Source of the DNA: Nymphaea colorata
Taxonomy: Eukaryota; Streptophyta; Magnoliopsida; Nymphaeales; Nymphaeaceae
Length of the DNA: 64,000 nt
Reading direction: 5' to 3'
NCBI RefSeq assembly: GCF_008831285.2
Contig: NC_045145.1
Coordinates: forward strand, 3,698,723 to 3,762,722
Positions 1 through 64,000 of this stretch are shown here, piece by piece (position 1 is the first letter of the stretch; the number at the start of each line of letters is the position of its first letter). A model generated the notes under the pieces. That model did no database searches. It worked only from the letters and a program-made list of their open reading frames with translations, and was not told the origin of the DNA. The translations under genes were made by a program, and so were the position numbers.

Positions 1-1257
1 CTGGAGAACCTGATTCTCGACATCAACCGCAGAGACGACCGGAAGATCACTTGCGTGATCGCAGATGCGCATATGCCGTGGGCGCTCGAGGTAGCCGAGA
101 AGCTAAGCATTAGGAGGGTGGCCTTCTGGCCGGCATCTGCTGCTACCTTCTCAGTCATGGCCAGTATTCCCCGGCTTTTGGAAGAACGAGTCATAGATTC
201 GAACGGTAAGACGTTCAACTCAACCACTTTCATTGGTGTTTAAATTGTAGGTGTTTGGATGCAAGTCTGAAACTAAGTTTTTTCCGTTTTGTTAAAACTA
301 GCATGTTTAAATCAAGTTTTTAAAAATGAAAACCCTTTCAAAAACCTGGTTTATGTTTGAATGACCAAAAATTAAGTTTTTCAACATTGAATAGAGTTAT
401 GTGATAGCTATAACATTAACAGCATTTCCAACTATAAATTTTATTATCTACAGTGTTAACAAATAGGACAGCCTTTTATATTATGTTATCTTGTCTGGCC
501 AAAACTGAGTTGTGAATGAATGATCTAGAAGGGTTCAGGTTTTATATCAAAACTCTGTTTTGTAAAAACCGAGTCTAAAAGAGACCCTGTTTTCATATCA
601 TTCAAACATAGCAAAACTCCAAACCAGGTATTGGTATCGTCCAAACAGCTCCTTAGTTGCTTATTAAGTCTTGTCTTATTTTACTACTGAGTTCTTCACT
701 CTCATTGTCTTCTCTAATTCGCTCACTTATTCTTTCTTTTTATTTTTTTCTTGCAACGACTATAAAAAAAAATTCTTAAAAGGGACTGGGTAATCTCGAT
801 ATTTCACATACAAACATATGCTTATTTTTCTATATTACTTTTCATAACCATTTTTTCACGGACTTGAAGATATTAAAACATGAGTGGGTGATCTCATTTC
901 ATATACCCACATATGTATACAGCCAAAAGTCAACGCCGCTGGCTGAATGACAATTTGTGAATAAATCCATTATAAACAATCATCCATTATAAACAATCAC
1001 CTTATTAGATACGTGGCCAATTTGATGACTGCTTTTTAGTAATAAATGTTTTAAATTTCAACAATTGGACAGCAGTAGGAACATGGCAGCATCTTCTATA
1101 TATATATATAAAGCGAGAGAGAGATAGATATAAAGAGTCTCAAATGTTTACATCAGGTGTGGACATCGGTATGTGTAGATAAATATTTGAGCCTCATTAT
1201 ATCTATCTCCCTCTCGCTTTATATATATATATATATATATATAGCAAAAATAAAAAG

Positions 1258-1294
<37 letters not shown>

Positions 1295-3465
1295 CAAAAA
1301 TAAAAAGTCATCATGTGATTTACTACTCGTGAGCGCTTATACACTTAGTAGATTCAAGTGGTTTACCTTATATGGTATAAGAGTGAGAGAAAGCGAGAGG
1401 AGAAGAGTGAGAGAAAGCGAGAGGAGAGGGGAGAAGAGGGGGGAGACAAGAGCCCGTAATTGGTAGAGGAGCCGAGCGTTTGCTAGAATCAAGTGCCTAT
1501 GGGCTTCCACTAGGCAATCGGACCCTATGGGCTTTCACTAGGCAATCGGACCGCTACATTGAATGTGGGCCGACTCTGATTCCCGATTACATGCCAATTG
1601 TAATGAACGCCACTTGACCTTTTGGGTGAGCAAGGGGTATTAATCCCATCGCCCGAAAAAGGCCCGAAGGCCCCCCCATTCCCCCTGCCTCCGGGGTCCT
1701 GAGCTGCGTCGGTGTCAGCGACAGCAACGGTGCACCCTTCAGCTTAGATGCCGCACCCTACCGCCTTAAGACACAGGAACATAACTCCCACGGGAATCGA
1801 ATTAGAGACCTGCCTTAGTACAGGCCCCTAGCTCAACCAGCTACGCTATGCCCCTTGAGACAAACGCCACTTGACCTTATAATGACACTCATAGTCTCAA
1901 GAAATACTATTTTCAATAATACCATAAAGATAGGACCTTTCAAAAATTGAATTGGAGATGAGGCTATAACATGCCACCCAACCATGTTGCTACACATCAC
2001 TTGGTGTGAGAGATAGAGAGAGAGAAGGGGGAACGCAATTGATTTTTATAAAAACAAAATACCAAAGGCCAATTTTGACAGGTCTGTTTTTCATTCCTCT
2101 AGTTATTTTCATATCACCTGGGTGAGAGACAAAAACCTTTTTTTTTAATCTAATTTTATAGACTTGATTTTAAGAATGATTCGATGAAAAACATATATTA
2201 AGTTAGTTGTTATCTTACTTAAATAATGTTTTTTTTAAGTTAAAAAAATAAACTGCTCTTATGACATCAACATTTTGGTAGTATAATGATCAATTTTTTT
2301 TACAAAAATGACTTCAACTAAAGCATGATTTATTTTAAATTAGTTTTTACAAACACATTAATGGTTCATAGGTTGTTTAACACACATTTTAACATGAGTG
2401 TAACAGGTCTGGTTTTTATCCTTACCCAAGTAATCCGACACCTACCAATCAGTCATATATATATATATATAGTGTGTGTGTGTCCTCGCGCTCAACTTAC
2501 TACTGCTACAAGTCTCCAAAAGCTATCCTAGCGCTCTGAACAGACGGGCATGGCATCCATTGCTCTTCTAAGCTAAATTTCTGCTTTCCACAGGATTTCT
2601 GATAGACAAGAGGCATGTACATTTATCAGACACAATGCCAGCCATTGACCCTGCTTTATTTGGCTGGCTTAATATCGGAAAGGAAGATGAGAAGGAGATG
2701 TTTCAGTATCTTCTAATATGCCTTCAATCAGTTCAGGACGATCTTATCTTATGCAATTCCTTTCCTGAGATCGAATTCCCGGCTATCAACCTCATGAAAA
2801 ATCTCATGCCAATTGGGCCTCTGCTATCACACAACAACATGCAGTTTCCCATGCTGTGGACAGAAGATTCAAGCTGTCTTGGTTGGCTTGACCGGCAACC
2901 AGCTCGCTCAGTCATATATGTTTCATTTGGTAGCATCACCTTACTGAACCAGCACCAACTTCATGAGCTCGCTCATGGACTCGAGCTCACCGGCAGGCCA
3001 TTCCTCTGGGTCTCTAGGCCCGACCTCATGGATGGATCGCCCGCGATCTACCCAGATGGGTTCGCCGGAATTGTAGCCGCCGGTCACGGCTGCATGGTTG
3101 AGTGGGCTCCCCAGAAGGAAGTGTTGTCTCATCCTTCCATTGCTTGCTTCTTAACTCACTGCGGGTGGAACTCAACCATGGAAGGCCTGTATAATGGCCT
3201 TCCCTTCCTATGTTGGTCATACTTTGCTGACCAACACTTAAATGAGTACTTCATAGTTGAAGTGTGGAAGGTGGGACTGAGGGTGTCAAAGGACAAGGAT
3301 GGAATCGTTAGGAAAGAAGAAATCAAGGACAAGCTTGAGAAGCTGCTGCATGATGAAAGAATAAGGATGAGGGCGATGGAGCTGAAGGACATGGCAAGGA
3401 AGAATGAGATGGATGGTGGTGATTCCTCAAAGAACTTTACTACTTTTGCTGATCTCATCAGCTAA
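1..3465 (+). CDS. UGT83A: UGT-A: UGT83A-type UDP-glycosyltransferase, 5' end outside the window
   Basis: This is a family 1 glycosyltransferase that would move glucose from UDP-glucose to a small acceptor in the cytosol; the acceptor cannot be told from sequence. The visible part of exon 1 is 1-205, ending at a GT donor in GAACG|GTAAG. The intron is 206-2593 (2388 bp). Exon 2 is 2594-3465, after an acceptor in TTCCACAG. The phase-1 junction joins cleanly (..VIDSN-G-FLIDK..). Exon 1 shows the catalytic-Asp context CVIADAHMPWALEVAEKL. Exon 2 carries the complete 44-residue PSPG box, starting WAPQKEVLSHPS, with HCGWNS, and ending in DQ, the UDP-glucose signature. No stops or frameshifts are seen. 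The UGT83A assignment rests on overall resemblance to family members I know (inference). It is the closest relative of pseudogene UGT-B and shares its intron and 3' flank. Confidence 0.9.
1098..1245. mobile_element. Fold-back (MITE-like) element in the UGT-A intron
   Basis: Two inverted arms of about 26 bp, at 1107-1132 (TATAAAGCGAGAGAGAGATA..) and 1197-1222, are near-perfect complements. The loop has a second inverted pair, CTCAAATGTTTA near 1139 and TAAATATTTGAG near 1181. The element is flanked by TA-rich DNA, so a TA target duplication cannot be defined. No coding capacity. It is absent from the matching part of the UGT-B intron. Confidence 0.55.
1219..1290. repeat. AT microsatellite with duplicated spacer
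   Basis: Two AT-dinucleotide runs (about 1220-1243 and 1260-1290) are each followed by the same unit, TAGCAAAAATAAAAAGTCAT, which suggests replication slippage. Confidence 0.8.
1622..1862 (-). mobile_element. tRNA-derived SINE
   Basis: Read on the - strand, the element starts at about 1862 and has a split RNA polymerase III promoter. Box A (1848-1837) reads TAGCGTAGCTGG, an exact match to TRGCNNAGYNGG. Box B (1802-1793) reads ATTCGATTCC, one mismatch from consensus. The spacing is 34 bases, as in tRNA genes. It is flanked by a perfect 16-bp direct repeat, AACGCCACTTGACCTT, at 1606-1621 and 1863-1878, as expected of LINE-mediated target-primed insertion. The body is about 241 bp, with no poly(A) tail obvious at its 3' end (low coordinates). 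It cannot be a functional tRNA because the sequence does not close into a cloverleaf acceptor stem. Confidence 0.82.
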
Positions 3466-4640
3466 AAAAGAACTATTTTGTATGGTTTTTTTTTTTTTTG
3501 GTTAACAATATTCCGCACTTTTCGACAATGAATTTTACATCCCGTGTGGGGTGGAGGCAGGTGAGGGCCATGTGTGGGCAACCTTAAAACTTCTTATTTC
3601 TATATTAATATTTGTGACTTGTTTTTCTCATTTACATATTGGTGCCCTTTAAAATTTAAAACTTTGTACTTAGGGCCTCTTAGCCACTAGCTCTACCCTG
3701 AATTCCGCATGGGTATATATTGACTGTCTGTCCTCCTCGGGTGCCAGTTCTGGCTTTATTTTAAAACTAGAGCTGAGGTTCATTGGTGTTTTTTTACTGT
3801 TAGGGCTAACTTTATTTATCGTAGTATTTTAGTGTGCAGACAAAAACATATATGATTGTTGATTATTTTTCTTATTCTTCCTCATTTTTTGATCTTTTAT
3901 TTCTTTAGCAACCATATTGTCCACCTCAATATTTATGGTTTCCAGTGTCGGTGAGGACTTGAAAAACCAATCTCAAGGAATAGAAGTGGATTGAAGATAG
4001 CGACGAAGGGTGTGGAATCTCAAGAGGTTGGCAGGTAAACCACTCCGTCTTTTCTCCCTTACGTTTTTCTTGTTTTCACATTTCACATCAAATAGATTTA
4101 ACATGGTGGAAGAAGGCCGGAAATCTTTATAATGAACCATTAGATGAATCCAATTGCAGAGATAACGACGAAAGTTATAGCACAAGGTACAAATTGTGAC
4201 TGTCATGACGCAATGCACGACTCTTTTTTGTGGCAAAATATCTCCAAACATGTTCTGTGAACACGAGGAGATAAAGGGCACCAAAGATTACACATGAATG
4301 CTCTTACATTTTGAAAATCGGCAAAGTTCGATTGAAATTTTAGAGTTGGATTTACATATGAATGTAAAAATCGAAATTGGAGTAAGGTTCATAGTGTAGC
4401 TGGTTGAGTTATGGACATGTGAAAAACAGGTTTTTAGTTTGAGTCCAATGAATGCTATGTCTCTGTGTATTAACTAGCAAGGCGTGGTACTTAGGTTGCA
4501 GAATGCACCGCTACCATCATCACTGGCACCGATCATACTCACATGAAAGTAGGTTGTTAACTTCCTACTCATACTCACATGAAAGAGAACGATCACATGA
4601 AACAAAAAAAAAAATGCCAAAAAATATAAAAAAAAATCAA
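3466..4640 (+). repeat. 3' flank of UGT-A, duplicated downstream of UGT-B
   Basis: No gene is seen here. The sequence aligns by eye with 25836-27020 downstream of UGT-B; for example, both contain CAGTGTCGGTGAGGACTTG (about 3945 and 26281). This shows that the tandem duplication covered at least the intron, exon 2 and about 1.1 kb of 3' flank. Similarity stops near 4640, where the gypsy relic begins. Confidence 0.75.
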
Positions 4641-4689
4641 TGCATTCACAAGCAATTTATGTAAATGCAGCCGCCTCTTTATTGGAGAT

Positions 4690-7600
4690 GGCAGCCCAAA
4701 CAAGGCAGAGGAGTGAATTGAAGAGGTTGAATGCATCTTTAAGTTTCTAAAGATGCCAGAAATAGACAGAGTGAATTATGACTCTTATTTGTTGAATAGT
4801 AATGCCAAAAGATGGTGGCAATTAACTCATGAGATCCGGTTTGCAGGCCAACAGTCAATCTCATGAAAGCAGTTCAGGGATTCCTTCTTCAGCACTTACA
4901 TTCCAGTACATGCCAGAAACAAGAAGATACAAGAGTTTCTTGAATTGCAGCAAATCATTTGAGCTTGGAAGAATATGTTACAAAGTATCGACACTTGGAG
5001 GTGTATTGCCCGCACATCTACACCATTGATGAGGCCAGAGCAGACAAATTTGTGCATGGGTTGCGTGATGGACTGCCAGCAGAGTTATGTCAAGCACACC
5101 TCGCAATTTGGACGAGGCGGTTACTATGGCTAGACGCATGGAAGAAGACTGGGCAAGGACACAAAAGGACCATCACAAAAAGACAAGCCAACACACACAT
5201 GGTGGACGTATACAGGCCAAGCACTACCACTTTGCAAGCATGGCAAAACCTTATGATTGGCATGATGACCAAGCATTCAGGCAGAACAGGTCAAACCACA
5301 GTGACACCATATAGGGGGCAGTGACTACTCCGACTTCACTGAGGTGCCTCACTTGTTCACGTGTGCACCTCGAGAAGCCATGCTATCGGGAGACTGAAAC
5401 TTGTTTACACTATGAAAGGATGGAACAATGCACTTGTACATAGATGACCACATTTTCAATCAAGTCAATCAAGAATAAGTATCCGCTTCCTAGAATTGAA
5501 GACTTGTTTAATCAGCTCAAGAATGCAAATGTATTCTTCAAGATTGATTTGATGATAGGGTATCATCAGCTCTTGATACGGGAGGAAGATATTGCTAAGA
5601 CTCGAACTAGAAATGGGCATTATAAATTCAGGGTTATGTTTTTTGGGTTGACCAATGCTCCCGCAGCATCTATGGACCTCATGAATCGGGTTTTTCAAGA
5701 CTACTTGGATCAGTTTGTATTTCTTTTTGTGGATGATATTTTGGTGTACTCAGATAGTGAGGCAGAGCACCGAGATCACTTAAGGAGTGTGTTGGGTATT
5801 TTGCGCAAGTATAAGTTTTATGTCAAATACTCGAAATGTGAATTTTGGCTAAAAAATGTAAACTTCCTTAGTTATGTGATCTCAAAAGATGGAGTTTCTG
5901 TAGATCCGGATAAAGTGTTGGTTGTACAGGACTGGAAGACGCTATGCAATGTAACTAAGGTAAGAAGCTTTTTGAGATTGGTAAGATATTACTGTCAGTT
6001 CATACATGACTTTTCAAAAATAGCTATGCCCATGACTAAGCTATTGAGAAAAGGAGAGAAGTTTATTTGGAATGAAGAGTGCGAGAAGAGTTTCCAAACC
6101 TTGAAGGACAAGCTTACCACCACCCCTATTTTGACGCTTTCATCAAGTTATTCTATATTTGTGGTGTACATCGATGCATCAGAAATCGGTTATGATTGTG
6201 TATTGATGCAACATGGTCGCGCAGTGGCTTATGCATCAAAACAGTTGAAAGCACATGAGAAACACTATCCCACTCATGATTTGGAGTTGGGGGCGGTTGT
6301 GTTCGCATTGAAGATATAGAGACTCTATCTCTATGGGGCAATATTTGAGGTGTTCACAGACCACAAGTCATTAAAGTACATATTCTCTCAAAAGGTTCTT
6401 AATTTGAGACAAAAAAAGATGTGTTGAATACTTAAAGGATTATGATTTCAAAATATTATATCATCCCAAAAAGGTGAATGTGGTGGTTGATGCTTTGAGC
6501 AGACATGCTAATGCAACAATGTGCAATATGTTGACTCGTTCTTGAACGTTGTTGCAAGATATGATAGCATGACAACCTTACCCTTGTAGCGAGAACAAAG
6601 CAATAATGACTGCCTTGATACGACATCTTCTCATAAAAGAGCTTATATTGAAGCAAAAGAAAAATCTTGATTTTGCTAGCAATACAGAAGAAAGTAAGAA
6701 GACATATTCGTCTTGATATCAAGATGAAAATGGTTCATTGTGGTTTCTACAAAGATTGTGGGTCTCTAGAGATGAAGGGATGAAGTACCAGTTGTTTGAG
6801 AAAGCTCACAAATCCAAATTTGTTATACACCCTGCCAGTACCAAGACGTTCCAGGATATGAAAAAAAAATTTGGTGTTCTGCAATGAAGCGTGAAATTGC
6901 AGAACATGTACCAACAGGTCAAGGCAGAACATCAACGACCAGAAGGCTTGTTGCAAAGGATTGATATTACAGTGCGGAAATGAGAGGACATTACAATAGA
7001 TTTTGTAGTTGGTTTGCCTCACACCAGAGGACAATATGATGTCATATGAGTAATTGTTAATCGACTTACGAAGTCTGCTCATTTTTTGTCAATCAAAATC
7101 TGTCAATCATTGGAAAGTCTTGCAGAGTTATATATCGGCGAGATAGTGAGATTGCATGGAGTGCCAAAGTCTATTATTGCTGATCAAGATCCACATTTTA
7201 CCTTTAGGTTTTGGGGGCAATTGCAAAAGGCATTGGGTATCAAGCTTAAGCTGAGCACAACGTTTCACCTCCAAACTGATGGGCAATCCGAAAGGACCAT
7301 TCAGACCTTAAGGACATGTTGTGTGCTTGTATTTTGGACTGAAAAGGAGAATGTGATAAACATGTGGAATTGTTAGAGTTTGCATATAACAACAATTACC
7401 ATTCTAGTATCGGGATGACACCTTTTAAGGCATTGTATGGAAGGCCATGTAGATCGCCAACTTGTTGGAGCAAAATGGGTGATGGCAAGATCGATGACCC
7501 TTTGGTATTGCAACATTACGCCGACCAATACAATTGATAAGGAAAAAGTTGTTCACTGCTTGGAGTAGACAGAAAAGTTATGCTGACATTCAACGTAAAG

Positions 7601-7820
7601 GGTTGCTTTTTGAGGTTGGTGATCATGTGTTCTTGAAAATTTCACCTACTAAAGGCGCTTTTCAATTTGGTATTAAGAGAAAATTGAGCCCGACGTTCAT
7701 TGGAGCTTTTGAGATATTAGAGAAGATGAGAAAGGTGACATACAAATTGGCACTACCACCTAATTTGAGTCACGTTCATGACGTTTTCCATGTTTCTATG
7801 CTTCGAAAGTATGTACCGGA
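4690..7820 (+). pseudogene. Gypsy gag-pol remnant (gag, RT, RNase H, integrase)
   Basis: The gag part (about 4740-5330) includes LEEYVTKYRHLEVYCPHIYT and is split over several frames. A Cys-rich zinc-knuckle remnant lies near 5345-5430. Protease and the start of RT are missing: the next recognisable stretch is [14 protein letters not shown] at 5465. The RT/RNase H frame runs open from 5444 to 6319 with the FVDD active-site motif, then hits a TAG where the family has Trp. Integrase pieces continue to 7820 in several frames: the DQDPHF region near 7183, QTDGQSERTIQTL near 7277, and a region ending ..VSMLRKYVPD. Multiple stops and shifts make it non-functional. Confidence 0.85.
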
Positions 7821-8179
7821 CTATGCCACCTGGGTATGGGTACGAGAAAACGGGTACGGGTACTGTGTTTTTGCAAATCATGGTATGGGTACGGTATATT
7901 TTTATGCGATAATATTAGTTTTTTAATTTAAAAATTATAAATTTTGAGAAAAACAAAAAATGATATCATCACATCGTTAAGACAAGCATATTGATATAAT
8001 CTCAAAGAAAACATACCATCTGGAATGTTATCCCTACATACCATATTGATATAATCTCAAAACATAAATAAAACATAAAATTATCCCTACATACCATATC
8101 AAATGTTTCTTTCATAGTTCCTACATATAATCTCATAAAAAAGAAACATAAAAGAACTGAGATCTCGGATTAATATATT

Positions 8180-10249
8180 TCACTGTAAATTTTGTTCCTC
8201 TTCCACATCTGCAAAGTCCTCCTTATCCACATGTACCTCTTGTAGTGCACATGGTTCATTTAACTCCAAATTAAGATGGTCTAGATCATCGTCTCCTTCG
8301 AAGTTAAATTCCTCACCATTCACATCCCAATTTTTACTGCTTCCTTCCCTATAAAAAGATAAGAATTAAGAATATAATTATGTAATAATCAACAACATAG
8401 ATACAAAAAAAATTACATAGACTAATCAACAACATAGATAGAAAAAAGTTAGATACTTGTATCCATTATTGTTTCGTGAAAGTAACCAAAGGTTTGAATG
8501 CACATAGACTAAATCTTCCGCACACTTGCTTGTAAGTTTGTTTCTCTTAATGTTGTGAATATGTGAATAGGTGTTCCAATTCCTTTCAAAGCATGAAGAT
8601 GTAACAGGCTGAGCTAACAACCTCAAAGCAAGGTATTGAAGAGTGGGATAAGCATGTCCATGTTTGACCCACCAAGGAATAGGTAGATATGTGTCTCTAT
8701 CTATCATTGCAGCCATATTTTCATTTCCTGTAGAAAAGCTTGTAAAGTCATTGTGAGCTAGTTTATTTTGATATGGATCTCTAAAAAATTTATTAAGACA
8801 TAACACCCTATGTCTTGGTATTTCAGGATCTATATGTGGTGGGGTTCTTCCAACACCTTCAGAGAGCCACTTTAATCCATAATACTTAGGATTCAATGAG
8901 TGTGCCATGCATTGCAAAGGGGTGTTGCTCTTATCCCATCTTGTTACTAATATATTGTGCACATGATAAAAAGATGTTGAATCTTCAAGTGCAAAGTTCT
9001 TCTTCTCATGATTGAAAATGACATATCGTTGTTTGCAAATCATATTGTTCCACATCTCATAAACACAATGAAGCATTGGCTTATCACAATCAAGAGCCCT
9101 CAACATCAACCAAATAGGCTATGTGAATGTAGGAAAATAAGAGATTTTATCCCAAAAAACATCACCAACAAGCAATCGTTTGAGCTTTGTTATCATCGAC
9201 AGCACGATAAAAGTTCTAATCATCATCTGTCAACATATTGATTAATGCACTTTTAACCTTCTTGATTCTCTTCATCATAACAATGATAGAAGCAAAACGT
9301 GTCTCTGCAACTCTTAACAACTTCAAATTAGTATATCTATTATAAATGGAAAGGGCATGCTGACGATTAACTATGAAGTTTCTAATGTTTTTAACGTCTC
9401 TCTCCAAGTCTTCAATCCATGAACACAACTCATAAGCACGAAAATCATGTTCTTTGCTTGATGGATTGCATATACTTTCCAATGCCAAATTTAAACTATG
9501 AACTGCACAAGGTGTCCAAAAAATGTGATGATATTCATGTTCCACTAGAAGACCAACAGTTCTACATACAGTTGCATTATCTGTAATTATCTGAACAACC
9601 TTTTCCTTTCCAACTTCTTCAATCAACTCTTCTCTTGTTGTAGGATGATTGTTCAAAGTTTTTCAAAGTCTGGTGCAACATATCCAAACATATTGCTATT
9701 TGCCAAAGATGTAACTAGATCATTCCAATATGGATTTATAGCTACATTAAATGGTATGCAACTAGAAAAGAAGAATGTTCTAAATTTTCTATCTAATTCC
9801 TGCCTTTTTTGTAAAGCAAATGTTTGCTCAGTTGATTTTTGAAATGTGTCCAAATTTCTTTTTTTCTGCTCATGGACTGCATCTTCGTATAAGAGTGCCG
9901 AAGGAATAGGAATAAAACCAGATTGTTTACCACTTCTCTTCATATCATGTTGTTCTTGCTCATTTTTCAAGTCATTCACACTATCAGGTTTGATATTCTT
10001 GCACAATTGAATACCATTACCTTTCATGTGCAGTAGATGTGCTGTAACTCTTGTATATGTTCCACTGAACTCATTCCTACAAAAAAAACATTCAAAGATT
10101 ACATTTTCACCACCTTCAGGAGCTTTTCCTTTCTTTTCCACATAACCCCATAATGGCTGGTCCTCTTGTAACTGAGATGAACCTTTCGATGCACAACTTG
10201 AACTTGTAGATGTAGAAGTAGTTCCCTTCCCTTTACTAGAGGCAGTCAT
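8180..10249 (-). pseudogene. hAT transposase, internally deleted and frameshifted
   Basis: Reading from 10249 downwards, the start ATG opens a frame with a BED zinc finger (PLWGYVEKKGKAPEGG.., then C-x2-C and H pairs, about 10150-10010), ending at 9653 in ..FGYVAPDFEKL. The DUF659 segment that normally follows, with its first catalytic Asp, is missing. The core resumes in another frame at about 9620 (EVGKEKVVQIITDNATVC, 9628-9575) and stops near 9216. A further frame (9109-8426) carries the dimerisation domain (CFERNWNTYSHIHNIKRNKL). A plausible last exon (8348-8180) encodes an acidic tail (EFNFEGDDDLDHL) after a TTTATAG acceptor. It is not functional as it stands. Confidence 0.87.
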
Positions 10250-10835
10250 ATTATAATAACAAAGATAATGAAAAGAGCAATTATTATTTAGAAAAACATA
10301 ATTAGAATATGGATATAAACAAAATATTGTATAATCATATCAATGACATATAAAAGTATGTTGATATTTGTGCTCAATCAAGAGCAATTCTGCTGCATTC
10401 TGTGTTCATTGTTCAAATGATTGAATCCCACATGAAGGTTGTGTGACTGACTGCCATTGCCGTGCTGCCATTTTTTTTCTCTTTTCTCATATGTAATAGC
10501 ATATGAGAAGATTAGGGATTAGAACCAGACCAGTAATAATGTGCAAACAGTAACAACCAACTATAAAAATAGTGTACCTAAAGATCCTTTGAAGTAGTCT
10601 AAAAGTAACATACTCAAACGTCCACTAACCAGATCCATGATCGTTCAACATTATTATATATGAAAGAGAAAGAAAGATAGTCTTTTTCTGGACGTAGATA
10701 TCTTCTAAAAACAGCCTAAAGGAAATAAGGAAACTAAAATAAATCAAAATAGCTTTCACATGAAAAGCACTGAAAACAGTATGGGAACTAAGAACAAGTA
10801 CTAGAAACCAATTCCATGATGGCAAGTAAACTTAC

Positions 10836-10971
10836 AGTTCTTTGTCCGGGGATAACCTTAGAGACAGATGATAGCTTCAAATTCCCCTCCTCTCCACGTG
10901 AATACCAAATCAGTGTTGCCTCATCCTGGTTGAAATGAAAGTTAAGGCAAATTTCTTCACAGACGTAGAAT
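10836..10971 (-). pseudogene. Captured exon fragment of a PRAF/PH-RCC1-FYVE-type gene inside the hAT
   Basis: Translated on the - strand the stretch reads ..FNQDEATLIWYSRGEEG and then NLKLSSVSKVIPGQRT. This closely matches the PH-domain segment of plant PH-RCC1-FYVE (PRAF) proteins, known for DE..LIWYS..E..L.LSSVS.I.PGQRT. A GTAAGT donor follows directly after the codon for T (10835-10834), where PRAF genes also have an intron, and a possible acceptor (GACAG) lies at 10972. The copy is therefore genomic, with intron edges, rather than a processed transcript. It lies upstream of the transposase in the same orientation. The family assignment is from memory, without a search. Confidence 0.65.
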
Positions 10972-11339
10972 CTGTCACATGGGGACATCATTAAAAAAGT
11001 CCATGCCAGACAATGCACAATCAATTAATCATAGAAAGGCGTCTTTATCACTTTGGGAGCATTTTCTTAACGGCAAGTAGTAAATAGGAAACTGGAAAAC
11101 CCTTTTTCAGTTGAGGCTACTCGTCGAGAGTAGAGAGGCCCAGAGGGGAAGGATTTTCAGTGCACCGAAACCCCTTTTTCTTAAGTTGGTGGAAATCAAA
11201 ATTGTTGGTGGAAAGCAAAGAGTCAAATATCAGATATGCCCAATATACGTAATACGAACCTTCATATCATGCTTAATGAAATAGAAATTCAAAGATTCGT
11301 GTGAAACAAAAAAAGAAATCAAAGAGGAAGAAACAGAGG

Positions 11340-11670
11340 CCGGCCCACTCACTGTCTGTCTCTTTCGGTGCCATCGCCGTTCACCGCCGTCGCCTCCATT
11401 GCTGGTTGCCGTCCACCGGTCGTCCGTCGCCGCCACCGGTCGTCGAAGCTTTTCAGAAGAAACAGTAATAGAGGCAGAGAAGGAGAACCCGAGAAGAAGA
11501 AAGCATCGGGCAAAAAATGCCTTAGGTTTATGTTTTTCAGATCGAAATATGGTTTGGATTTGGTTTCGACCCGAAACTAGATCCAAACGTACCACCACGT
11601 GTACCGGTACTGCCGTACCGGTGTACCGGTACCGGTATGTGGGTCCTCCAGGCGTGCCGCAGTGATATAG
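11340..11670. other. GC-rich right end of the hAT with subterminal repeats
   Basis: The stretch 11340-11460 is rich in CCGCC/CGTCG, unlike the AT-rich surroundings, and may be a transposase 5' leader or more captured host sequence. From about 11590 the motif GTACCGGTA and its variants repeats several times up to the element end. Confidence 0.5.
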
Positions 11671-11678
11671 GTACCGGA

Positions 11679-11942
11679 TCCTACACATGTGATTGACTTT
11701 CAAGGTATTCAAGTGCATGATGATTTGACAATGGAAGAAAAACCTATTAGAATTGTGGATCAAAGAGAGCAAGTACTTCACACTAAGAGAATTCCTTTAG
11801 TGAGAGTGGAATGACAACACCATGAGTTGAAGGAGAGTACATGAGAACTCGAAAATGATGTGCAAAAGAAGTATCTACACTTGTTCTTGCATTAAGGTAT
11901 GATCTAATTTCGATGACGAAATTTTATTTAAGGAGGGTAAGA
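11679..11942 (+). pseudogene. Gypsy integrase C-terminus with chromodomain-like tail and polypurine tract
   Basis: Continues the integrase frame interrupted at 7820: HVIDFQGIQVHDDLTMEE, then a group II chromodomain-like tail (PIRIVDQREQVLHTKRIP..), broken by two in-frame stops where the family has Trp. The polypurine tract AAGGAGGGTAAGA ends at 11942, directly before the LTR TG. Confidence 0.82.
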
Positions 11943-14776
11943 TGTAACGTTACTTATTTTGGGTAGGTCGGGTTGGAGTGGGTCCAGACCTGAGCCCCAC
12001 TCGTGAAAGAGCCAGATGCCGACCCCTCTTCTCCCTCACCTTCTTCAGCATCTTCCTCTTCTTCTTCTTTGTCTCTTCCTTTGCTACGATTGCAGCATAG
12101 AGAAGGAAGCGAAAGAGACTGCAGCCACGGCGGAGGTGAAGGACGGCGGCAGCGAAGCATAGGTAAGCCCGTCGGTCTCTCCCTCTCTTCTTTCTTCTTC
12201 TTCTTCCCCCTTTCGCTACTCTTTGTTGTTTCTCCCTTTTTCCGACTGCTCTCCGTCGAATCCCTCTCACTACTGTAGCTCTCCCTTGCCACTCTCCTTC
12301 CCCTTCCTGCCAGCTCTCTCAAGCACGGTCCCTCTCCTTTGTTGCCCTCTTGTCTCCCTCTCCCTCTCTCGCGTTTCCTTTTTGTTTCTCCCTCGGCCCG
12401 CACTCTCCCCTCTCTGTAAGTGCCCTCTCTCTGCTCGAGTTCACTCCTGGACCCTCCTATCTCCTCCACTCTTTCTCCCGCACAGCCTCAGTCTTGTGCA
12501 ACCTTCTCCCATCTCTCTGTTTGTTTCTTCCCCCTACCTCCAATCTCACACTCTCACTGTTTTTTTTCCCTCTCCCTCAACCGAACCCTACCACTCAGCC
12601 GAACCTCTCTTTTTGCCTTGTTGACTGCCTCCTTCTAATGACAGACCTCTCTTTTCATTTTCCTTTCGTTGATGCTCATCATACTTATTGCCGTTTGATT
12701 GGATTTTAGGTAGGGAAGTTTGTCTTCCCTCTCTTACCGGCAATTAGGCTGTGTTGTTGGCATTGGCACTTGATCGAACACTTGAGGTGGCTGCCAAGAA
12801 CTCTACAACAGTTTTGATGCTAACATTGTGGTGAGCAAGACTTAATCGAGCTTAAATTGTCAAATAATTGTTGTTGGAGCATGTATAATTATTATTTGAG
12901 CATGTTATACTTAAGATTTGATATAGTAGAATGCATGTTGCGTTGCTATTTTGGGAAAAGTTTATGACTATTTTGAGAAGGATGAGGATCTACGAAAAAT
13001 TGAGGAGATGGGGAGATGCCCATTGAAGGGCTTTGTGAGTCGATACTACCAGTCGACACCCTCTTAAGGCGATGACATGCCTTAATGATTATGTTTCATA
13101 CTTGTATAAATTGAAAAGTGAAGCGAGTAGATAACTTATCGTTTGATTGTGTTTGCAGATACACCGGGCACGTCCAGCAGACCTTGAGCAACAAGATGTG
13201 AAGCTCGAGGTATTTTGGGTGTTTCGTGGATGTGCGATAAGTATGGCGGCATTCCAAGCAAATTCCAGCCTGTGGTCAACTTTCGAATGTGTGTTTCCAG
13301 GATCATTGGATCCTATGATTGTGATGTAAGTGAATGATTGTAATGTGACTGAATGATTGTGAAGTAATTAAAAGAATGTATACATGGAAATTTAATGATT
13401 ATGTGATGAGTTTTGTTTTGAAAATTTGTATGCAATTGCATGTGAATGCTAAAATTGATAACTGCTTAGGACAGATGAGGTGGGATCTCGAGTTGAGTGT
13501 CTCCTCGATCCCGATTGTGCATTAGAAAGTATCCTAGAATGATAACTGCATAGCACAACTATGAGCCAATCACAGATCGAGACTACTCTCTGTGGTTTGG
13601 CTAAGTTTTGAAAGATGTGATTGATGTGAATGTTGTAGTATGTTGCATATGAATTGCCATGGGCGATAATGAAATTGAAGGGTAGTTGTACCCGTATTAT
13701 TATGACGGCTAGCTAAGAATGTTAATGATATGTGTGGTCTTCGTGTGGAGGCAATTGGAGGTGTGAGTGCATACATGAGGTGAACCAACCTCATGAGCTA
13801 GTCAGTCATTTTTGTGAATGTGCAATTGTAATGATAAAAAAGAAAGAATAAAAGATAAGAGGTCAGTGGGTTGTGGCAATGTGTTTATGAGTTGTCCCGC
13901 CTTCGCCACTAGTCTCGCCTGTTCGGAGCGTGGGCGGTGCAAGGCCCCATGGTATTGTTGTGTGATGTGTTTGGAGCGTTTGGTTCCCGCCTTTCCAAAC
14001 AGGGTGTTTTAGGGAAGGCTGAGTATTTCTCATTGTAATTCATACATACATGGACGATTGCTCTTCCGCTATAGCGTGAATGAATCCATATTGTTTCAGG
14101 CCACTGCGGGGATTGTCTCTCGGCCGTAAGCTGCCCACGGTGTGCACGTGCCTGTGTTTGCACCCACAAGAACTGTCAATTCACTAAAGTTATTGTAAAT
14201 GAAATGAATGAGAATGATATGTTTATGCATGAGTTGCATGTGAATTGTAAACGTGTCGTGATTTATATGAGGGGTCTTCTTGACATGTCATGTGATTGAG
14301 TGTTTTATCACGACGTGATAGTAATTTGTTTTCGTAATTGCTATATCTCATGTTGGAACCTTACCTAAGAGGGTTAGGGATTTATCTGGCTTGTTGTCAT
14401 ACTACGAAGGATAAACCTTTTGTTGTTTTATTTTTCAGTTTTTGGCGGACCTGGGGTAGCAAATTGATCAGATGAACTCACATCCTATTAGGGAGATTTT
14501 GAGTCAATTATAGTGTCGGCGCGTCTTGTTTTGCTATTATTAATGCCCTGTTTTTGTTAGGCATCAATGTCATGGTTTTGGAACATTTTTGTCATATCTA
14601 TTATTGAGAAATGTGATGTAATTTTGTATGAACGGAATTGATTATATAATGAAAAGTTTACCCCATTGTATGAATGGCATGACTCATTTCCTTTTGAATC
14701 GTTGTGTTATCGCACCTCAATGTTTTATGTTTTAAAGAAAAAAATTTATTTAAGGGTCAAATGGTTGAGGTGTGAC
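11943..14776 (+). repeat. 3' LTR of the gypsy element (about 2.8 kb)
   Basis: It begins TGTAACGTTAC right after the polypurine tract; the likely end is GGTGTGACA at 14768-14776 (TG..CA boundaries). A CT-rich leader-like stretch (12010-12640) gives long but meaningless Ser/Leu/Pro open frames. The 5' partner LTR is absent, so the right boundary is inferred and could be off. Confidence 0.6.
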
Positions 14777-14810
14777 AGCCTAGTCCAGCCCTGGCCCGAT
14801 TTATTTTGAA

Positions 14811-14811
14811 A

Positions 14812-14897
<86 letters not shown>
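14811..14897. repeat. Long AT microsatellite
   Basis: About 40 AT dinucleotide units, just beyond the proposed gypsy LTR end. Confidence 0.95.
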
Positions 14898-14898
<1 letters not shown>

Positions 14899-15821
14899 AA
14901 TATATTTATTTTTTTAATAAAAATGGAAGCCCTGACCACCCCAGCCCAAAAGCCGGATGAGCACCCGACATATTCACAATTAGCCCATCTGCTACAAAAT
15001 TTGAGAAGAGCACACAAGATGAACATTTAGTAAGGAGGTTTCTTAAAAATTTTATTGTGCTTGTCATTGATTTTTCTAGGGTCATAGTTAATCTCTTGTT
15101 CAATGATAAGCGAGTGCAAGGAGTTTATGTTTGTTATTGAGAAAGGAGTTTATGTTTATTGTAATAAAAACATTTCTAGCTTCACTTTTCGACGCTCCAT
15201 TGTTCATTTTCATAGTTGGTTTCACTCACATTTTTATCAATGACATTGTGGAAGACATTTTGATTATAGGGAGGAATGCCTACTCAATTGGCCACCTAAT
15301 TTCCAGCTCTTAGAGATCTTTGATCCCTCAATTTCTGTCATCCATGTTGTTTAGGCTCCTTTATGAACTACTCCACAAACAAAAATGGAATTATATATAG
15401 GTACACCATGTTTGAGATCATTAGTAAACTTTCTAGCGGCAAATTGCCTTAGAAAAAAAAACATACCATGGCCACCATATACATTTTTAATGCAAGCAAA
15501 TTTTTATTGATTCATGCCAATATATATGCATCCTTATAGATGCAAAAAAATGCCGTATGTATACCATAAGTTAACTTTCGTTATTGAACATTGAGCTTCC
15601 ATATTTATCAAATTTGCTCATGCTAATTTATGTAATGACCAACATAAGGCGTCAGATTTTAAAATCTCCTAAATTTCAAAAGATCTTTTCATATAAACTC
15701 ATGATACAAAAATGGCATTCATAAAGTAAATAATATATACAAAAAGTTGTTATAGATGGTTATATATATGTGTGTTGTGCTTGCATGTGTGTACGTGTAT
15801 ATATATACATATCTAGGGATC
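14898..15821. other. Intergenic, no gene seen
   Basis: AT-rich DNA with only short open frames and no recognised protein or repeat. Confidence 0.6.
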
Positions 15822-16225
15822 AAATGAATGACTTAAATTCCATGAACTTGTGATTTCAATATTTTAAGTTAATCAATGTAAATGTAACAATAATTTGAAT
15901 TCATTGGATTAACTATAATAGAGTAAATGCGTAACTTAAATCTCATTCTTATTCCTAAGAACTTATAATATATATATATATATATATATAATCACAAGAA
16001 TGACTTAAATCTCATTCATGTTCATACGAACTTGTGATTTCAATCTTTTAAATCAAACAATGTAAATGTAATAAAAAGTTGAACTCATTGGATTAACTAT
16101 AATAAGCAAATGAATAACTTAAATCTCATTTATATTCATAAGAACATGTGATTATAATCCTTTAAATCATTCAATATATATGTCATAACAAGTTAAACTC
16201 ATTAGATTAATTAAATGAATTAAAT
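15822..16225 (+). repeat. Diverged minisatellite, unit about 110 bp, about 3.5 copies
   Basis: Each unit contains variants of AATGACTTAAATCTCATTC, GAACTTGTGATTTCAAT, TCAATGTAAATGTAA and CTCATTGGATTAACTATAAT in the same order. Copies start near 15826, 15926 (partial, broken by an AT run at 15968-15990), 15998 and 16107. Confidence 0.75.
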
Positions 16226-16246
16226 TTATAACATAAATTTGAACAT

Positions 16247-16285
16247 TCACACACACACATATATATATATATAGAGAGAGAATAG

Positions 16286-16331
<46 letters not shown>

Positions 16332-16339
16332 ATATATAT
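16247..16339. repeat. AC/AT/AG compound microsatellite
   Basis: Runs of AC, AT, AG and AT dinucleotides in succession. Confidence 0.9.
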
Positions 16340-17740
16340 GAAGCATATAAAATTATATGGAAGAAAGATAAACGAGCTTAAGCTGCACTTATTGTAATGT
16401 GTGAAAAATAAGAATAAAATAGACGCCATCTCTCGTCCTAAGCCAGCTTCTAGTGGGTGTGCGTCCTTATTCTCCTTCACCTGTTGTGGTGGTGGGAACC
16501 CCCACAATAATGTCAAGAAGAGAAACAATAATGTAAGGAGGAGAAAAACATGTACAGTAAGAGAAAAATACGTCAAGAGAGAAAACCAAGGTACCCATCC
16601 AGTCAGAAATTTTTTTCATGGACACAATTAGTTTACAAATGTTAAATGAGCTGCAACTTGGGTTTTCTAGAGCTACTTCATGTAACTGGACCCAAATCCA
16701 CTTAAATCAAACACTGAAATAAGGTTTTATAGACTGGGCTCTGCTTTGCCCCAGCGTCCAGCACCAATGGTAGCACCTATCACCACCCGCATGGTCACCC
16801 GGGGAAAGAAAAAGTGATTTTTTTTTTAATGACTCAGGAAAATTGTGCATTCTCATTTACACCACAATCGAACCAAAGAAAAGTTAACTAAGGCTCTAAT
16901 ACCAAGTATAGAACTCTTGATCGCAGACCATAGGTTTAGGACAAAAACGGGACCAATAAAGTTTGATTGTTAAAGTGTTTTCTTGTATAATCTGACTGTA
17001 TAGATATGATCTTTAATCATATTTTAATAAAAATCATACACTAAGTCGGTCATTTTTTGAGTTTAACATGTTCTTTTTTTAGGAATAAAAGACGAACGGC
17101 TCTCTTATGGAACCAAATGTTTTATATTGGAAAAGCAAGTGTTTTTCTTAAACACAACCTGAATCAAATCCGGTTTTATGTTAAATTAGTATTTACAAAC
17201 CCTGGCTGGAGGAATCCAATTTCACCTTGAGACAGAATTATTTTAATTTTGAAAAGTAAATCCGGAGAGAGACGGAAGGCATGCATGCTTTCCAGAGTTC
17301 TCTTCCCCCTCATTGTTGGCACGAAAAGGCCATTTGAACTTGATCATCTACTTCTGATATTCATGACGCTAGATTCAACTTTGGATCCGATCACCGACCA
17401 GATTCCTAGGCAGAATCCAACAGATATCTGGCTTCCACCGACAGCCAAATCTAATGACATTTGAAATGATCTTACTAGATTTTTGTGCTTTACATGTCCT
17501 AATCTTCATCTCACTCGACGCTCAACACGTCCAATACAAAAATAGCTAGCTTTGTTTCCAAGTTCTCAGACGCGCTTCAAACCGTTCGGAGGGCACACGA
17601 GAATACCAAACAAGCAAGATCGGTGGTTCTTTTATTTTAATTGAAGAAAATGTTTTTCTTTTCCTTTACGCCGACGATTTTCGGTTACTTTTTTTTCAGA
17701 CTGGATTTGCCAACTGCTGCAATCTGACTGAATCCAACGT
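16340..17740. other. Region upstream of UGT-B, no gene seen
   Basis: No supported coding sequence. A degenerate copia primer-binding site lies in reverse orientation at 16892-16903 (GGCTCTAATACC, the complement of GGTATTAGAGCC), with about 65 bp of similarity to the stretch around 27149. This marks an old LTR fragment. Confidence 0.5.
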
Positions 17741-17757
17741 CCAAATTTTTGAGATTG

Positions 17758-17766
17758 TATATATAG
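17758..17766 (+). promoter_or_regulatory. Probable TATA box of UGT-B
   Basis: TATATATAG, 76 bp upstream of the UGT-B ATG (17842), in a normal position for a plant core promoter with a short leader. Confidence 0.5.
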
Positions 17767-18058
17767 ATAAGTAGACAGCCTGCAAACGCGTCTCCACTCG
17801 GAAACTCACCAGAACTCTTGCTTCCAGGTCCAGGATCCACCATGAGCAGCAGTATTAAGCCGCATGTCCTTGTGATTCCCTTTCCATTACAAGGTCATAT
17901 CATGCCCTTAATGGAGCTCTCCCATCGCCTGGCCGGCCAGGGCTTCCCAGTTACCTTCGTCAACACCGAGCACATTCATGAGCGACTGATGGCAGCAGCA
18001 TACCATCGAAAGCCCTCTTCCGACGATTTCGCCGGAAAAATGAAGATGGTTGCCGTTC

Positions 18059-18063
18059 CTGAT
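18059..18063 (+). repeat. Target-site duplication, left copy (CTGAT)
   Basis: CTGAT occurs directly before the 5' LTR and again at 23043-23047 directly after the 3' LTR. Removing one copy restores the UGT reading ..VPDGWPSGDD... Confidence 0.92.
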
Positions 18064-18309
18064 TGTAGGATGACTAGCAGGATGGCTACCGAATCAGTTT
18101 GGATTTTGAAGATAAAATCTTCTTTATTAGTCAAGATATTGTTTCCAAATTTTGTTGTAACAAAGAAACCGTTGTAACTCCATATCCCTAAATTTTTGCT
18201 ACCGTGTATATTAGGATGAAAAGTTGTCAATAGCAATACATAGAAGTTACGATTCTTCCAATTGAGTCTCTTCTTCGTCTTCTTCCTTACTGTTATTGTT
18301 ATTTTCTCA
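18064..18309 (+). repeat. 5' LTR of the copia element
   Basis: 246 bp, starting TGTAGGATGACTAGC and ending TTTTCTCA. It differs from the 3' LTR by one substitution and a 6-bp extra unit (ATTGTT) near its end, so the insertion is young. Confidence 0.95.
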
Positions 18310-18361
18310 GTTTTGTGCCCTGTTTCTCATTCTGCTGTGCCCTGTTTTTTGTCCTGCTCTC

Positions 18362-21300
18362 ATGGCTACTGTGTCGGGTGTTCACAATAATGGTGATGAT
18401 CAAATTGAAGCCAACGCGTCACCCTTTCTCCTGCATCACTCGGATAATCCTGGTGCTATCCTTGTGACCAGTCCTTTAGCCGGTGACAACTATGCAACAT
18501 GGCAGAGGGTCATGAAGATGGCTTTAAGTGCAAAGAACAAATTTGGGTTCATTGATGGTTCCATTCCCAAACCTCCGTTAAACAGTCCAGACTACAAAGC
18601 TTGGATGCGCTGCAATGATTTGGTGCATTCATGGCTTCTCAACTCACTTTCAAAGGAAATCGCTAACAGCGTTATCTATGCCAATGAGGCTCGTGAGGTA
18701 TGGAATGACCTACAAGATCGTTTTTCTCAAGGTAATGCTTCCCGTATTTACCAATTGAGAAGATGGTTTCTGATCTACGACAAGAGCAATATTCCTTACC
18801 AAATTATTTTACTCGTCTAAAGACTTTATGGGATGAAATTGCTTCATATTCTACTGTTCCTACATGCTCTTGTGGTGCTTTTAAAGAGTTTAATTCCTGT
18901 CAAGATCGTGAGAAAGTGTATCAATTTTTTATGGGACTCAATGAATCGTATGGCAACATTAGAAGCCAGATTCTTGCCATAGATCCATTACCCAATATTA
19001 ACAAGGTTTACTCTCTTGTGCTGCAAGAGGAAACTCGGCGACTACTAGTTCCGCAGCTCTTGAGTTCTGAAAATACTGCTTTAGCAGTAAATTTGTTACC
19101 TTCTTATAACAAAAAATTTCTGCCAAGAGGACAGCAGTACATGAAGAACAGGCCACGTCCAAAATGTGACCACTGTGGTCAACTTGGGCATATCCAAGCA
19201 CGCTGCTATGCATTACATGGCTACCCGCCTAACCATCCAAAATCTAAAGCTTCATCTGAAATGGGTAAAGGCGGACACACTCAACATGGATCCTCGGCAA
19301 ATGTCACTACTGCTGCTATAGTTCTCTCTCAGTTGACTGAAGATCAACTCAGCAAATTAACGGCATGGCTTAGTGCTGATGACAAACCTGCTGCCGCAAA
19401 CGTCGCAGGTAAGCATATGCTCAATTCCTCCCATCATTTACCATGGATTATTGATACCGGAGCCTCAGACCATATGACTCCCCAACTTCACTTGATGACC
19501 AATGTCATTCCTCTACCCGAAGTTCGCCTTATTAATCTTCCAAATGGCCAACAACTTTCAGCTACTCATACAGGAACCATAGAACTCCAGCCGAACCTCA
19601 TACTTATAGATGTACTTTACATACCAGAATTTAGATACAATCTATTGTCAATCCCTAAACTCACCAAAACCACTGACTATGCTGCTGTTTTTCTCTCATC
19701 TTGTTGTCTCTTTCAGGACCGTTTGTCGAAGAGGCTGATTGGAGTGGGTAGCTTATGCGGCGGACTGTATCATCTACGATTACCGGCCAGTTCTCATGCT
19801 CTTTCTGTTACTTCCCTTAATAAATCTCATGTTTGGCATATGAGACTTGGACACCCGTCGTTTGACAAAACTCAATCTTTGAATTCTGATGTTCTTATTT
19901 CCAAGCATGAATTTCTATGTGATGCTTGTCATAAAGCTAAGTTCTCTCGCTTGCCCTTTTCTCATAGTAGTAGTAGAGCGAGTTTTCCATTTGCATTACT
20001 TCACTGCGATGTTTGGGGAGGATATGCCACGCCCTCACATACTGGAGCGCACTACTTCCTCACTATAGTTGATGATTTCTCTCGTGCAACTTGGGTCTTC
20101 TTGATGCGTTTTAAGTCTGAAACTTTTTCTTGTTTCACTCGGTTCCATGCTATGGTAGAAAACCAATTTCATACCAAAATTAAATGTCTTCGAAGTGACA
20201 ATGGTTCAGAATTTCTTGCAAATAATATGCAAGAATTTCTTTATATGCATGAGATCGAACACCAAACTTCATGTGTTGCGACACCGCAACAAAATGGAAG
20301 AGTTGAAAGAAAACATCGTCACTTACTTGAAGTCGCCCGAGCGCTTCGTTTTCATGCACACTTACCTATTAAGTTTTGGGGCGAATGTATTTTAACAGCC
20401 ACTTTCTTGATTAATCGTCTCCCATCCCCTATTTTGAATAATAAATCTCCTTTTGAACTCTTGTTTCATAAAACACCCATCTATGAAGATTTGCGTGTAT
20501 TTGGATGTCTATGTTATGCTCGAAATATGAGTGTACACCGAGATAAATTTACCACACGTGCATATAGATGCATTTTTGTAGGATATCCTTCAAATAAAAA
20601 AGGATATAAAGTCTATAATCTTGACTCCAAAGAAATTTTTATAAGTCGCGATGTGGTATTTTATGAAGACCGGTTCCCATTCCAATTTCAAAATGATGAT
20701 GGTTTGAACTCACGTGTGCTGCCAACACCACAAGAAGACTATATGAGTGAAGAAAGTGACTCTCCAATTGTAAGTGTGCCCGAGCCAGCTCCACCAATGT
20801 CGCCATCCATTCCACCTACTCATCTCGTTTCTACTGAACCAGTCAACCATTATAATTCTTCCTTTCATCCCAATCTGAACCCACCATACGAAAATCAAGC
20901 TGCCCAAGACACCCACCTTCATATCTCAATCAGTATGTGTGCTCAAACGTAATGGTATCAGATCCGCCGCCTAAGGATCCTCACTCCATGACGCCATCTT
21001 CAGGTACACGGTATCCCATTCAAAATTATCTTTACAATTCTAAGTTTTCTCCACAATACTTTGCATTTTTAACCTCTATTTTGAGTGATGCTGAACCTAC
21101 CTCGTATGCGGAAGCGGTGCAACATCAACACTGGCGCCAAGCTATGGCTGATGAGATCCATGCTCTCCAACAAAATACCACCTGGTCCCTTACTACCCTA
21201 CCTCCAAATAAAATTCCAATTGGTTGTCGTTGGGTATATAAAGTGAAACGGAGGTCTGATGGTACCATCTAACGCTACAAAGCCCGACTTGTAGCAAAAG

Positions 21301-22795
21301 GGTATACACAAATTGAGGGTATTGATTTTCATGAGACTTTTGCTCTAGTCGCAAAGCTTACTTCCATGAGGACTTTACTTGCGGTTGCTGCAACTCGTCA
21401 ATGGTCCCTATATCAAATGGACGTTAGTAATGCATTCATACAGAATATTCCAGTACGACAAACAGTCGTACTGGAATACTCCCCCTCACGAAGAAGACCT
21501 GGAGGAATGGTCATATAAACTTTTTCGTGCAGCTCCCCATGTATGAATGCATTACTAACGTCCATTTGATATAGGGACCATTGACGAGTTGCATTCATAC
21601 ATGGGGAGCTGCACGAAGAAGTTTATATGACCATTCCTCCAGGTCTTCTTCGTGAGGGGGAGTATTCCAGTACGACTGTTTGTCGCCTCCATAAGTCCTT
21701 GTACGGACTTAAACAATCACCACGTAACTGGTTTCACAAGCTCATGACTGCCCTTAAGGATGCTCATTTTATTCAATCCAATGCAGATTACACATTATTC
21801 ACTCGACACTCTGGAAATCAGTTTATTGTTATCCTAGTGTATGTGGATGATCTTATTATTACAGGAAATGATGAACAAGATATTTCTTCAATCAAGACCT
21901 TCTTACACTCCAGATTCCATATAAAAGATCTAGGAAATCTCAAGTATTTCCTAGGAATTGAGGTTGCTCGAGCGCCATCCGGGATATTTTTAAATCAAAG
22001 AAAGTATGCATTGGTGATTCTTTCTGACGCTGGTCTATTAGGAGCAAAACCAGCCGATTTTCCTATGGATCAAAAATTGAAACTAACTCCAGAAGAAGGT
22101 GAACCGATAAAGATCCAGCTATGTATCGAAGGTTAGTAGGGCGCTTGATCTATTTGACCATTACTCATCCAGAAATAACATATTCAGTTCATACGTTAAG
22201 TCAATTCATGCAATCACCACGACTTCCACATTATGAAGCAGCTCTTCGCATATTAAGATACTTAAAATCATCTCCTGGAAAAGGTATCTTTCTATCATCA
22301 TCTAGTGAAATGCAGTTAAGAGCATATTGTGATTCTGATTGGGCGAGTTGTCCTTCAAGTCGGAAATCAGTAAGTGGTTTTGTGGTTTTTCTCGATAAAA
22401 GTCCAATCTCATGAAAGTCAAAGAAGCAAACTACTGTAGCCAGATCATCCGCAGAAGCGGAATATCGAGCGATGGCTACTGCTGCATGCGAAATTGTATG
22501 GTTGAAGGCACTATTAAAGGATTTAGATGTACACCATCACAAACCAATAAGCCTATATTGTGACAATCGAGCAGCCTTGTATATCTCCAAAAATCCAGTT
22601 TTTCATGAACGAACAAAACATATAGAACTGGATTGTCACTTTGTTCGAGAGAAGGTTCAACAAAAAGTAATTCAACCTCAGCATGTATCCACGTCATTGC
22701 AGCTGGCTGATATTTTCACAAAACCATTGGGTAGGGATATGTTCCAAAGCTTGAAGGCCAAGTTGGGTGTCACAGATCTACACACTCCAACTTGA
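18362..22795 (+). pseudogene. Copia gag-pol, disabled
   Basis: The gag start is ATGGCTACTGTG at 18362. Domains in order: CCHC zinc knuckle CDHCGQLGHIQARC (about 19164-19205), protease DTGASDHM (about 19453), integrase HHCC (19831-19950) and catalytic core with DNGSEF (about 20200) and QQNGRVERKHRHL (about 20287), RT with YVDDLI (about 21839), RNase H (22318-22560). Lesions: a frameshift near 18757, a frameshift near 20940, a TAA at 21270 in place of a Glu codon, a 159-bp snap-back insertion (21442-21600) that adds another stop, a frameshift near 22105, and a TGA near 22413 in place of Trp. It cannot make a full polyprotein. Confidence 0.92.
21442..21600 (+). repeat. Inverted duplication inside the copia RT region
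   Basis: The 159-bp insert holds an inverted copy (21456-21592) of sequence that lies on both sides of it: 21390-21441 on the left and about 21593-21685 on the right. The arms differ by one base. It is bounded by a 10-bp direct repeat, GCATTCATAC (21432-21441 and 21591-21600). At its left end is a tight hairpin, TTCCAGTACGAC-aaaca-GTCGTACTGGAA (21447-21475). Confidence 0.93.
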
Positions 22796-22802
22796 GGGGG
22801 AG
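22792..22802 (+). other. Polypurine tract of the copia element
   Basis: TTGAGGGGGAG lies immediately before the 3' LTR TG and would prime plus-strand synthesis. The core TGAGGGGGAGT also occurs inside pol at 21653-21663. Confidence 0.8.
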
Positions 22803-23042
22803 TGTAGGATGACTAGCAGGATGGCTACCGAATCAGTTTGGATTTTGAAGATAAAATCTTCTTTATTAGTCAAGATATTGTTTCCAAATTTTGTTGTAAC
22901 AAAGAAACCGTTGTAACTCCATATCCCTAAATTCTTGCTACCGTGTATATTAGGATGAAAAGTTGTCAATAGCAATACATAGAAGTTACGATTCTTCCAA
23001 TTGAGTCTCTTCTTCGTCTTCTTCCTTACTGTTATTTTCTCA
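22803..23042 (+). repeat. 3' LTR of the copia element
   Basis: 240 bp, TG..CA, nearly identical to 18064-18309. Confidence 0.95.
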
Positions 23043-23337
23043 CTGATGGATGGCCTAGTGGGGATGACCGGAACAAGTTGGGCACGTTCTGCCATGTTAC
23101 GCTGAAGGAGATGCCGGGGCACCTGGAGAACCTGATTCTCGACATCAATCGCAGAGACGACCGGAAGATCACTTGCATCTTCCTTGGTGATCGCAGATGC
23201 GCATATGCCGTGGGCGCTCGAGGTAGCCGAGAAGCTAAGCATTAGGAGGGTGGCCTTCTATCCGGCATCTGCTGCTACCTTCTCAGTCATGGCTAGTATT
23301 CCCTGGCTTTTGGAAAAACAAGTCATAGATTCGAACG

Positions 23338-24955
23338 GTAAGGCGTTCAACTCAACCACTTGCACTGGTGTTTAAATTGTAGGTGTTTGGATGAAAGTCT
23401 GAAAAAACTTAAACTCCGTTTTGTCAAAACTTTCATATTTAGATGGCAAAGCAAAAATCAAGTTTTTAAAAATGAAAACCCTTTTAAAAACCTGGTTTGT
23501 GTTTGAATGACAAAATTTGAGTTTTTGAATATTGAATAGAGTTATGTGATAGCTATAACACTAACAGCATTCCCAAATATAAATTTTATTGTCTACAGTG
23601 TTAACAAATTGGACAGCCTTTTATATTATGTTATCATATGTGGCCAAAACTGAGTTTTGAATGAATGAAATAGAAGGGTTCAGGTTTTATCTCAAAACTC
23701 TGTTTTATAAAAACCGAGTCTAAAAGAGACCCTGTTTTCATATCATTCAAACATAGCAAAACTCCAAACCAGGTATTGGTATGATGGTATCATCCAAACA
23801 GCTCCAAACCAGGTATTGGTATCATCCAAACAGCCCCTTAGTTGCTTATTAAGTCTTATTTTACAACTCAGTTCCTCACTCTCATTGTCTTCTGCTATTT
23901 TACTATTTATTCTTTCTTTTTATTTTTTTCTTGCTACAACTGTAAAAAAAAAATTCTTAAAAGGAACTGGGCAATCTCGATATTTCACACACACTCATAT
24001 GCCTATTTTTCTATGTTGCTTTTCGTAACCATTTTTTCACGTGATGAATAAATCTATTATAAACAATCACCTTATTAGATACGTGGCCAATTTGATGACT
24101 GCCTGTTAGTAATAAATGTTTTAAATTTTAACAATTAGGCACCATTAGGCACATGATAGCATAAAACTCTTATGTATATATAAAGTTATGTATATATAAA
24201 GTGTTACTGAATTGCTTTAACCATTTATCTATATATCCCGATGTCTCACCAACAAGCTGATGTAAATATTTGAGTCACTCCATAAGGATAGTACCCTTGA
24301 AAAATCGAACTGAGGAATAATATAAGATGCCACCCAACCCGTTGAGTCACCCATCACTTGGTATGAGAGAGGAAAAAAAAGGGAAAGTAATTGATTTTTA
24401 TTAAAAACCCTTCAATAGTCAATTAGTTATCTTAAGACCACTCGGCTTACAAACAAAAATCAAACCTATTAAAATTAATTACAATAATTATGCTTTTTTT
24501 TTAAATCTAATCTTGTAGATATGATCTTAAGAGTGACTCGATAGAAAACATATATTAAATTAGTTATTTTCTTACTTTAAACTGCTCTTATGACATCAAC
24601 ATTTTGGTAGTATAAGCTCAAATTTTTTTACAAAAATGACTTGAACTAAAGCATGATTTATTTTAAATTAGCTTTTACAAACACATTAGATGGCTCTCAT
24701 AGGTTGTTTAACACACATTTTAACATGAATGACAGGTCTGGTTTTTATCCCTTACCCAAGTAATCCGACACCTACCAATCACTCATATATATATATATAA
24801 GTCTTCCATGCGACAAACTTGAACCCAAGTTTGCTCCAATTTCGACATATTGGGAATAAGAGGAGGTCAATTTCCGAACGCTCAATTTACTACTGCTACA
24901 AATCTCCAAAAAACTATCCTAACGCTCTCGCAGCTTCGTGAACCGTTTTCCACAT
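23338..24955 (+). other. Intron of the UGT-B pseudogene
   Basis: The donor GGTAAG is kept at 23338 but the acceptor is mutated (CACAT in place of CACAG). It aligns with the outer parts of the UGT-A intron. A short local tandem duplication (CTCCAAACCAGGTATTGGTAT, at about 23761 and 23802) is present. It lacks the SINE and fold-back element of UGT-A. Confidence 0.8.
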
Positions 24956-25835
24956 GATTTCTGATAGAGAAGAGGCCTGTACATTTATCTGACACAATGC
25001 CAGCCGTTGACCCTGCTTTATTTGGCTGGCTTCATATCGGAAAGGAAGATGAGAAGGAGATGTTTCAGTATCTTCTAATATGCCTCCAATCAATTCAGGA
25101 CGATCTTGTGTTATGCAATTCCTTTCCTGAGATCGAATTCCTGGCTATCAACCTCATGAAAAATCTCATGCCAATTCGGCCTCTGCTATCACACAACCAC
25201 TTGCAATTTCCCATGCTGTGGACAGAAGATTCAAGCTGTCTTGGTTGGCTTGACCAGCAACCAGCACGCTCAGTCATATATGTTTCCTTTGGTAGCATCA
25301 CCTTACTGAACCAGCACCAACTTCATGAGCTCGCGCATGGACTCGAGCTCACCGGCAGGCCATTCCTCTGGGTCTCTAGGCCCGACCTCATGGATGGGTC
25401 GGCCGCGGTCTACCCAGATGGGTTCGCCAGAATTGTAGCCGCCGGTCACGGCTGCATGGTTGAGTGGGCTCCGCGGAAGGAAGTGTTGTCTCATCCTTCC
25501 ATAATTCCATTGCTTGCTTCTTAACTCACTACGGGTGGAACTCAACCATGGAAGGCCTGTATAATGGCCTTCCCCTCCTATGTTGGTCATACTTTGCTGA
25601 CCAACACTTGAATCAGTACTTCATAGTTGAAGTGTGGAAGGTGGGACTAAGGGTGTCAAAGGACAAGGATGGAGTCGTTAGGAAAGAAGAAATCAAGGAC
25701 AAGCTTGAGAAGCTGCTGCATGATGAAGGAATAAGGATGAGGGCGATGGAGCTGAAGGACATGGCAAGGAAGAATGAGATGGATGGTGGTGATTCCTCAA
25801 AGAACTTTATTACTTTTGTTGATCTCATCAGGTAA

Positions 25836-27020
25836 AAGAGAACTATTTCCATATGTATGTTTTTCTTTTTGGCTAGTAATATTCCGCTCTTTTCAACAAT
25901 GAATTTTATATCCGAGGGAGGGAAGCAGGTGTGGGCGGGCAACCATAAAAACTTCTTATTTGTATATTGATATTTGTGACTTTTTTTTCTCGTTTACATA
26001 TTAGTGACCTTTAAAATATAAAACTTAATACTTAGGACCTCTTAACGAAGACTTTCTAGGTCTACTCTGAATTCTGGGTGTATAATGACTGTGTATCCTG
26101 CTCTGGTGCCAGTTCTGGCTTTATTTTAAAACTAGAGCTGATGTTCATTGGTGCTTTTTTACTGTCAGACCTAACTTAACACAAAAACATGTAAGATTAT
26201 TGACTATTTTTCTTCTTCCTTATTTTTTGATCTTTTATTTCTTTAACAACCATATTGTCCACCTCAATATTTATGGTTTCCAGTGTCGGTGAGGACTTGA
26301 AAAACCAATCTCAAGAGGTTGGCAGGTTTTCTTCTCCCCATCTTTTCTGTCTTTTAAGTTTTTCTTGTTATTGCATTTCACATCAAGTCCAATTATTGGG
26401 GGGTAAAGATAGCGACGAAGGGTGTGGAATCTCAAGAGGTTGGCAGGTAAACCACTCCATCTTTTTCTGCCTTACGTTTTTCTTGTTTTCACATTTCACA
26501 TCAAATAGATTTAAAATGGTGGAAGAATGCCGGAAATGTTTATAATAAACCATCAGATGAGACAAAGGTTATATGAGGCGAAGGTTATAGCACAAGGTAC
26601 AAATCCTTTGGTCACTGTCACGACTTAATACACTATTCTTTTATGGCTCCAAACATGTTCTGTGAACATGAAGAGATAAAAGGGTAGTGAAAATTGCATA
26701 CGAATGCTTTTGCATTTTGAAAATTGGTTAAGTTTGGTTGAAACTTTAGATTTGGATTTACATATGAATGTGAAAATCAAAATTAGAGTAAGGTTCGTAG
26801 TGTAGCTGATCGAGCTATGGACATGTGAAAAGCAGGTTTTTAGTTGAGTCCAATGAATGCTATGTATCTGTGTATTAACTAGCAAGGTGTGGCACTTAAG
26901 TTGCAGAATCCATCACTACCATCATCACTGGCGCCCATGCAGATCATGACTCCAAATGCAGGCAATGTGGTAGGCTGTTAACTTCTAGTCACACTCACAT
27001 GAGAGAGAACGATCACATGA
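25836..27020 (+). repeat. 3' flank of UGT-B, duplicate of 3466-4640
   Basis: Noncoding and similar to the UGT-A flank. It also has its own internal duplication around AATCTCAAGAGGTTGGCAGG (about 26308 and 26429). Confidence 0.72.
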
Positions 27021-29375
27021 AACAGAAAAAAGAAAAATCCTAAAAGTATAAAACCAATGGAGCCAGCAAGCACTAATACCAATTGTTAAAAAAAATGGCG
27101 CATTCACATGCGCACCACAATCATTAATCCAATTAAAATTTACACTAAGGCTCTAATATCAATTGTAGGAATCCTGATGCTATATATATATAGCATCATC
27201 TTCATCATCGCCAACAAAACATTGATTAAGAAAATAATACTTCTCTAATTAATTACATTCCCAAGGGGTTCGATTTTGAGGGCGCGACTGGAAAAAACCA
27301 ATTCACACAAATGAAAAACTACGGGCTGCGTTAATATTAATGGAAATAAACCATAACGGCCTTGTGATGAAAAATTAGTTAAGATTTTTCTTCTCTAATG
27401 TTGGCGAGGTTTATTCCCTGATTTTGATGATCTCATCATTATTTTCATGATCATCTTCTTTTTTATTTCTCTCCTTTTAAGGGAATGGATCTGGGTCCAG
27501 CCCATTATTAGCGGATCCTGATCCAACATTTTCTCCTTACTTTTTATTAGGGTCACACTGTAATGCATTTTCAAAGCTGGTTACATGCACCATCTTTGTG
27601 GGCATCGGGTTAGGCATGCCCGGTCCGATAAGAAATTGGACAAAGCTGCAGCTTATGCCAGCAGCCCAGGCGCAGCTCAACAGTCTGCAACCAAGGTTTG
27701 AGCTCCCCTCAACTTGACCCGATTACAGTAAAATTATATATGTATAATATAATATATACAAAATTGTAATACATATATGATTAATGAAAATATAATATAT
27801 ACAAAAATGTAATGCATATATGATTAATGATAACAATATACATTTATTTAAATAAAATAATAAACAAGGTAAGGGCAGGCACAGTAGAAACTTACTAGGC
27901 CATCCTGACACCCAAATTTAATTGACCCTGATACCGGTCCGGGTGCGGGTGCACCACGCACTTTATGTATCTTTCATGCATGGTGCATGAAAACGACGAA
28001 TATAAAGACAAAAGGTGGAAAGTGAAAAGACAAATCTTTTTTCAAAAATAATTAAAATGCCTTTCACTTCTATTTAGCAATGACAATGTACTACTCGCTA
28101 TTAGTTTCCTTGTTATTTTGTGAAAATGAACTGCTCACCTTAAAAAAAAAAAAAAAAAAAAAAAAATTACTTTCCCTGTCTGTTCCTCGTTTGTTTTTAC
28201 CTACTATAGCCGACTGCATGTTGTCCTTGTTTTAATTAAATTCCAGACTACAGTGTAGTTAAATGTCTGCCGTAACCTTTTAAAAGACATATTTTTAATC
28301 ATAAACATATAAAAGAGCGTTAAAATATAGGTCGCCTTTGATATTAAATATAGATGGCCTCGAATATTAGGTTTGAAGCTGCGTTAAAAAAAAAAAATGT
28401 ATGATTCGAGAGAACATGGATATCAAATTCATACCTAATGTCCGTACCATATGTTAAAAGAAGGGCCAATGAAAAGGTCCGAACCTGTGAACCTTCGCCG
28501 CTACTGATCAACCTCAATCCGGCGGTGTGCTCGTCGACGCTTGTAAGTTTCTCCGTCCAACTCTTTTGTCGTGCTTCGGCAGCCTCCATCTTTTCTTTTT
28601 CCCTAGATCTCTCTAGCTCTCAGCGCGTCGGTCTCACGGTCGGTCGTCTACAGCCAATGCAGCAGAGAAGCCTCTGCATTTTACTCGGAAAAGTCTATTG
28701 ATTTAGCTTTTGTCATTTACGTGCCATTACATTATCGATGCTTCTCAAAGCACTTCTGCATTGTTCAAAAGGAAAATTAGAAAGTGAACATGGTGGTCCT
28801 CTAGATTATGCTTAATATAGAGGATTCTTTTTTCTCTCTTCATTGAGGGCCTTTGATGGCCTGGAAATATATTTCTGAAAATATAAGAAATGGAAAAATG
28901 TTTTCCAATTCTAATTTTGGTGTGTGTGATGACTCAGAAATATATTTCCAATTCTATATTTCTGAGTTTGATGGTATGGGAAAATGAAATGAAAAAAATA
29001 CCAATAACAAATATATAAAAAAATCACCGCCTTTAAGCACCAGATAAGCCGTTGCCGCTTCCGAACTAACCGTGCAACCATCCATCTGCCTAAAGTAGTA
29101 TTCTTAAAAATTTCAGGAATTAGGAAGTAGGTTATGTTTGTGAACTCGAACAAAGATGCTATATATTAAAAAAAAGAAAGAGCAGAAACTTGGTCCACCA
29201 ATACACAATGCTATCAAATGGAACTTCAACATGAGTAAATGCTCATATCAGTGTTGAGTGATGCAGATTTAATTTCAACAGTAAATGTCTCTACAGTACA
29301 TACTGCTACACTGTTTTTCCCCAAGAACAGGGTCCTGTTCTCAGAAGCACAGCTCTCAAAAGAGGGGTTTCTTTC
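27021..29375. other. Intergenic between UGT-B and the EIN3-like fragment
   Basis: No gene found. It contains a degenerate reverse copia primer-site relic at 27149-27160 followed by LTR-like TGTAGGAATC, a 43-bp perfect-order tandem duplication (27748-27790 and 27791-27833, few differences), and a poly(A) run at 28141-28166. Confidence 0.6.
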
Positions 29376-29961
29376 ATAGCCGACCACGTAGAACTTTCCT
29401 TTGCTGTCATCTTGTCCTGCAGGCATTTTGACTGCCGAACAAGCCTCCGGATCTTGTCCATGTCCGGAGAGATGTGCTTTATCACAGCAGTGAGCACACC
29501 AACCTTCCATGCCTTCTTGAGGTTGTGAGGCTTCTTGTAAGGGGGAGGACCCTGGTCCTTCCGCAGCCCCAACTGAGGCCACCAATCCTCCTTGCCGGTC
29601 GGCCACCACGGTGGAGCTAACCCTTTCTCCAGCGGGAACCGCCTCTGAGGCGGTTTGCAACTGCTGCATAAGGGGAGACAACAGAGACCCCAGCGTGGTG
29701 TCCTGTAGCTCCTGAAGAGTCTGAGGTGTAGAGACCATGGCCGGGCTTTCGGGAATAGCGTTCTCCGCCTGATACTTCTGCGCCCTGGACATCTTCTTCC
29801 GCCGTGCCTTCTCCGGCGGCTGCCTCTGCTTGGCGATGTCTCCGTTCTCCTTGGCCTTATTCTGCTCCTTCAGCCGCCTCAACCGGATTCGGTCCCTCCA
29901 CATCCTCCGCTCAAGCTCATCGACATCAATCTCCTCCTCACTCTCGTCGTCATCCTGCAGC
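29376..29961 (-). pseudogene. EIL: EIN3-like (EIL) gene fragment, deleted and frameshifted
   Basis: EIN3/EIL proteins are nuclear transcription factors of the ethylene pathway. From 29961 down, one frame reads DDDESEEEIDVDELERRMWR and runs on to ..RRKKMSRAQ, which is the start of the EIN3 DNA-binding domain. About 50 residues are then missing, and it resumes [31 protein letters not shown] frameshift follows; the next block is in another frame ([20 protein letters not shown], then [12 protein letters not shown].. and ..[20 protein letters not shown]). Homology ends near 29380. The open frame extends to 30044 upstream with no match. EIL coding regions are normally intronless, so a processed or a genomic copy cannot be told apart. 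It lies head-to-head with UGT-C. Confidence 0.88.
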
Positions 29962-30039
29962 ACCTGTTCTTCGTGCCCAATTGCTCGCGGAGTGACAAGA
30001 CGAGGAGAAGGAAGGAAGACGCGCTTGCGTGCCCTGACG

Positions 30040-30185
30040 GGCAAAAATTTTTTTCCGAAAAAAAATTTCCGTCTCTGCAGGTGGAAATTTTTTTCAAAAA
30101 ATTTCCGGAATCGACTTTAACGGTAGAAAAAAATTTTCTATGTTTGATACAATGGAAAAATTTTAAATTTTTGAATTTTTTATCT
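30040..30185. repeat. AT-rich palindromic cluster upstream of UGT-C
   Basis: Several overlapping palindromes of the type GGAAATTTTTTTC..AAAAAATTTCC between the EIN3-like fragment and UGT-C. Unclassified. Confidence 0.4.
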
Positions 30186-30389
30186 CGGTGAATAGTGTAT
30201 TTCCGGCGCATCAAACGCCCCCTGAAGAAAATGTTTTCGTTTTCCTTGTTATGATGGTTTTACCTTTCTTTTCCCCCTCATTAAAGCCGACACTATTTGC
30301 TTTGTTGCAATGTAACAACGAAGCGAGCGTCCAAAATTTGAAGATCCACTCAGAAGCTCATGAACAGTCTTGTGCCCAGTGGATCCACC

Positions 30390-31896
30390 ATGAGCAGCAG
30401 TACTAAGCCGCACGTCCTTGCAATCCCCTTCCCAGCACAAGGCCATATCATGCCCTTAATGCAGCTCTCTCATCGCCTCATCCGCCGGGGCTTCCTTGTT
30501 ACCTTCGTCAATACAGAGCACATTCATGAGCGACTGATGGCTGCAGAACAACCTGGAAAGCCTTCTTCTCAAGATTTCGCCGGAGAAATCAAGTTGGTGT
30601 CTATTCCTGATGGATGTGCTAACGGATCTGACCGGAAGAAGTTCGGCACGTTCAGCAATATCATGCTGAAGGAGATGCCCGGGCCCCTGGAGAACCTGAT
30701 TCTCGACACCAACATCAGAGACGCCCAGAAGATTACTTGTGTGATAGCCGATGTGCATATGTTCTGGGCGCTCGAGGTAGCCGAGAAGCTAAACATTACC
30801 AGGGTGGCTTTCTGGCCGGCATCTGCTGCTACCTTCTCCGTCGTGGCCAGTATTCCCCAGCTGCTGGAAAAACGAGTTATAGATTCGAACGGTAAGAAGC
30901 TCCCATCAAATTTGGGTAGCAAAAATTTGGCAACCAATTTTTCTGCAGATTGAATTGACATCTGAAATCTGAATGTAAGTGCATTACCCATTGCATTTAT
31001 AAGATTAATTTCGGCTTTTCACAGGATTTCTGATAGAGAAGAGACCTGTACACTTATCAGACACGATGCCAGCCATGGATCCTGCTTGGTTTGTCTGGCT
31101 TAACGTCGGACAGGAAAACGAGAAAGAGTCCTTCCAGTTTCTTTTGTTATGCCTCCAATCAATTCGGAGCGATCATATCTTGTGTAATTCCTTTCCCGAG
31201 ATCGAATTCCCTGCGATCAACCTCATAAAAAATGTCATGCCAATTGGGCCTCTGCTATCAGATATGCATTTGCAACCTTCCAAGCTGTGGACGGAGGACA
31301 CGAGCTGTCTTGATTGGCTTGACCGGCAACCTGCTCGCTCAGTCATATATGTTTCCTTTGGAAGCCTCACCTTACTGAACCAGCGCCAACTTCTTGAGCT
31401 AGCTCATGGGCTCGAGCTCACCGGCAGGCCATTCCTCTGGGTTTCTAGGCCAGACCTCATGGATGGGTCACCCGCGGTCTACCCAGATGGGTTTGCCGGA
31501 ACTTTGGCCGCGGGTCGCGGGTGCGTGGTTGAGTGGGCTCCCCAGCAGGAAGTGCTCTCTCATCCTTCTATTGCTTGCTTCTTAACCCACTGCGGATGGA
31601 ACTCAACCATGGAAGGCCTGTACCATGGCCTTCCTCTCCTATGTTGGTCATGCTTTGCTGACCAACACTTGAATGAGTACTTCATAGTTGAGGTGTGGAA
31701 GGTGGGACTGAGGGTGTCAAAAGGCAAGGATGGAATAGTTAGGAAAGAAGAAATGAAGGACATGCTTGAGAAGCTGTTGAAAGACGAAAGAATAAGGATG
31801 AGGGCGATGGAGATGAAGGTCAGGGCGAGGAAGAATGTGATGGAGGGTGGTGATTCCTGGAAGAACTTTACTACTTTTGTGGATCTCATCAGCTGA
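30390..31896 (+). CDS. UGT83A: UGT-C: complete UGT83A-type UDP-glycosyltransferase
   Basis: Exon 1 is 30390-30891, the intron 30892-31024 (133 bp, GTAAGA..CACAG), exon 2 31025-31896; 1374 nt, 457 residues, usual for the family. The ATG at 30390 (CCACCATGAGC) was chosen because it gives MSSSTKPHVLAIPFPAQGH, matching UGT-B; an in-frame ATG at 30360 would add ten unconserved residues. Catalytic His19 is in PAQGH and the partner Asp121 in VIADVHM. The PSPG box is residues 338-381, starting WAPQQEVLSHPS, with HCGWNS at 356-361 and ending DQ, which points to UDP-glucose. No signal peptide, so cytosolic. UGT83A members characterised elsewhere act on phenolics and flavonoids; the substrate here is unknown. 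It appears to be the only copy in the array that is both complete and undamaged in this window. Confidence 0.95.
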
Positions 31897-33000
31897 AAGA
31901 GAACTACTTGGGTATGTCTTTTAGGGTTAACACTATACTCTTTCAAGCAACGAAATTTAATTCCAGCATGCAGCGTGTTTGAGTGTTTATGTGTGCCCAC
32001 GCACACACATGTGCATGTGTGCGTATGTGAGTGTGTGTTGTATACATATACCTAATAATATTTTTCATTCGTTTTTCTCTTGTATTGTACCCTCTCATCT
32101 ATTTTCATTTTCTTCCTCATTTCTGCAAACTCAAATGAGAATGCCACTTAGGGAGTTATGCCCTTTTCCCTGCAACGCTAAAAGGGGCCAACGACTGAGA
32201 GAGTGAGTTGCACGCACCACTCACTCAGGTCGTGCAAGACGTGTATGCAAAAAAACTCGAAACAGGGTAAAAGTTGGGGTATTGTGGAAATCATTTAAAA
32301 AGAAATGTCATTTTTAAACTTTTAATTTCTTTAGTTTTCTTTTATATTCCTACAAAAAGTTCTCTTAATATTTTGGTCATTAAGCATATTGGCACACACT
32401 TGTGGGCACATGGTACAATTTCCCAAGGTTAAACAACATGATTTAATGGGGGTTTAATGTTTAGAAACCGATCTGAAAAGGTTGGGTTCAACTAGTTTTA
32501 ATGTTTTATTTTGAGGCAGGTTTCTTTGCCCCAAACTTTTCTGCCTCACCTACTTGTCATTTTCCTTGACATTTCATATCAATTCAAATGATTGGACTTG
32601 CGATAAGTGATTACAAAAAATTTTATGCCCAAAAAAAAAAAAAAACAATCAATCAACGACGCAACCTATTACCTAGAGGAAGATGAAGAAGAGGACAGTG
32701 GAAAAGGAAAGAAAAAAAAACCCAGCAATAGGCTGATGTTCAAGCCTTCGAAGTGAGGCCGGCTCTAATACCGAAGAATCATTAATGCAATTAAGCCCAA
32801 TCGCCCCCAAATAAGGGATTGGGGTCGGCGAAAGGGTTAAAATACAGCCCTCCAAGAGAAAACAAAAATATCAAGACTACCAGGATATTTTCTAATTTCC
32901 AATAAACCCATCTTTAATACTCGTTTCCAACACTCCTTGTCAACAATTCCCCAGCTTCAAGTGTGAGAATTGACCATGTCCATCATGCTCTCGCACTTGT
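31897..33000. other. 3' flank of UGT-C, no gene
   Basis: No coding sequence is supported. A reverse copia primer-site relic (GGCTCTAATACC) lies at 32761-32772. Confidence 0.5.
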
Positions 33001-36000
33001 CAAGACTTTTATTTCTCAAAACCTTGTCAGGTTATCCTGACCAAGGGTGCCACAGGACGCTGCTGTAAGAATTTGCAGTGGTTGAACAAAATCAAGCATG
33101 TATCATTCACTGCACAAATATTTGCTGCAACTGATCTTCAATTTTATACACCCTTTTTCAATCCTGGGATCATCCTACCATATACATTCCTCCTTTCTTG
33201 GGTGCTCCTACAAATGCTTGTGGTGCTCTCTCTGATCTCGATGAAGAAACATGCTGCACAAAGTTGTCATTACAAGTCTTAAACAATGTCCATAAATCAT
33301 CATCACTTCAATATGAATGTGCCAAACATGCAACATATACCATTTGACTATGCTTTTCATTCTGACCCTCATAAAAACATGCCCTAACTACCATCTTGGT
33401 ACCTAATGAAGGGGACAATGTCTCATACGCTCCTTGAGACTCTCCTGTGACTCATGGAACAGATCCCCCTCATAGTATACAAAACTAATTGTGGCTTTTC
33501 TACAGTGATTTGTCCAAATATACTTATGAGGGCATCATGTCCAAAAATAACATGCACTATAGATCATACTTCAACAAATTCATCAATATGATAGTAAGGG
33601 TCTTCATAACTATGTCGATAAAAAGATGGTAGCATTTGTACTGATGATTTGGTTTCATGTTGAGGAGCTCCTACATGGGTTTCGTGATCAGAAATTCCGT
33701 AAGCAGAAATACTCCCTAAGAGATCTAATGTGGCCTTTATAATGGCCCCTCACATGATTATTGTGGTGGTTAGCAATTGGTTAGGTTCTATAATGCTTGA
33801 TAAACAAGGCTTCAGAACTTTCCTACCATTCTTGAGTTTCTCCTTGTAGTCATCTCCTTCCCCTACATGCACTTCGAAGAGGCCAAATAACAATGCAAAA
33901 AGTGCATGTGAACTACCTACTAGAAAAGCTTAAAAGCAACCTAAACTCTCAAATTCCTAGACTAAGAATAATATTTAAGATATTTGCTGCAGAAAGCAGC
34001 CCAGATTATACAAAAAATATCAGACTAGACAAAACAAGGTGCATACTACTCCAACAAGGCTTCCACCTCTTCAAAGGCCTTAATGTGGGACCTGCCCATG
34101 AGGACAGCCCCTATTTTGTCGTCCTTGACCTTCATTTCATGGGCACGCACACGAGGAACACAAAAGACAGATGCCGTGTCTCTCCCTTGATTGTGCAGAC
34201 AAAGGAGAGCATCTCTCTACTGTCCACCACTACTTTCCAAGTTCTAAACACTGTTGGCTGGAGCTTGGTCATGCATTAAATGAAGCTTCACATGGGAAAC
34301 TCATCAGAGAAGAGAGCAGCCTACTATTCTTGACTTCACCAAGTTGTTTAGCCAAAAGAAATTATAACTAATGCAGACTACACAGAAATGGGAGGACCTC
34401 TCCTCCATCTCTCTTTCCCTTTTAAAGCTTGAACCTTATCAGATGTCGCCCTTACAAGCAATTAATGAAGTCCTCCAGCAGCGCACAGATAAAGCTATGG
34501 GACCCACTTATTATGTGCATGATGAAGAAGGGTTTACTTTGCCACCATCTTCTTATCCTAGAAAAGGAGAAGCTGATTGGTTGAGTAATGGGCAACCATT
34601 AATGAAGCGGAAAGGGAGAGTTCATATAAACAAGAAAGACTACCATGCTACCATTTACTAGCACATGGACCTTCCCATGCTATTCGACTGTTATTTAACT
34701 TGAACTCCAACCAAGATGACCACATGCTAAGAAGAGGTTCCACCAATTCCCTTACTAGGAACTAAGTAGTGTGCTCTCTTTTGATTAACCTAACCCGGTT
34801 TGTAATCACTTTCTTTGCCTTGCTTTCACTATAATTCGTATGAACCTCACTCTTCTAAGGATCATCGAATCATGTAATGAGATGGATTATTTTCCTTCAA
34901 CTATTAATGGACAATTTCCAATTTGTTCCCTCATTTCCTTTAGCAACTACAGCATAGCACCAGAGCTCTCCATCCTGGAGGGGATCCCAAAACCTCAAAT
35001 GCACAAATACGACCCCACATCATAACTCTCAAGTGGATAGGCACAGCATTGCATCATACATGAGATAAACATCTCCAAATCAAGGAGCTTTCTTGGATTA
35101 AATTTCTCCTTATGCTGATAGACCTTAACTATCCTCAACCTTGACACTTAACGAGATATACTTTCAATTGAATACTTGCCAACATCCCACTTGCCCTATT
35201 TCTAAGCTTGCAAGCCCAAATAGTTGAGAAAGCTCAGACAACCCTCTTTTGGAGTCCAGGCACTCTTGCCAACCAACTTCCATGGTGCTTGAGGCTTGTT
35301 CTAAGTCGTGCCTCATGTGGAGGTCCTAGGTCAAGCAGACAGCCATAAAACCATAGAAATGGTGCCTGCCTTGCCTAAGATTCATATTGTAAGCCCCAGC
35401 CTTGGTCAGGCCAAGCGTCGACCATGCTCTAAGCAGCCAAGCCTTCGGCCCTTAGACGCCATCGACAGCCAGGACACCTTGCTTAGGCTTGGCGGCCAAG
35501 CTACCAAGCAAACAAGCCAAGCTTACTCAACCAACCAACCAGTGGCCACCTCTTCCTCAACCTAGGTTCAACCATGAGCCAGCAAGAAAACAGGCCAAAG
35601 AAACAAACAAATGGACGACAGGCAGAATGAGGGTTTTCTAAAGGTGTTTCCCAACCACCTACCAGATTCCTAGCTTTTCCCAGCCACCAACGGGTCCGCA
35701 GGTCAGAATTTTAATTATATGAGTGCTTGCAAAGGGGTGGCCAAGAGAAATTGTGGGGTTTGGGGATCAGGGGTTGGCCATGTTCGCGGAGTGCTAACTG
35801 GACAGAAACAAGTCTGGTTCAGGCAACCTGTTATAGGATTGAAGCAAGATCCTCCCAAGACTAGCCAAGAAGATGATCGCCTGAGATTTCTGGGCCTATA
35901 GTAAACTGCCCAAGGTCGGCAAAGGGGAACTAACCTGTCAATGGCATGGCTCATGGTTGTCTGGTAATCTCCATTGGCTCTAGCAGTTTTGGTTCTCTTC

Positions 36001-36700
36001 CATGCCTTGCCTTCGCTTGCACACTCTCCTCACTCACCAACTACCGCATCTTACCCAACTTCCTCAATTAGATAGGTAGGTTAACCAGTTTCTGCCCAAA
36101 AAGGTGGCCTGTGACGAAAGAACCAGCCATAGAATCTCCAACAGCCGCACAACGACTCATCCTTTCATGTCATTATATTATACAGAAGAAGAACAAGGTT
36201 CTATGGTAGAGAAAAGCATTTTGCTAGCTCTCACTTTCATGCAACTCTACAGGGCCCATATTCATGGTGGAAAGCACAATGATGGAGCAGAAAAACCAAA
36301 GGCTCGTGGCAGCCAGCCATCCTCCAACGGATCTATCGAAGGCTGTCAGTCTCACCCAAAGGTGAAAGAATTCATCCAGCCATCTTTCTCTTTCATCTTG
36401 CAGCTACTATTGACCCAAATCATGATATACAGCATACACACCTACCCATTAGCTTTCTTGACCCTAATGTTCATTGAACTACTCGTAACCCTATTGCCCA
36501 CCAAAAAGCAACCCAATACAGCCTTACCTATGAATTCAGTTGGACCAAAAAATGATGCATTTGAAAGAATCTATTTGGTATCCCAATTCGTTGATACATT
36601 GAAAGAATCTTTTTGGTATTCCAATATCAATAGGTTGTTTCATTCATGTATCTTTTAAAAGGAAAAAAAATCTCAGAGAGTTGTTTCATGCATTCGAAAG
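33001..36700. other. Unclassified region, possibly decayed retroelement
   Basis: Many short open frames, none matching a family I recognise. The longest, ending at 36658, opens with GTG at 36104 and lacks motifs. The composition differs from the AT-rich flanks, being more even and fairly free of microsatellites, which would fit an old noncoding retroelement. I see no LTR pair or domain that proves it. Confidence 0.3.
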
Positions 36701-39250
36701 AGAGTAATTGGGTCCTCCCAATCTCACGGTGGTGGAGGAACTGAATTGGAAAAAAGAGGGATTCTAGTTGTAAGATATCTAATGAAACATAGCTGGAATT
36801 GAGATCTCATTCACAGAAAAAGATATCAAATCACTTAGCAAGTTGTCTCGTGTATTCCATGCTCCTCGTACTCTAGTAGGAAATGTTTGGATTAAACGTG
36901 GACTATATAAAAAATGTGAAATTATATTGAAAAAATGATTAAATGATTATCAACTAAACGAATTAACTAATTTAACAAGTTAAAAGAAACAATATATACT
37001 TAACAGTCGAGTTCGAACTCAACACTGTATCATCGATTCAAATTCAAGCGAGCTCAACTTGAATTCAAATCCAGTTTAAGCGTCACTTTTTTAAGTCCCG
37101 TCGAACTTGAGCTGATTCAACTCGACTCGATTCCACAGTCCTTGGGTCTGAGATCTTCTATCTGCGTTAGGCTTGATGCGAAGAGCCCAAAAATCCATCA
37201 TGCCATTATCTCCGCTCTGCATTGGGTTAAAGAAGAGTCGTCCTCGCCTGATTTAAATATCTCAAAGCCCGTTTGAAAAGGCGGAACTCTACTGTAGAGG
37301 TGGAATGCATGTTCATGCTTGTAAGTAATAACACATTGCACCAAACATGCTATTTTTTTAGTCCACGAAAATTTTGTGTGGACAAATATGCTCTTGTTTA
37401 GATAGAATAAAAGAAATATGTTTTACAGATGAAAAAAAATTGGAAAAGGTGAAAAGACTCAAAAAGACACCGCTTTTTCTGTAATTTCAAAATGCCCCCT
37501 TTTTCTTTCTCTTTCTACTTTTATCTAGATGTCACGCCTTTCCACCTTTCCAAGTAAAATAAGCAAAAAAAAATTGGAACTGCCTTGTCCTTCACTTGAG
37601 GCAACACAGTGTAGCCCTAAATGTTGGTAAGATGGATAACCTTTAAATGACATTTTCTCGCACGTCCAATCGAACCGTTTCGAAAAAAAAGAAGAACAGA
37701 AATGGGAAAAAATATAATCTCTGATTAAGGAATAAATCATGTGGAGGACATCTGATCGGATACAGATTCAGATCAGATTTAGTTTTAAGTAATTACTCAT
37801 ATTCAATGCTCTTACCTTTTGAAAATCTTTGGATACAGTTTAAAATTTGGATTCGGATTGTGAAACCAGATCTTGGATTCAGATTCTGATATTTCTTCAT
37901 TGGTACTAAAATTTGAATTCGAATATGACTATGTGAATACCTAAAGAAGCGGATATGGTTAAGAATATATCCACTTTAAATCTAATTCGTTGACATCCCT
38001 CCTTGCAAAGAACATTGCTTAGACAGAAAAGGAAAGACTTAACTTAGCTTCAAAAGCATAATGGCCACTAAAATATAACTGGTATTGTCACACACTCTGT
38101 CTGCCCATCAAACGGGCAAACTTTGCTAAGCCCGTTGGGGAGAGAGTGAAATAATTGCCAAACCAAAACCATGTCATGCATTTGCAAGCTCAGATTTTTA
38201 AAGATCATCCATCTTTGTATTAAATATAAAGCTTGTTAAAGTGAAACCATTCTTGAGAAGCTTTCAAAGTGCACGATAGATTTGATTTACCATCTTCGTA
38301 TGCTTTGAACTGTATAAATAAATTTCATGCTGCAGGTTGACAAGCTAAAAAAAACCATAAATTAATGCCATTTGATATTCATCTCATGAAAAATTTTCAT
38401 TTTCACAAGCATTAGAATTGATATGCTCTATGGGATTGGCTCCAGTAATTAATTTTGATTGGTATTCTGAAGTTGAACTAGGGCTCAAAAATCTAGGAAA
38501 CTTTAATCCATGATGTTTTTGCCCAGTCTTGGTATTTTTATTCCAGCATTAGAATTCCACCTAAACAGCTGGAATTCTTGAGGAAGAGAGGGAGAGAGAC
38601 ATTAGAGAGATGTGATCAAACGTGGCTTAAGTGATAGAAAAATCCAAATCTTGGAGCTCAAAGAAATAATATATTGTATAGTGGTCAAGTATTAAGCAGA
38701 ATATGGACGAATCGTTAATGCTACAGCCAAACACGCAAAGGATGCTTCAATCTCTTTGCGTAAATTAAATGATATTTTCATCATTAATCATATTTTTATC
38801 ATTAATCATACTGACGTACCAAAATTTTATGGCCAACATATGCGTCGCACACAACTCAGGCTGCCAAATGTTAGGGGCAAGCTGCCAAATGTTAGGGGCA
38901 ATCAAACTAAATTGTCTAGGGTAAGGGAATCCTTCAAATCCCGTGGCTTCACTAAACCAATGGCCGTGATTTTCTGATTTTCCATTCAAGCACAAGCTTA
39001 GAAAGGAGTTTGGCTTGATCAGTGACGCAAAGAAAAGAATCTCCAACTGAAACTTGCGCACATATTCGTGGTCGGCTGCAACGCTCAAGATAAGGTTGAT
39101 ATCTGCGGAAAAGGATAGAAACAACGAACCGAATGAGCATATTTTCAAATCAAAAGATATTGTACAACCAGAAAACAATCATCTAAGAAGCAGTAAACAA
39201 GAAAATAAGTAGCTATAAATGAGACAGTCGATGGAAGAATTGGTATTTCG
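36701..39250. other. Intergenic, no gene seen
   Basis: AT-rich. The only local structure noted is a 20-bp tandem doubling, CTGCCAAATGTTAGGGGCAA (about 38861 and 38881), and a repeated ATCATTAATCATA (about 38780 and 38798). Confidence 0.6.
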
Positions 39251-40970
39251 AGCAGCCACCATAGATATAGGTCTCACAACATGGTGTCCTTCTCTTCTTC
39301 TTCTTCTTTCAGCCCCTACTTTGGTCGTTCTATTGAAAAGAAAAGGTTATCAGACCTCCAGGTAATCAGACGCTCACGCGGCAAAATGGCGCCAGATTTC
39401 TCAACCGAGATGTGATAAAGAATGACCAACCGATGCAGAAACCAGAAGCGGTAGCAGCGCAAATCAGATCATCCGTGTGCTTAGATACCAAAAACGATCA
39501 TGAAACCAAAGGGAAGAAGACATTAACTCTTGTAGTTTCTTGGTCATCGATGATTTATGCGCAGGATTTTGTTAATCATTTGGCCAACATGATTTATTTC
39601 TTACCATTAAAGATCCGTTTTCTTTTAAGGAAGCCAGTGGAGCATAAAGTTTCTTTGATTGTAAACTTGGATCAGTGGCCAGCGGTGCGTCTGTTTCAGA
39701 CCATCGGATCATCTTGACTGTAAACTTGACGATGGGAAGCAAACGGGGAAAGCGAGAGAGAGAAAGATAGAGAAATGCTGGATGATCAATCCCTCCACTG
39801 TATATTCCAGGGTCCTTCGACCATGGGGTCTCCGGAATGCACAGGCGCAGAGCCGAGTTGCCTCACCATGATTCCGGTGGTCACCATGAATCCGGTGGTC
39901 TATAAACGCAGGAGAGAGAGCTGCACCAGAGTGGCAGAGCCACCATAGATATAGGTTTCACAACCTCCTTCTCCTCCTCCTCCTCTTCTTCTTTCTCAGC
40001 CCCTTCTTTGGTCATTCTATTGAAGAGAAAAGGTTATCCGACCACTCCAGGTAATCAGACGCTCACGCAGCCAAATGGCGCCAGATTTCTCAACCGAGAA
40101 GTGATAAAGAAAGACCAACCGATGCAGAAACCAGAAGCGGTAGCAGCGCAAATCAGATCCTCCATGTGCTTAGATACCAAGAACGTCATGAAACCAACGG
40201 GAAGAATATATCTACTCTCGTAGTTTCTTGGTTATCGATGATTTATGCGCATGATTTTGTTATTCATTTTGCCACCATGATTTTTTTCTTTCAATTAAAG
40301 ATCCCTTTTCTTTTACTGAAGTCGGTAGAGCATAAAGTTTCTTGGATTGTAAACTTGGATCAGTGGGCAGGGAGTGCGCCTGTTTCAGACCATCGGATCA
40401 TCTTGATTGTAAACTTGACGATGGGAAGCAAAAGGGAAAAGCGATCTCAGGAATGCTGGACGATCAATCCCTTCACTGTATATTCCAGGGTCCTTCGGCC
40501 ATGGGGTCTCAGGAATGCGCAGGCGTAGAGCCCGAGTTGCCTCACCATGATTCCGGTGGTCTGTAAACGCCGGACAGAGCTGCACCATGATTCCGATGGT
40601 CTGTATATTCTTGCGTTACCAGCAGTTCTTAAGGAGCATCATCTGTCGATGAAACAGCCATTTGAACCACAGCCCTGGTTGGGCAGGCGTCCGACTTAAG
40701 CAAAAACCATGACAAACACCGGCTGTAGATCAGACTCGTGCTGATGCAGAAGACACCACAAGTGGGCCGAATCCCGGCTCGCCACTCCGCTTGGTTGGAC
40801 TGGGGTCAGACTTTGGCTCAAGTTTGGCAGGAAGCTCTCCTTCATCTACAGCAGAACAGAAAGATGGTGCTTAGATACAATGAATTTCAGATGATATTGG
40901 TTAGATTCTTATGCTCCACTGTAACTTGTTTGGATCAGAGGACTTCATGGTTCCCATGCTTGGTTTAACA
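39251..40970 (+). pseudogene. Scrambled relic of the NAC-like gene
   Basis: Two tandem units of about 690 bp (39251-39940 and 39941-40600) each contain an antisense-oriented piece followed by a sense piece. The antisense pieces (about 39325-39770 and 40010-40440) resemble the + strand of 43480-43960, the start of NAC exon 2 plus the intron. The sense pieces (about 39800-39870 and 40490-40560) resemble the region coding AMGSPESVEPSF. After the second unit, 40620-40970 runs on in sense as the exon 2 end (KEHHL.., PWLG.., ..SSTAEQKD) and 3' flank. Frames are broken throughout. Confidence 0.75.
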
Positions 40971-42403
40971 ATCACCTGGTTGGTGTGTACATATGCTTCA
41001 TCTTTAAATGTTAGTGCCAAAATTAAGAAGTTTCATTTTGTTTCAAGTGATATATATATATATGTGTGTGTGTGTGTGTATATAGCGAAAAAGGGAGAGA
41101 TTGGTAAATACTTGACCATTTAGGCAAGACACAGCAACTAGACCTACCAAAAATAATTATTAAATCTTTTCTTGCAATCTAACCTTATGATATGACCTCA
41201 AGAGTGATTTAATGGGGAACATGTATTAAGTTAAGTCATTTTACATTTTAATCATGTTTTTTTAATAGTCAAAAAATGAATAGGCATTCTTATGGCTTCA
41301 ACTTTTTATAGTAGGAAAAATCAGCGTTTTTTTACAAAGATAACTGAATTAAAACATGATTACATTGGTTGCTGCTTATGAATACGTTAGGATGTTCATA
41401 ATTTGTTTATAATATTTTTAATATAAAATTGAGAAGTATGGTTTCATCTCTTACGTAGCCTAGTATCACACACGGACATGTATATATAGGGGTGAATTAG
41501 TTCAGTATGTACAAGCTAATAGCTTTATTTAACGGAAAAGCTGAACAACCAGATGGTGTTTGATAACTTCAGTTAAGGCTGATCTGAAATTCATGCTGCA
41601 TGAGTCTCGTTGTTTATAGTTTTGAACAAATAGTGGATCACATGGATCGTCACATTTGTATAATTGTGTTCATTTTGTATTTCCTAGTACTGTTATTCGA
41701 CAAAGGCTTACATATTTTTTCACAGATATTGTTAAATTGTTCATTTGCTTGTGCAAACGACATTTCAAACACAAAGGAAAAATATTAGTCATTTGTAGCT
41801 TTTACTAGAGGAAGACTTGATCAGGGTGCATTTGGAATTGATAAATAGTTAGTAGCCCATTAATGACCAGTTTGGATCTTAAATCTACAAATTTGAGAAT
41901 TCATGCAATCCACTATTTGCCGGATGCGGCATGAATCTCGGATCAGCATCATATCCGAGTCTGAGGCTATCAAACACGACCTGGTTGTTCCACTTTCATT
42001 AGAAGTTAGCAGCGATTTTACTTACTAAACTAATTTTGTTATTTAAATAGTTCAAGAATAATCTGATTATCCCGGCATATATTTTAATTTAAATGGTTCT
42101 CTCTCTCTCTCTCTCTCTTTCAATATATACATATAATTCGACAGGATTTGAAAATAAATGTTCTAACTTTTTGAGGGGATTGAAATAAGAGGCTTAATTG
42201 ACTGATTTATTGGCTGACTAATCCTGATTTAACGATCAAAAGAGTTTGGAAACTGTTGTTGAGGACGACGTGAGCTACCATTCAACAATCACAATATTAA
42301 GAAATCAGTTTATTATGCATGAGTTTATTTTCTCCCAAAAGTGTATCTTCTGAACCAAAAATTTTTGCCTTGGTTGACAGTGGGTTTCATGAAAAAAAAA
42401 ATC

Positions 42404-42446
<43 letters not shown>

Positions 42447-42590
42447 GAGCAGGATGACAATGATCATAAAGTGAATTCATGACTAGTAAAAGAAGGTGCT
42501 TGTCTGTAAATTGTGATGGCTTGAAACAAAATCAAACTTCTTTAATTTGGCTCTAACATCTCATGATGAAAAACAAGTAGATCGTTAAGC
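40971..42590. other. Intergenic between NAC relic and NAC gene
   Basis: No gene. Microsatellites are present at about 41050-41082 (AT then TG), 42098-42120 (CT) and 42405-42446 (AT then GT). Confidence 0.65.
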
Positions 42591-42678
42591 CAAGCATGGA
42601 AATCATGAAGTCCTCTGATCGAAACAAGTTGCACTGGAGCATAAGAGTCTAACCAATATCATCTGAAATTCATTGTAT

Positions 42679-44144
42679 CTAAGTATCATCTTTCTGTTCT
42701 GCTGTAGATGAAGTAGAGCTCCCTGCAAAACTTGTCCCCTTGGCTGACCCCATTTCAACCAAGTCGTGTGGCGAGCTTGGATTTGGCACACTTATGGTGC
42801 ACTCTGGATCATCACGAGTGTGCAGCCGAGGGTTTGTGTTGGTTTTACTCTTAGTCGGAGGCTGGCCCAACCAGGGCAGTGGTTCAAGCCGCAGGTCCGT
42901 CCACAGATGATGCTCCTTGATAACCGGTAATTCGGTGGCGCCGCCACACTCGCCGGCTGGTACAGCTCGGTCCGGCGTGTACGGGACACAGGACTCACGA
43001 GGCCGCCAGGCACCTGTTGTGTTCGTGCTGAAACTCGGTTCTACGCTCTCTGGAGAACCCATGGCCGAGGGCTCTGTCTCAATCTGCTCATCATAATCCT
43101 CCGCCGGATCTTTCCAGTCTAAAAGATCGTCCGACGTAATATCCGGCGAAGATATCGACTGCCCCGCATGACTTGGGGTTGCAGCACTTGCTTCCTGTTG
43201 GATTCCACCACCTTCCGCTTCATCGTCTTCCTGCTTTGCAGCTTCTTCTTCAAAAATCTTGCAGAGTACATAGTTATGGGGCGCGTTGTCCTCGATCGTC
43301 TTCTTGGCAGTGCTCGTCTCAGCATGTTGAGAATCAATGAGTCGGTATTCGTGCATGGTCCAGTTACGGTAGCGTCGGCTCCTTCTCTCGCCGATCTTGT
43401 GGCCTTGTTCGTCAACAATGTCTTCTTGGGGAGCGCTCATCATCCAAAAGCCGTCACCAACTGGTCGATCTGAGGGAATCGGCCCGCTCCCCGGTGGTCT
43501 ATCAATTGGAGAGAAGAAGTACCAGACCTCCTTCTGATTGGGTGTTTTCACTGTAATCAAACGCTTACACATCAACGTGCGAATTTCCATTGCTTAGATA
43601 TCAAGAACGACGAACAGATGCAGAAATCAACCAGAAAATGTAGCTGTGTAGAACTGTTTATTAGGCGTTAGATGTCAAGAACGGTGAAATTAAACCATTG
43701 GCGCCGGAGAAGAGAATGAATTTCTTGTTATCAATGGATTAAGCAAGCGAATTCGTTTATTTTGCCGTGATTTGTTACAACTAATTAACATCAGTCTTCT
43801 TTGCAACGAAGTCAGTGGAGCATGAAGATTCTTCGAATCGACTAACTCAATGACAATTCAGAGAAAGTACAGGTTTACAAAGCATGTTTTATCCGTCTTG
43901 CCTAACTTGATGACCATGGTAAGCAAATTAGTTAACTTAGAGAGTGAGAGGGAGAACCTCGAATGAAGGTATCTGGATCGATGGAGAACATGTCGACGGT
44001 GGGGATGAGGTCGCCGTACTCGGAGTGCAGGCCGTCTGGATCATACACTTTCTTCCGGAGGTAGTAAATCAAGAGACGATCTGCATCGTCGAAGTCGAAC
44101 CTTGCTACCCTTTTTGTTTTGCGGGGCTGCCTTGGTTTCCCCAT
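42679..44144 (-). CDS. Divergent NAC-domain protein, two exons
   Basis: NAC proteins are plant transcription factors. Exon 1 is 44144-43958 and exon 2 43550-42679, with GT..AG borders (GAG|GTTCTC and TTACAG|TG) and a phase-1 junction giving ..TFIRV-KTPNQKEVWYFF. The total is 1059 nt, 352 residues. The NAC fold is traceable at residues 13-162: DADRLLIYYLRKKV (A), LIPTVDMFSIDP (B), VWYFFSPIDR (C), NWTMHEYRL (D) and NYVLCKIFEE (E). The main DNA-contact motif WKATG is replaced by WMMSA (98-102), and the N-terminal GFRFHPTDEE motif is poorly kept. The C-terminus is acidic and Ser/Pro-rich, as in activation tails. The exon 1 ATG is 44144; the reading frame is open upstream only via GTG. A broken relative lies at 39251-40970. 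Confidence 0.82.
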
Positions 44145-44164
44145 CCTCACAGCACAGCCAACTG

Positions 44165-46530
44165 AGAAAGAAGCCCAAGAACGTCAAGATTCAGCCAAAA
44201 CAAGAGATTCGGAAGAGAAATGCTCAGAATGCACGAGAATGTTACATGAGGCGGACTTCAAGTGTCAACGTCCTGGGCTTTGAACCCAGGGCAGTATGAG
44301 GGAGCAGAATTATGGTTTTAAAATTTTGATAAAAGTTAAAATATTATTTTTTTAATTTTTATAATAAAAATTTATGTCTAATTTGTTTGGGAGGGGGCCA
44401 GGATCCTGCCTGCACCTAATGACTCTCCAAATCTGTCGGATATATGAATCGGATGAATGTCCAATTACATGCAAATGTTAGATATCGGTTTTGGATCTTA
44501 TGAATCACATCCAAGACATCCGACCAAACCATTTGGAAAAAATTGAACATAAAAAAATTTGATATCATGATTAAGAAATCAGATCAGATACAAAAAAAAA
44601 ATGACATATGATCGAATTCTATATAAATGGTTGAACTTGAAAAGCCTAGCTCTATCCCAAATTGATGTAAATAGATTGTGATCATTAGATCTTAGTCTTG
44701 TAGGTTTGAACAACTAAAGTAGGAACTTAATTGAAAAAACGGGAAACACTAACAAACAACTTAGATTTTCATTTAGATCCAATATGTCGCTTGGAAGGGT
44801 AAAAATGTCATTTAATCATTATGAAAATGTGTTTCTAAAGAGCAAACTTTCGAGAGAGGTCTACGTTGTTCTATCGATAGTTAATGACTAAAATACCCTT
44901 AGTTCACACGAAAAAAAAAAAAAGCTAGAAAGACATTTTTTTTAATAAATTACCAAAATATTCTTTCCTCCTTACTTACTGTTCAAACTTTCTTTCATTT
45001 AAATGTGCTTCAGCTTATTTTTCACTGCAATAGTTCGTTCGGGTCAGACTGTCCATAAATGTGAGAAACAAATAGGAAGAAAGCCGGTCACCTTATCTCA
45101 GTCCTCTTGTTCTCAAACTAGGCCCTTTCCTTCCCATTAATAAGTAGTCGCAGCTAACATTTTTTATTTTATTTTATAGGTTGAGGAAGATTCATTTTAA
45201 ATTAGGTACTGCATATGGAATGTCATAATAAAGTACCTCTCTTTTTATTTGATAGGTTTTCATAAGAAGCATGAATTACAAAAACATGTTTTTTTTAATT
45301 TTATAAAGAAAAATAGGCATGAAAATAAACATTTTTCTTTTGTTTTCCCGTGCATTAGTGTTTCTCATTTGTATCTTTATCTCACATTGTTTTGGCAGCT
45401 ATTTCATGTCGTGGATTTGGGAGCTAGTGAGGCTAAAACCTGGTTTATTTTGAAAATTTTAGTTTTATATCTAAAATTGTACGAAATTAAGGGGCTTATA
45501 AGAGGGCTACATAACAACTTACTTGAACTAGACTTTTGAATAAGTCCTTAGGAAAATTTGGTTTTATGAAAATCAAGTTTTATGAATACTTGATTAAAAA
45601 CTTAGTTTTTAAAACTTGAACCAAATGTTTCGATGAAAAGAGAAAGAACGTGACAGAGTCTACACTTCAACTGACATTGCATGTTCATCTTTTTCTAAAG
45701 TTTTTACCTTTCTTGAGCTTTTCTCTCAAAAAGAGCATCTATTCTCATTCTCGCATGTTTATTTGGAGGTTGTTTGGCACTGGAAACAAATCGTCAAATC
45801 GTTATTATTCAACAAAAAAGATTAAAGCAGATTCATAAAACCCTTTACATAGTGTTCCATGAATCTATCCCTAATTTTTAGATAGAAATTAAAGCAGATT
45901 CATAAAACCCTTTACATAGACAGTAACAATATGATATGCGTGTCAAATGACCCCTTGAAGCGAGGGACAATGGCATTACCACATATAAGCTTGTGGAAGG
46001 TTTGGAGGGGCACATGCCTCTCCAAGTTACCAAAATTTTATTTTGCAACTTTATCTATATACACATGAGTAACAGTAACTTGTTTCATCTACAAATTGAC
46101 TTATATATTTATGCTCCCCATCACTTCAATTTCTGGCTCTACCTGTCTACCATTATTTGAGGTAAATTGTTTCATAAGCAAGCTTTACTTTGATGAGTTC
46201 TTGTTGGCACGTTGTGCTTAAGCTCTTTTGTAACTTTTCTTGGAACAATCGCAAACAGTGACGTCAAAAAGTGAATGGGATCAATTAGCTAGACTGCCGA
46301 TTTAATGATGGATTGAATTTAATTGAATCAATTAGGAATCAACATAAAACTTTAATACATATGTTTCTAGAAAAGAAAAGTATATAAGCTACGTATATTT
46401 CTAGAAAAGAATATATAAGAATAATACAAAGGGAAAAAAATTAGAAAATCTTAAAAAAATAATGAAAATGAATAATAGACAGGTTGAACCCTTAAATGAG
46501 GTCGACTTGTCACTTACAACTCGTTACAAT
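44165..46530. other. Intergenic, no gene seen
   Basis: AT-rich. A short direct duplication (AAAGCAGATTCATAAAACCC, at about 45823 and 45891) is the only structure noticed. Confidence 0.6.
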
Positions 46531-46531
46531 A

Positions 46532-46605
<74 letters not shown>
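46531..46605. repeat. CT/AT compound microsatellite
   Basis: A CT run passes directly into about 25 AT units. Open frames across it are artefacts. Confidence 0.95.
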
Positions 46606-46606
<1 letters not shown>

Positions 46607-46972
46607 CCACCATGGTCTTTCCTCTTAAAAAAACAACCACCCTTTATAATGAATGTCAATGAGTTCTTTGTCCATCCACATGATCCCTACAGAAATTCAT
46701 GGCCTTCCACCCAATCGCCCGCCTCTCTTTCATGCTCGCACAGACGAATTTTCTTGGGCAATTAAGGGTGCCATTAAACAATGGAAGTGTAAAACCCAAG
46801 GAATCTGTTCGCAACGACCCTCATTTATTATCGGCTGTTTGACTTGAATAGATTTTTCTTCTCTGCGTCCGATCCTTACTCCCTCGTCGCCTCGCCTTCT
46901 TGCTAACGCAATGATGTGCTGTGCTCCTCTCTGCACCACTTTTTGGCAAGTGCTATCAGCAGAAGCAAATAT

Positions 46973-47308
46973 ATGACGGAAGAAGGGGAAGAAGTCAATT
47001 ACAATTTCTCTTGCCTTTCTCCCCGTCCTGAAAGCCTGCCCTCTTTCCTTCTCTGCAGTCTCTGCCGGAAAGGCTTGTCTCTTCTCTTGCTTGTTTTGCT
47101 CGCTGCCATTGTCGTATTAGATACATACTTTCAGCCCACCACGTTCTTTGCATCAAGGGGCAGACGCCTTTCCAACAACTTTCCAAGAAGAACCCCAATT
47201 TCTTCTGTTCTTGATCTTATTCAACCTGAAGCCCTGAAGCGATATCAAGATTCCCCATTTCTTAAGACAATGTTCAACGCCCAGGCCTCTTCTGACCATT
47301 TCCTCTGA
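46973..47308 (+). CDS. Possible small single-pass membrane protein, unrecognised
   Basis: An ATG at 46973 opens 111 codons: a polar N-terminus (MTEEGEEVNYNF), a hydrophobic helix of about 20 residues (GLSLLLLVLLAAIVVLDTYF), then a basic and polar C-terminus ending SSDHFL. Composition is closer to coding than the flanking DNA. I do not recognise it. It lies 235 bp upstream of GAE on the same strand, so it could instead be part of the GAE leader or a chance frame. Confidence 0.3.
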   Translation: MTEEGEEVNYNFSCLSPRPESLPSFLLCSLCRKGLSLLLLVLLAAIVVLDTYFQPTTFFASRGRRLSNNFPRRTPISSVLDLIQPEALKRYQDSPFLKTMFNAQASSDHFL

Positions 47309-47542
47309 TTCTCTCTCTCACTCTAGCTCTCGACCATTTCCGTGTAGGTCAAAACTATCATATTCCTAGTCATTTTGATAATATAGAAACCCATTTCAGA
47401 CGCCAACCTCGAATATCCCCATCGTTTTTTCTTGTGCACACAGGAAAAGTTCAGAAACTAGCAGGGGCATGTTTCTCCTTTCGCTCATCTTTCCCTATTC
47501 AATCCTTGAATAAGAGCAGATTTACGGAAACAAGAGGGAGAG

Positions 47543-48901
47543 ATGTCTCAACTGCTAAAACCCTTTCCCGAAGATCTAGACACGGAGGACGTCAATGGCA
47601 TTCCTTCCACGCCAGGCAAATTCAAACTGGAGAAGTCTGCTCCCTTTTCCTTCCGTCGCAACCTCCGCTTCCAATCCTCCTTCTATAAACTGGCTTTCTG
47701 GTCGGCCGTCATCATCAGCGCAATCCTCTTCTTCTTCCTCCGACCATCCCCATCTTCCGCCTCTCCTTCCTTCTTCACCATTCACGCCTCCTATGGAGGG
47801 CGATCATGGGAGAAGCTCGTCCGCTCCTCCATCAGGACCAAGCGGCCCAACGCTCCGACCGTACTGGTTACCGGCGCCGCCGGCTTCGTGGGATCACACG
47901 TCTCCGCCGCCCTGAAGCGCCGAGGCGATGGCGTGCTTGGCCTTGACAACTTCAACGATTACTACGAGCCCTCTCTGAAGCGTGCACGGCAACTCCAACT
48001 CCAAAAATCCGTCGGCGTCTACATCGTCGAAGGAGACATCAATGACGCCGCCCTCTTGGCGAAGCTCTTCGATGTCGTCCCGTTCACTCACGTCCTCCAC
48101 CTCGCTGCCCAAGCCGGCGTGAGGTACGCATTGCAGAACCCGAGCTCCTACGTCCAGAGCAATGTCGCCGGCTTGGTGAACCTCTTCGAAGCATGTCGAA
48201 TGGCGAATCCGCAGCCTGCCATCGTATGGGCATCTTCCAGTTCGGTCTATGGATTGAACACAAAGGTGCCATTTTCAGAGTCTGATCGAACGGACCAGCC
48301 AGCGAGCCTCTATGCGGCCACCAAAAAGGCAGGGGAAGAGATAGCCCACACGTATAACCATATTCATGGCCTCTCCATTACTGGGCTGAGGTTTTTCACA
48401 GTTTATGGGCCTTGGGGTAGGCCAGACATGGCTTATTTCTTCTTTACAAGAGACATCTTGAAAGGGAAAAGCATACCCATCTTCGAAGATGCTGATCATG
48501 GTGCTGTCGCCAGGGACTTCACCTACATTGATGATATTGTCAAGGGGTGTCTGGCCTCATTGGACACAGCTAAGAAGAGCACAGGCAGCGGTGGGAAGAA
48601 GAGGGGTCCTGCCCAGTTGAGAACCTTCAATCTGGGGAACACCTCGCCAGCTCCTGTGACCGAATTGGTCAACATCTTGGAGAAACTATTGAAGGTGAAG
48701 GCAAAGAGGAAAGTGATGAAGTTGCCGAGGAATGGAGATGTGCCGTTCACGCACGCGAACATCAGCCTCGCACAAGAAGAGTTGGGCTATAGGCCGACGA
48801 CAGACTTGCAAACTGGATTGAAGAAGTTCGTGAAATGGTATCTAGACTACTACAAAAATTCTGGTAGGAAGCGTCGTGCGGGCAGTAGTTTTGGGCTCTG
48901 A
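47543..48901 (+). CDS. GAE: UDP-glucuronate 4-epimerase (GAE family)
   Basis: Interconverts UDP-glucuronate and UDP-galacturonate, the precursor for pectin, in the Golgi. It is a single exon, as usual for the family, of 452 residues. Residues 1-48 are a cytosolic tail; 49-66 (YKLAFWSAVIISAILFFF) form one membrane anchor, so it is a type II Golgi protein. The rest is an extended short-chain dehydrogenase fold: the NAD-binding Rossmann motif GAAGFVG (111-117), the substrate loop DNFNDYY, the Ser block SSSSVYG (231-237) and the catalytic Tyr257/Lys261 in YAATK. It ends in a basic tail (GRKRRAGSSFGL). The ATG at 47543 gives the family-typical start. No damage is seen. Upstream DNA is a CT-rich leader. 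Confidence 0.97.
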   Translation: MSQLLKPFPEDLDTEDVNGIPSTPGKFKLEKSAPFSFRRNLRFQSSFYKLAFWSAVIISAILFFFLRPSPSSASPSFFTIHASYGGRSWEKLVRSSIRTKRPNAPTVLVTGAAGFVGSHVSAALKRRGDGVLGLDNFNDYYEPSLKRARQLQLQKSVGVYIVEGDINDAALLAKLFDVVPFTHVLHLAAQAGVRYALQNPSSYVQSNVAGLVNLFEACRMANPQPAIVWASSSSVYGLNTKVPFSESDRTDQPASLYAATKKAGEEIAHTYNHIHGLSITGLRFFTVYGPWGRPDMAYFFFTRDILKGKSIPIFEDADHGAVARDFTYIDDIVKGCLASLDTAKKSTGSGGKKRGPAQLRTFNLGNTSPAPVTELVNILEKLLKVKAKRKVMKLPRNGDVPFTHANISLAQEELGYRPTTDLQTGLKKFVKWYLDYYKNSGRKRRAGSSFGL

Positions 48902-51900
48902 TTCATGGTTTTGATGGTAGAACTGCCTGAAAACTTATTGATTTTGATAGTAGTCTCACTGCTTCCATTTTTTAGTGACAATCATATAAAGGCCTGTGAT
49001 TGATCCCTGTTGTTTGAGTTTTGTTCTCGATTGCTTGTGATTCATAAGGGTGATAATGGAGCTAGAAAACGCCGGAACCTCTTATTCTTCATTGTAATAG
49101 ATCATTGCTGCGCAAAATATTATTGTCAAGGGGATAAAAGATCTCCACTGGGTTGGCAGATAGCACTGTTCGCTCCTCTTTTTTTTTTTTTTTGGTGGGT
49201 TTCAAAATTTGTATGGAGGATGGATGGATACAATTCATTTGTAGATGGCTAGTCTGCACTTGAACATGGCACATGAGAGTATCTGCCCTCTGAACCACTT
49301 CTGGTTCTTGCAGAGGTGACAAGCTTTGGTGATAAGAGGTGTGCAGTTCATGAGACTAACAAAATGAATGTCTGAACTGAACTGCACTGTTTGTTTCTCA
49401 ACCTCTGTATTTTGTGTTCCTTTTTTCAATTATGGAGAAACACTTTCTCAAGATGGTGGGAATCATGGTTACGCTGATTTATCTAATGTACTTGTAATTG
49501 CCTTTTGGAGGGTGTAGAGCTCAAAAGAAAAGGTTCCTCGACCCCCAAAACCTTTACTTGGTTCAACTGCAGCAGCTCTAATTGACTAGATCTCCCCTGA
49601 TTGAGCTGATCCCTTGATTTCCATGACATCCATGCTTGTTCGTAGAAGTCTGGCACCCTTTTTTTTTTTTACTGCTATTCAAGTTGAAAATGCGTAGCTC
49701 CTTTTTCCCTTTGTCCCTAAGCCTTGCTCTCGTGTCCTTAGACATGGTCTGAATCCTTCAGTTCTTCTTTCTTTCATCTTGTCCAGCAAAAAGACTTGTT
49801 CATTTTACAAACTCTTGTTTTGCTAATTGTGGTTGTATTCAGTCGTGCTGCCAATGAAATGGAAAGATACATTAAAACAAAATTGCGCGACAGCCGACAA
49901 GCTGTGGCCGATTCTGTAAAATTCGGCCACGGTTGTATTTATGCATGATATTTTGATGGCAATCATGATCCTTTTATGTACGACAGTCAGGCTGCATACT
50001 TTACAGAATTGCTCTATCTTAGTGTACCTTTAACGACATTCCTGTGACGCAGGTTATTGATGTGATTGTGCATGTTCGATACAGCATGTTTCTTTCTAGT
50101 GCTTCTTTTAGATAAGTAACTTTTCGATCCTAGCCTTTCTTTTAAACAAAGTTATGCTGCCTTCTCAAATGCTTCCGATTATGTTACAGATGTACTTTAA
50201 CTCAATGTTTCAAGCTGTTATGATCAAATTTAATACCATAAAGATGCCATCTACATTATTTGATTTCATAAAAACTTAGCGTCTTAAATTCCAAAAGTAT
50301 ATAGGATTTTATGACATCTACAAACCAAGAATTGGTTGTTTCAGAAACACTTTTTCACAGCAAAGGATACACTTCCATTAAGATATTCACACCAAGATAT
50401 ACACATGTATGGAGCTTTTATGCATAAGGACTAAGAGCCCCTAAAACTCTAGTGTTATGCCTAGTTTTTTTTTTTTTCATCCGGAAAGTGCTGGGGGTTT
50501 CCCCTCCTCTATTGATAAAAGATGGCTATGTACGAGATGCCTGCCTGATGAACAGAGTGAACCTTGCACCTGACAGCTTTTTTTTCTCAACCCTGTTCAA
50601 GTTTGAAAATGGGTAGTTCTCTTTTGCTTTTGCCCCTAAACCTGGTACCTGTTGTCTCATATCTGATTCGAATCCTTTATAATTTTTCTTTTTTTCATCT
50701 TGTCCAGCTAAAAAGCTTCTACATTTTATGAGTTTCTGTTTCGCCAATTATGGTTGTATTCAGGAATGCCAATCAAATGGAAAGATGCATTAAACAAGAT
50801 CGGGTGACAAGCTGTCAGATTTTTACAAACTTCGGCTATGTTTGTATTCAGGCATGATATTTTGATGCAGTTAGATCCTTTTATGTATGACAGTCGTACT
50901 GCAAACGTTATGGAACTGCTCTACATCTGCAGCCAAAAAATTGGTCATTCCAGAAACACATTTTCACAACAAAGAATACACTTCTGCTAAGATATTCATA
51001 CCAACTTTTGCTGGACACTACTGCACTTCCTATTCATGATAGATGTAAATTTAAGATGGACTATGTAAGAGACGAAGCCAATCTCGAGGCTTGTTGCATA
51101 TTTCCCCTCGGTCCTCAATTTTCCCGCACCACAGTGTCCGTGTACACACATTTCCTGTCTGTGGATTCATTGCTTTCTTGTTAATCATGTGGAATTAGAA
51201 AGTTTTAAGTTTCTAGGTGGTCCTTTGCAAGATTTAATAGATAGGATTTCTCTTTAAACATTTTTTTTTTCATTGATGTTATTTGTATGGCTTTACCGCA
51301 GCCATAATTTCTTTATTATAGATATTAGGGTTAATTAATGATCAATTTTTCTCTATCTAAAACTGCCGGCTGTAACATGCTATGAGAGCCAACGATCTCC
51401 ACCCTTCTTTGCCAGCAGCTGACATGATTTTTGGGTGACCTCCCTTTCTCTTCTCTCTCTCATTTCTTCATAACTTTCTTCTTCCTATAGCCCTTCCTTT
51501 CTTTCTTCTCTTTGCTGATTGGAAGATCGTGGAGTAGCATGGAGAGGAAACTTAATCACACATGAGAAGTATGTGTGATTGGGTTTCCAACGTGGATGTA
51601 GTGATCTTAATTGACGAAACAGGTTTTATTAATCCAAAAGTCTATACAAGAGCAAGTCTAGTATATTTAGAGGTTGTTTGACGTTAGAAACATCAAGTGT
51701 TAGTGTTCCTTGAATTGCTCTAAAGTTGAGGTAGATTCACTCTTGAATAAGTGTTCTACGAAATTATCAATAGTTTAGGACACATTCATCAAACATTCAC
51801 TAGTGTTCTTAATGTCAGACAGCCCCTAAATAAACAAAGATTGGGCTGTATATGGGGCTTCGGCTTCTTTCTCTCATCCACCAACCATCAGGGGGAGGCG

Positions 51901-52660
51901 AAGCAACTATGGATCTGGACAAATGAGCGGAGTTCCGAGGGTGAAAACAACGTTTCTCTCTCATTTTGGCCCTAGCCTGCGAAATGCTCATGGCAACTCT
52001 TGGGCATCATGAATCATATTACAAGAGATACCAGAGACAGATCTCCCTTCATTACAAATCTTGGGCACAGAAGGATTGGGCAGGGAAAATGTAAGCGTTT
52101 TAAACATGCTTTTAGAAACAAAAAAAAAAAGAAAAAAGGTGACTTAAGCGCACATTTCAAGCACCACAAGCGTGCGCCTCACACCACCATTGAGGCGCAT
52201 GCATTAGGTGATATTGCGCCTCACCAGTAACCACACCGTTGCTTTTGATGCATGGAGAATCTTGATGCGTTGTGAAGCATGCGCACCACGCACGCACTTA
52301 CCAACACCGTGGTGCGAACGCACTTAACAATACTAAATCTGCCATCAAACGGTGCCGGGGAAGCGGGTTCGTACGCCCATCGGATGAAAAAGGGAGGATT
52401 TTAGAAAGCTAAGGTATTTGTATTAGTTCTGCCAAGTTTAAGCCTTCTCAAAATAATGACTCTGAAATCTACTTGGGAAGTGATTTTATTTTCAAAATCC
52501 GCCTTAATATGTGCTTCAACTTCCTTCTCAGCGCCTGCCCAAAACCAGTTCTGACACGCTTCAATTGCTGGAGATAGAAAGGGAAGAGCAGATCAGAGCG
52601 CTGTCGGGCCTCGGAGAAAGAAAGAGGAAAACCAAGGTCCACATCCCTCGTCTCAGATAA
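48902..52660. other. Intergenic between GAE and BAG8, with a tandem duplication
   Basis: No gene found. About 49680-50400 and 50590-51005 are diverged copies of one segment, sharing for example TCTTGTCCAGC, ATGATATTTTGATG and CCTTTTATGTA in order. GC-rich GCGCCTCAC-type short repeats occur at 52140-52330. Confidence 0.65.
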
Positions 52661-52714
52661 GCAATTTTTTTGCCAAAACCCTGGTTCGAGATTTTCCGTC
52701 TCTTCCAATACCTC

Positions 52715-53984
52715 ATGGCCGGAAACCACTACTGCCACCATCATCACCACCACCACCAACAGCAGTGCTGCTGCTGCTGCTGCTACTGCTGTTCCACTTC
52801 CAGTTTTATTCCCCCACCATCACCACCACCAACCACCATCGATTCTGGTCTGTTAACCATCGCAAGCTACCTTGCCGCTTCCCTCCAGCAACCGCAGTCG
52901 CCACCTCCACCACCACCAACAGCAACTCCACCATCGCCACCACAGTCGAAGGCAGATCCCCTTGATCTTCAATCCCTTCTCCATCGCGTCTCGACCATGG
53001 AGTCTGCACTCCGCCGCCTCTCTCTGATACCAGCATCACCATCGCCGCCGCCAGCTTCTTCAACCCCTCCTCGTCCCCATGCCAAGAATACCCAGATTCA
53101 GACGCCACCGAGATCGTACAATAACTCCATGGCTCATTCGCTTAGGGACCATGCGGCTCGCACCATCCAGACCCATTTCCGCGCCTTCCTGTTGCGGCGA
53201 TCCCAGATGCTCCGCCACCTCAAGCTCATCGCTTTCGCCCAAACCTTTTTAAACAACCTCAGACTCAGGCTCTCTGATCAAACCCAGCTCGCCCTCCTTT
53301 GCCGGAAAGAGGAAGCCAGGCGAGAGCTCGTGGAGAGAACCGCGGATCTCCTCGCCAAGGTCGATGCAATTCGGGTAAAACTCGATTGAATCCATCTTCC
53401 GTTCCTTGGTCTTCCATTGGTTTCTGAACTGGGTCTATGGCTTATTTGTTGTTCATGTTCTGCTGGTTGCTTGGCAGACTGGAGATTCAATGATTATGGA
53501 GGCGAAGAGATCGGTGAGCAGAGATCTGGCTGGGGTTTTAGACGTTCTAAACGGGTCTTTTTCCACAAATGACCATACAAGGAGGTGGGTAGCTAGTGAA
53601 TCCAACAATGGCGGTGCAGAGAAGGTGGGGAGGCATTTCAGTTGTGATGGATCCTTCAATCATGATGTGAGAGAGCACGCTGGTTCCGGAAGAGAGACTG
53701 GGTTTATCGGATTGGGGAAAGCTGGTGAGTTCTCTCCAGATATTGGTGGCAGAGATGGGACCGAATGCAAGAGCCATGTGAACAATGATGCACCAAATGT
53801 GAAAAAAATTGTGGAGGCTCTTGATGCTGGTGACAATGGTGGTTTTTCTTTTGAAGAGAAATCTGAGGAGGATCGGCTCCCTGTTCACTGGGAAGGTAAC
53901 AGTTTCGGGTTGGCCGCACCATTGCCGCTCCAGATGGAGCCTAGAAGCACCGAGTTGCTGCAGGAATTTGCTAAACAACTATAA
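52715..53984 (+). CDS. BAG8: BAG8-like BAG family chaperone regulator with IQ motif
   Basis: Plant BAG proteins of this type combine a calmodulin-binding IQ motif with a BAG helix that contacts Hsp70. Exon 1 is 52715-53374 (220 codons), the intron 53375-53477 (GGTAAA..TTGGCAG), exon 2 53478-53984; 388 residues. The N-terminus is His- and Cys-rich (HHHHHHHQQQCCCCCC) and then Pro/Ser-rich low complexity. The IQ motif sits at about residues 148-170 (AARTIQTHFRAFLLRR), followed by the BAG-like helical part (LVERTADLLAKVDAIR). The exon junction joins ..VDAIR-TGDSMIMEAKRSVSRD. The acidic tail ends ELLQEFAKQL. The ATG was chosen at 52715 because the longer frame starts only at a TTG. BAG8 is my best match; plastid targeting is annotated for Arabidopsis BAG8 but is not obvious here. 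Confidence 0.85.
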
Positions 53985-55563
53985 TGTTTGGTTTGCCAAA
54001 AAAAGTTTGTTGACTTTGTGTATTTTGCTTTTTCTCCTTGACGATGAACTGATCTGCTTTTTGCTTATTTGTTGGAGCTGTAATTTTTGGGAAATTTTTT
54101 CCCCTCACTTTTGGAACCTTTTAGAAGCAGAAATGTCTGCTCCTCCAATTTATGGTTTTATGAACAATTGAAGAGTGATTTTTGTTTCTACTTCCTTGAT
54201 GCATATCGCAAGATATTAAGAAAAGTAGATAAAAGCAGTCGAATTACATATGGATTCATCAATGGATAGACTTTGATAAATGCAAAGCAGATAGAATGAC
54301 AGTGACGTGGATTTGTCTCCGATCTGAAAATACGTGCCATCAGTGAAAGGAAGTTAGCCTACATTCAGTATTTAGTGTAGTGAAATCAATTAAAACTGAA
54401 ATGGCATTAGTGCAAGTATGAAGCTTATTTGCATAAGGCTTAAGAGCCTACGGAACTTTGAGGCCTATTCTTGTATGTATGTCTTCAAATGAATCATACC
54501 CGACATATATATAAGCCTCTAGTTTTATAGATCTCAATTTCTCTCTCTCTCCCTGTGTGTGTGGTTTGTGCAGGGTGTTGAAATGAGGTAATCGTTGAAC
54601 ACTCCATTCCAGTCGTAGTTTTTTTGTAGCATGCCACATCTGAAAAAAAAAAAAAATTGGAGAAACCACTTATCTGCTTCCAAGTTCCAATCACCAAACT
54701 TATGAGAGCAAGCCCTTTGCACTTTTTTTGATTCCTTTCTCCCCAAAGCGATTCACAAAACATTATGCACGCTCCTGTTGAGAGTTACAACTTCGAGGTG
54801 CCAAAGCAGGTTTTAGTTTTACGATTGAAATGAATGACATTCTTTCTTAACAAGACTGGAATACCGTTTTGCCTTCATACAAATGCCAGCGTAGGCAAAT
54901 GCTTGCTTCGAATTTGCGGTAGAGACGGTGGTGATCCTTTGTTGTTTATGTCTTTTGCATTTGCAGACCACAATTGGTGAGATGGTTATGTTTGGCCCAT
55001 TTAAAGCTTGTTTGGACTCATAAAATGGCTAACTTCCTAAACCATAATTCCAATTCAAGCGATGCATGCATTTATTGTGAACAAATACAGATTGATCTCT
55101 CTGCAGGAAAACCTTCGCCAGCATTAAGGTGATTCAGAAACTTGATTTAATTGAACTAGTGGAAAATGAAAAAGTTCAAACTTTTGAATTGGAATTATGG
55201 TTTAGGCAAAACATGTTTTTGGGTCTTCTTCTATATATGTGCAGCGTGATGTGATGGAAATTTGCTGAAACAGACCTATCTACATCTGAAAAGGTTAGGA
55301 ATCACAAAAACTAGATAAAATTTCCTGACAATAAATTAATATCTTCTCTATTTGAATAAATGAAGCAAAACATATTACAGATGAAGAATAAACTGCTCTC
55401 TAAGGAGATGCAGTATCTAGAGTTTATTATATTGTTACATAGAATGAAATGAAAAAGAATATTATGCTAAAGTTGACGTGTATGATCATAAATTGATAAC
55501 AAACAAATGCATTACAACAATCCGGGATAACGGAGAAATTTGGTGCTATTGCAGCACTGTGGC
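53985..55563. other. Intergenic between convergent BAG8-like and SNAP33-like genes
   Basis: No gene seen. It holds the 3' flanks of two converging genes and an A-run near 54643. Confidence 0.6.
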
Positions 55564-58204
55564 TTACTTTCCCAACAACCGCCGACTACGAACATTGGCA
55601 CCTTTCACTCTGTAGTTCAGTTCTTCCACATCACTGTGAAAGTGATCCAATGCCTTATGTTGTCTACAAATATCAGAATTAGTGGAGTGTTACAAAATAA
55701 AGCATCAATGTGGTACAGAAGTTATGTCGCTATACTAATATATGGAATATGTTATGAGATACTAAAAATCTATGCATGATAACTGGCTTTGTCTGCTCAC
55801 CTTTCTATCTCCGACCCCATATCAATGGCCATAACCTTCAGCTCCCCCAGCAAGTTGCTCAAATCAGAAAGCGCATCGTCCTGCTTTGCATTTTCTATCT
55901 GTTGATAAGAGAGAAAAGTACAATTGGATTCCACTGGCACTATGTAAATCCGGATGTAAACCCATCAAAATGTTCAGAGTCAGACCTCAATTCTTTCCCC
56001 AACAGTTGTTTGTGAATTTGAATACTGTTGAGCTTTAGAACATCGTTTGGGACTATGGGATATTCCCAACTGCTCCTTCTGTTCTAAGTGAACCGTTCTC
56101 TTCACTGTCCTATCTGTCAATCAGGAAAGAAAATCAACAAACTGTGGTCCACGTGAAAGGGGAAGCTTGGAAAACATGCAGAGCAGTTCAGTGCTTCAGC
56201 AAACCTTCTGCCATAATCGCAGGACCAGAGATTGGTCGGGTCTTAGTTGGTCTCCATGTTTTTGAGAAGATTCCACCCAGACTACCAAGCAGCTTCTCCC
56301 CCTGATGAAGAATATTGATGTATTTGAGAAAACCATAAGCTTGAAGAAAGACAACGCTTTAGAAGTAATGAAAAAATAAATGCTTATTAGGATTCTTATA
56401 CCACCCCTTCCTCCCTCAAGCAAGCTGACCATAATCTTCAAAAGTTCTTCAGAGATTAGTGGGTTCCAATGAAATCCGAAGTGCTTCAATAACTTTTTCT
56501 ATTTTTTAGCTGCCACTGTCCCATTTGAGTAGGTGTACGATAGATTGTTGTATTTTCAATAACCAGGAAAAAGATGGAAATGCTAGAACAACACAAGATA
56601 TTTTTTTATGACAATGCCAATAAGCAACTGTAGGACTGCCAAACCTGCAATTGCAAAAAAACTTCTAGGCACCGACCTATTTAAAGCAACAGAAAGAAGA
56701 AAAAGTCGTCAAGAGAGTTCTGCCTCATCAATTAATTGCTTTGAGAAAGGAAGTTTTCACATGCATAAACAAATCCGTAGGTGCATTTTTTATTTTAAAG
56801 GTACCAGAAAATCAGCTACTTCTATTGTGAAATAGAAGTTTCCCTTCTAAAGGTTACAAGTATAGGCTACTTAATATCCCAAAAATTATGTGCTAGGTTG
56901 TTTAGTTCCCAAACAATCAAGCTTTTTCTGGATTTATCTTCTTACCACAGTTAAGTATGAATTCAGCATGTGGACGAAACTCACGGTTGCCTCCAATACA
57001 CTTTCTGTAAGCATAATCTGCTTTGGTCGAGAATCTTTTCTTTTTTAATTTTCCTTCCATAATTTGAGGCATGGAATTCTACTATTATAGTTCTCTTCCC
57101 ATGCATCAAATGAGAAATTAACTAAGCCAAATGAACATCATTATTATCATCCGCAACTTGATTAATTCTGAGACACAATGACAAATCATGCTGCAAGGAC
57201 TAAAATGACACGTTCCAAGAAAATAACATCCAAAAACAGCACACTTGTGCTATGAACTGCGCAAGCACAAAGTAAACAAACCAATCATCTCAGTGGTAGG
57301 ACTACGCGGCAGAAAAACAGACATCGATCCTGGCATGTCTTAAAGATGGTAGTAAAGAGCCGTAGAATGTGAAGAAAGAAGAATCATTTACCCTGCTAAG
57401 ATCATAGTCAATGGTGGCTGCGTCCGCGTGTGCCCTTGTGATCTGATCGCCTTGATGATGAAGACTGACCAACGTCTTTGTTGCTTCTTCCCTAATCTCT
57501 TCTGCAATTTTCATGCAGCCATTTACCGTCTCTGTCGTCTCCTTAGACTTGCAGAGTGAATAATTCTCCAAGTCCTCAACGGTCTGATTTTCAAATGCAC
57601 CCTCATCGCGAGAGTCATTCTTGTATCTGCTTCTCGATGCCCACCAGAGAGAAAATGGCGAACTAGAAACAGCGGCAGGAGAAGCAGCTGCAATAGCACT
57701 CTTCTCTTTATGAACCGAGAACAATTCGTCACGCTGCCTCTTCTGCTCTTCGGCAGCATTCCGCGCCATAAGTCTTTGAGATTGAACAATCCCGGCTTCC
57801 TTCAATCTCTCGGCTGTTTTGACAGCAGATTCACCAAAAGAAACAGCCTTCTCCATCACTTGAGCAACAAATCTGGCACTATTGATTCTGTACAGACTAC
57901 TACCGCTCAGAGATTTATTTGCCTGAGAATCATTTTCATCTTCGGTATGACGGTTCATGGAACTGGATTTCTTGTCACCACTTGCCTGACCAAAAGGCTC
58001 CTTCTTTGCAGGCGTGGTATCTTCATCACCAAAGGGATTCTTAGATGAGACCTCAACAAAGGGCTTAGTTGAAGATCCGAGGGGCTTCACAGGGGTTGTT
58101 GCAGCAGCCTCCGAATCGGAATCAGAATCAAATGGATTGGTCGCATGATTCTCAGAATCGTAACCAAAGTGTTTGGCCTTGTTATCTTCACCCAATCTTG
58201 ACAT
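55564..58204 (-). CDS. SNAP33: SNAP33-like Qb+Qc SNARE, exon 4 frameshifted
   Basis: SNAP25-type SNAREs pair with syntaxins in plasma-membrane and cell-plate fusion. Exons: 58204-57392, 56301-56205, 56113-55986, 55897-55801 and 55663-55564, all with GT..AG borders. Exon 1 (271 residues) has NPF motifs at 23 and 56 and the Qb SNARE helix from about 206 (ENQTVEDLENYSL..) to YDLSR. Exon 2 starts GEKLLGSLGGIFSKTW. Exons 4-5 carry the Qc helix, ending RSRRLLGK. Exon 4 is 97 nt where 98 are needed: after IENAKQDDALSD (near 55861) a T is missing and a TGA follows at once, while the family sequence continues in the next frame (LSNLLGELKVMAIDMGSEIE). As read, the Qc motif is lost. This could be a real lesion or a base-call error. 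Confidence 0.88.
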
Positions 58205-60630
58205 AGTGTCTTGTCACAAGAAACAGCAAGCGGTAAATCAAAGGAAACTAATACTGGAGCAAAACGAAAATGGGGGCGAAGAATAAACTACAAAGACTGT
58301 GCGGCAGAGGGTTTTCCAGCCTTACATCAAATCAGAAACGAAACTCAGGAACTGGGTAGTCCACTAAAAGGAAGAAATCACAACGAAATTCCAAAAGAAA
58401 ATGAAGTGTAGTCTATCAAGGAGCAGAAATCACGAAGATAACAACCAAAGAACGAGTGGAATGGAGAGCTTTGCAGTGCCACGCTTCCAAGATTTCTTGC
58501 CTATTGCAGGTAGGATCAGTCCCAAGCAAGGCTCCTGAAGATGAAGAGGAGAGAGGAGGAGACCAGGATTTTGATCGATTACCAGCGACCAACAAGGCTA
58601 ATGTAGGAAGATGGGAAGAAAGGGGACAACACTCTTCGAACTCTCCCAAACGAACTAGATTGGTACGAGAGAGAGAGACATGACCGTTGCAGCCGAGCGA
58701 CTGCCATTTTGTTCTTTTTCAAAATTATTTTAAAAAATTTCTCCGAAATCTGGCCATGAATTATTGAGGAACGGATACCACAGTTTTCGGGTCGGGCCAA
58801 ACTTGGACCCGTCATCAGCTTTTAGCATAGAAAGAAAATGGCGCGCTCACGTGGTTTCGGACCCTCACCGTTGGACGTGTACAACAACATTTTAAGGATC
58901 AGATACAGAACCGAGTCGGCCTGGCTGCCGACTCAATGTATCGGCCGAATCATGTATTCTCCTAAATCAATTAGAGTTGGCCAAAACGTCATACGTGTAT
59001 ATATGCTTGAAACTTGCATGATTGAATTTTATCTGGTTTTTTATCTGGTTGATAGGCAACATTCACTTTGTGAGTGTTTTATAAATCTGACTTAATTCAT
59101 ATTTGTGAAACATTAGTTCTAGTATTTCATAAATCAATCTCAACTTTTAAAAAAATTCATGTAACATTCACATAATGTCTCTGCAGCCAAACAAACCAGT
59201 GTCAGTCTTCAAAAGATAGTTTGGCAGCAGAGACGCCTATGTGTCTTATAAATTTGCCCTCAAGAGTGAAGCAGGTCAATATAACAATTGTCATAGCATA
59301 CAATAAGCATGCGTCAATTTTTGGGGTAAACTCGTAGGACACTCACAAAATGTTTTTGTTGTCAAGTGACCATTTAATGTAGAAGCAAAAGCATACATAA
59401 CTAGTATGTGATCTCACATTGCCAGAAAAGAGATGAATCTCTAGGTTGGATGCACCTTGTCCATTAATAAACAGAGGGAGAAAGAATTAGATTTAGGGAT
59501 GTCCACCAGTCGGCTACAGCAACTATTGTTTGGTTTTCTTAGTTCGATTGCATAATTGGATCTAGAATCAAAGAATAAGAAAATATAAAAAAATGGTATC
59601 CAAATTGTGTCACGCAATCAAATTCAAATGTCCTCAGAATTGGATATCAATGAGATTTGGTAAGAAAGAACCTATACAAAATCCATGTTTGATTGGTAAT
59701 CTAACGTGAGTCGTATTGTCAATTTGAAATGTGAATCGGATGTAGAATTGAATCTTGCATTATGTAATTTTAATTGTGTTTCCGATGTCAATATTTACTT
59801 ATTCATCATAAAAGTCGATACCTCTATCTGATGGATAGATGGACTTGTCTCCTTAATACCATGCATGACAACTGATTAGAATTCACATTAGAGTAAAAAT
59901 TTTCTACTCATCATAAGCCTCTTGGAAACATTGTGAATTTCCTCTCAACCTGAAAAGGGGTTTCTTTGTAAAATGATATTTACTCGAGTTATATTGCAAA
60001 CTGTCATGTGTGGTTTTGCAAATTAATCTCTAGTTTTTTAACCTGTGGGTGCATTTCAAACCCTGTGTTCAAAGGTATTAAACTACAGTCCATTTTCTAA
60101 TATTGTCGGGTGAGTAAATAGAGTATTTCATCCTACCAAAAAGAGAGTGAAGCCTCCACCCTTCCCTCCGCCTCCCAAGATACCAAACCTGCCTTCGGTG
60201 TCTTGGGATGATGCCTTGGCAATGCTTCAACTTGCATATCGGTGTCATTCTTTTGTAGCACAGAAAAGTAGACATCTCAAAAGCTCAAAACAGAGACTAG
60301 CTGCCTACCAGCCCCCACACTATCTATTCCACCAACTCCTTCAGAGATTTTGTTCATGTTCTATTGGATGCATAAGTTCCTTATATTCTGCTTCATCGTA
60401 ATTGACCTTTTAATCATATTTTACCAACACAAAAACTATCTTTTAGTATATTAGAAAAACTACAGCCATCTACTTCTTTTATACTTAAGAAGCATAACAT
60501 CTATATCAAACTTTGCTTATTTGTGTTGACAACTCCTCTCATCAGGCCTTGATGGTATGAATCAAATTCATGTATCAGCCTATAATCCATACTATTCTCA
60601 CAATAGAGCATATCAGTTTTAAAATATGTG
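58205..60630. other. Intergenic upstream of the SNAP33-like gene
   Basis: 58205-58700 is probably the leader and promoter of the SNARE gene. Beyond it I see no gene; the open frames at 58838-59095 and 60147-60401 lack recognisable motifs. Confidence 0.5.
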
Positions 60631-60639
60631 AAGGGAGTA

Positions 60640-60831
60640 TGTTGAGTCACCAAACTCAGCAACAACCTAATCGTTCTTTGTGTATAGAATTTGTTATGTT
60701 CATTTTCTGTTGATGTATATAAAGACATCAATGGTATTGTGCTAATACAATGGGATTCATTTTGGGTGTTCAAATATTACACTCGTCTTCTCTATGCCAT
60801 GTTCCATTGCTCTGTTCATTAAACTTTTCCA
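60640..60831 (+). repeat. 5' LTR of the right-hand copia element
   Basis: TGTTGAGTCACC..CTTTTCCA, 192 bp, with a TATA box (TATATAAAG, 60716-60724). It is followed at once by TGATATTAGAGCA (60832-60844), a near match to the initiator-Met-tRNA primer site TGGTATCAGAGC. It is preceded by a purine run, GAAGGGAGTA, resembling a polypurine tract. The second LTR lies outside the window. Confidence 0.65.
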
Positions 60832-63800
60832 TGATATTAGAGCACTCATTGTCCTGATGTCCTCCTCATTAGTAACAGTTTGTTATTAAGGTTTTCAATG
60901 TGTGATAAGTAAGCATTTGCTTCTTCTATATTGTTACTATGGCTACATCTTTTGAAGGATCAGATGACCTTCATTCTTTCACTTTTGAATCACATTCTGA
61001 GAATGTTGGTGACAACAATCGCACTCATAATATCAGCACAATTGAACTCTACAGCTCACTTTATCTTTGTCATTCAGATAATCCTAGTGCTGCTCTAGTA
61101 TCGTAACCTCTGATTGGGGACAATTATCCCACGTGGAGTATATCTTTTAACATGGCCTTGACAACAAAAAATAAACTTGGATTTATTGATGGCTCATTAA
61201 GAGAACCAGATCGATCTTCTGTAGATCACACACTGTGGAGAAGATGCAACACAAATGATATTATCATGGATCATTAATTTGCTTTTAAAGGATATTACAA
61301 GCAGTGTGATGTATGCTACCACTGCTTATGAAACATGGATTGATTTGCATGAAAGCAAGCATAGCTCTGAGAAAATACCATATCAAGGCAGCCATATGTA
61401 GAAACTTGTAAAAAACTCAAAGTATAATTGTATATTACATGAGGCTTAAATCGTTATGGGATGAGCTAGAGTTATTCAATTCATTACCTAATTGTTTATG
61501 TGGAGCTATGAATGTACTTACTATAAAACTACAGGAAGAGAAGCTTATCCAATTTCTCATGAGATTGAATGATTCCTATAGTGCCATAAGAGTAGAAATC
61601 TTCTTGTGGATCTTTTTCCCTCAATTAACAAGGCTTACTCTCTCATTCTACAAGAAGAAAAGCAAAGAGAGGCAAGGTTGTCATTTTCACAGATCATATA
61701 AGTCTTGATGTTATTAATTCAAATTAAAAGATCAGTAAGGGACAACCTCAGATACGTCCATAGTGCACTTATTGCCAAGGTCTTGTCCATACCAAAGACA
61801 AGTGCTTTAGACTTCATAGTTATCCTACTAGTTTTAAACCAAATCGATTGAAACAGGAAAGTCCCAATGACAAGTTATTTAATCCTATAAAAACAATTGA
61901 AGAAAATGTGACTGCTACTGTCATGAATTCCATCCTTGGTTCGACAAAAATTATTTATCAAACCAGCAATGATAATGTTCTTGCATTCACCGTAGAATAA
62001 TACAACCAACTTCTGCAATTTCTAAAGGACAAACTGTCCTATTGCATTGGCAATTTTGCATGTATTTTATATCAACCATGGATGTGTGGATATGAATAGT
62101 GGGGCTAGTGATCACATCACATCATTCCTTTCTTAGCTAAATAATACTTTCAAATTTGATTCCCCATTTCCCATTAGAATGCCTAATAACAAGACTGCCT
62201 ATGCTACACATCAAGGTAGTATTGTCGTTTCATCTCTCATTACACTTAATAATGTGCTCTTTGTTCCTAATTTTGGATTTAACCTTCTTTCTGTGAGCAA
62301 GCTTACTCAACATCACAATTGTTCTATTTTTGTTTAATAACAATGTTGTCTTATTCATGACTAAATTTCCAAGACTCTGATTGGGATTACTGAACTCAAG
62401 GTTGGTGTGTATTGCATAAAAGATTTTATCACTGTCGAAGCATGTTCAGACCATCTTAAAACTCAAACAACTCCCTTTATGTGGCCACCAATATATCCTA
62501 ATATGAAACTGACGTCTAGCATCTAAGATTAGGTCACCCTGTTATCTCTAGAAATAAGATGTTTGCCTCATATGATGTTCAAATAGAATTTAGGAATCAC
62601 TAATGTAGTGGTTGCTTGATGTCCAAGTAGACACGTCTACCCGTTAGCATTAGCTAAACCTCATCTACAAAACCATTGAACTAGTTCATTGTCATATCTG
62701 GAGTCCTTACTCTAAGGCCTCACTAATAGGAGCATTTTATTTCTTAAATATAATCGATGTACTTGGGTTTTTTAATTTGACGCAAATATGAAACAAGGAA
62801 TAATTTGCAATTGTTCTTGAATCTTGTTGAGAATGCCAATTGAAATCTTCAGTTTTAATCCTAAGAAGTCCTAAGAAGTGATAATGGAACTGAGTTTCTT
62901 GTCAATGAAATGACAATTTGTTTCAGAGTAAGGGAATTGTTCATAAAACCAGTATGTTTACACACCACCAAAACAATGTTGTAGAAAGGAAACATAGACA
63001 TCTTTTGATAATTGCACGAGCATTGAAATTTCAAATTAGTCTTATGTTGAAATTTTGGGGAGAATGTGTAATGCTACAACATATTTGATTAATAGAACTC
63101 TGTCTCCATCATTAAATTGCTTGACTATAGATGTGTTGTAAGGTATCCGTTTGGGAAGAAAGCTTACCTTGTGTATAATCTTCAAATATAAAGGTTAATG
63201 ATTAGCAGAGATGTAAATTTTATGAGAATACATTTCCATTTGCTAGAGTTCAAAAAGAAAATCATGGTGCTACCATTCCTTTGCCCATAAAGGAGCTGAC
63301 ATATGAGGCAAACAAAAATCAGGATATAAGTAGGAGTGAACCAAAATCAATCTCTCTTACCACTGAAAATTATGGACGACTCTCACCAACCACTAAAGTA
63401 GAGCTGAATTCTCAAGCGTCGAATTTCAATCATCGTGAAGTTCAACCCATCTCTACTACACAACCTGCAATTATACCAAAACTGTCGCTCAACCAAAATT
63501 AGTAAACCCTTTATTCTGTTAAACGAACTTTACTGCAGTACTGCCTTGCTTAATTCAACAACTCAATTGGAGTCAAAGAAAACAAGGTTCGTCTCACTAC
63601 CCATTATCTCAGCTTTTACCTTTCAATATTTCTATTAAGTATATCGACCACCACAGATCCAAAATTCTATGATGATGTATGGCATTATCAATGCAAGTGA
63701 GAGACAAAGAAGGCTGAATAGGTGAACAGGGCATTGAAAAAAAATCAGACAAGGAGTGTTATTGACTGTCTACCAAATGTTACACCCACTACCCACTGGA

Positions 63801-64000
63801 TGCAAGTGGGTTTACAAAACTAAGTTTAAAGGAAATGGAGAATTAGATAGACATAAGGCAAGACTGGTTGCAAAGGGTTACTCACAAATTGAATGGATAG
63901 ACTTTAGTGAGACCTTAACTCATGTAGTTCAAAATGTCAGATGCTTGTTATCTTTTTGTAGCTAAATTAAATTGGCATCTTGAGCATATAGACGTGTACA
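60640..64000 (+). mobile_element. Decayed Ty1/copia element, runs off the window
   Basis: After the LTR and primer site, gag-pol pieces follow in copia order but in many frames. The gag part includes PLIGDNYPTWS (near 61108) and KNKLGFIDGSL, and a frame with LKSLWDELELFNSLPNCLCG at 61442. A zinc-knuckle remnant (CTYCQGLVHTKDKC) lies near 61766, protease (NSGASDHITS) near 62095, an integrase remnant near 62880, and the RT start (GCKWVYKTKFKGNGELDRHK then [10 protein letters not shown]) at about 63800. Stops are frequent; it is long dead. Confidence 0.85.

What the first reader, a model, noticed from the sequence alone, without database searches (positions are those of the whole stretch)
21432..21685. 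Snap-back (template-switch) inversion inside a young copia element
A 159-bp insert contains an inverted copy of the sequence on both of its sides, giving a forward-reverse-forward zigzag. It has a 10-bp direct repeat (GCATTCATAC) at the switch points and a 12-bp hairpin at the turn. Its length is a multiple of three, but it brings a stop into RT. This pattern fits reverse transcriptase switching strands during cDNA synthesis rather than a later genomic event. An assembly chimera must also be considered.
Basis: partly seen in the sequence, partly recalled or inferred. Interest (0 to 1): 0.72.

Follow-up and report, generated by a model that had tools for sequence, protein, structure and literature searches.

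The report
Inverted stutter inside a plant retrotransposon
One young copy of a plant jumping gene carries a 159-base insert, found in none of its close relatives, that was made by copying its own neighbouring sequence backwards, most likely by a copying enzyme that changed template several times beside a second, internal copy of the element's DNA start signal.

Summary
The zigzag is real as sequence: 159 nt inserted in the RT domain of a young Ty1/copia element (18064-23042; LTRs differ at 1 of 233 sites) that splits a glycosyltransferase-like gene. Its core is a 138-nt inverted segment (21456-21593) whose reverse complement runs uninterrupted across the insertion point. The host genome is held. 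Of 13 siblings found, 12 are insert-free there; the other has the site deleted. A 27-nt pattern across one junction occurs once in the genome (up to 3 mismatches). The event is therefore private to this copy among those found. R differs from its source arms at 1 of 150 sites: compatible with LTR age, but the order cannot be read. Two anomalies favour reverse transcription: this copy lacks the primer-binding site, and the turn's perfect arm starts exactly at the 3' edge of an internal copy of the element's polypurine tract (random placement 0.001, noticed afterwards). Neither is decisive; host template switching after insertion is the main rival. An assembly chimera is unlikely: the copies differ by substitutions, not indels. 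New variant of a known kind.

The parts
18064..23042 (+). Ty1/copia LTR retrotransposon copy carrying the zigzag; target-site duplication CTGAT at 18059-18063 and 23043-23047, inside a UDP-glycosyltransferase-like gene (gene name from recalled motif)
   Evidence: LTRs TG...CA, TSD, Pfam gag/rve/RVT_2 matches
18064..18309 (+). 5' LTR (246 nt); carries a 6-nt tandem duplication near its end that the 3' LTR lacks, and no primer-binding site follows it
22803..23042 (+). 3' LTR (240 nt); 1 substitution in 233 aligned sites against the 5' LTR
18303..18310 (+). junction where the primer-binding site and leader (two TTTCTCA repeats 57 nt apart in siblings) are reduced to one repeat
   Evidence: the five siblings measured carry TGGTATCAGAGC right after the LTR
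21389..21442 (+). left forward arm F1, source of the left half of R
   Evidence: 54/54 inverted match
21443..21601 (.). the 159-nt private insert (equivalently 21431-21589)
   Evidence: 12 of 13 siblings without it, 1 deleted here
21443..21445 (+). 3-nt filler at the first switch (2 of 3 letters would match templated copying)
   Evidence: the differing letter is in none of the 12 siblings but in one of 20 distant relatives, L081
21446..21459 (+). short forward arm of the turn hairpin, perfect copy of 21663-21676; starts exactly after the internal polypurine tract
21456..21593 (-). inverted segment R, 138 nt; its reverse complement reads straight across the insertion point
21431..21442 (+). 12-bp direct repeat TGCATTCATACA, copy 1
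21590..21601 (+). 12-bp direct repeat TGCATTCATACA, copy 2; its first four bases TGCA are the palindromic switch point shared with the end of R
21590..21685 (+). right forward arm F2, source of the right half of R
   Evidence: 95/96
21653..21662 (+). internal copy of the polypurine tract (TGAGGGGGAG), candidate central PPT; inverted copy at 21479-21488 within R
   Evidence: same 11-mer (with the following T) as the 3' PPT; 28 of 34 copies keep the 11-mer exactly
22793..22802 (+). 3' polypurine tract next to the 3' LTR

Best explanation
A growing DNA strand changed template about three times during one replication of this element, most likely during the reverse transcription that produced this insertion. 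Shown: the product is forward - (10-13 nt forward stub) - 138 nt reverse - forward; the reverse stretch was copied from an insert-free template; the product is in none of the 13 siblings found. Inferred path, read in the minus direction: the strand reached TGCA (21590) and switched through that palindrome onto a template of opposite polarity. It copied 138 nt through the internal polypurine tract to ...TTGTCG. There its GTCG end paired with CGAC five bases upstream (a pre-existing weak hairpin) and copied back 10 nt to the edge of the polypurine tract. It then jumped, with little or no homology, back to its original template 12 nt before its departure point. A reverse-transcribing particle supplies single-stranded templates of both polarities (recalled knowledge; two co-packaged RNAs are inferred in print for ONSEN), which the '4 before 1' geometry needs. 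The opposite direction of synthesis gives the same product and cannot be told apart. Consequences: the insert brings a stop into the RT domain, and any transcript would carry a ~96-bp near-perfect stem.
For: Uninterrupted reverse copy and microhomology at two switches; pre-existing CGAC/GTCG hairpin, -3.3 kcal/mol, z -2.6, 6 of 200 shuffles as good; 12 of 13 siblings insert-free, the 13th deleted there; 27-nt junction pattern once in 408 Mb with up to 3 mismatches; young copy, LTR 1/233 against 0 to 15 differences in the 11 siblings that could be dated; R-F divergence 1/150, not different from LTRs; the differing letters of R and of the stub are absent from all 12 siblings aligned; primer-binding site missing in this copy only among the 11 copies aligned, a lesion that could not have been inherited through normal tRNA priming (recalled RT biology); a breakpoint exactly at the edge of a second polypurine tract, 0.001 by random placement, 0.008 within 3 nt.
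Against: No feature excludes a host polymerase: great-ape genomes show events with point 4 before point 1 that are attributed to genomic template switching (PMC7954356, section 8 read). The missing primer-binding site could be a later deletion between 7-bp repeats. The polypurine-edge coincidence was noticed after the fact and its exactness rests on reading GAA as filler; read as templated, the arm starts 3 nt inside the tract. The stub's differing letter occurs in one distant relative (L081). No switch between subfamilies was seen at the zigzag: 25 of 31 diagnostic sites carry one subfamily's allele, on both sides, and none lies between 21399 and 22252.
Confidence: 0.52

Rival explanations
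1. Host DNA polymerases made the zigzag after integration, by fork stalling and template switching or microhomology-mediated break-induced replication at this locus.
For: By the convention of the four-point model the switch points here fall in the order 3-4-1-2 (my label), and events with 4 before 1 are reported in ape genomes. The longest reverse fragment in that gold set is 128 nt, close to the 138 here. Break-induced replication is proposed for microinversions flanked by short inverted repeats (PMC8755829, passages). R-F divergence fits an age similar to or less than the insertion.
Against: Needs a helix opened for the return switch. Does not explain why the arm ends at the polypurine edge or why the primer-binding site is missing as well.
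Confidence: 0.28
2. Inherited: the zigzag arose in an earlier transposition and the parent copy is not in this assembly.
For: The window copy has 31 private substitutions in 4073 internal sites against six siblings, which suggests that its direct parent is not among them.
Against: None of the 13 siblings found carries it; R-F divergence is as low as the LTR divergence.
Confidence: 0.12
3. Assembly or read chimera (fold-back read, consensus error).
For: The assembly has consensus indel errors: two near-identical siblings differ by 20 single-base indels and 0 substitutions in about 6.2 kb. No allelic contig was found to check against.
Against: R differs from its source arms by a substitution and no indel, the opposite of that error profile; the stub's one difference, if it is templated, is a substitution too; both would be C:G to T:A. 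Many reads longer than 138 nt would have to share the fault (inference).
Confidence: 0.06
4. Insertion of a small fold-back transposon with a 12-bp target duplication.
For: The insert is bounded by a 12-bp direct repeat and is nearly all inverted repeat.
Against: Apart from 3 nt and one substitution every letter of the insert is a copy of its own two flanks, and the junction pattern occurs nowhere else in the genome.
Confidence: 0.01

Closest known systems
Short-range template-switch events, four-point model (Walker et al. 2021, PMC7954356; section 8 and passages read)
   Same: Forward-reverse-forward product, one long templated insert, point 4 before point 1 (order 3-4-1-2 by my reading of their convention; that string is not in their text)
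   Different: Here inside a young LTR retrotransposon; reverse fragment of 138 nt against a maximum of 128 and median of 12 in their gold set; an extra snap-back stub of 10-13 nt at one turn, so three switches rather than two
Template-switching complexes of LTR retrotransposons (Sabot and Schulman 2007, PMC1950507; passages read)
   Different: There two parent elements are fused into one complex insertion; the term search found no word beginning 'inver' in that paper
Inversions in defective HIV-1 proviruses (review PMC9238239; passages read)
   Same: Inverted stretch inside an integrated reverse-transcribed element
   Different: The passages seen describe no zigzag with both flanks kept
Recombination between co-packaged ONSEN RNAs in Arabidopsis (PMC5668417; passages read)
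   Same: Frequent recombination during reverse transcription in a plant LTR retrotransposon (copia type: recalled)
   Different: Exchanges between family members; the term search found no word beginning 'inver' in the main text
Ty1 PPT2 and the HIV central polypurine tract (Heyman 1995 seen only as a reference in PMC2829016; PMC10802722 and PMC3185511 passages)
   Same: A second plus-strand start site inside the element
   Different: For Ty1 the cited title reports initiation at PPT2 within pol; here there is only sequence identity and retention
LINE-1 twin priming (recalled)
   Same: Reverse transcriptase product with an inverted segment
   Different: Needs target-primed reverse transcription and leaves a 5' inversion, not an internal zigzag in an LTR element

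Membership tests
Short-range template-switch mutation (four-point model) | Reverse-complement fragment copied from the immediate neighbourhood, flanked by two collinear fragments | tested here: met
   138-nt R between F1 and F2
Short-range template-switch mutation (four-point model) | Ancestral, insert-free state known | tested here: met
   12 of 13 siblings without the insert, 1 deleted
Short-range template-switch mutation (four-point model) | Fully described by one reverse fragment (four points) | tested here: not met
   an extra 10-13 nt forward stub at the CGAC turn needs one more switch
Ty1/copia LTR retrotransposon | LTRs, 5-bp TSD, gag-integrase-RVT_2 order | tested here: met
Ty1/copia LTR retrotransposon | tRNA primer-binding site after the 5' LTR | tested here: not met
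   present in the 10 siblings aligned, missing in this copy
Reverse-transcription-born inversion | Present at the moment of integration | tested here: inconclusive
   R-F 1/150 against LTR 1/235
Reverse-transcription-born inversion | Seen in unintegrated cDNA or VLP DNA | not testable with these tools
   no reads or cDNA available
Central polypurine tract | Same sequence as the 3' PPT inside pol | tested here: met
   identical 11-mer, expected 0.0003 per element on that strand, 0.0016 on both
Central polypurine tract | Nucleotide-level conservation beyond the protein | tested here: inconclusive
   TGAGGGGGAGTAT ranks 1 of 425 windows over 34 copies (0.986, next 0.982), but 54 of 142 degenerate codons have an invariant third base
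Central polypurine tract | Plus strands start there | not testable with these tools
   needs primer extension on VLP DNA

The most novel reading that the evidence does not exclude
The zigzag is a fossil of a mis-resolved central plus-strand discontinuity. This plant copia family starts its plus strand at a second, central polypurine tract in the RT domain. In this copy the upstream plus strand ran 23 nt past that start, and its end folded onto the displaced downstream strand. It copied that strand to its 5' end, which is the polypurine edge, added three untemplated bases (the GAA filler), and jumped. If so, integrated copies hold a readable record of where plus strands begin and end in an element that is hard to study biochemically. 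The near-perfect hairpin it left could also feed small-RNA silencing of the whole family.
Probability: 0.17. Interest if true: 0.7.

Novelty: new variant of a known kind. Interest (0 to 1): 0.42.

Why it matters
Zigzag insertions are usually credited to chromosomal replication. A private one in a young LTR element, beside a second polypurine tract and with the primer-binding site skipped, suggests that reverse transcription may be another source. It also gives a concrete test of whether plant copia elements use a central polypurine tract. The near-perfect stem it creates shows how one error could turn a family member into a source of double-stranded RNA against its kin.

Tried and rejected
Relatives in other collections: a viral-contig scan found no relative (2 stretches matched a pattern, none confirmed) and a plasmid search found nothing; one query was in the wrong frame. 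Recombination between subfamilies at the zigzag: no allele switch found; no marker of that split lies from 21399 to 22252. Dating the event by private mutations inside the duplicated zone: none of pre-event age seen in the alignment, uninformative. Allelic contig to check the assembly: only the locus itself and paralogues of 81% or less among the 40 candidates scored of 118. Excess indels near the tract in siblings: gaps are scattered, though the C14 sibling has a 23-nt gap that starts 35 nt downstream of the tract, and the C8 sibling lacks the whole stretch. Strand-biased C>T (14 against 3 G>A) among the private substitutions of this copy: noted, not explained. A codon-level test of the polypurine tract across the genome did not complete. 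Literature: searches for inverted or fold-back template switching in LTR retrotransposons (8, 2 and 6 papers listed, all that matched) and for a central polypurine tract in plant copia (20 of 118 listed; 10 of 18; 1) show, by title and start of abstract and by the passages opened, no paper that describes either; only this library was searched, and most listed papers were not opened.

Full report
WHAT IS THERE. The finding is correct in its main points. Within the RT region of an LTR retrotransposon, the left arm 21389-21442 and the right arm 21590-21685 are both found again, inverted and fused, in one 138-nt segment R at 21456-21593. The match is 54/54 on the left and 95/96 on the right; 12 letters of R are compared with both arms. 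R's reverse complement runs without a break across the point where the two forward arms are now separated, so its template had no insert. The insert is 159 nt. It duplicates 12 bp (TGCATTCATACA) at its ends. At one turn R and the right arm share the palindrome TGCA. At the other turn a short forward stub (21443-21455) leads into R through CGAC, giving a perfect 14-bp stem with a 5-nt loop. The stub copies 21660-21672 with one difference or, read more strictly, copies 21663-21672 exactly with a 3-nt filler before it.

THE HOST ELEMENT. It runs from 18064 to 23042, with LTRs of 246 and 240 nt, TSD CTGAT, a polypurine tract before the 3' LTR, and Pfam matches to copia gag, integrase core and RVT_2. 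The left piece of RT matches profile positions 33-90 and the right piece 85-242, so the insert splits one domain. The 5' part of a UDP-glycosyltransferase-like protein is interrupted by the element (name from recalled motif, not from a family search). The element is broken in several ways beyond the zigzag: two other in-frame stops, and three frame changes in gag, before RT and after RT. The frame changes go with single-base gaps seen against 5, 5 and 6 of six siblings and may be base-calling errors, see below. Its LTRs differ at 1 of 233 sites. Of the 11 siblings with two measurable LTRs, only one has fewer differences (0/232), and the others range from 2/232 to 15/232; two of the 13 siblings were not dated. 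At a recalled rate of 1.3e-8 the age is about 0.17 Myr, with wide error.

SIBLINGS. The window lies in a 408-Mb assembly. A search with the left RT flank gave 12 siblings at 92-98% and then a drop to below 80% (40 of 191 candidates scored). A search with the right flank gave the same 12 and part of a thirteenth (40 of 80 scored). In 11 of 12 the two hits abut to the base; in the twelfth they are 2 nt apart because the first two query letters are outside its match. The 138-nt R, read in reverse, aligns along 136-138 nt to all 12, and along 126 nt to two more distant relatives. The thirteenth copy, found by its LTRs (27 LTR hits, 14 copies with the window's own), has lost the whole stretch. Nowhere in the genome, at up to 3 mismatches, is there a second copy of the 27-nt junction. 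The event belongs to this copy alone among those found.

AGE OF THE EVENT. R differs from its source arms at 1 of 150 comparisons, the LTRs at 1 of 235 in the test (Fisher p = 1.0). Adding the stub makes it 2 of 164 as I entered it (p = 0.57; the stub with its mismatch is 17 sites, so 167 would be exact). Neither differing letter occurs in any of the 12 siblings aligned; the stub's occurs in one of 20 distant relatives, L081. Both would be C:G to T:A. Event and integration are of similar age within wide error, and their order cannot be read. The allele at the single subfamily marker inside R equals that of the left arm. Over the element 25 of 31 diagnostic sites follow one subfamily, on both sides of the zigzag, so a switch between different family members is neither shown nor excluded.

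IS IT AN ARTEFACT? Two siblings about 12 kb apart on one chromosome differ by 20 single-base indels and no substitution in about 6.2 kb of overlapping pieces. That looks like long-read consensus error, so the assembly is not clean. But its errors are indels, whereas R differs from its source arms by a substitution only. A fold-back read would be expected to show the reverse. No allelic contig was found, and reads are not held.

TWO FURTHER ANOMALIES. First, of 11 copies aligned at the 5' LTR edge, this copy alone lacks the primer-binding site. In five siblings measured, TGGTATCAGAGC follows the LTR directly, and two TTTCTCA repeats lie 57 nt apart; in the window one repeat and everything between are gone, and a 6-nt duplication sits in the 5' LTR only. 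A copy without this site cannot prime its own reverse transcription in the usual way (recalled biology), so this lesion dates from the last round or later. It could be a second-strand transfer that used TTTCTCA instead of the primer-binding site, or a later slippage deletion. Second, the 11-mer TGAGGGGGAGT at the 3' LTR edge occurs once more on that strand of the element, in the RT region at 21653 (its inverted copy is in R); its expected number on that strand is 0.0003, on both 0.0016. In 34 copies of 73-100% identity over the stretch compared, 28 keep the 11-mer exactly, and the window TGAGGGGGAGTAT is the most conserved of 425 windows of 13 nt (0.986; the next are 0.982, mean column 0.877), although invariant third bases are common there (54 of 142 degenerate codons), so selection beyond the protein is not proven. 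The perfect stub arm of the zigzag starts at exactly the base that follows this tract. Random placement of the same five breakpoints hits that base with probability 0.001, comes within 3 nt with 0.008, and spans the tract with 0.03 (that script took 4,493 nt, insert included, as the internal length; without it the length is 4,334). This was noticed after the fact.

MECHANISM. By the convention of the four-point model the order of the switch points is 3-4-1-2: the reverse fragment reaches past both flanks. Walker et al. [quoted passage not shown] A reverse-transcribing particle offers separate single strands of both polarities (recalled), and co-packaged RNAs recombine often in a plant LTR element (PMC5668417, passages). 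This, the second anomaly and the missing primer-binding site make reverse transcription the better account (0.52), with host template switching after integration as main rival (0.28; see also PMC8755829, passages). Template switching in plant LTR elements has been proposed before for fused elements (PMC1950507, passages), and inversions are known in HIV proviruses (PMC9238239, passages).

CONSEQUENCE. As RNA, the region folds into a stem of roughly 96 bp with 38 nt between the main arms (-207.5 kcal/mol against a shuffled mean of -81.6). If transcribed, it could be diced into small RNAs matching the family. No small-RNA data were available; this is inference.

VERDICT. Real as sequence, private among the copies found, and a template-switch product. 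It is a new variant of a known kind of mutation rather than a new system. The candidate central polypurine tract is the more testable lead.

Noticed in passing
18303-18310: This copy lacks the tRNA primer-binding site found after the 5' LTR in the 10 siblings aligned; the loss lies between two TTTCTCA repeats, and a 6-nt duplication is present in the 5' LTR only.
   Followed up: yes
21653-21662 and L009-L022, L062-L081: Second copy of the polypurine tract inside the RT region, exact in 28 of 34 copies down to 73% identity: a candidate central polypurine tract.
   Followed up: partly
L016, L017 (also L030/L031, L042/L043, L054/L055): Two siblings about 12 kb apart on one chromosome, with like flanks, differ by 20 single-base indels and no substitution: assembly consensus errors or a false tandem duplication.
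   Followed up: partly
L059-L061: A further sibling lacks the RT stretch equivalent to about 21148-21757, spanning the polypurine tract.
   Followed up: partly
18309-22802: Private substitutions of this copy are strand-biased: 14 C>T against 3 G>A; sibling C1 shows 9 to 1, C2a 7 to 3, C12 3 to 10, and three others are balanced.
   Followed up: no
17700-18063 and 23043-23300: A UDP-glycosyltransferase-like gene (recalled motif) is split by the element; related copies of 81% identity lie at contig C8 positions 3697624 (just left of the window) and 3729067 (window about 30345), a local gene family.
   Followed up: no
40625-40981 and 42572-42924: Large diverged inverted repeat pair (251 nt at 85% and 93 nt at 77%) about 1.6-2.1 kb apart.
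   Followed up: no
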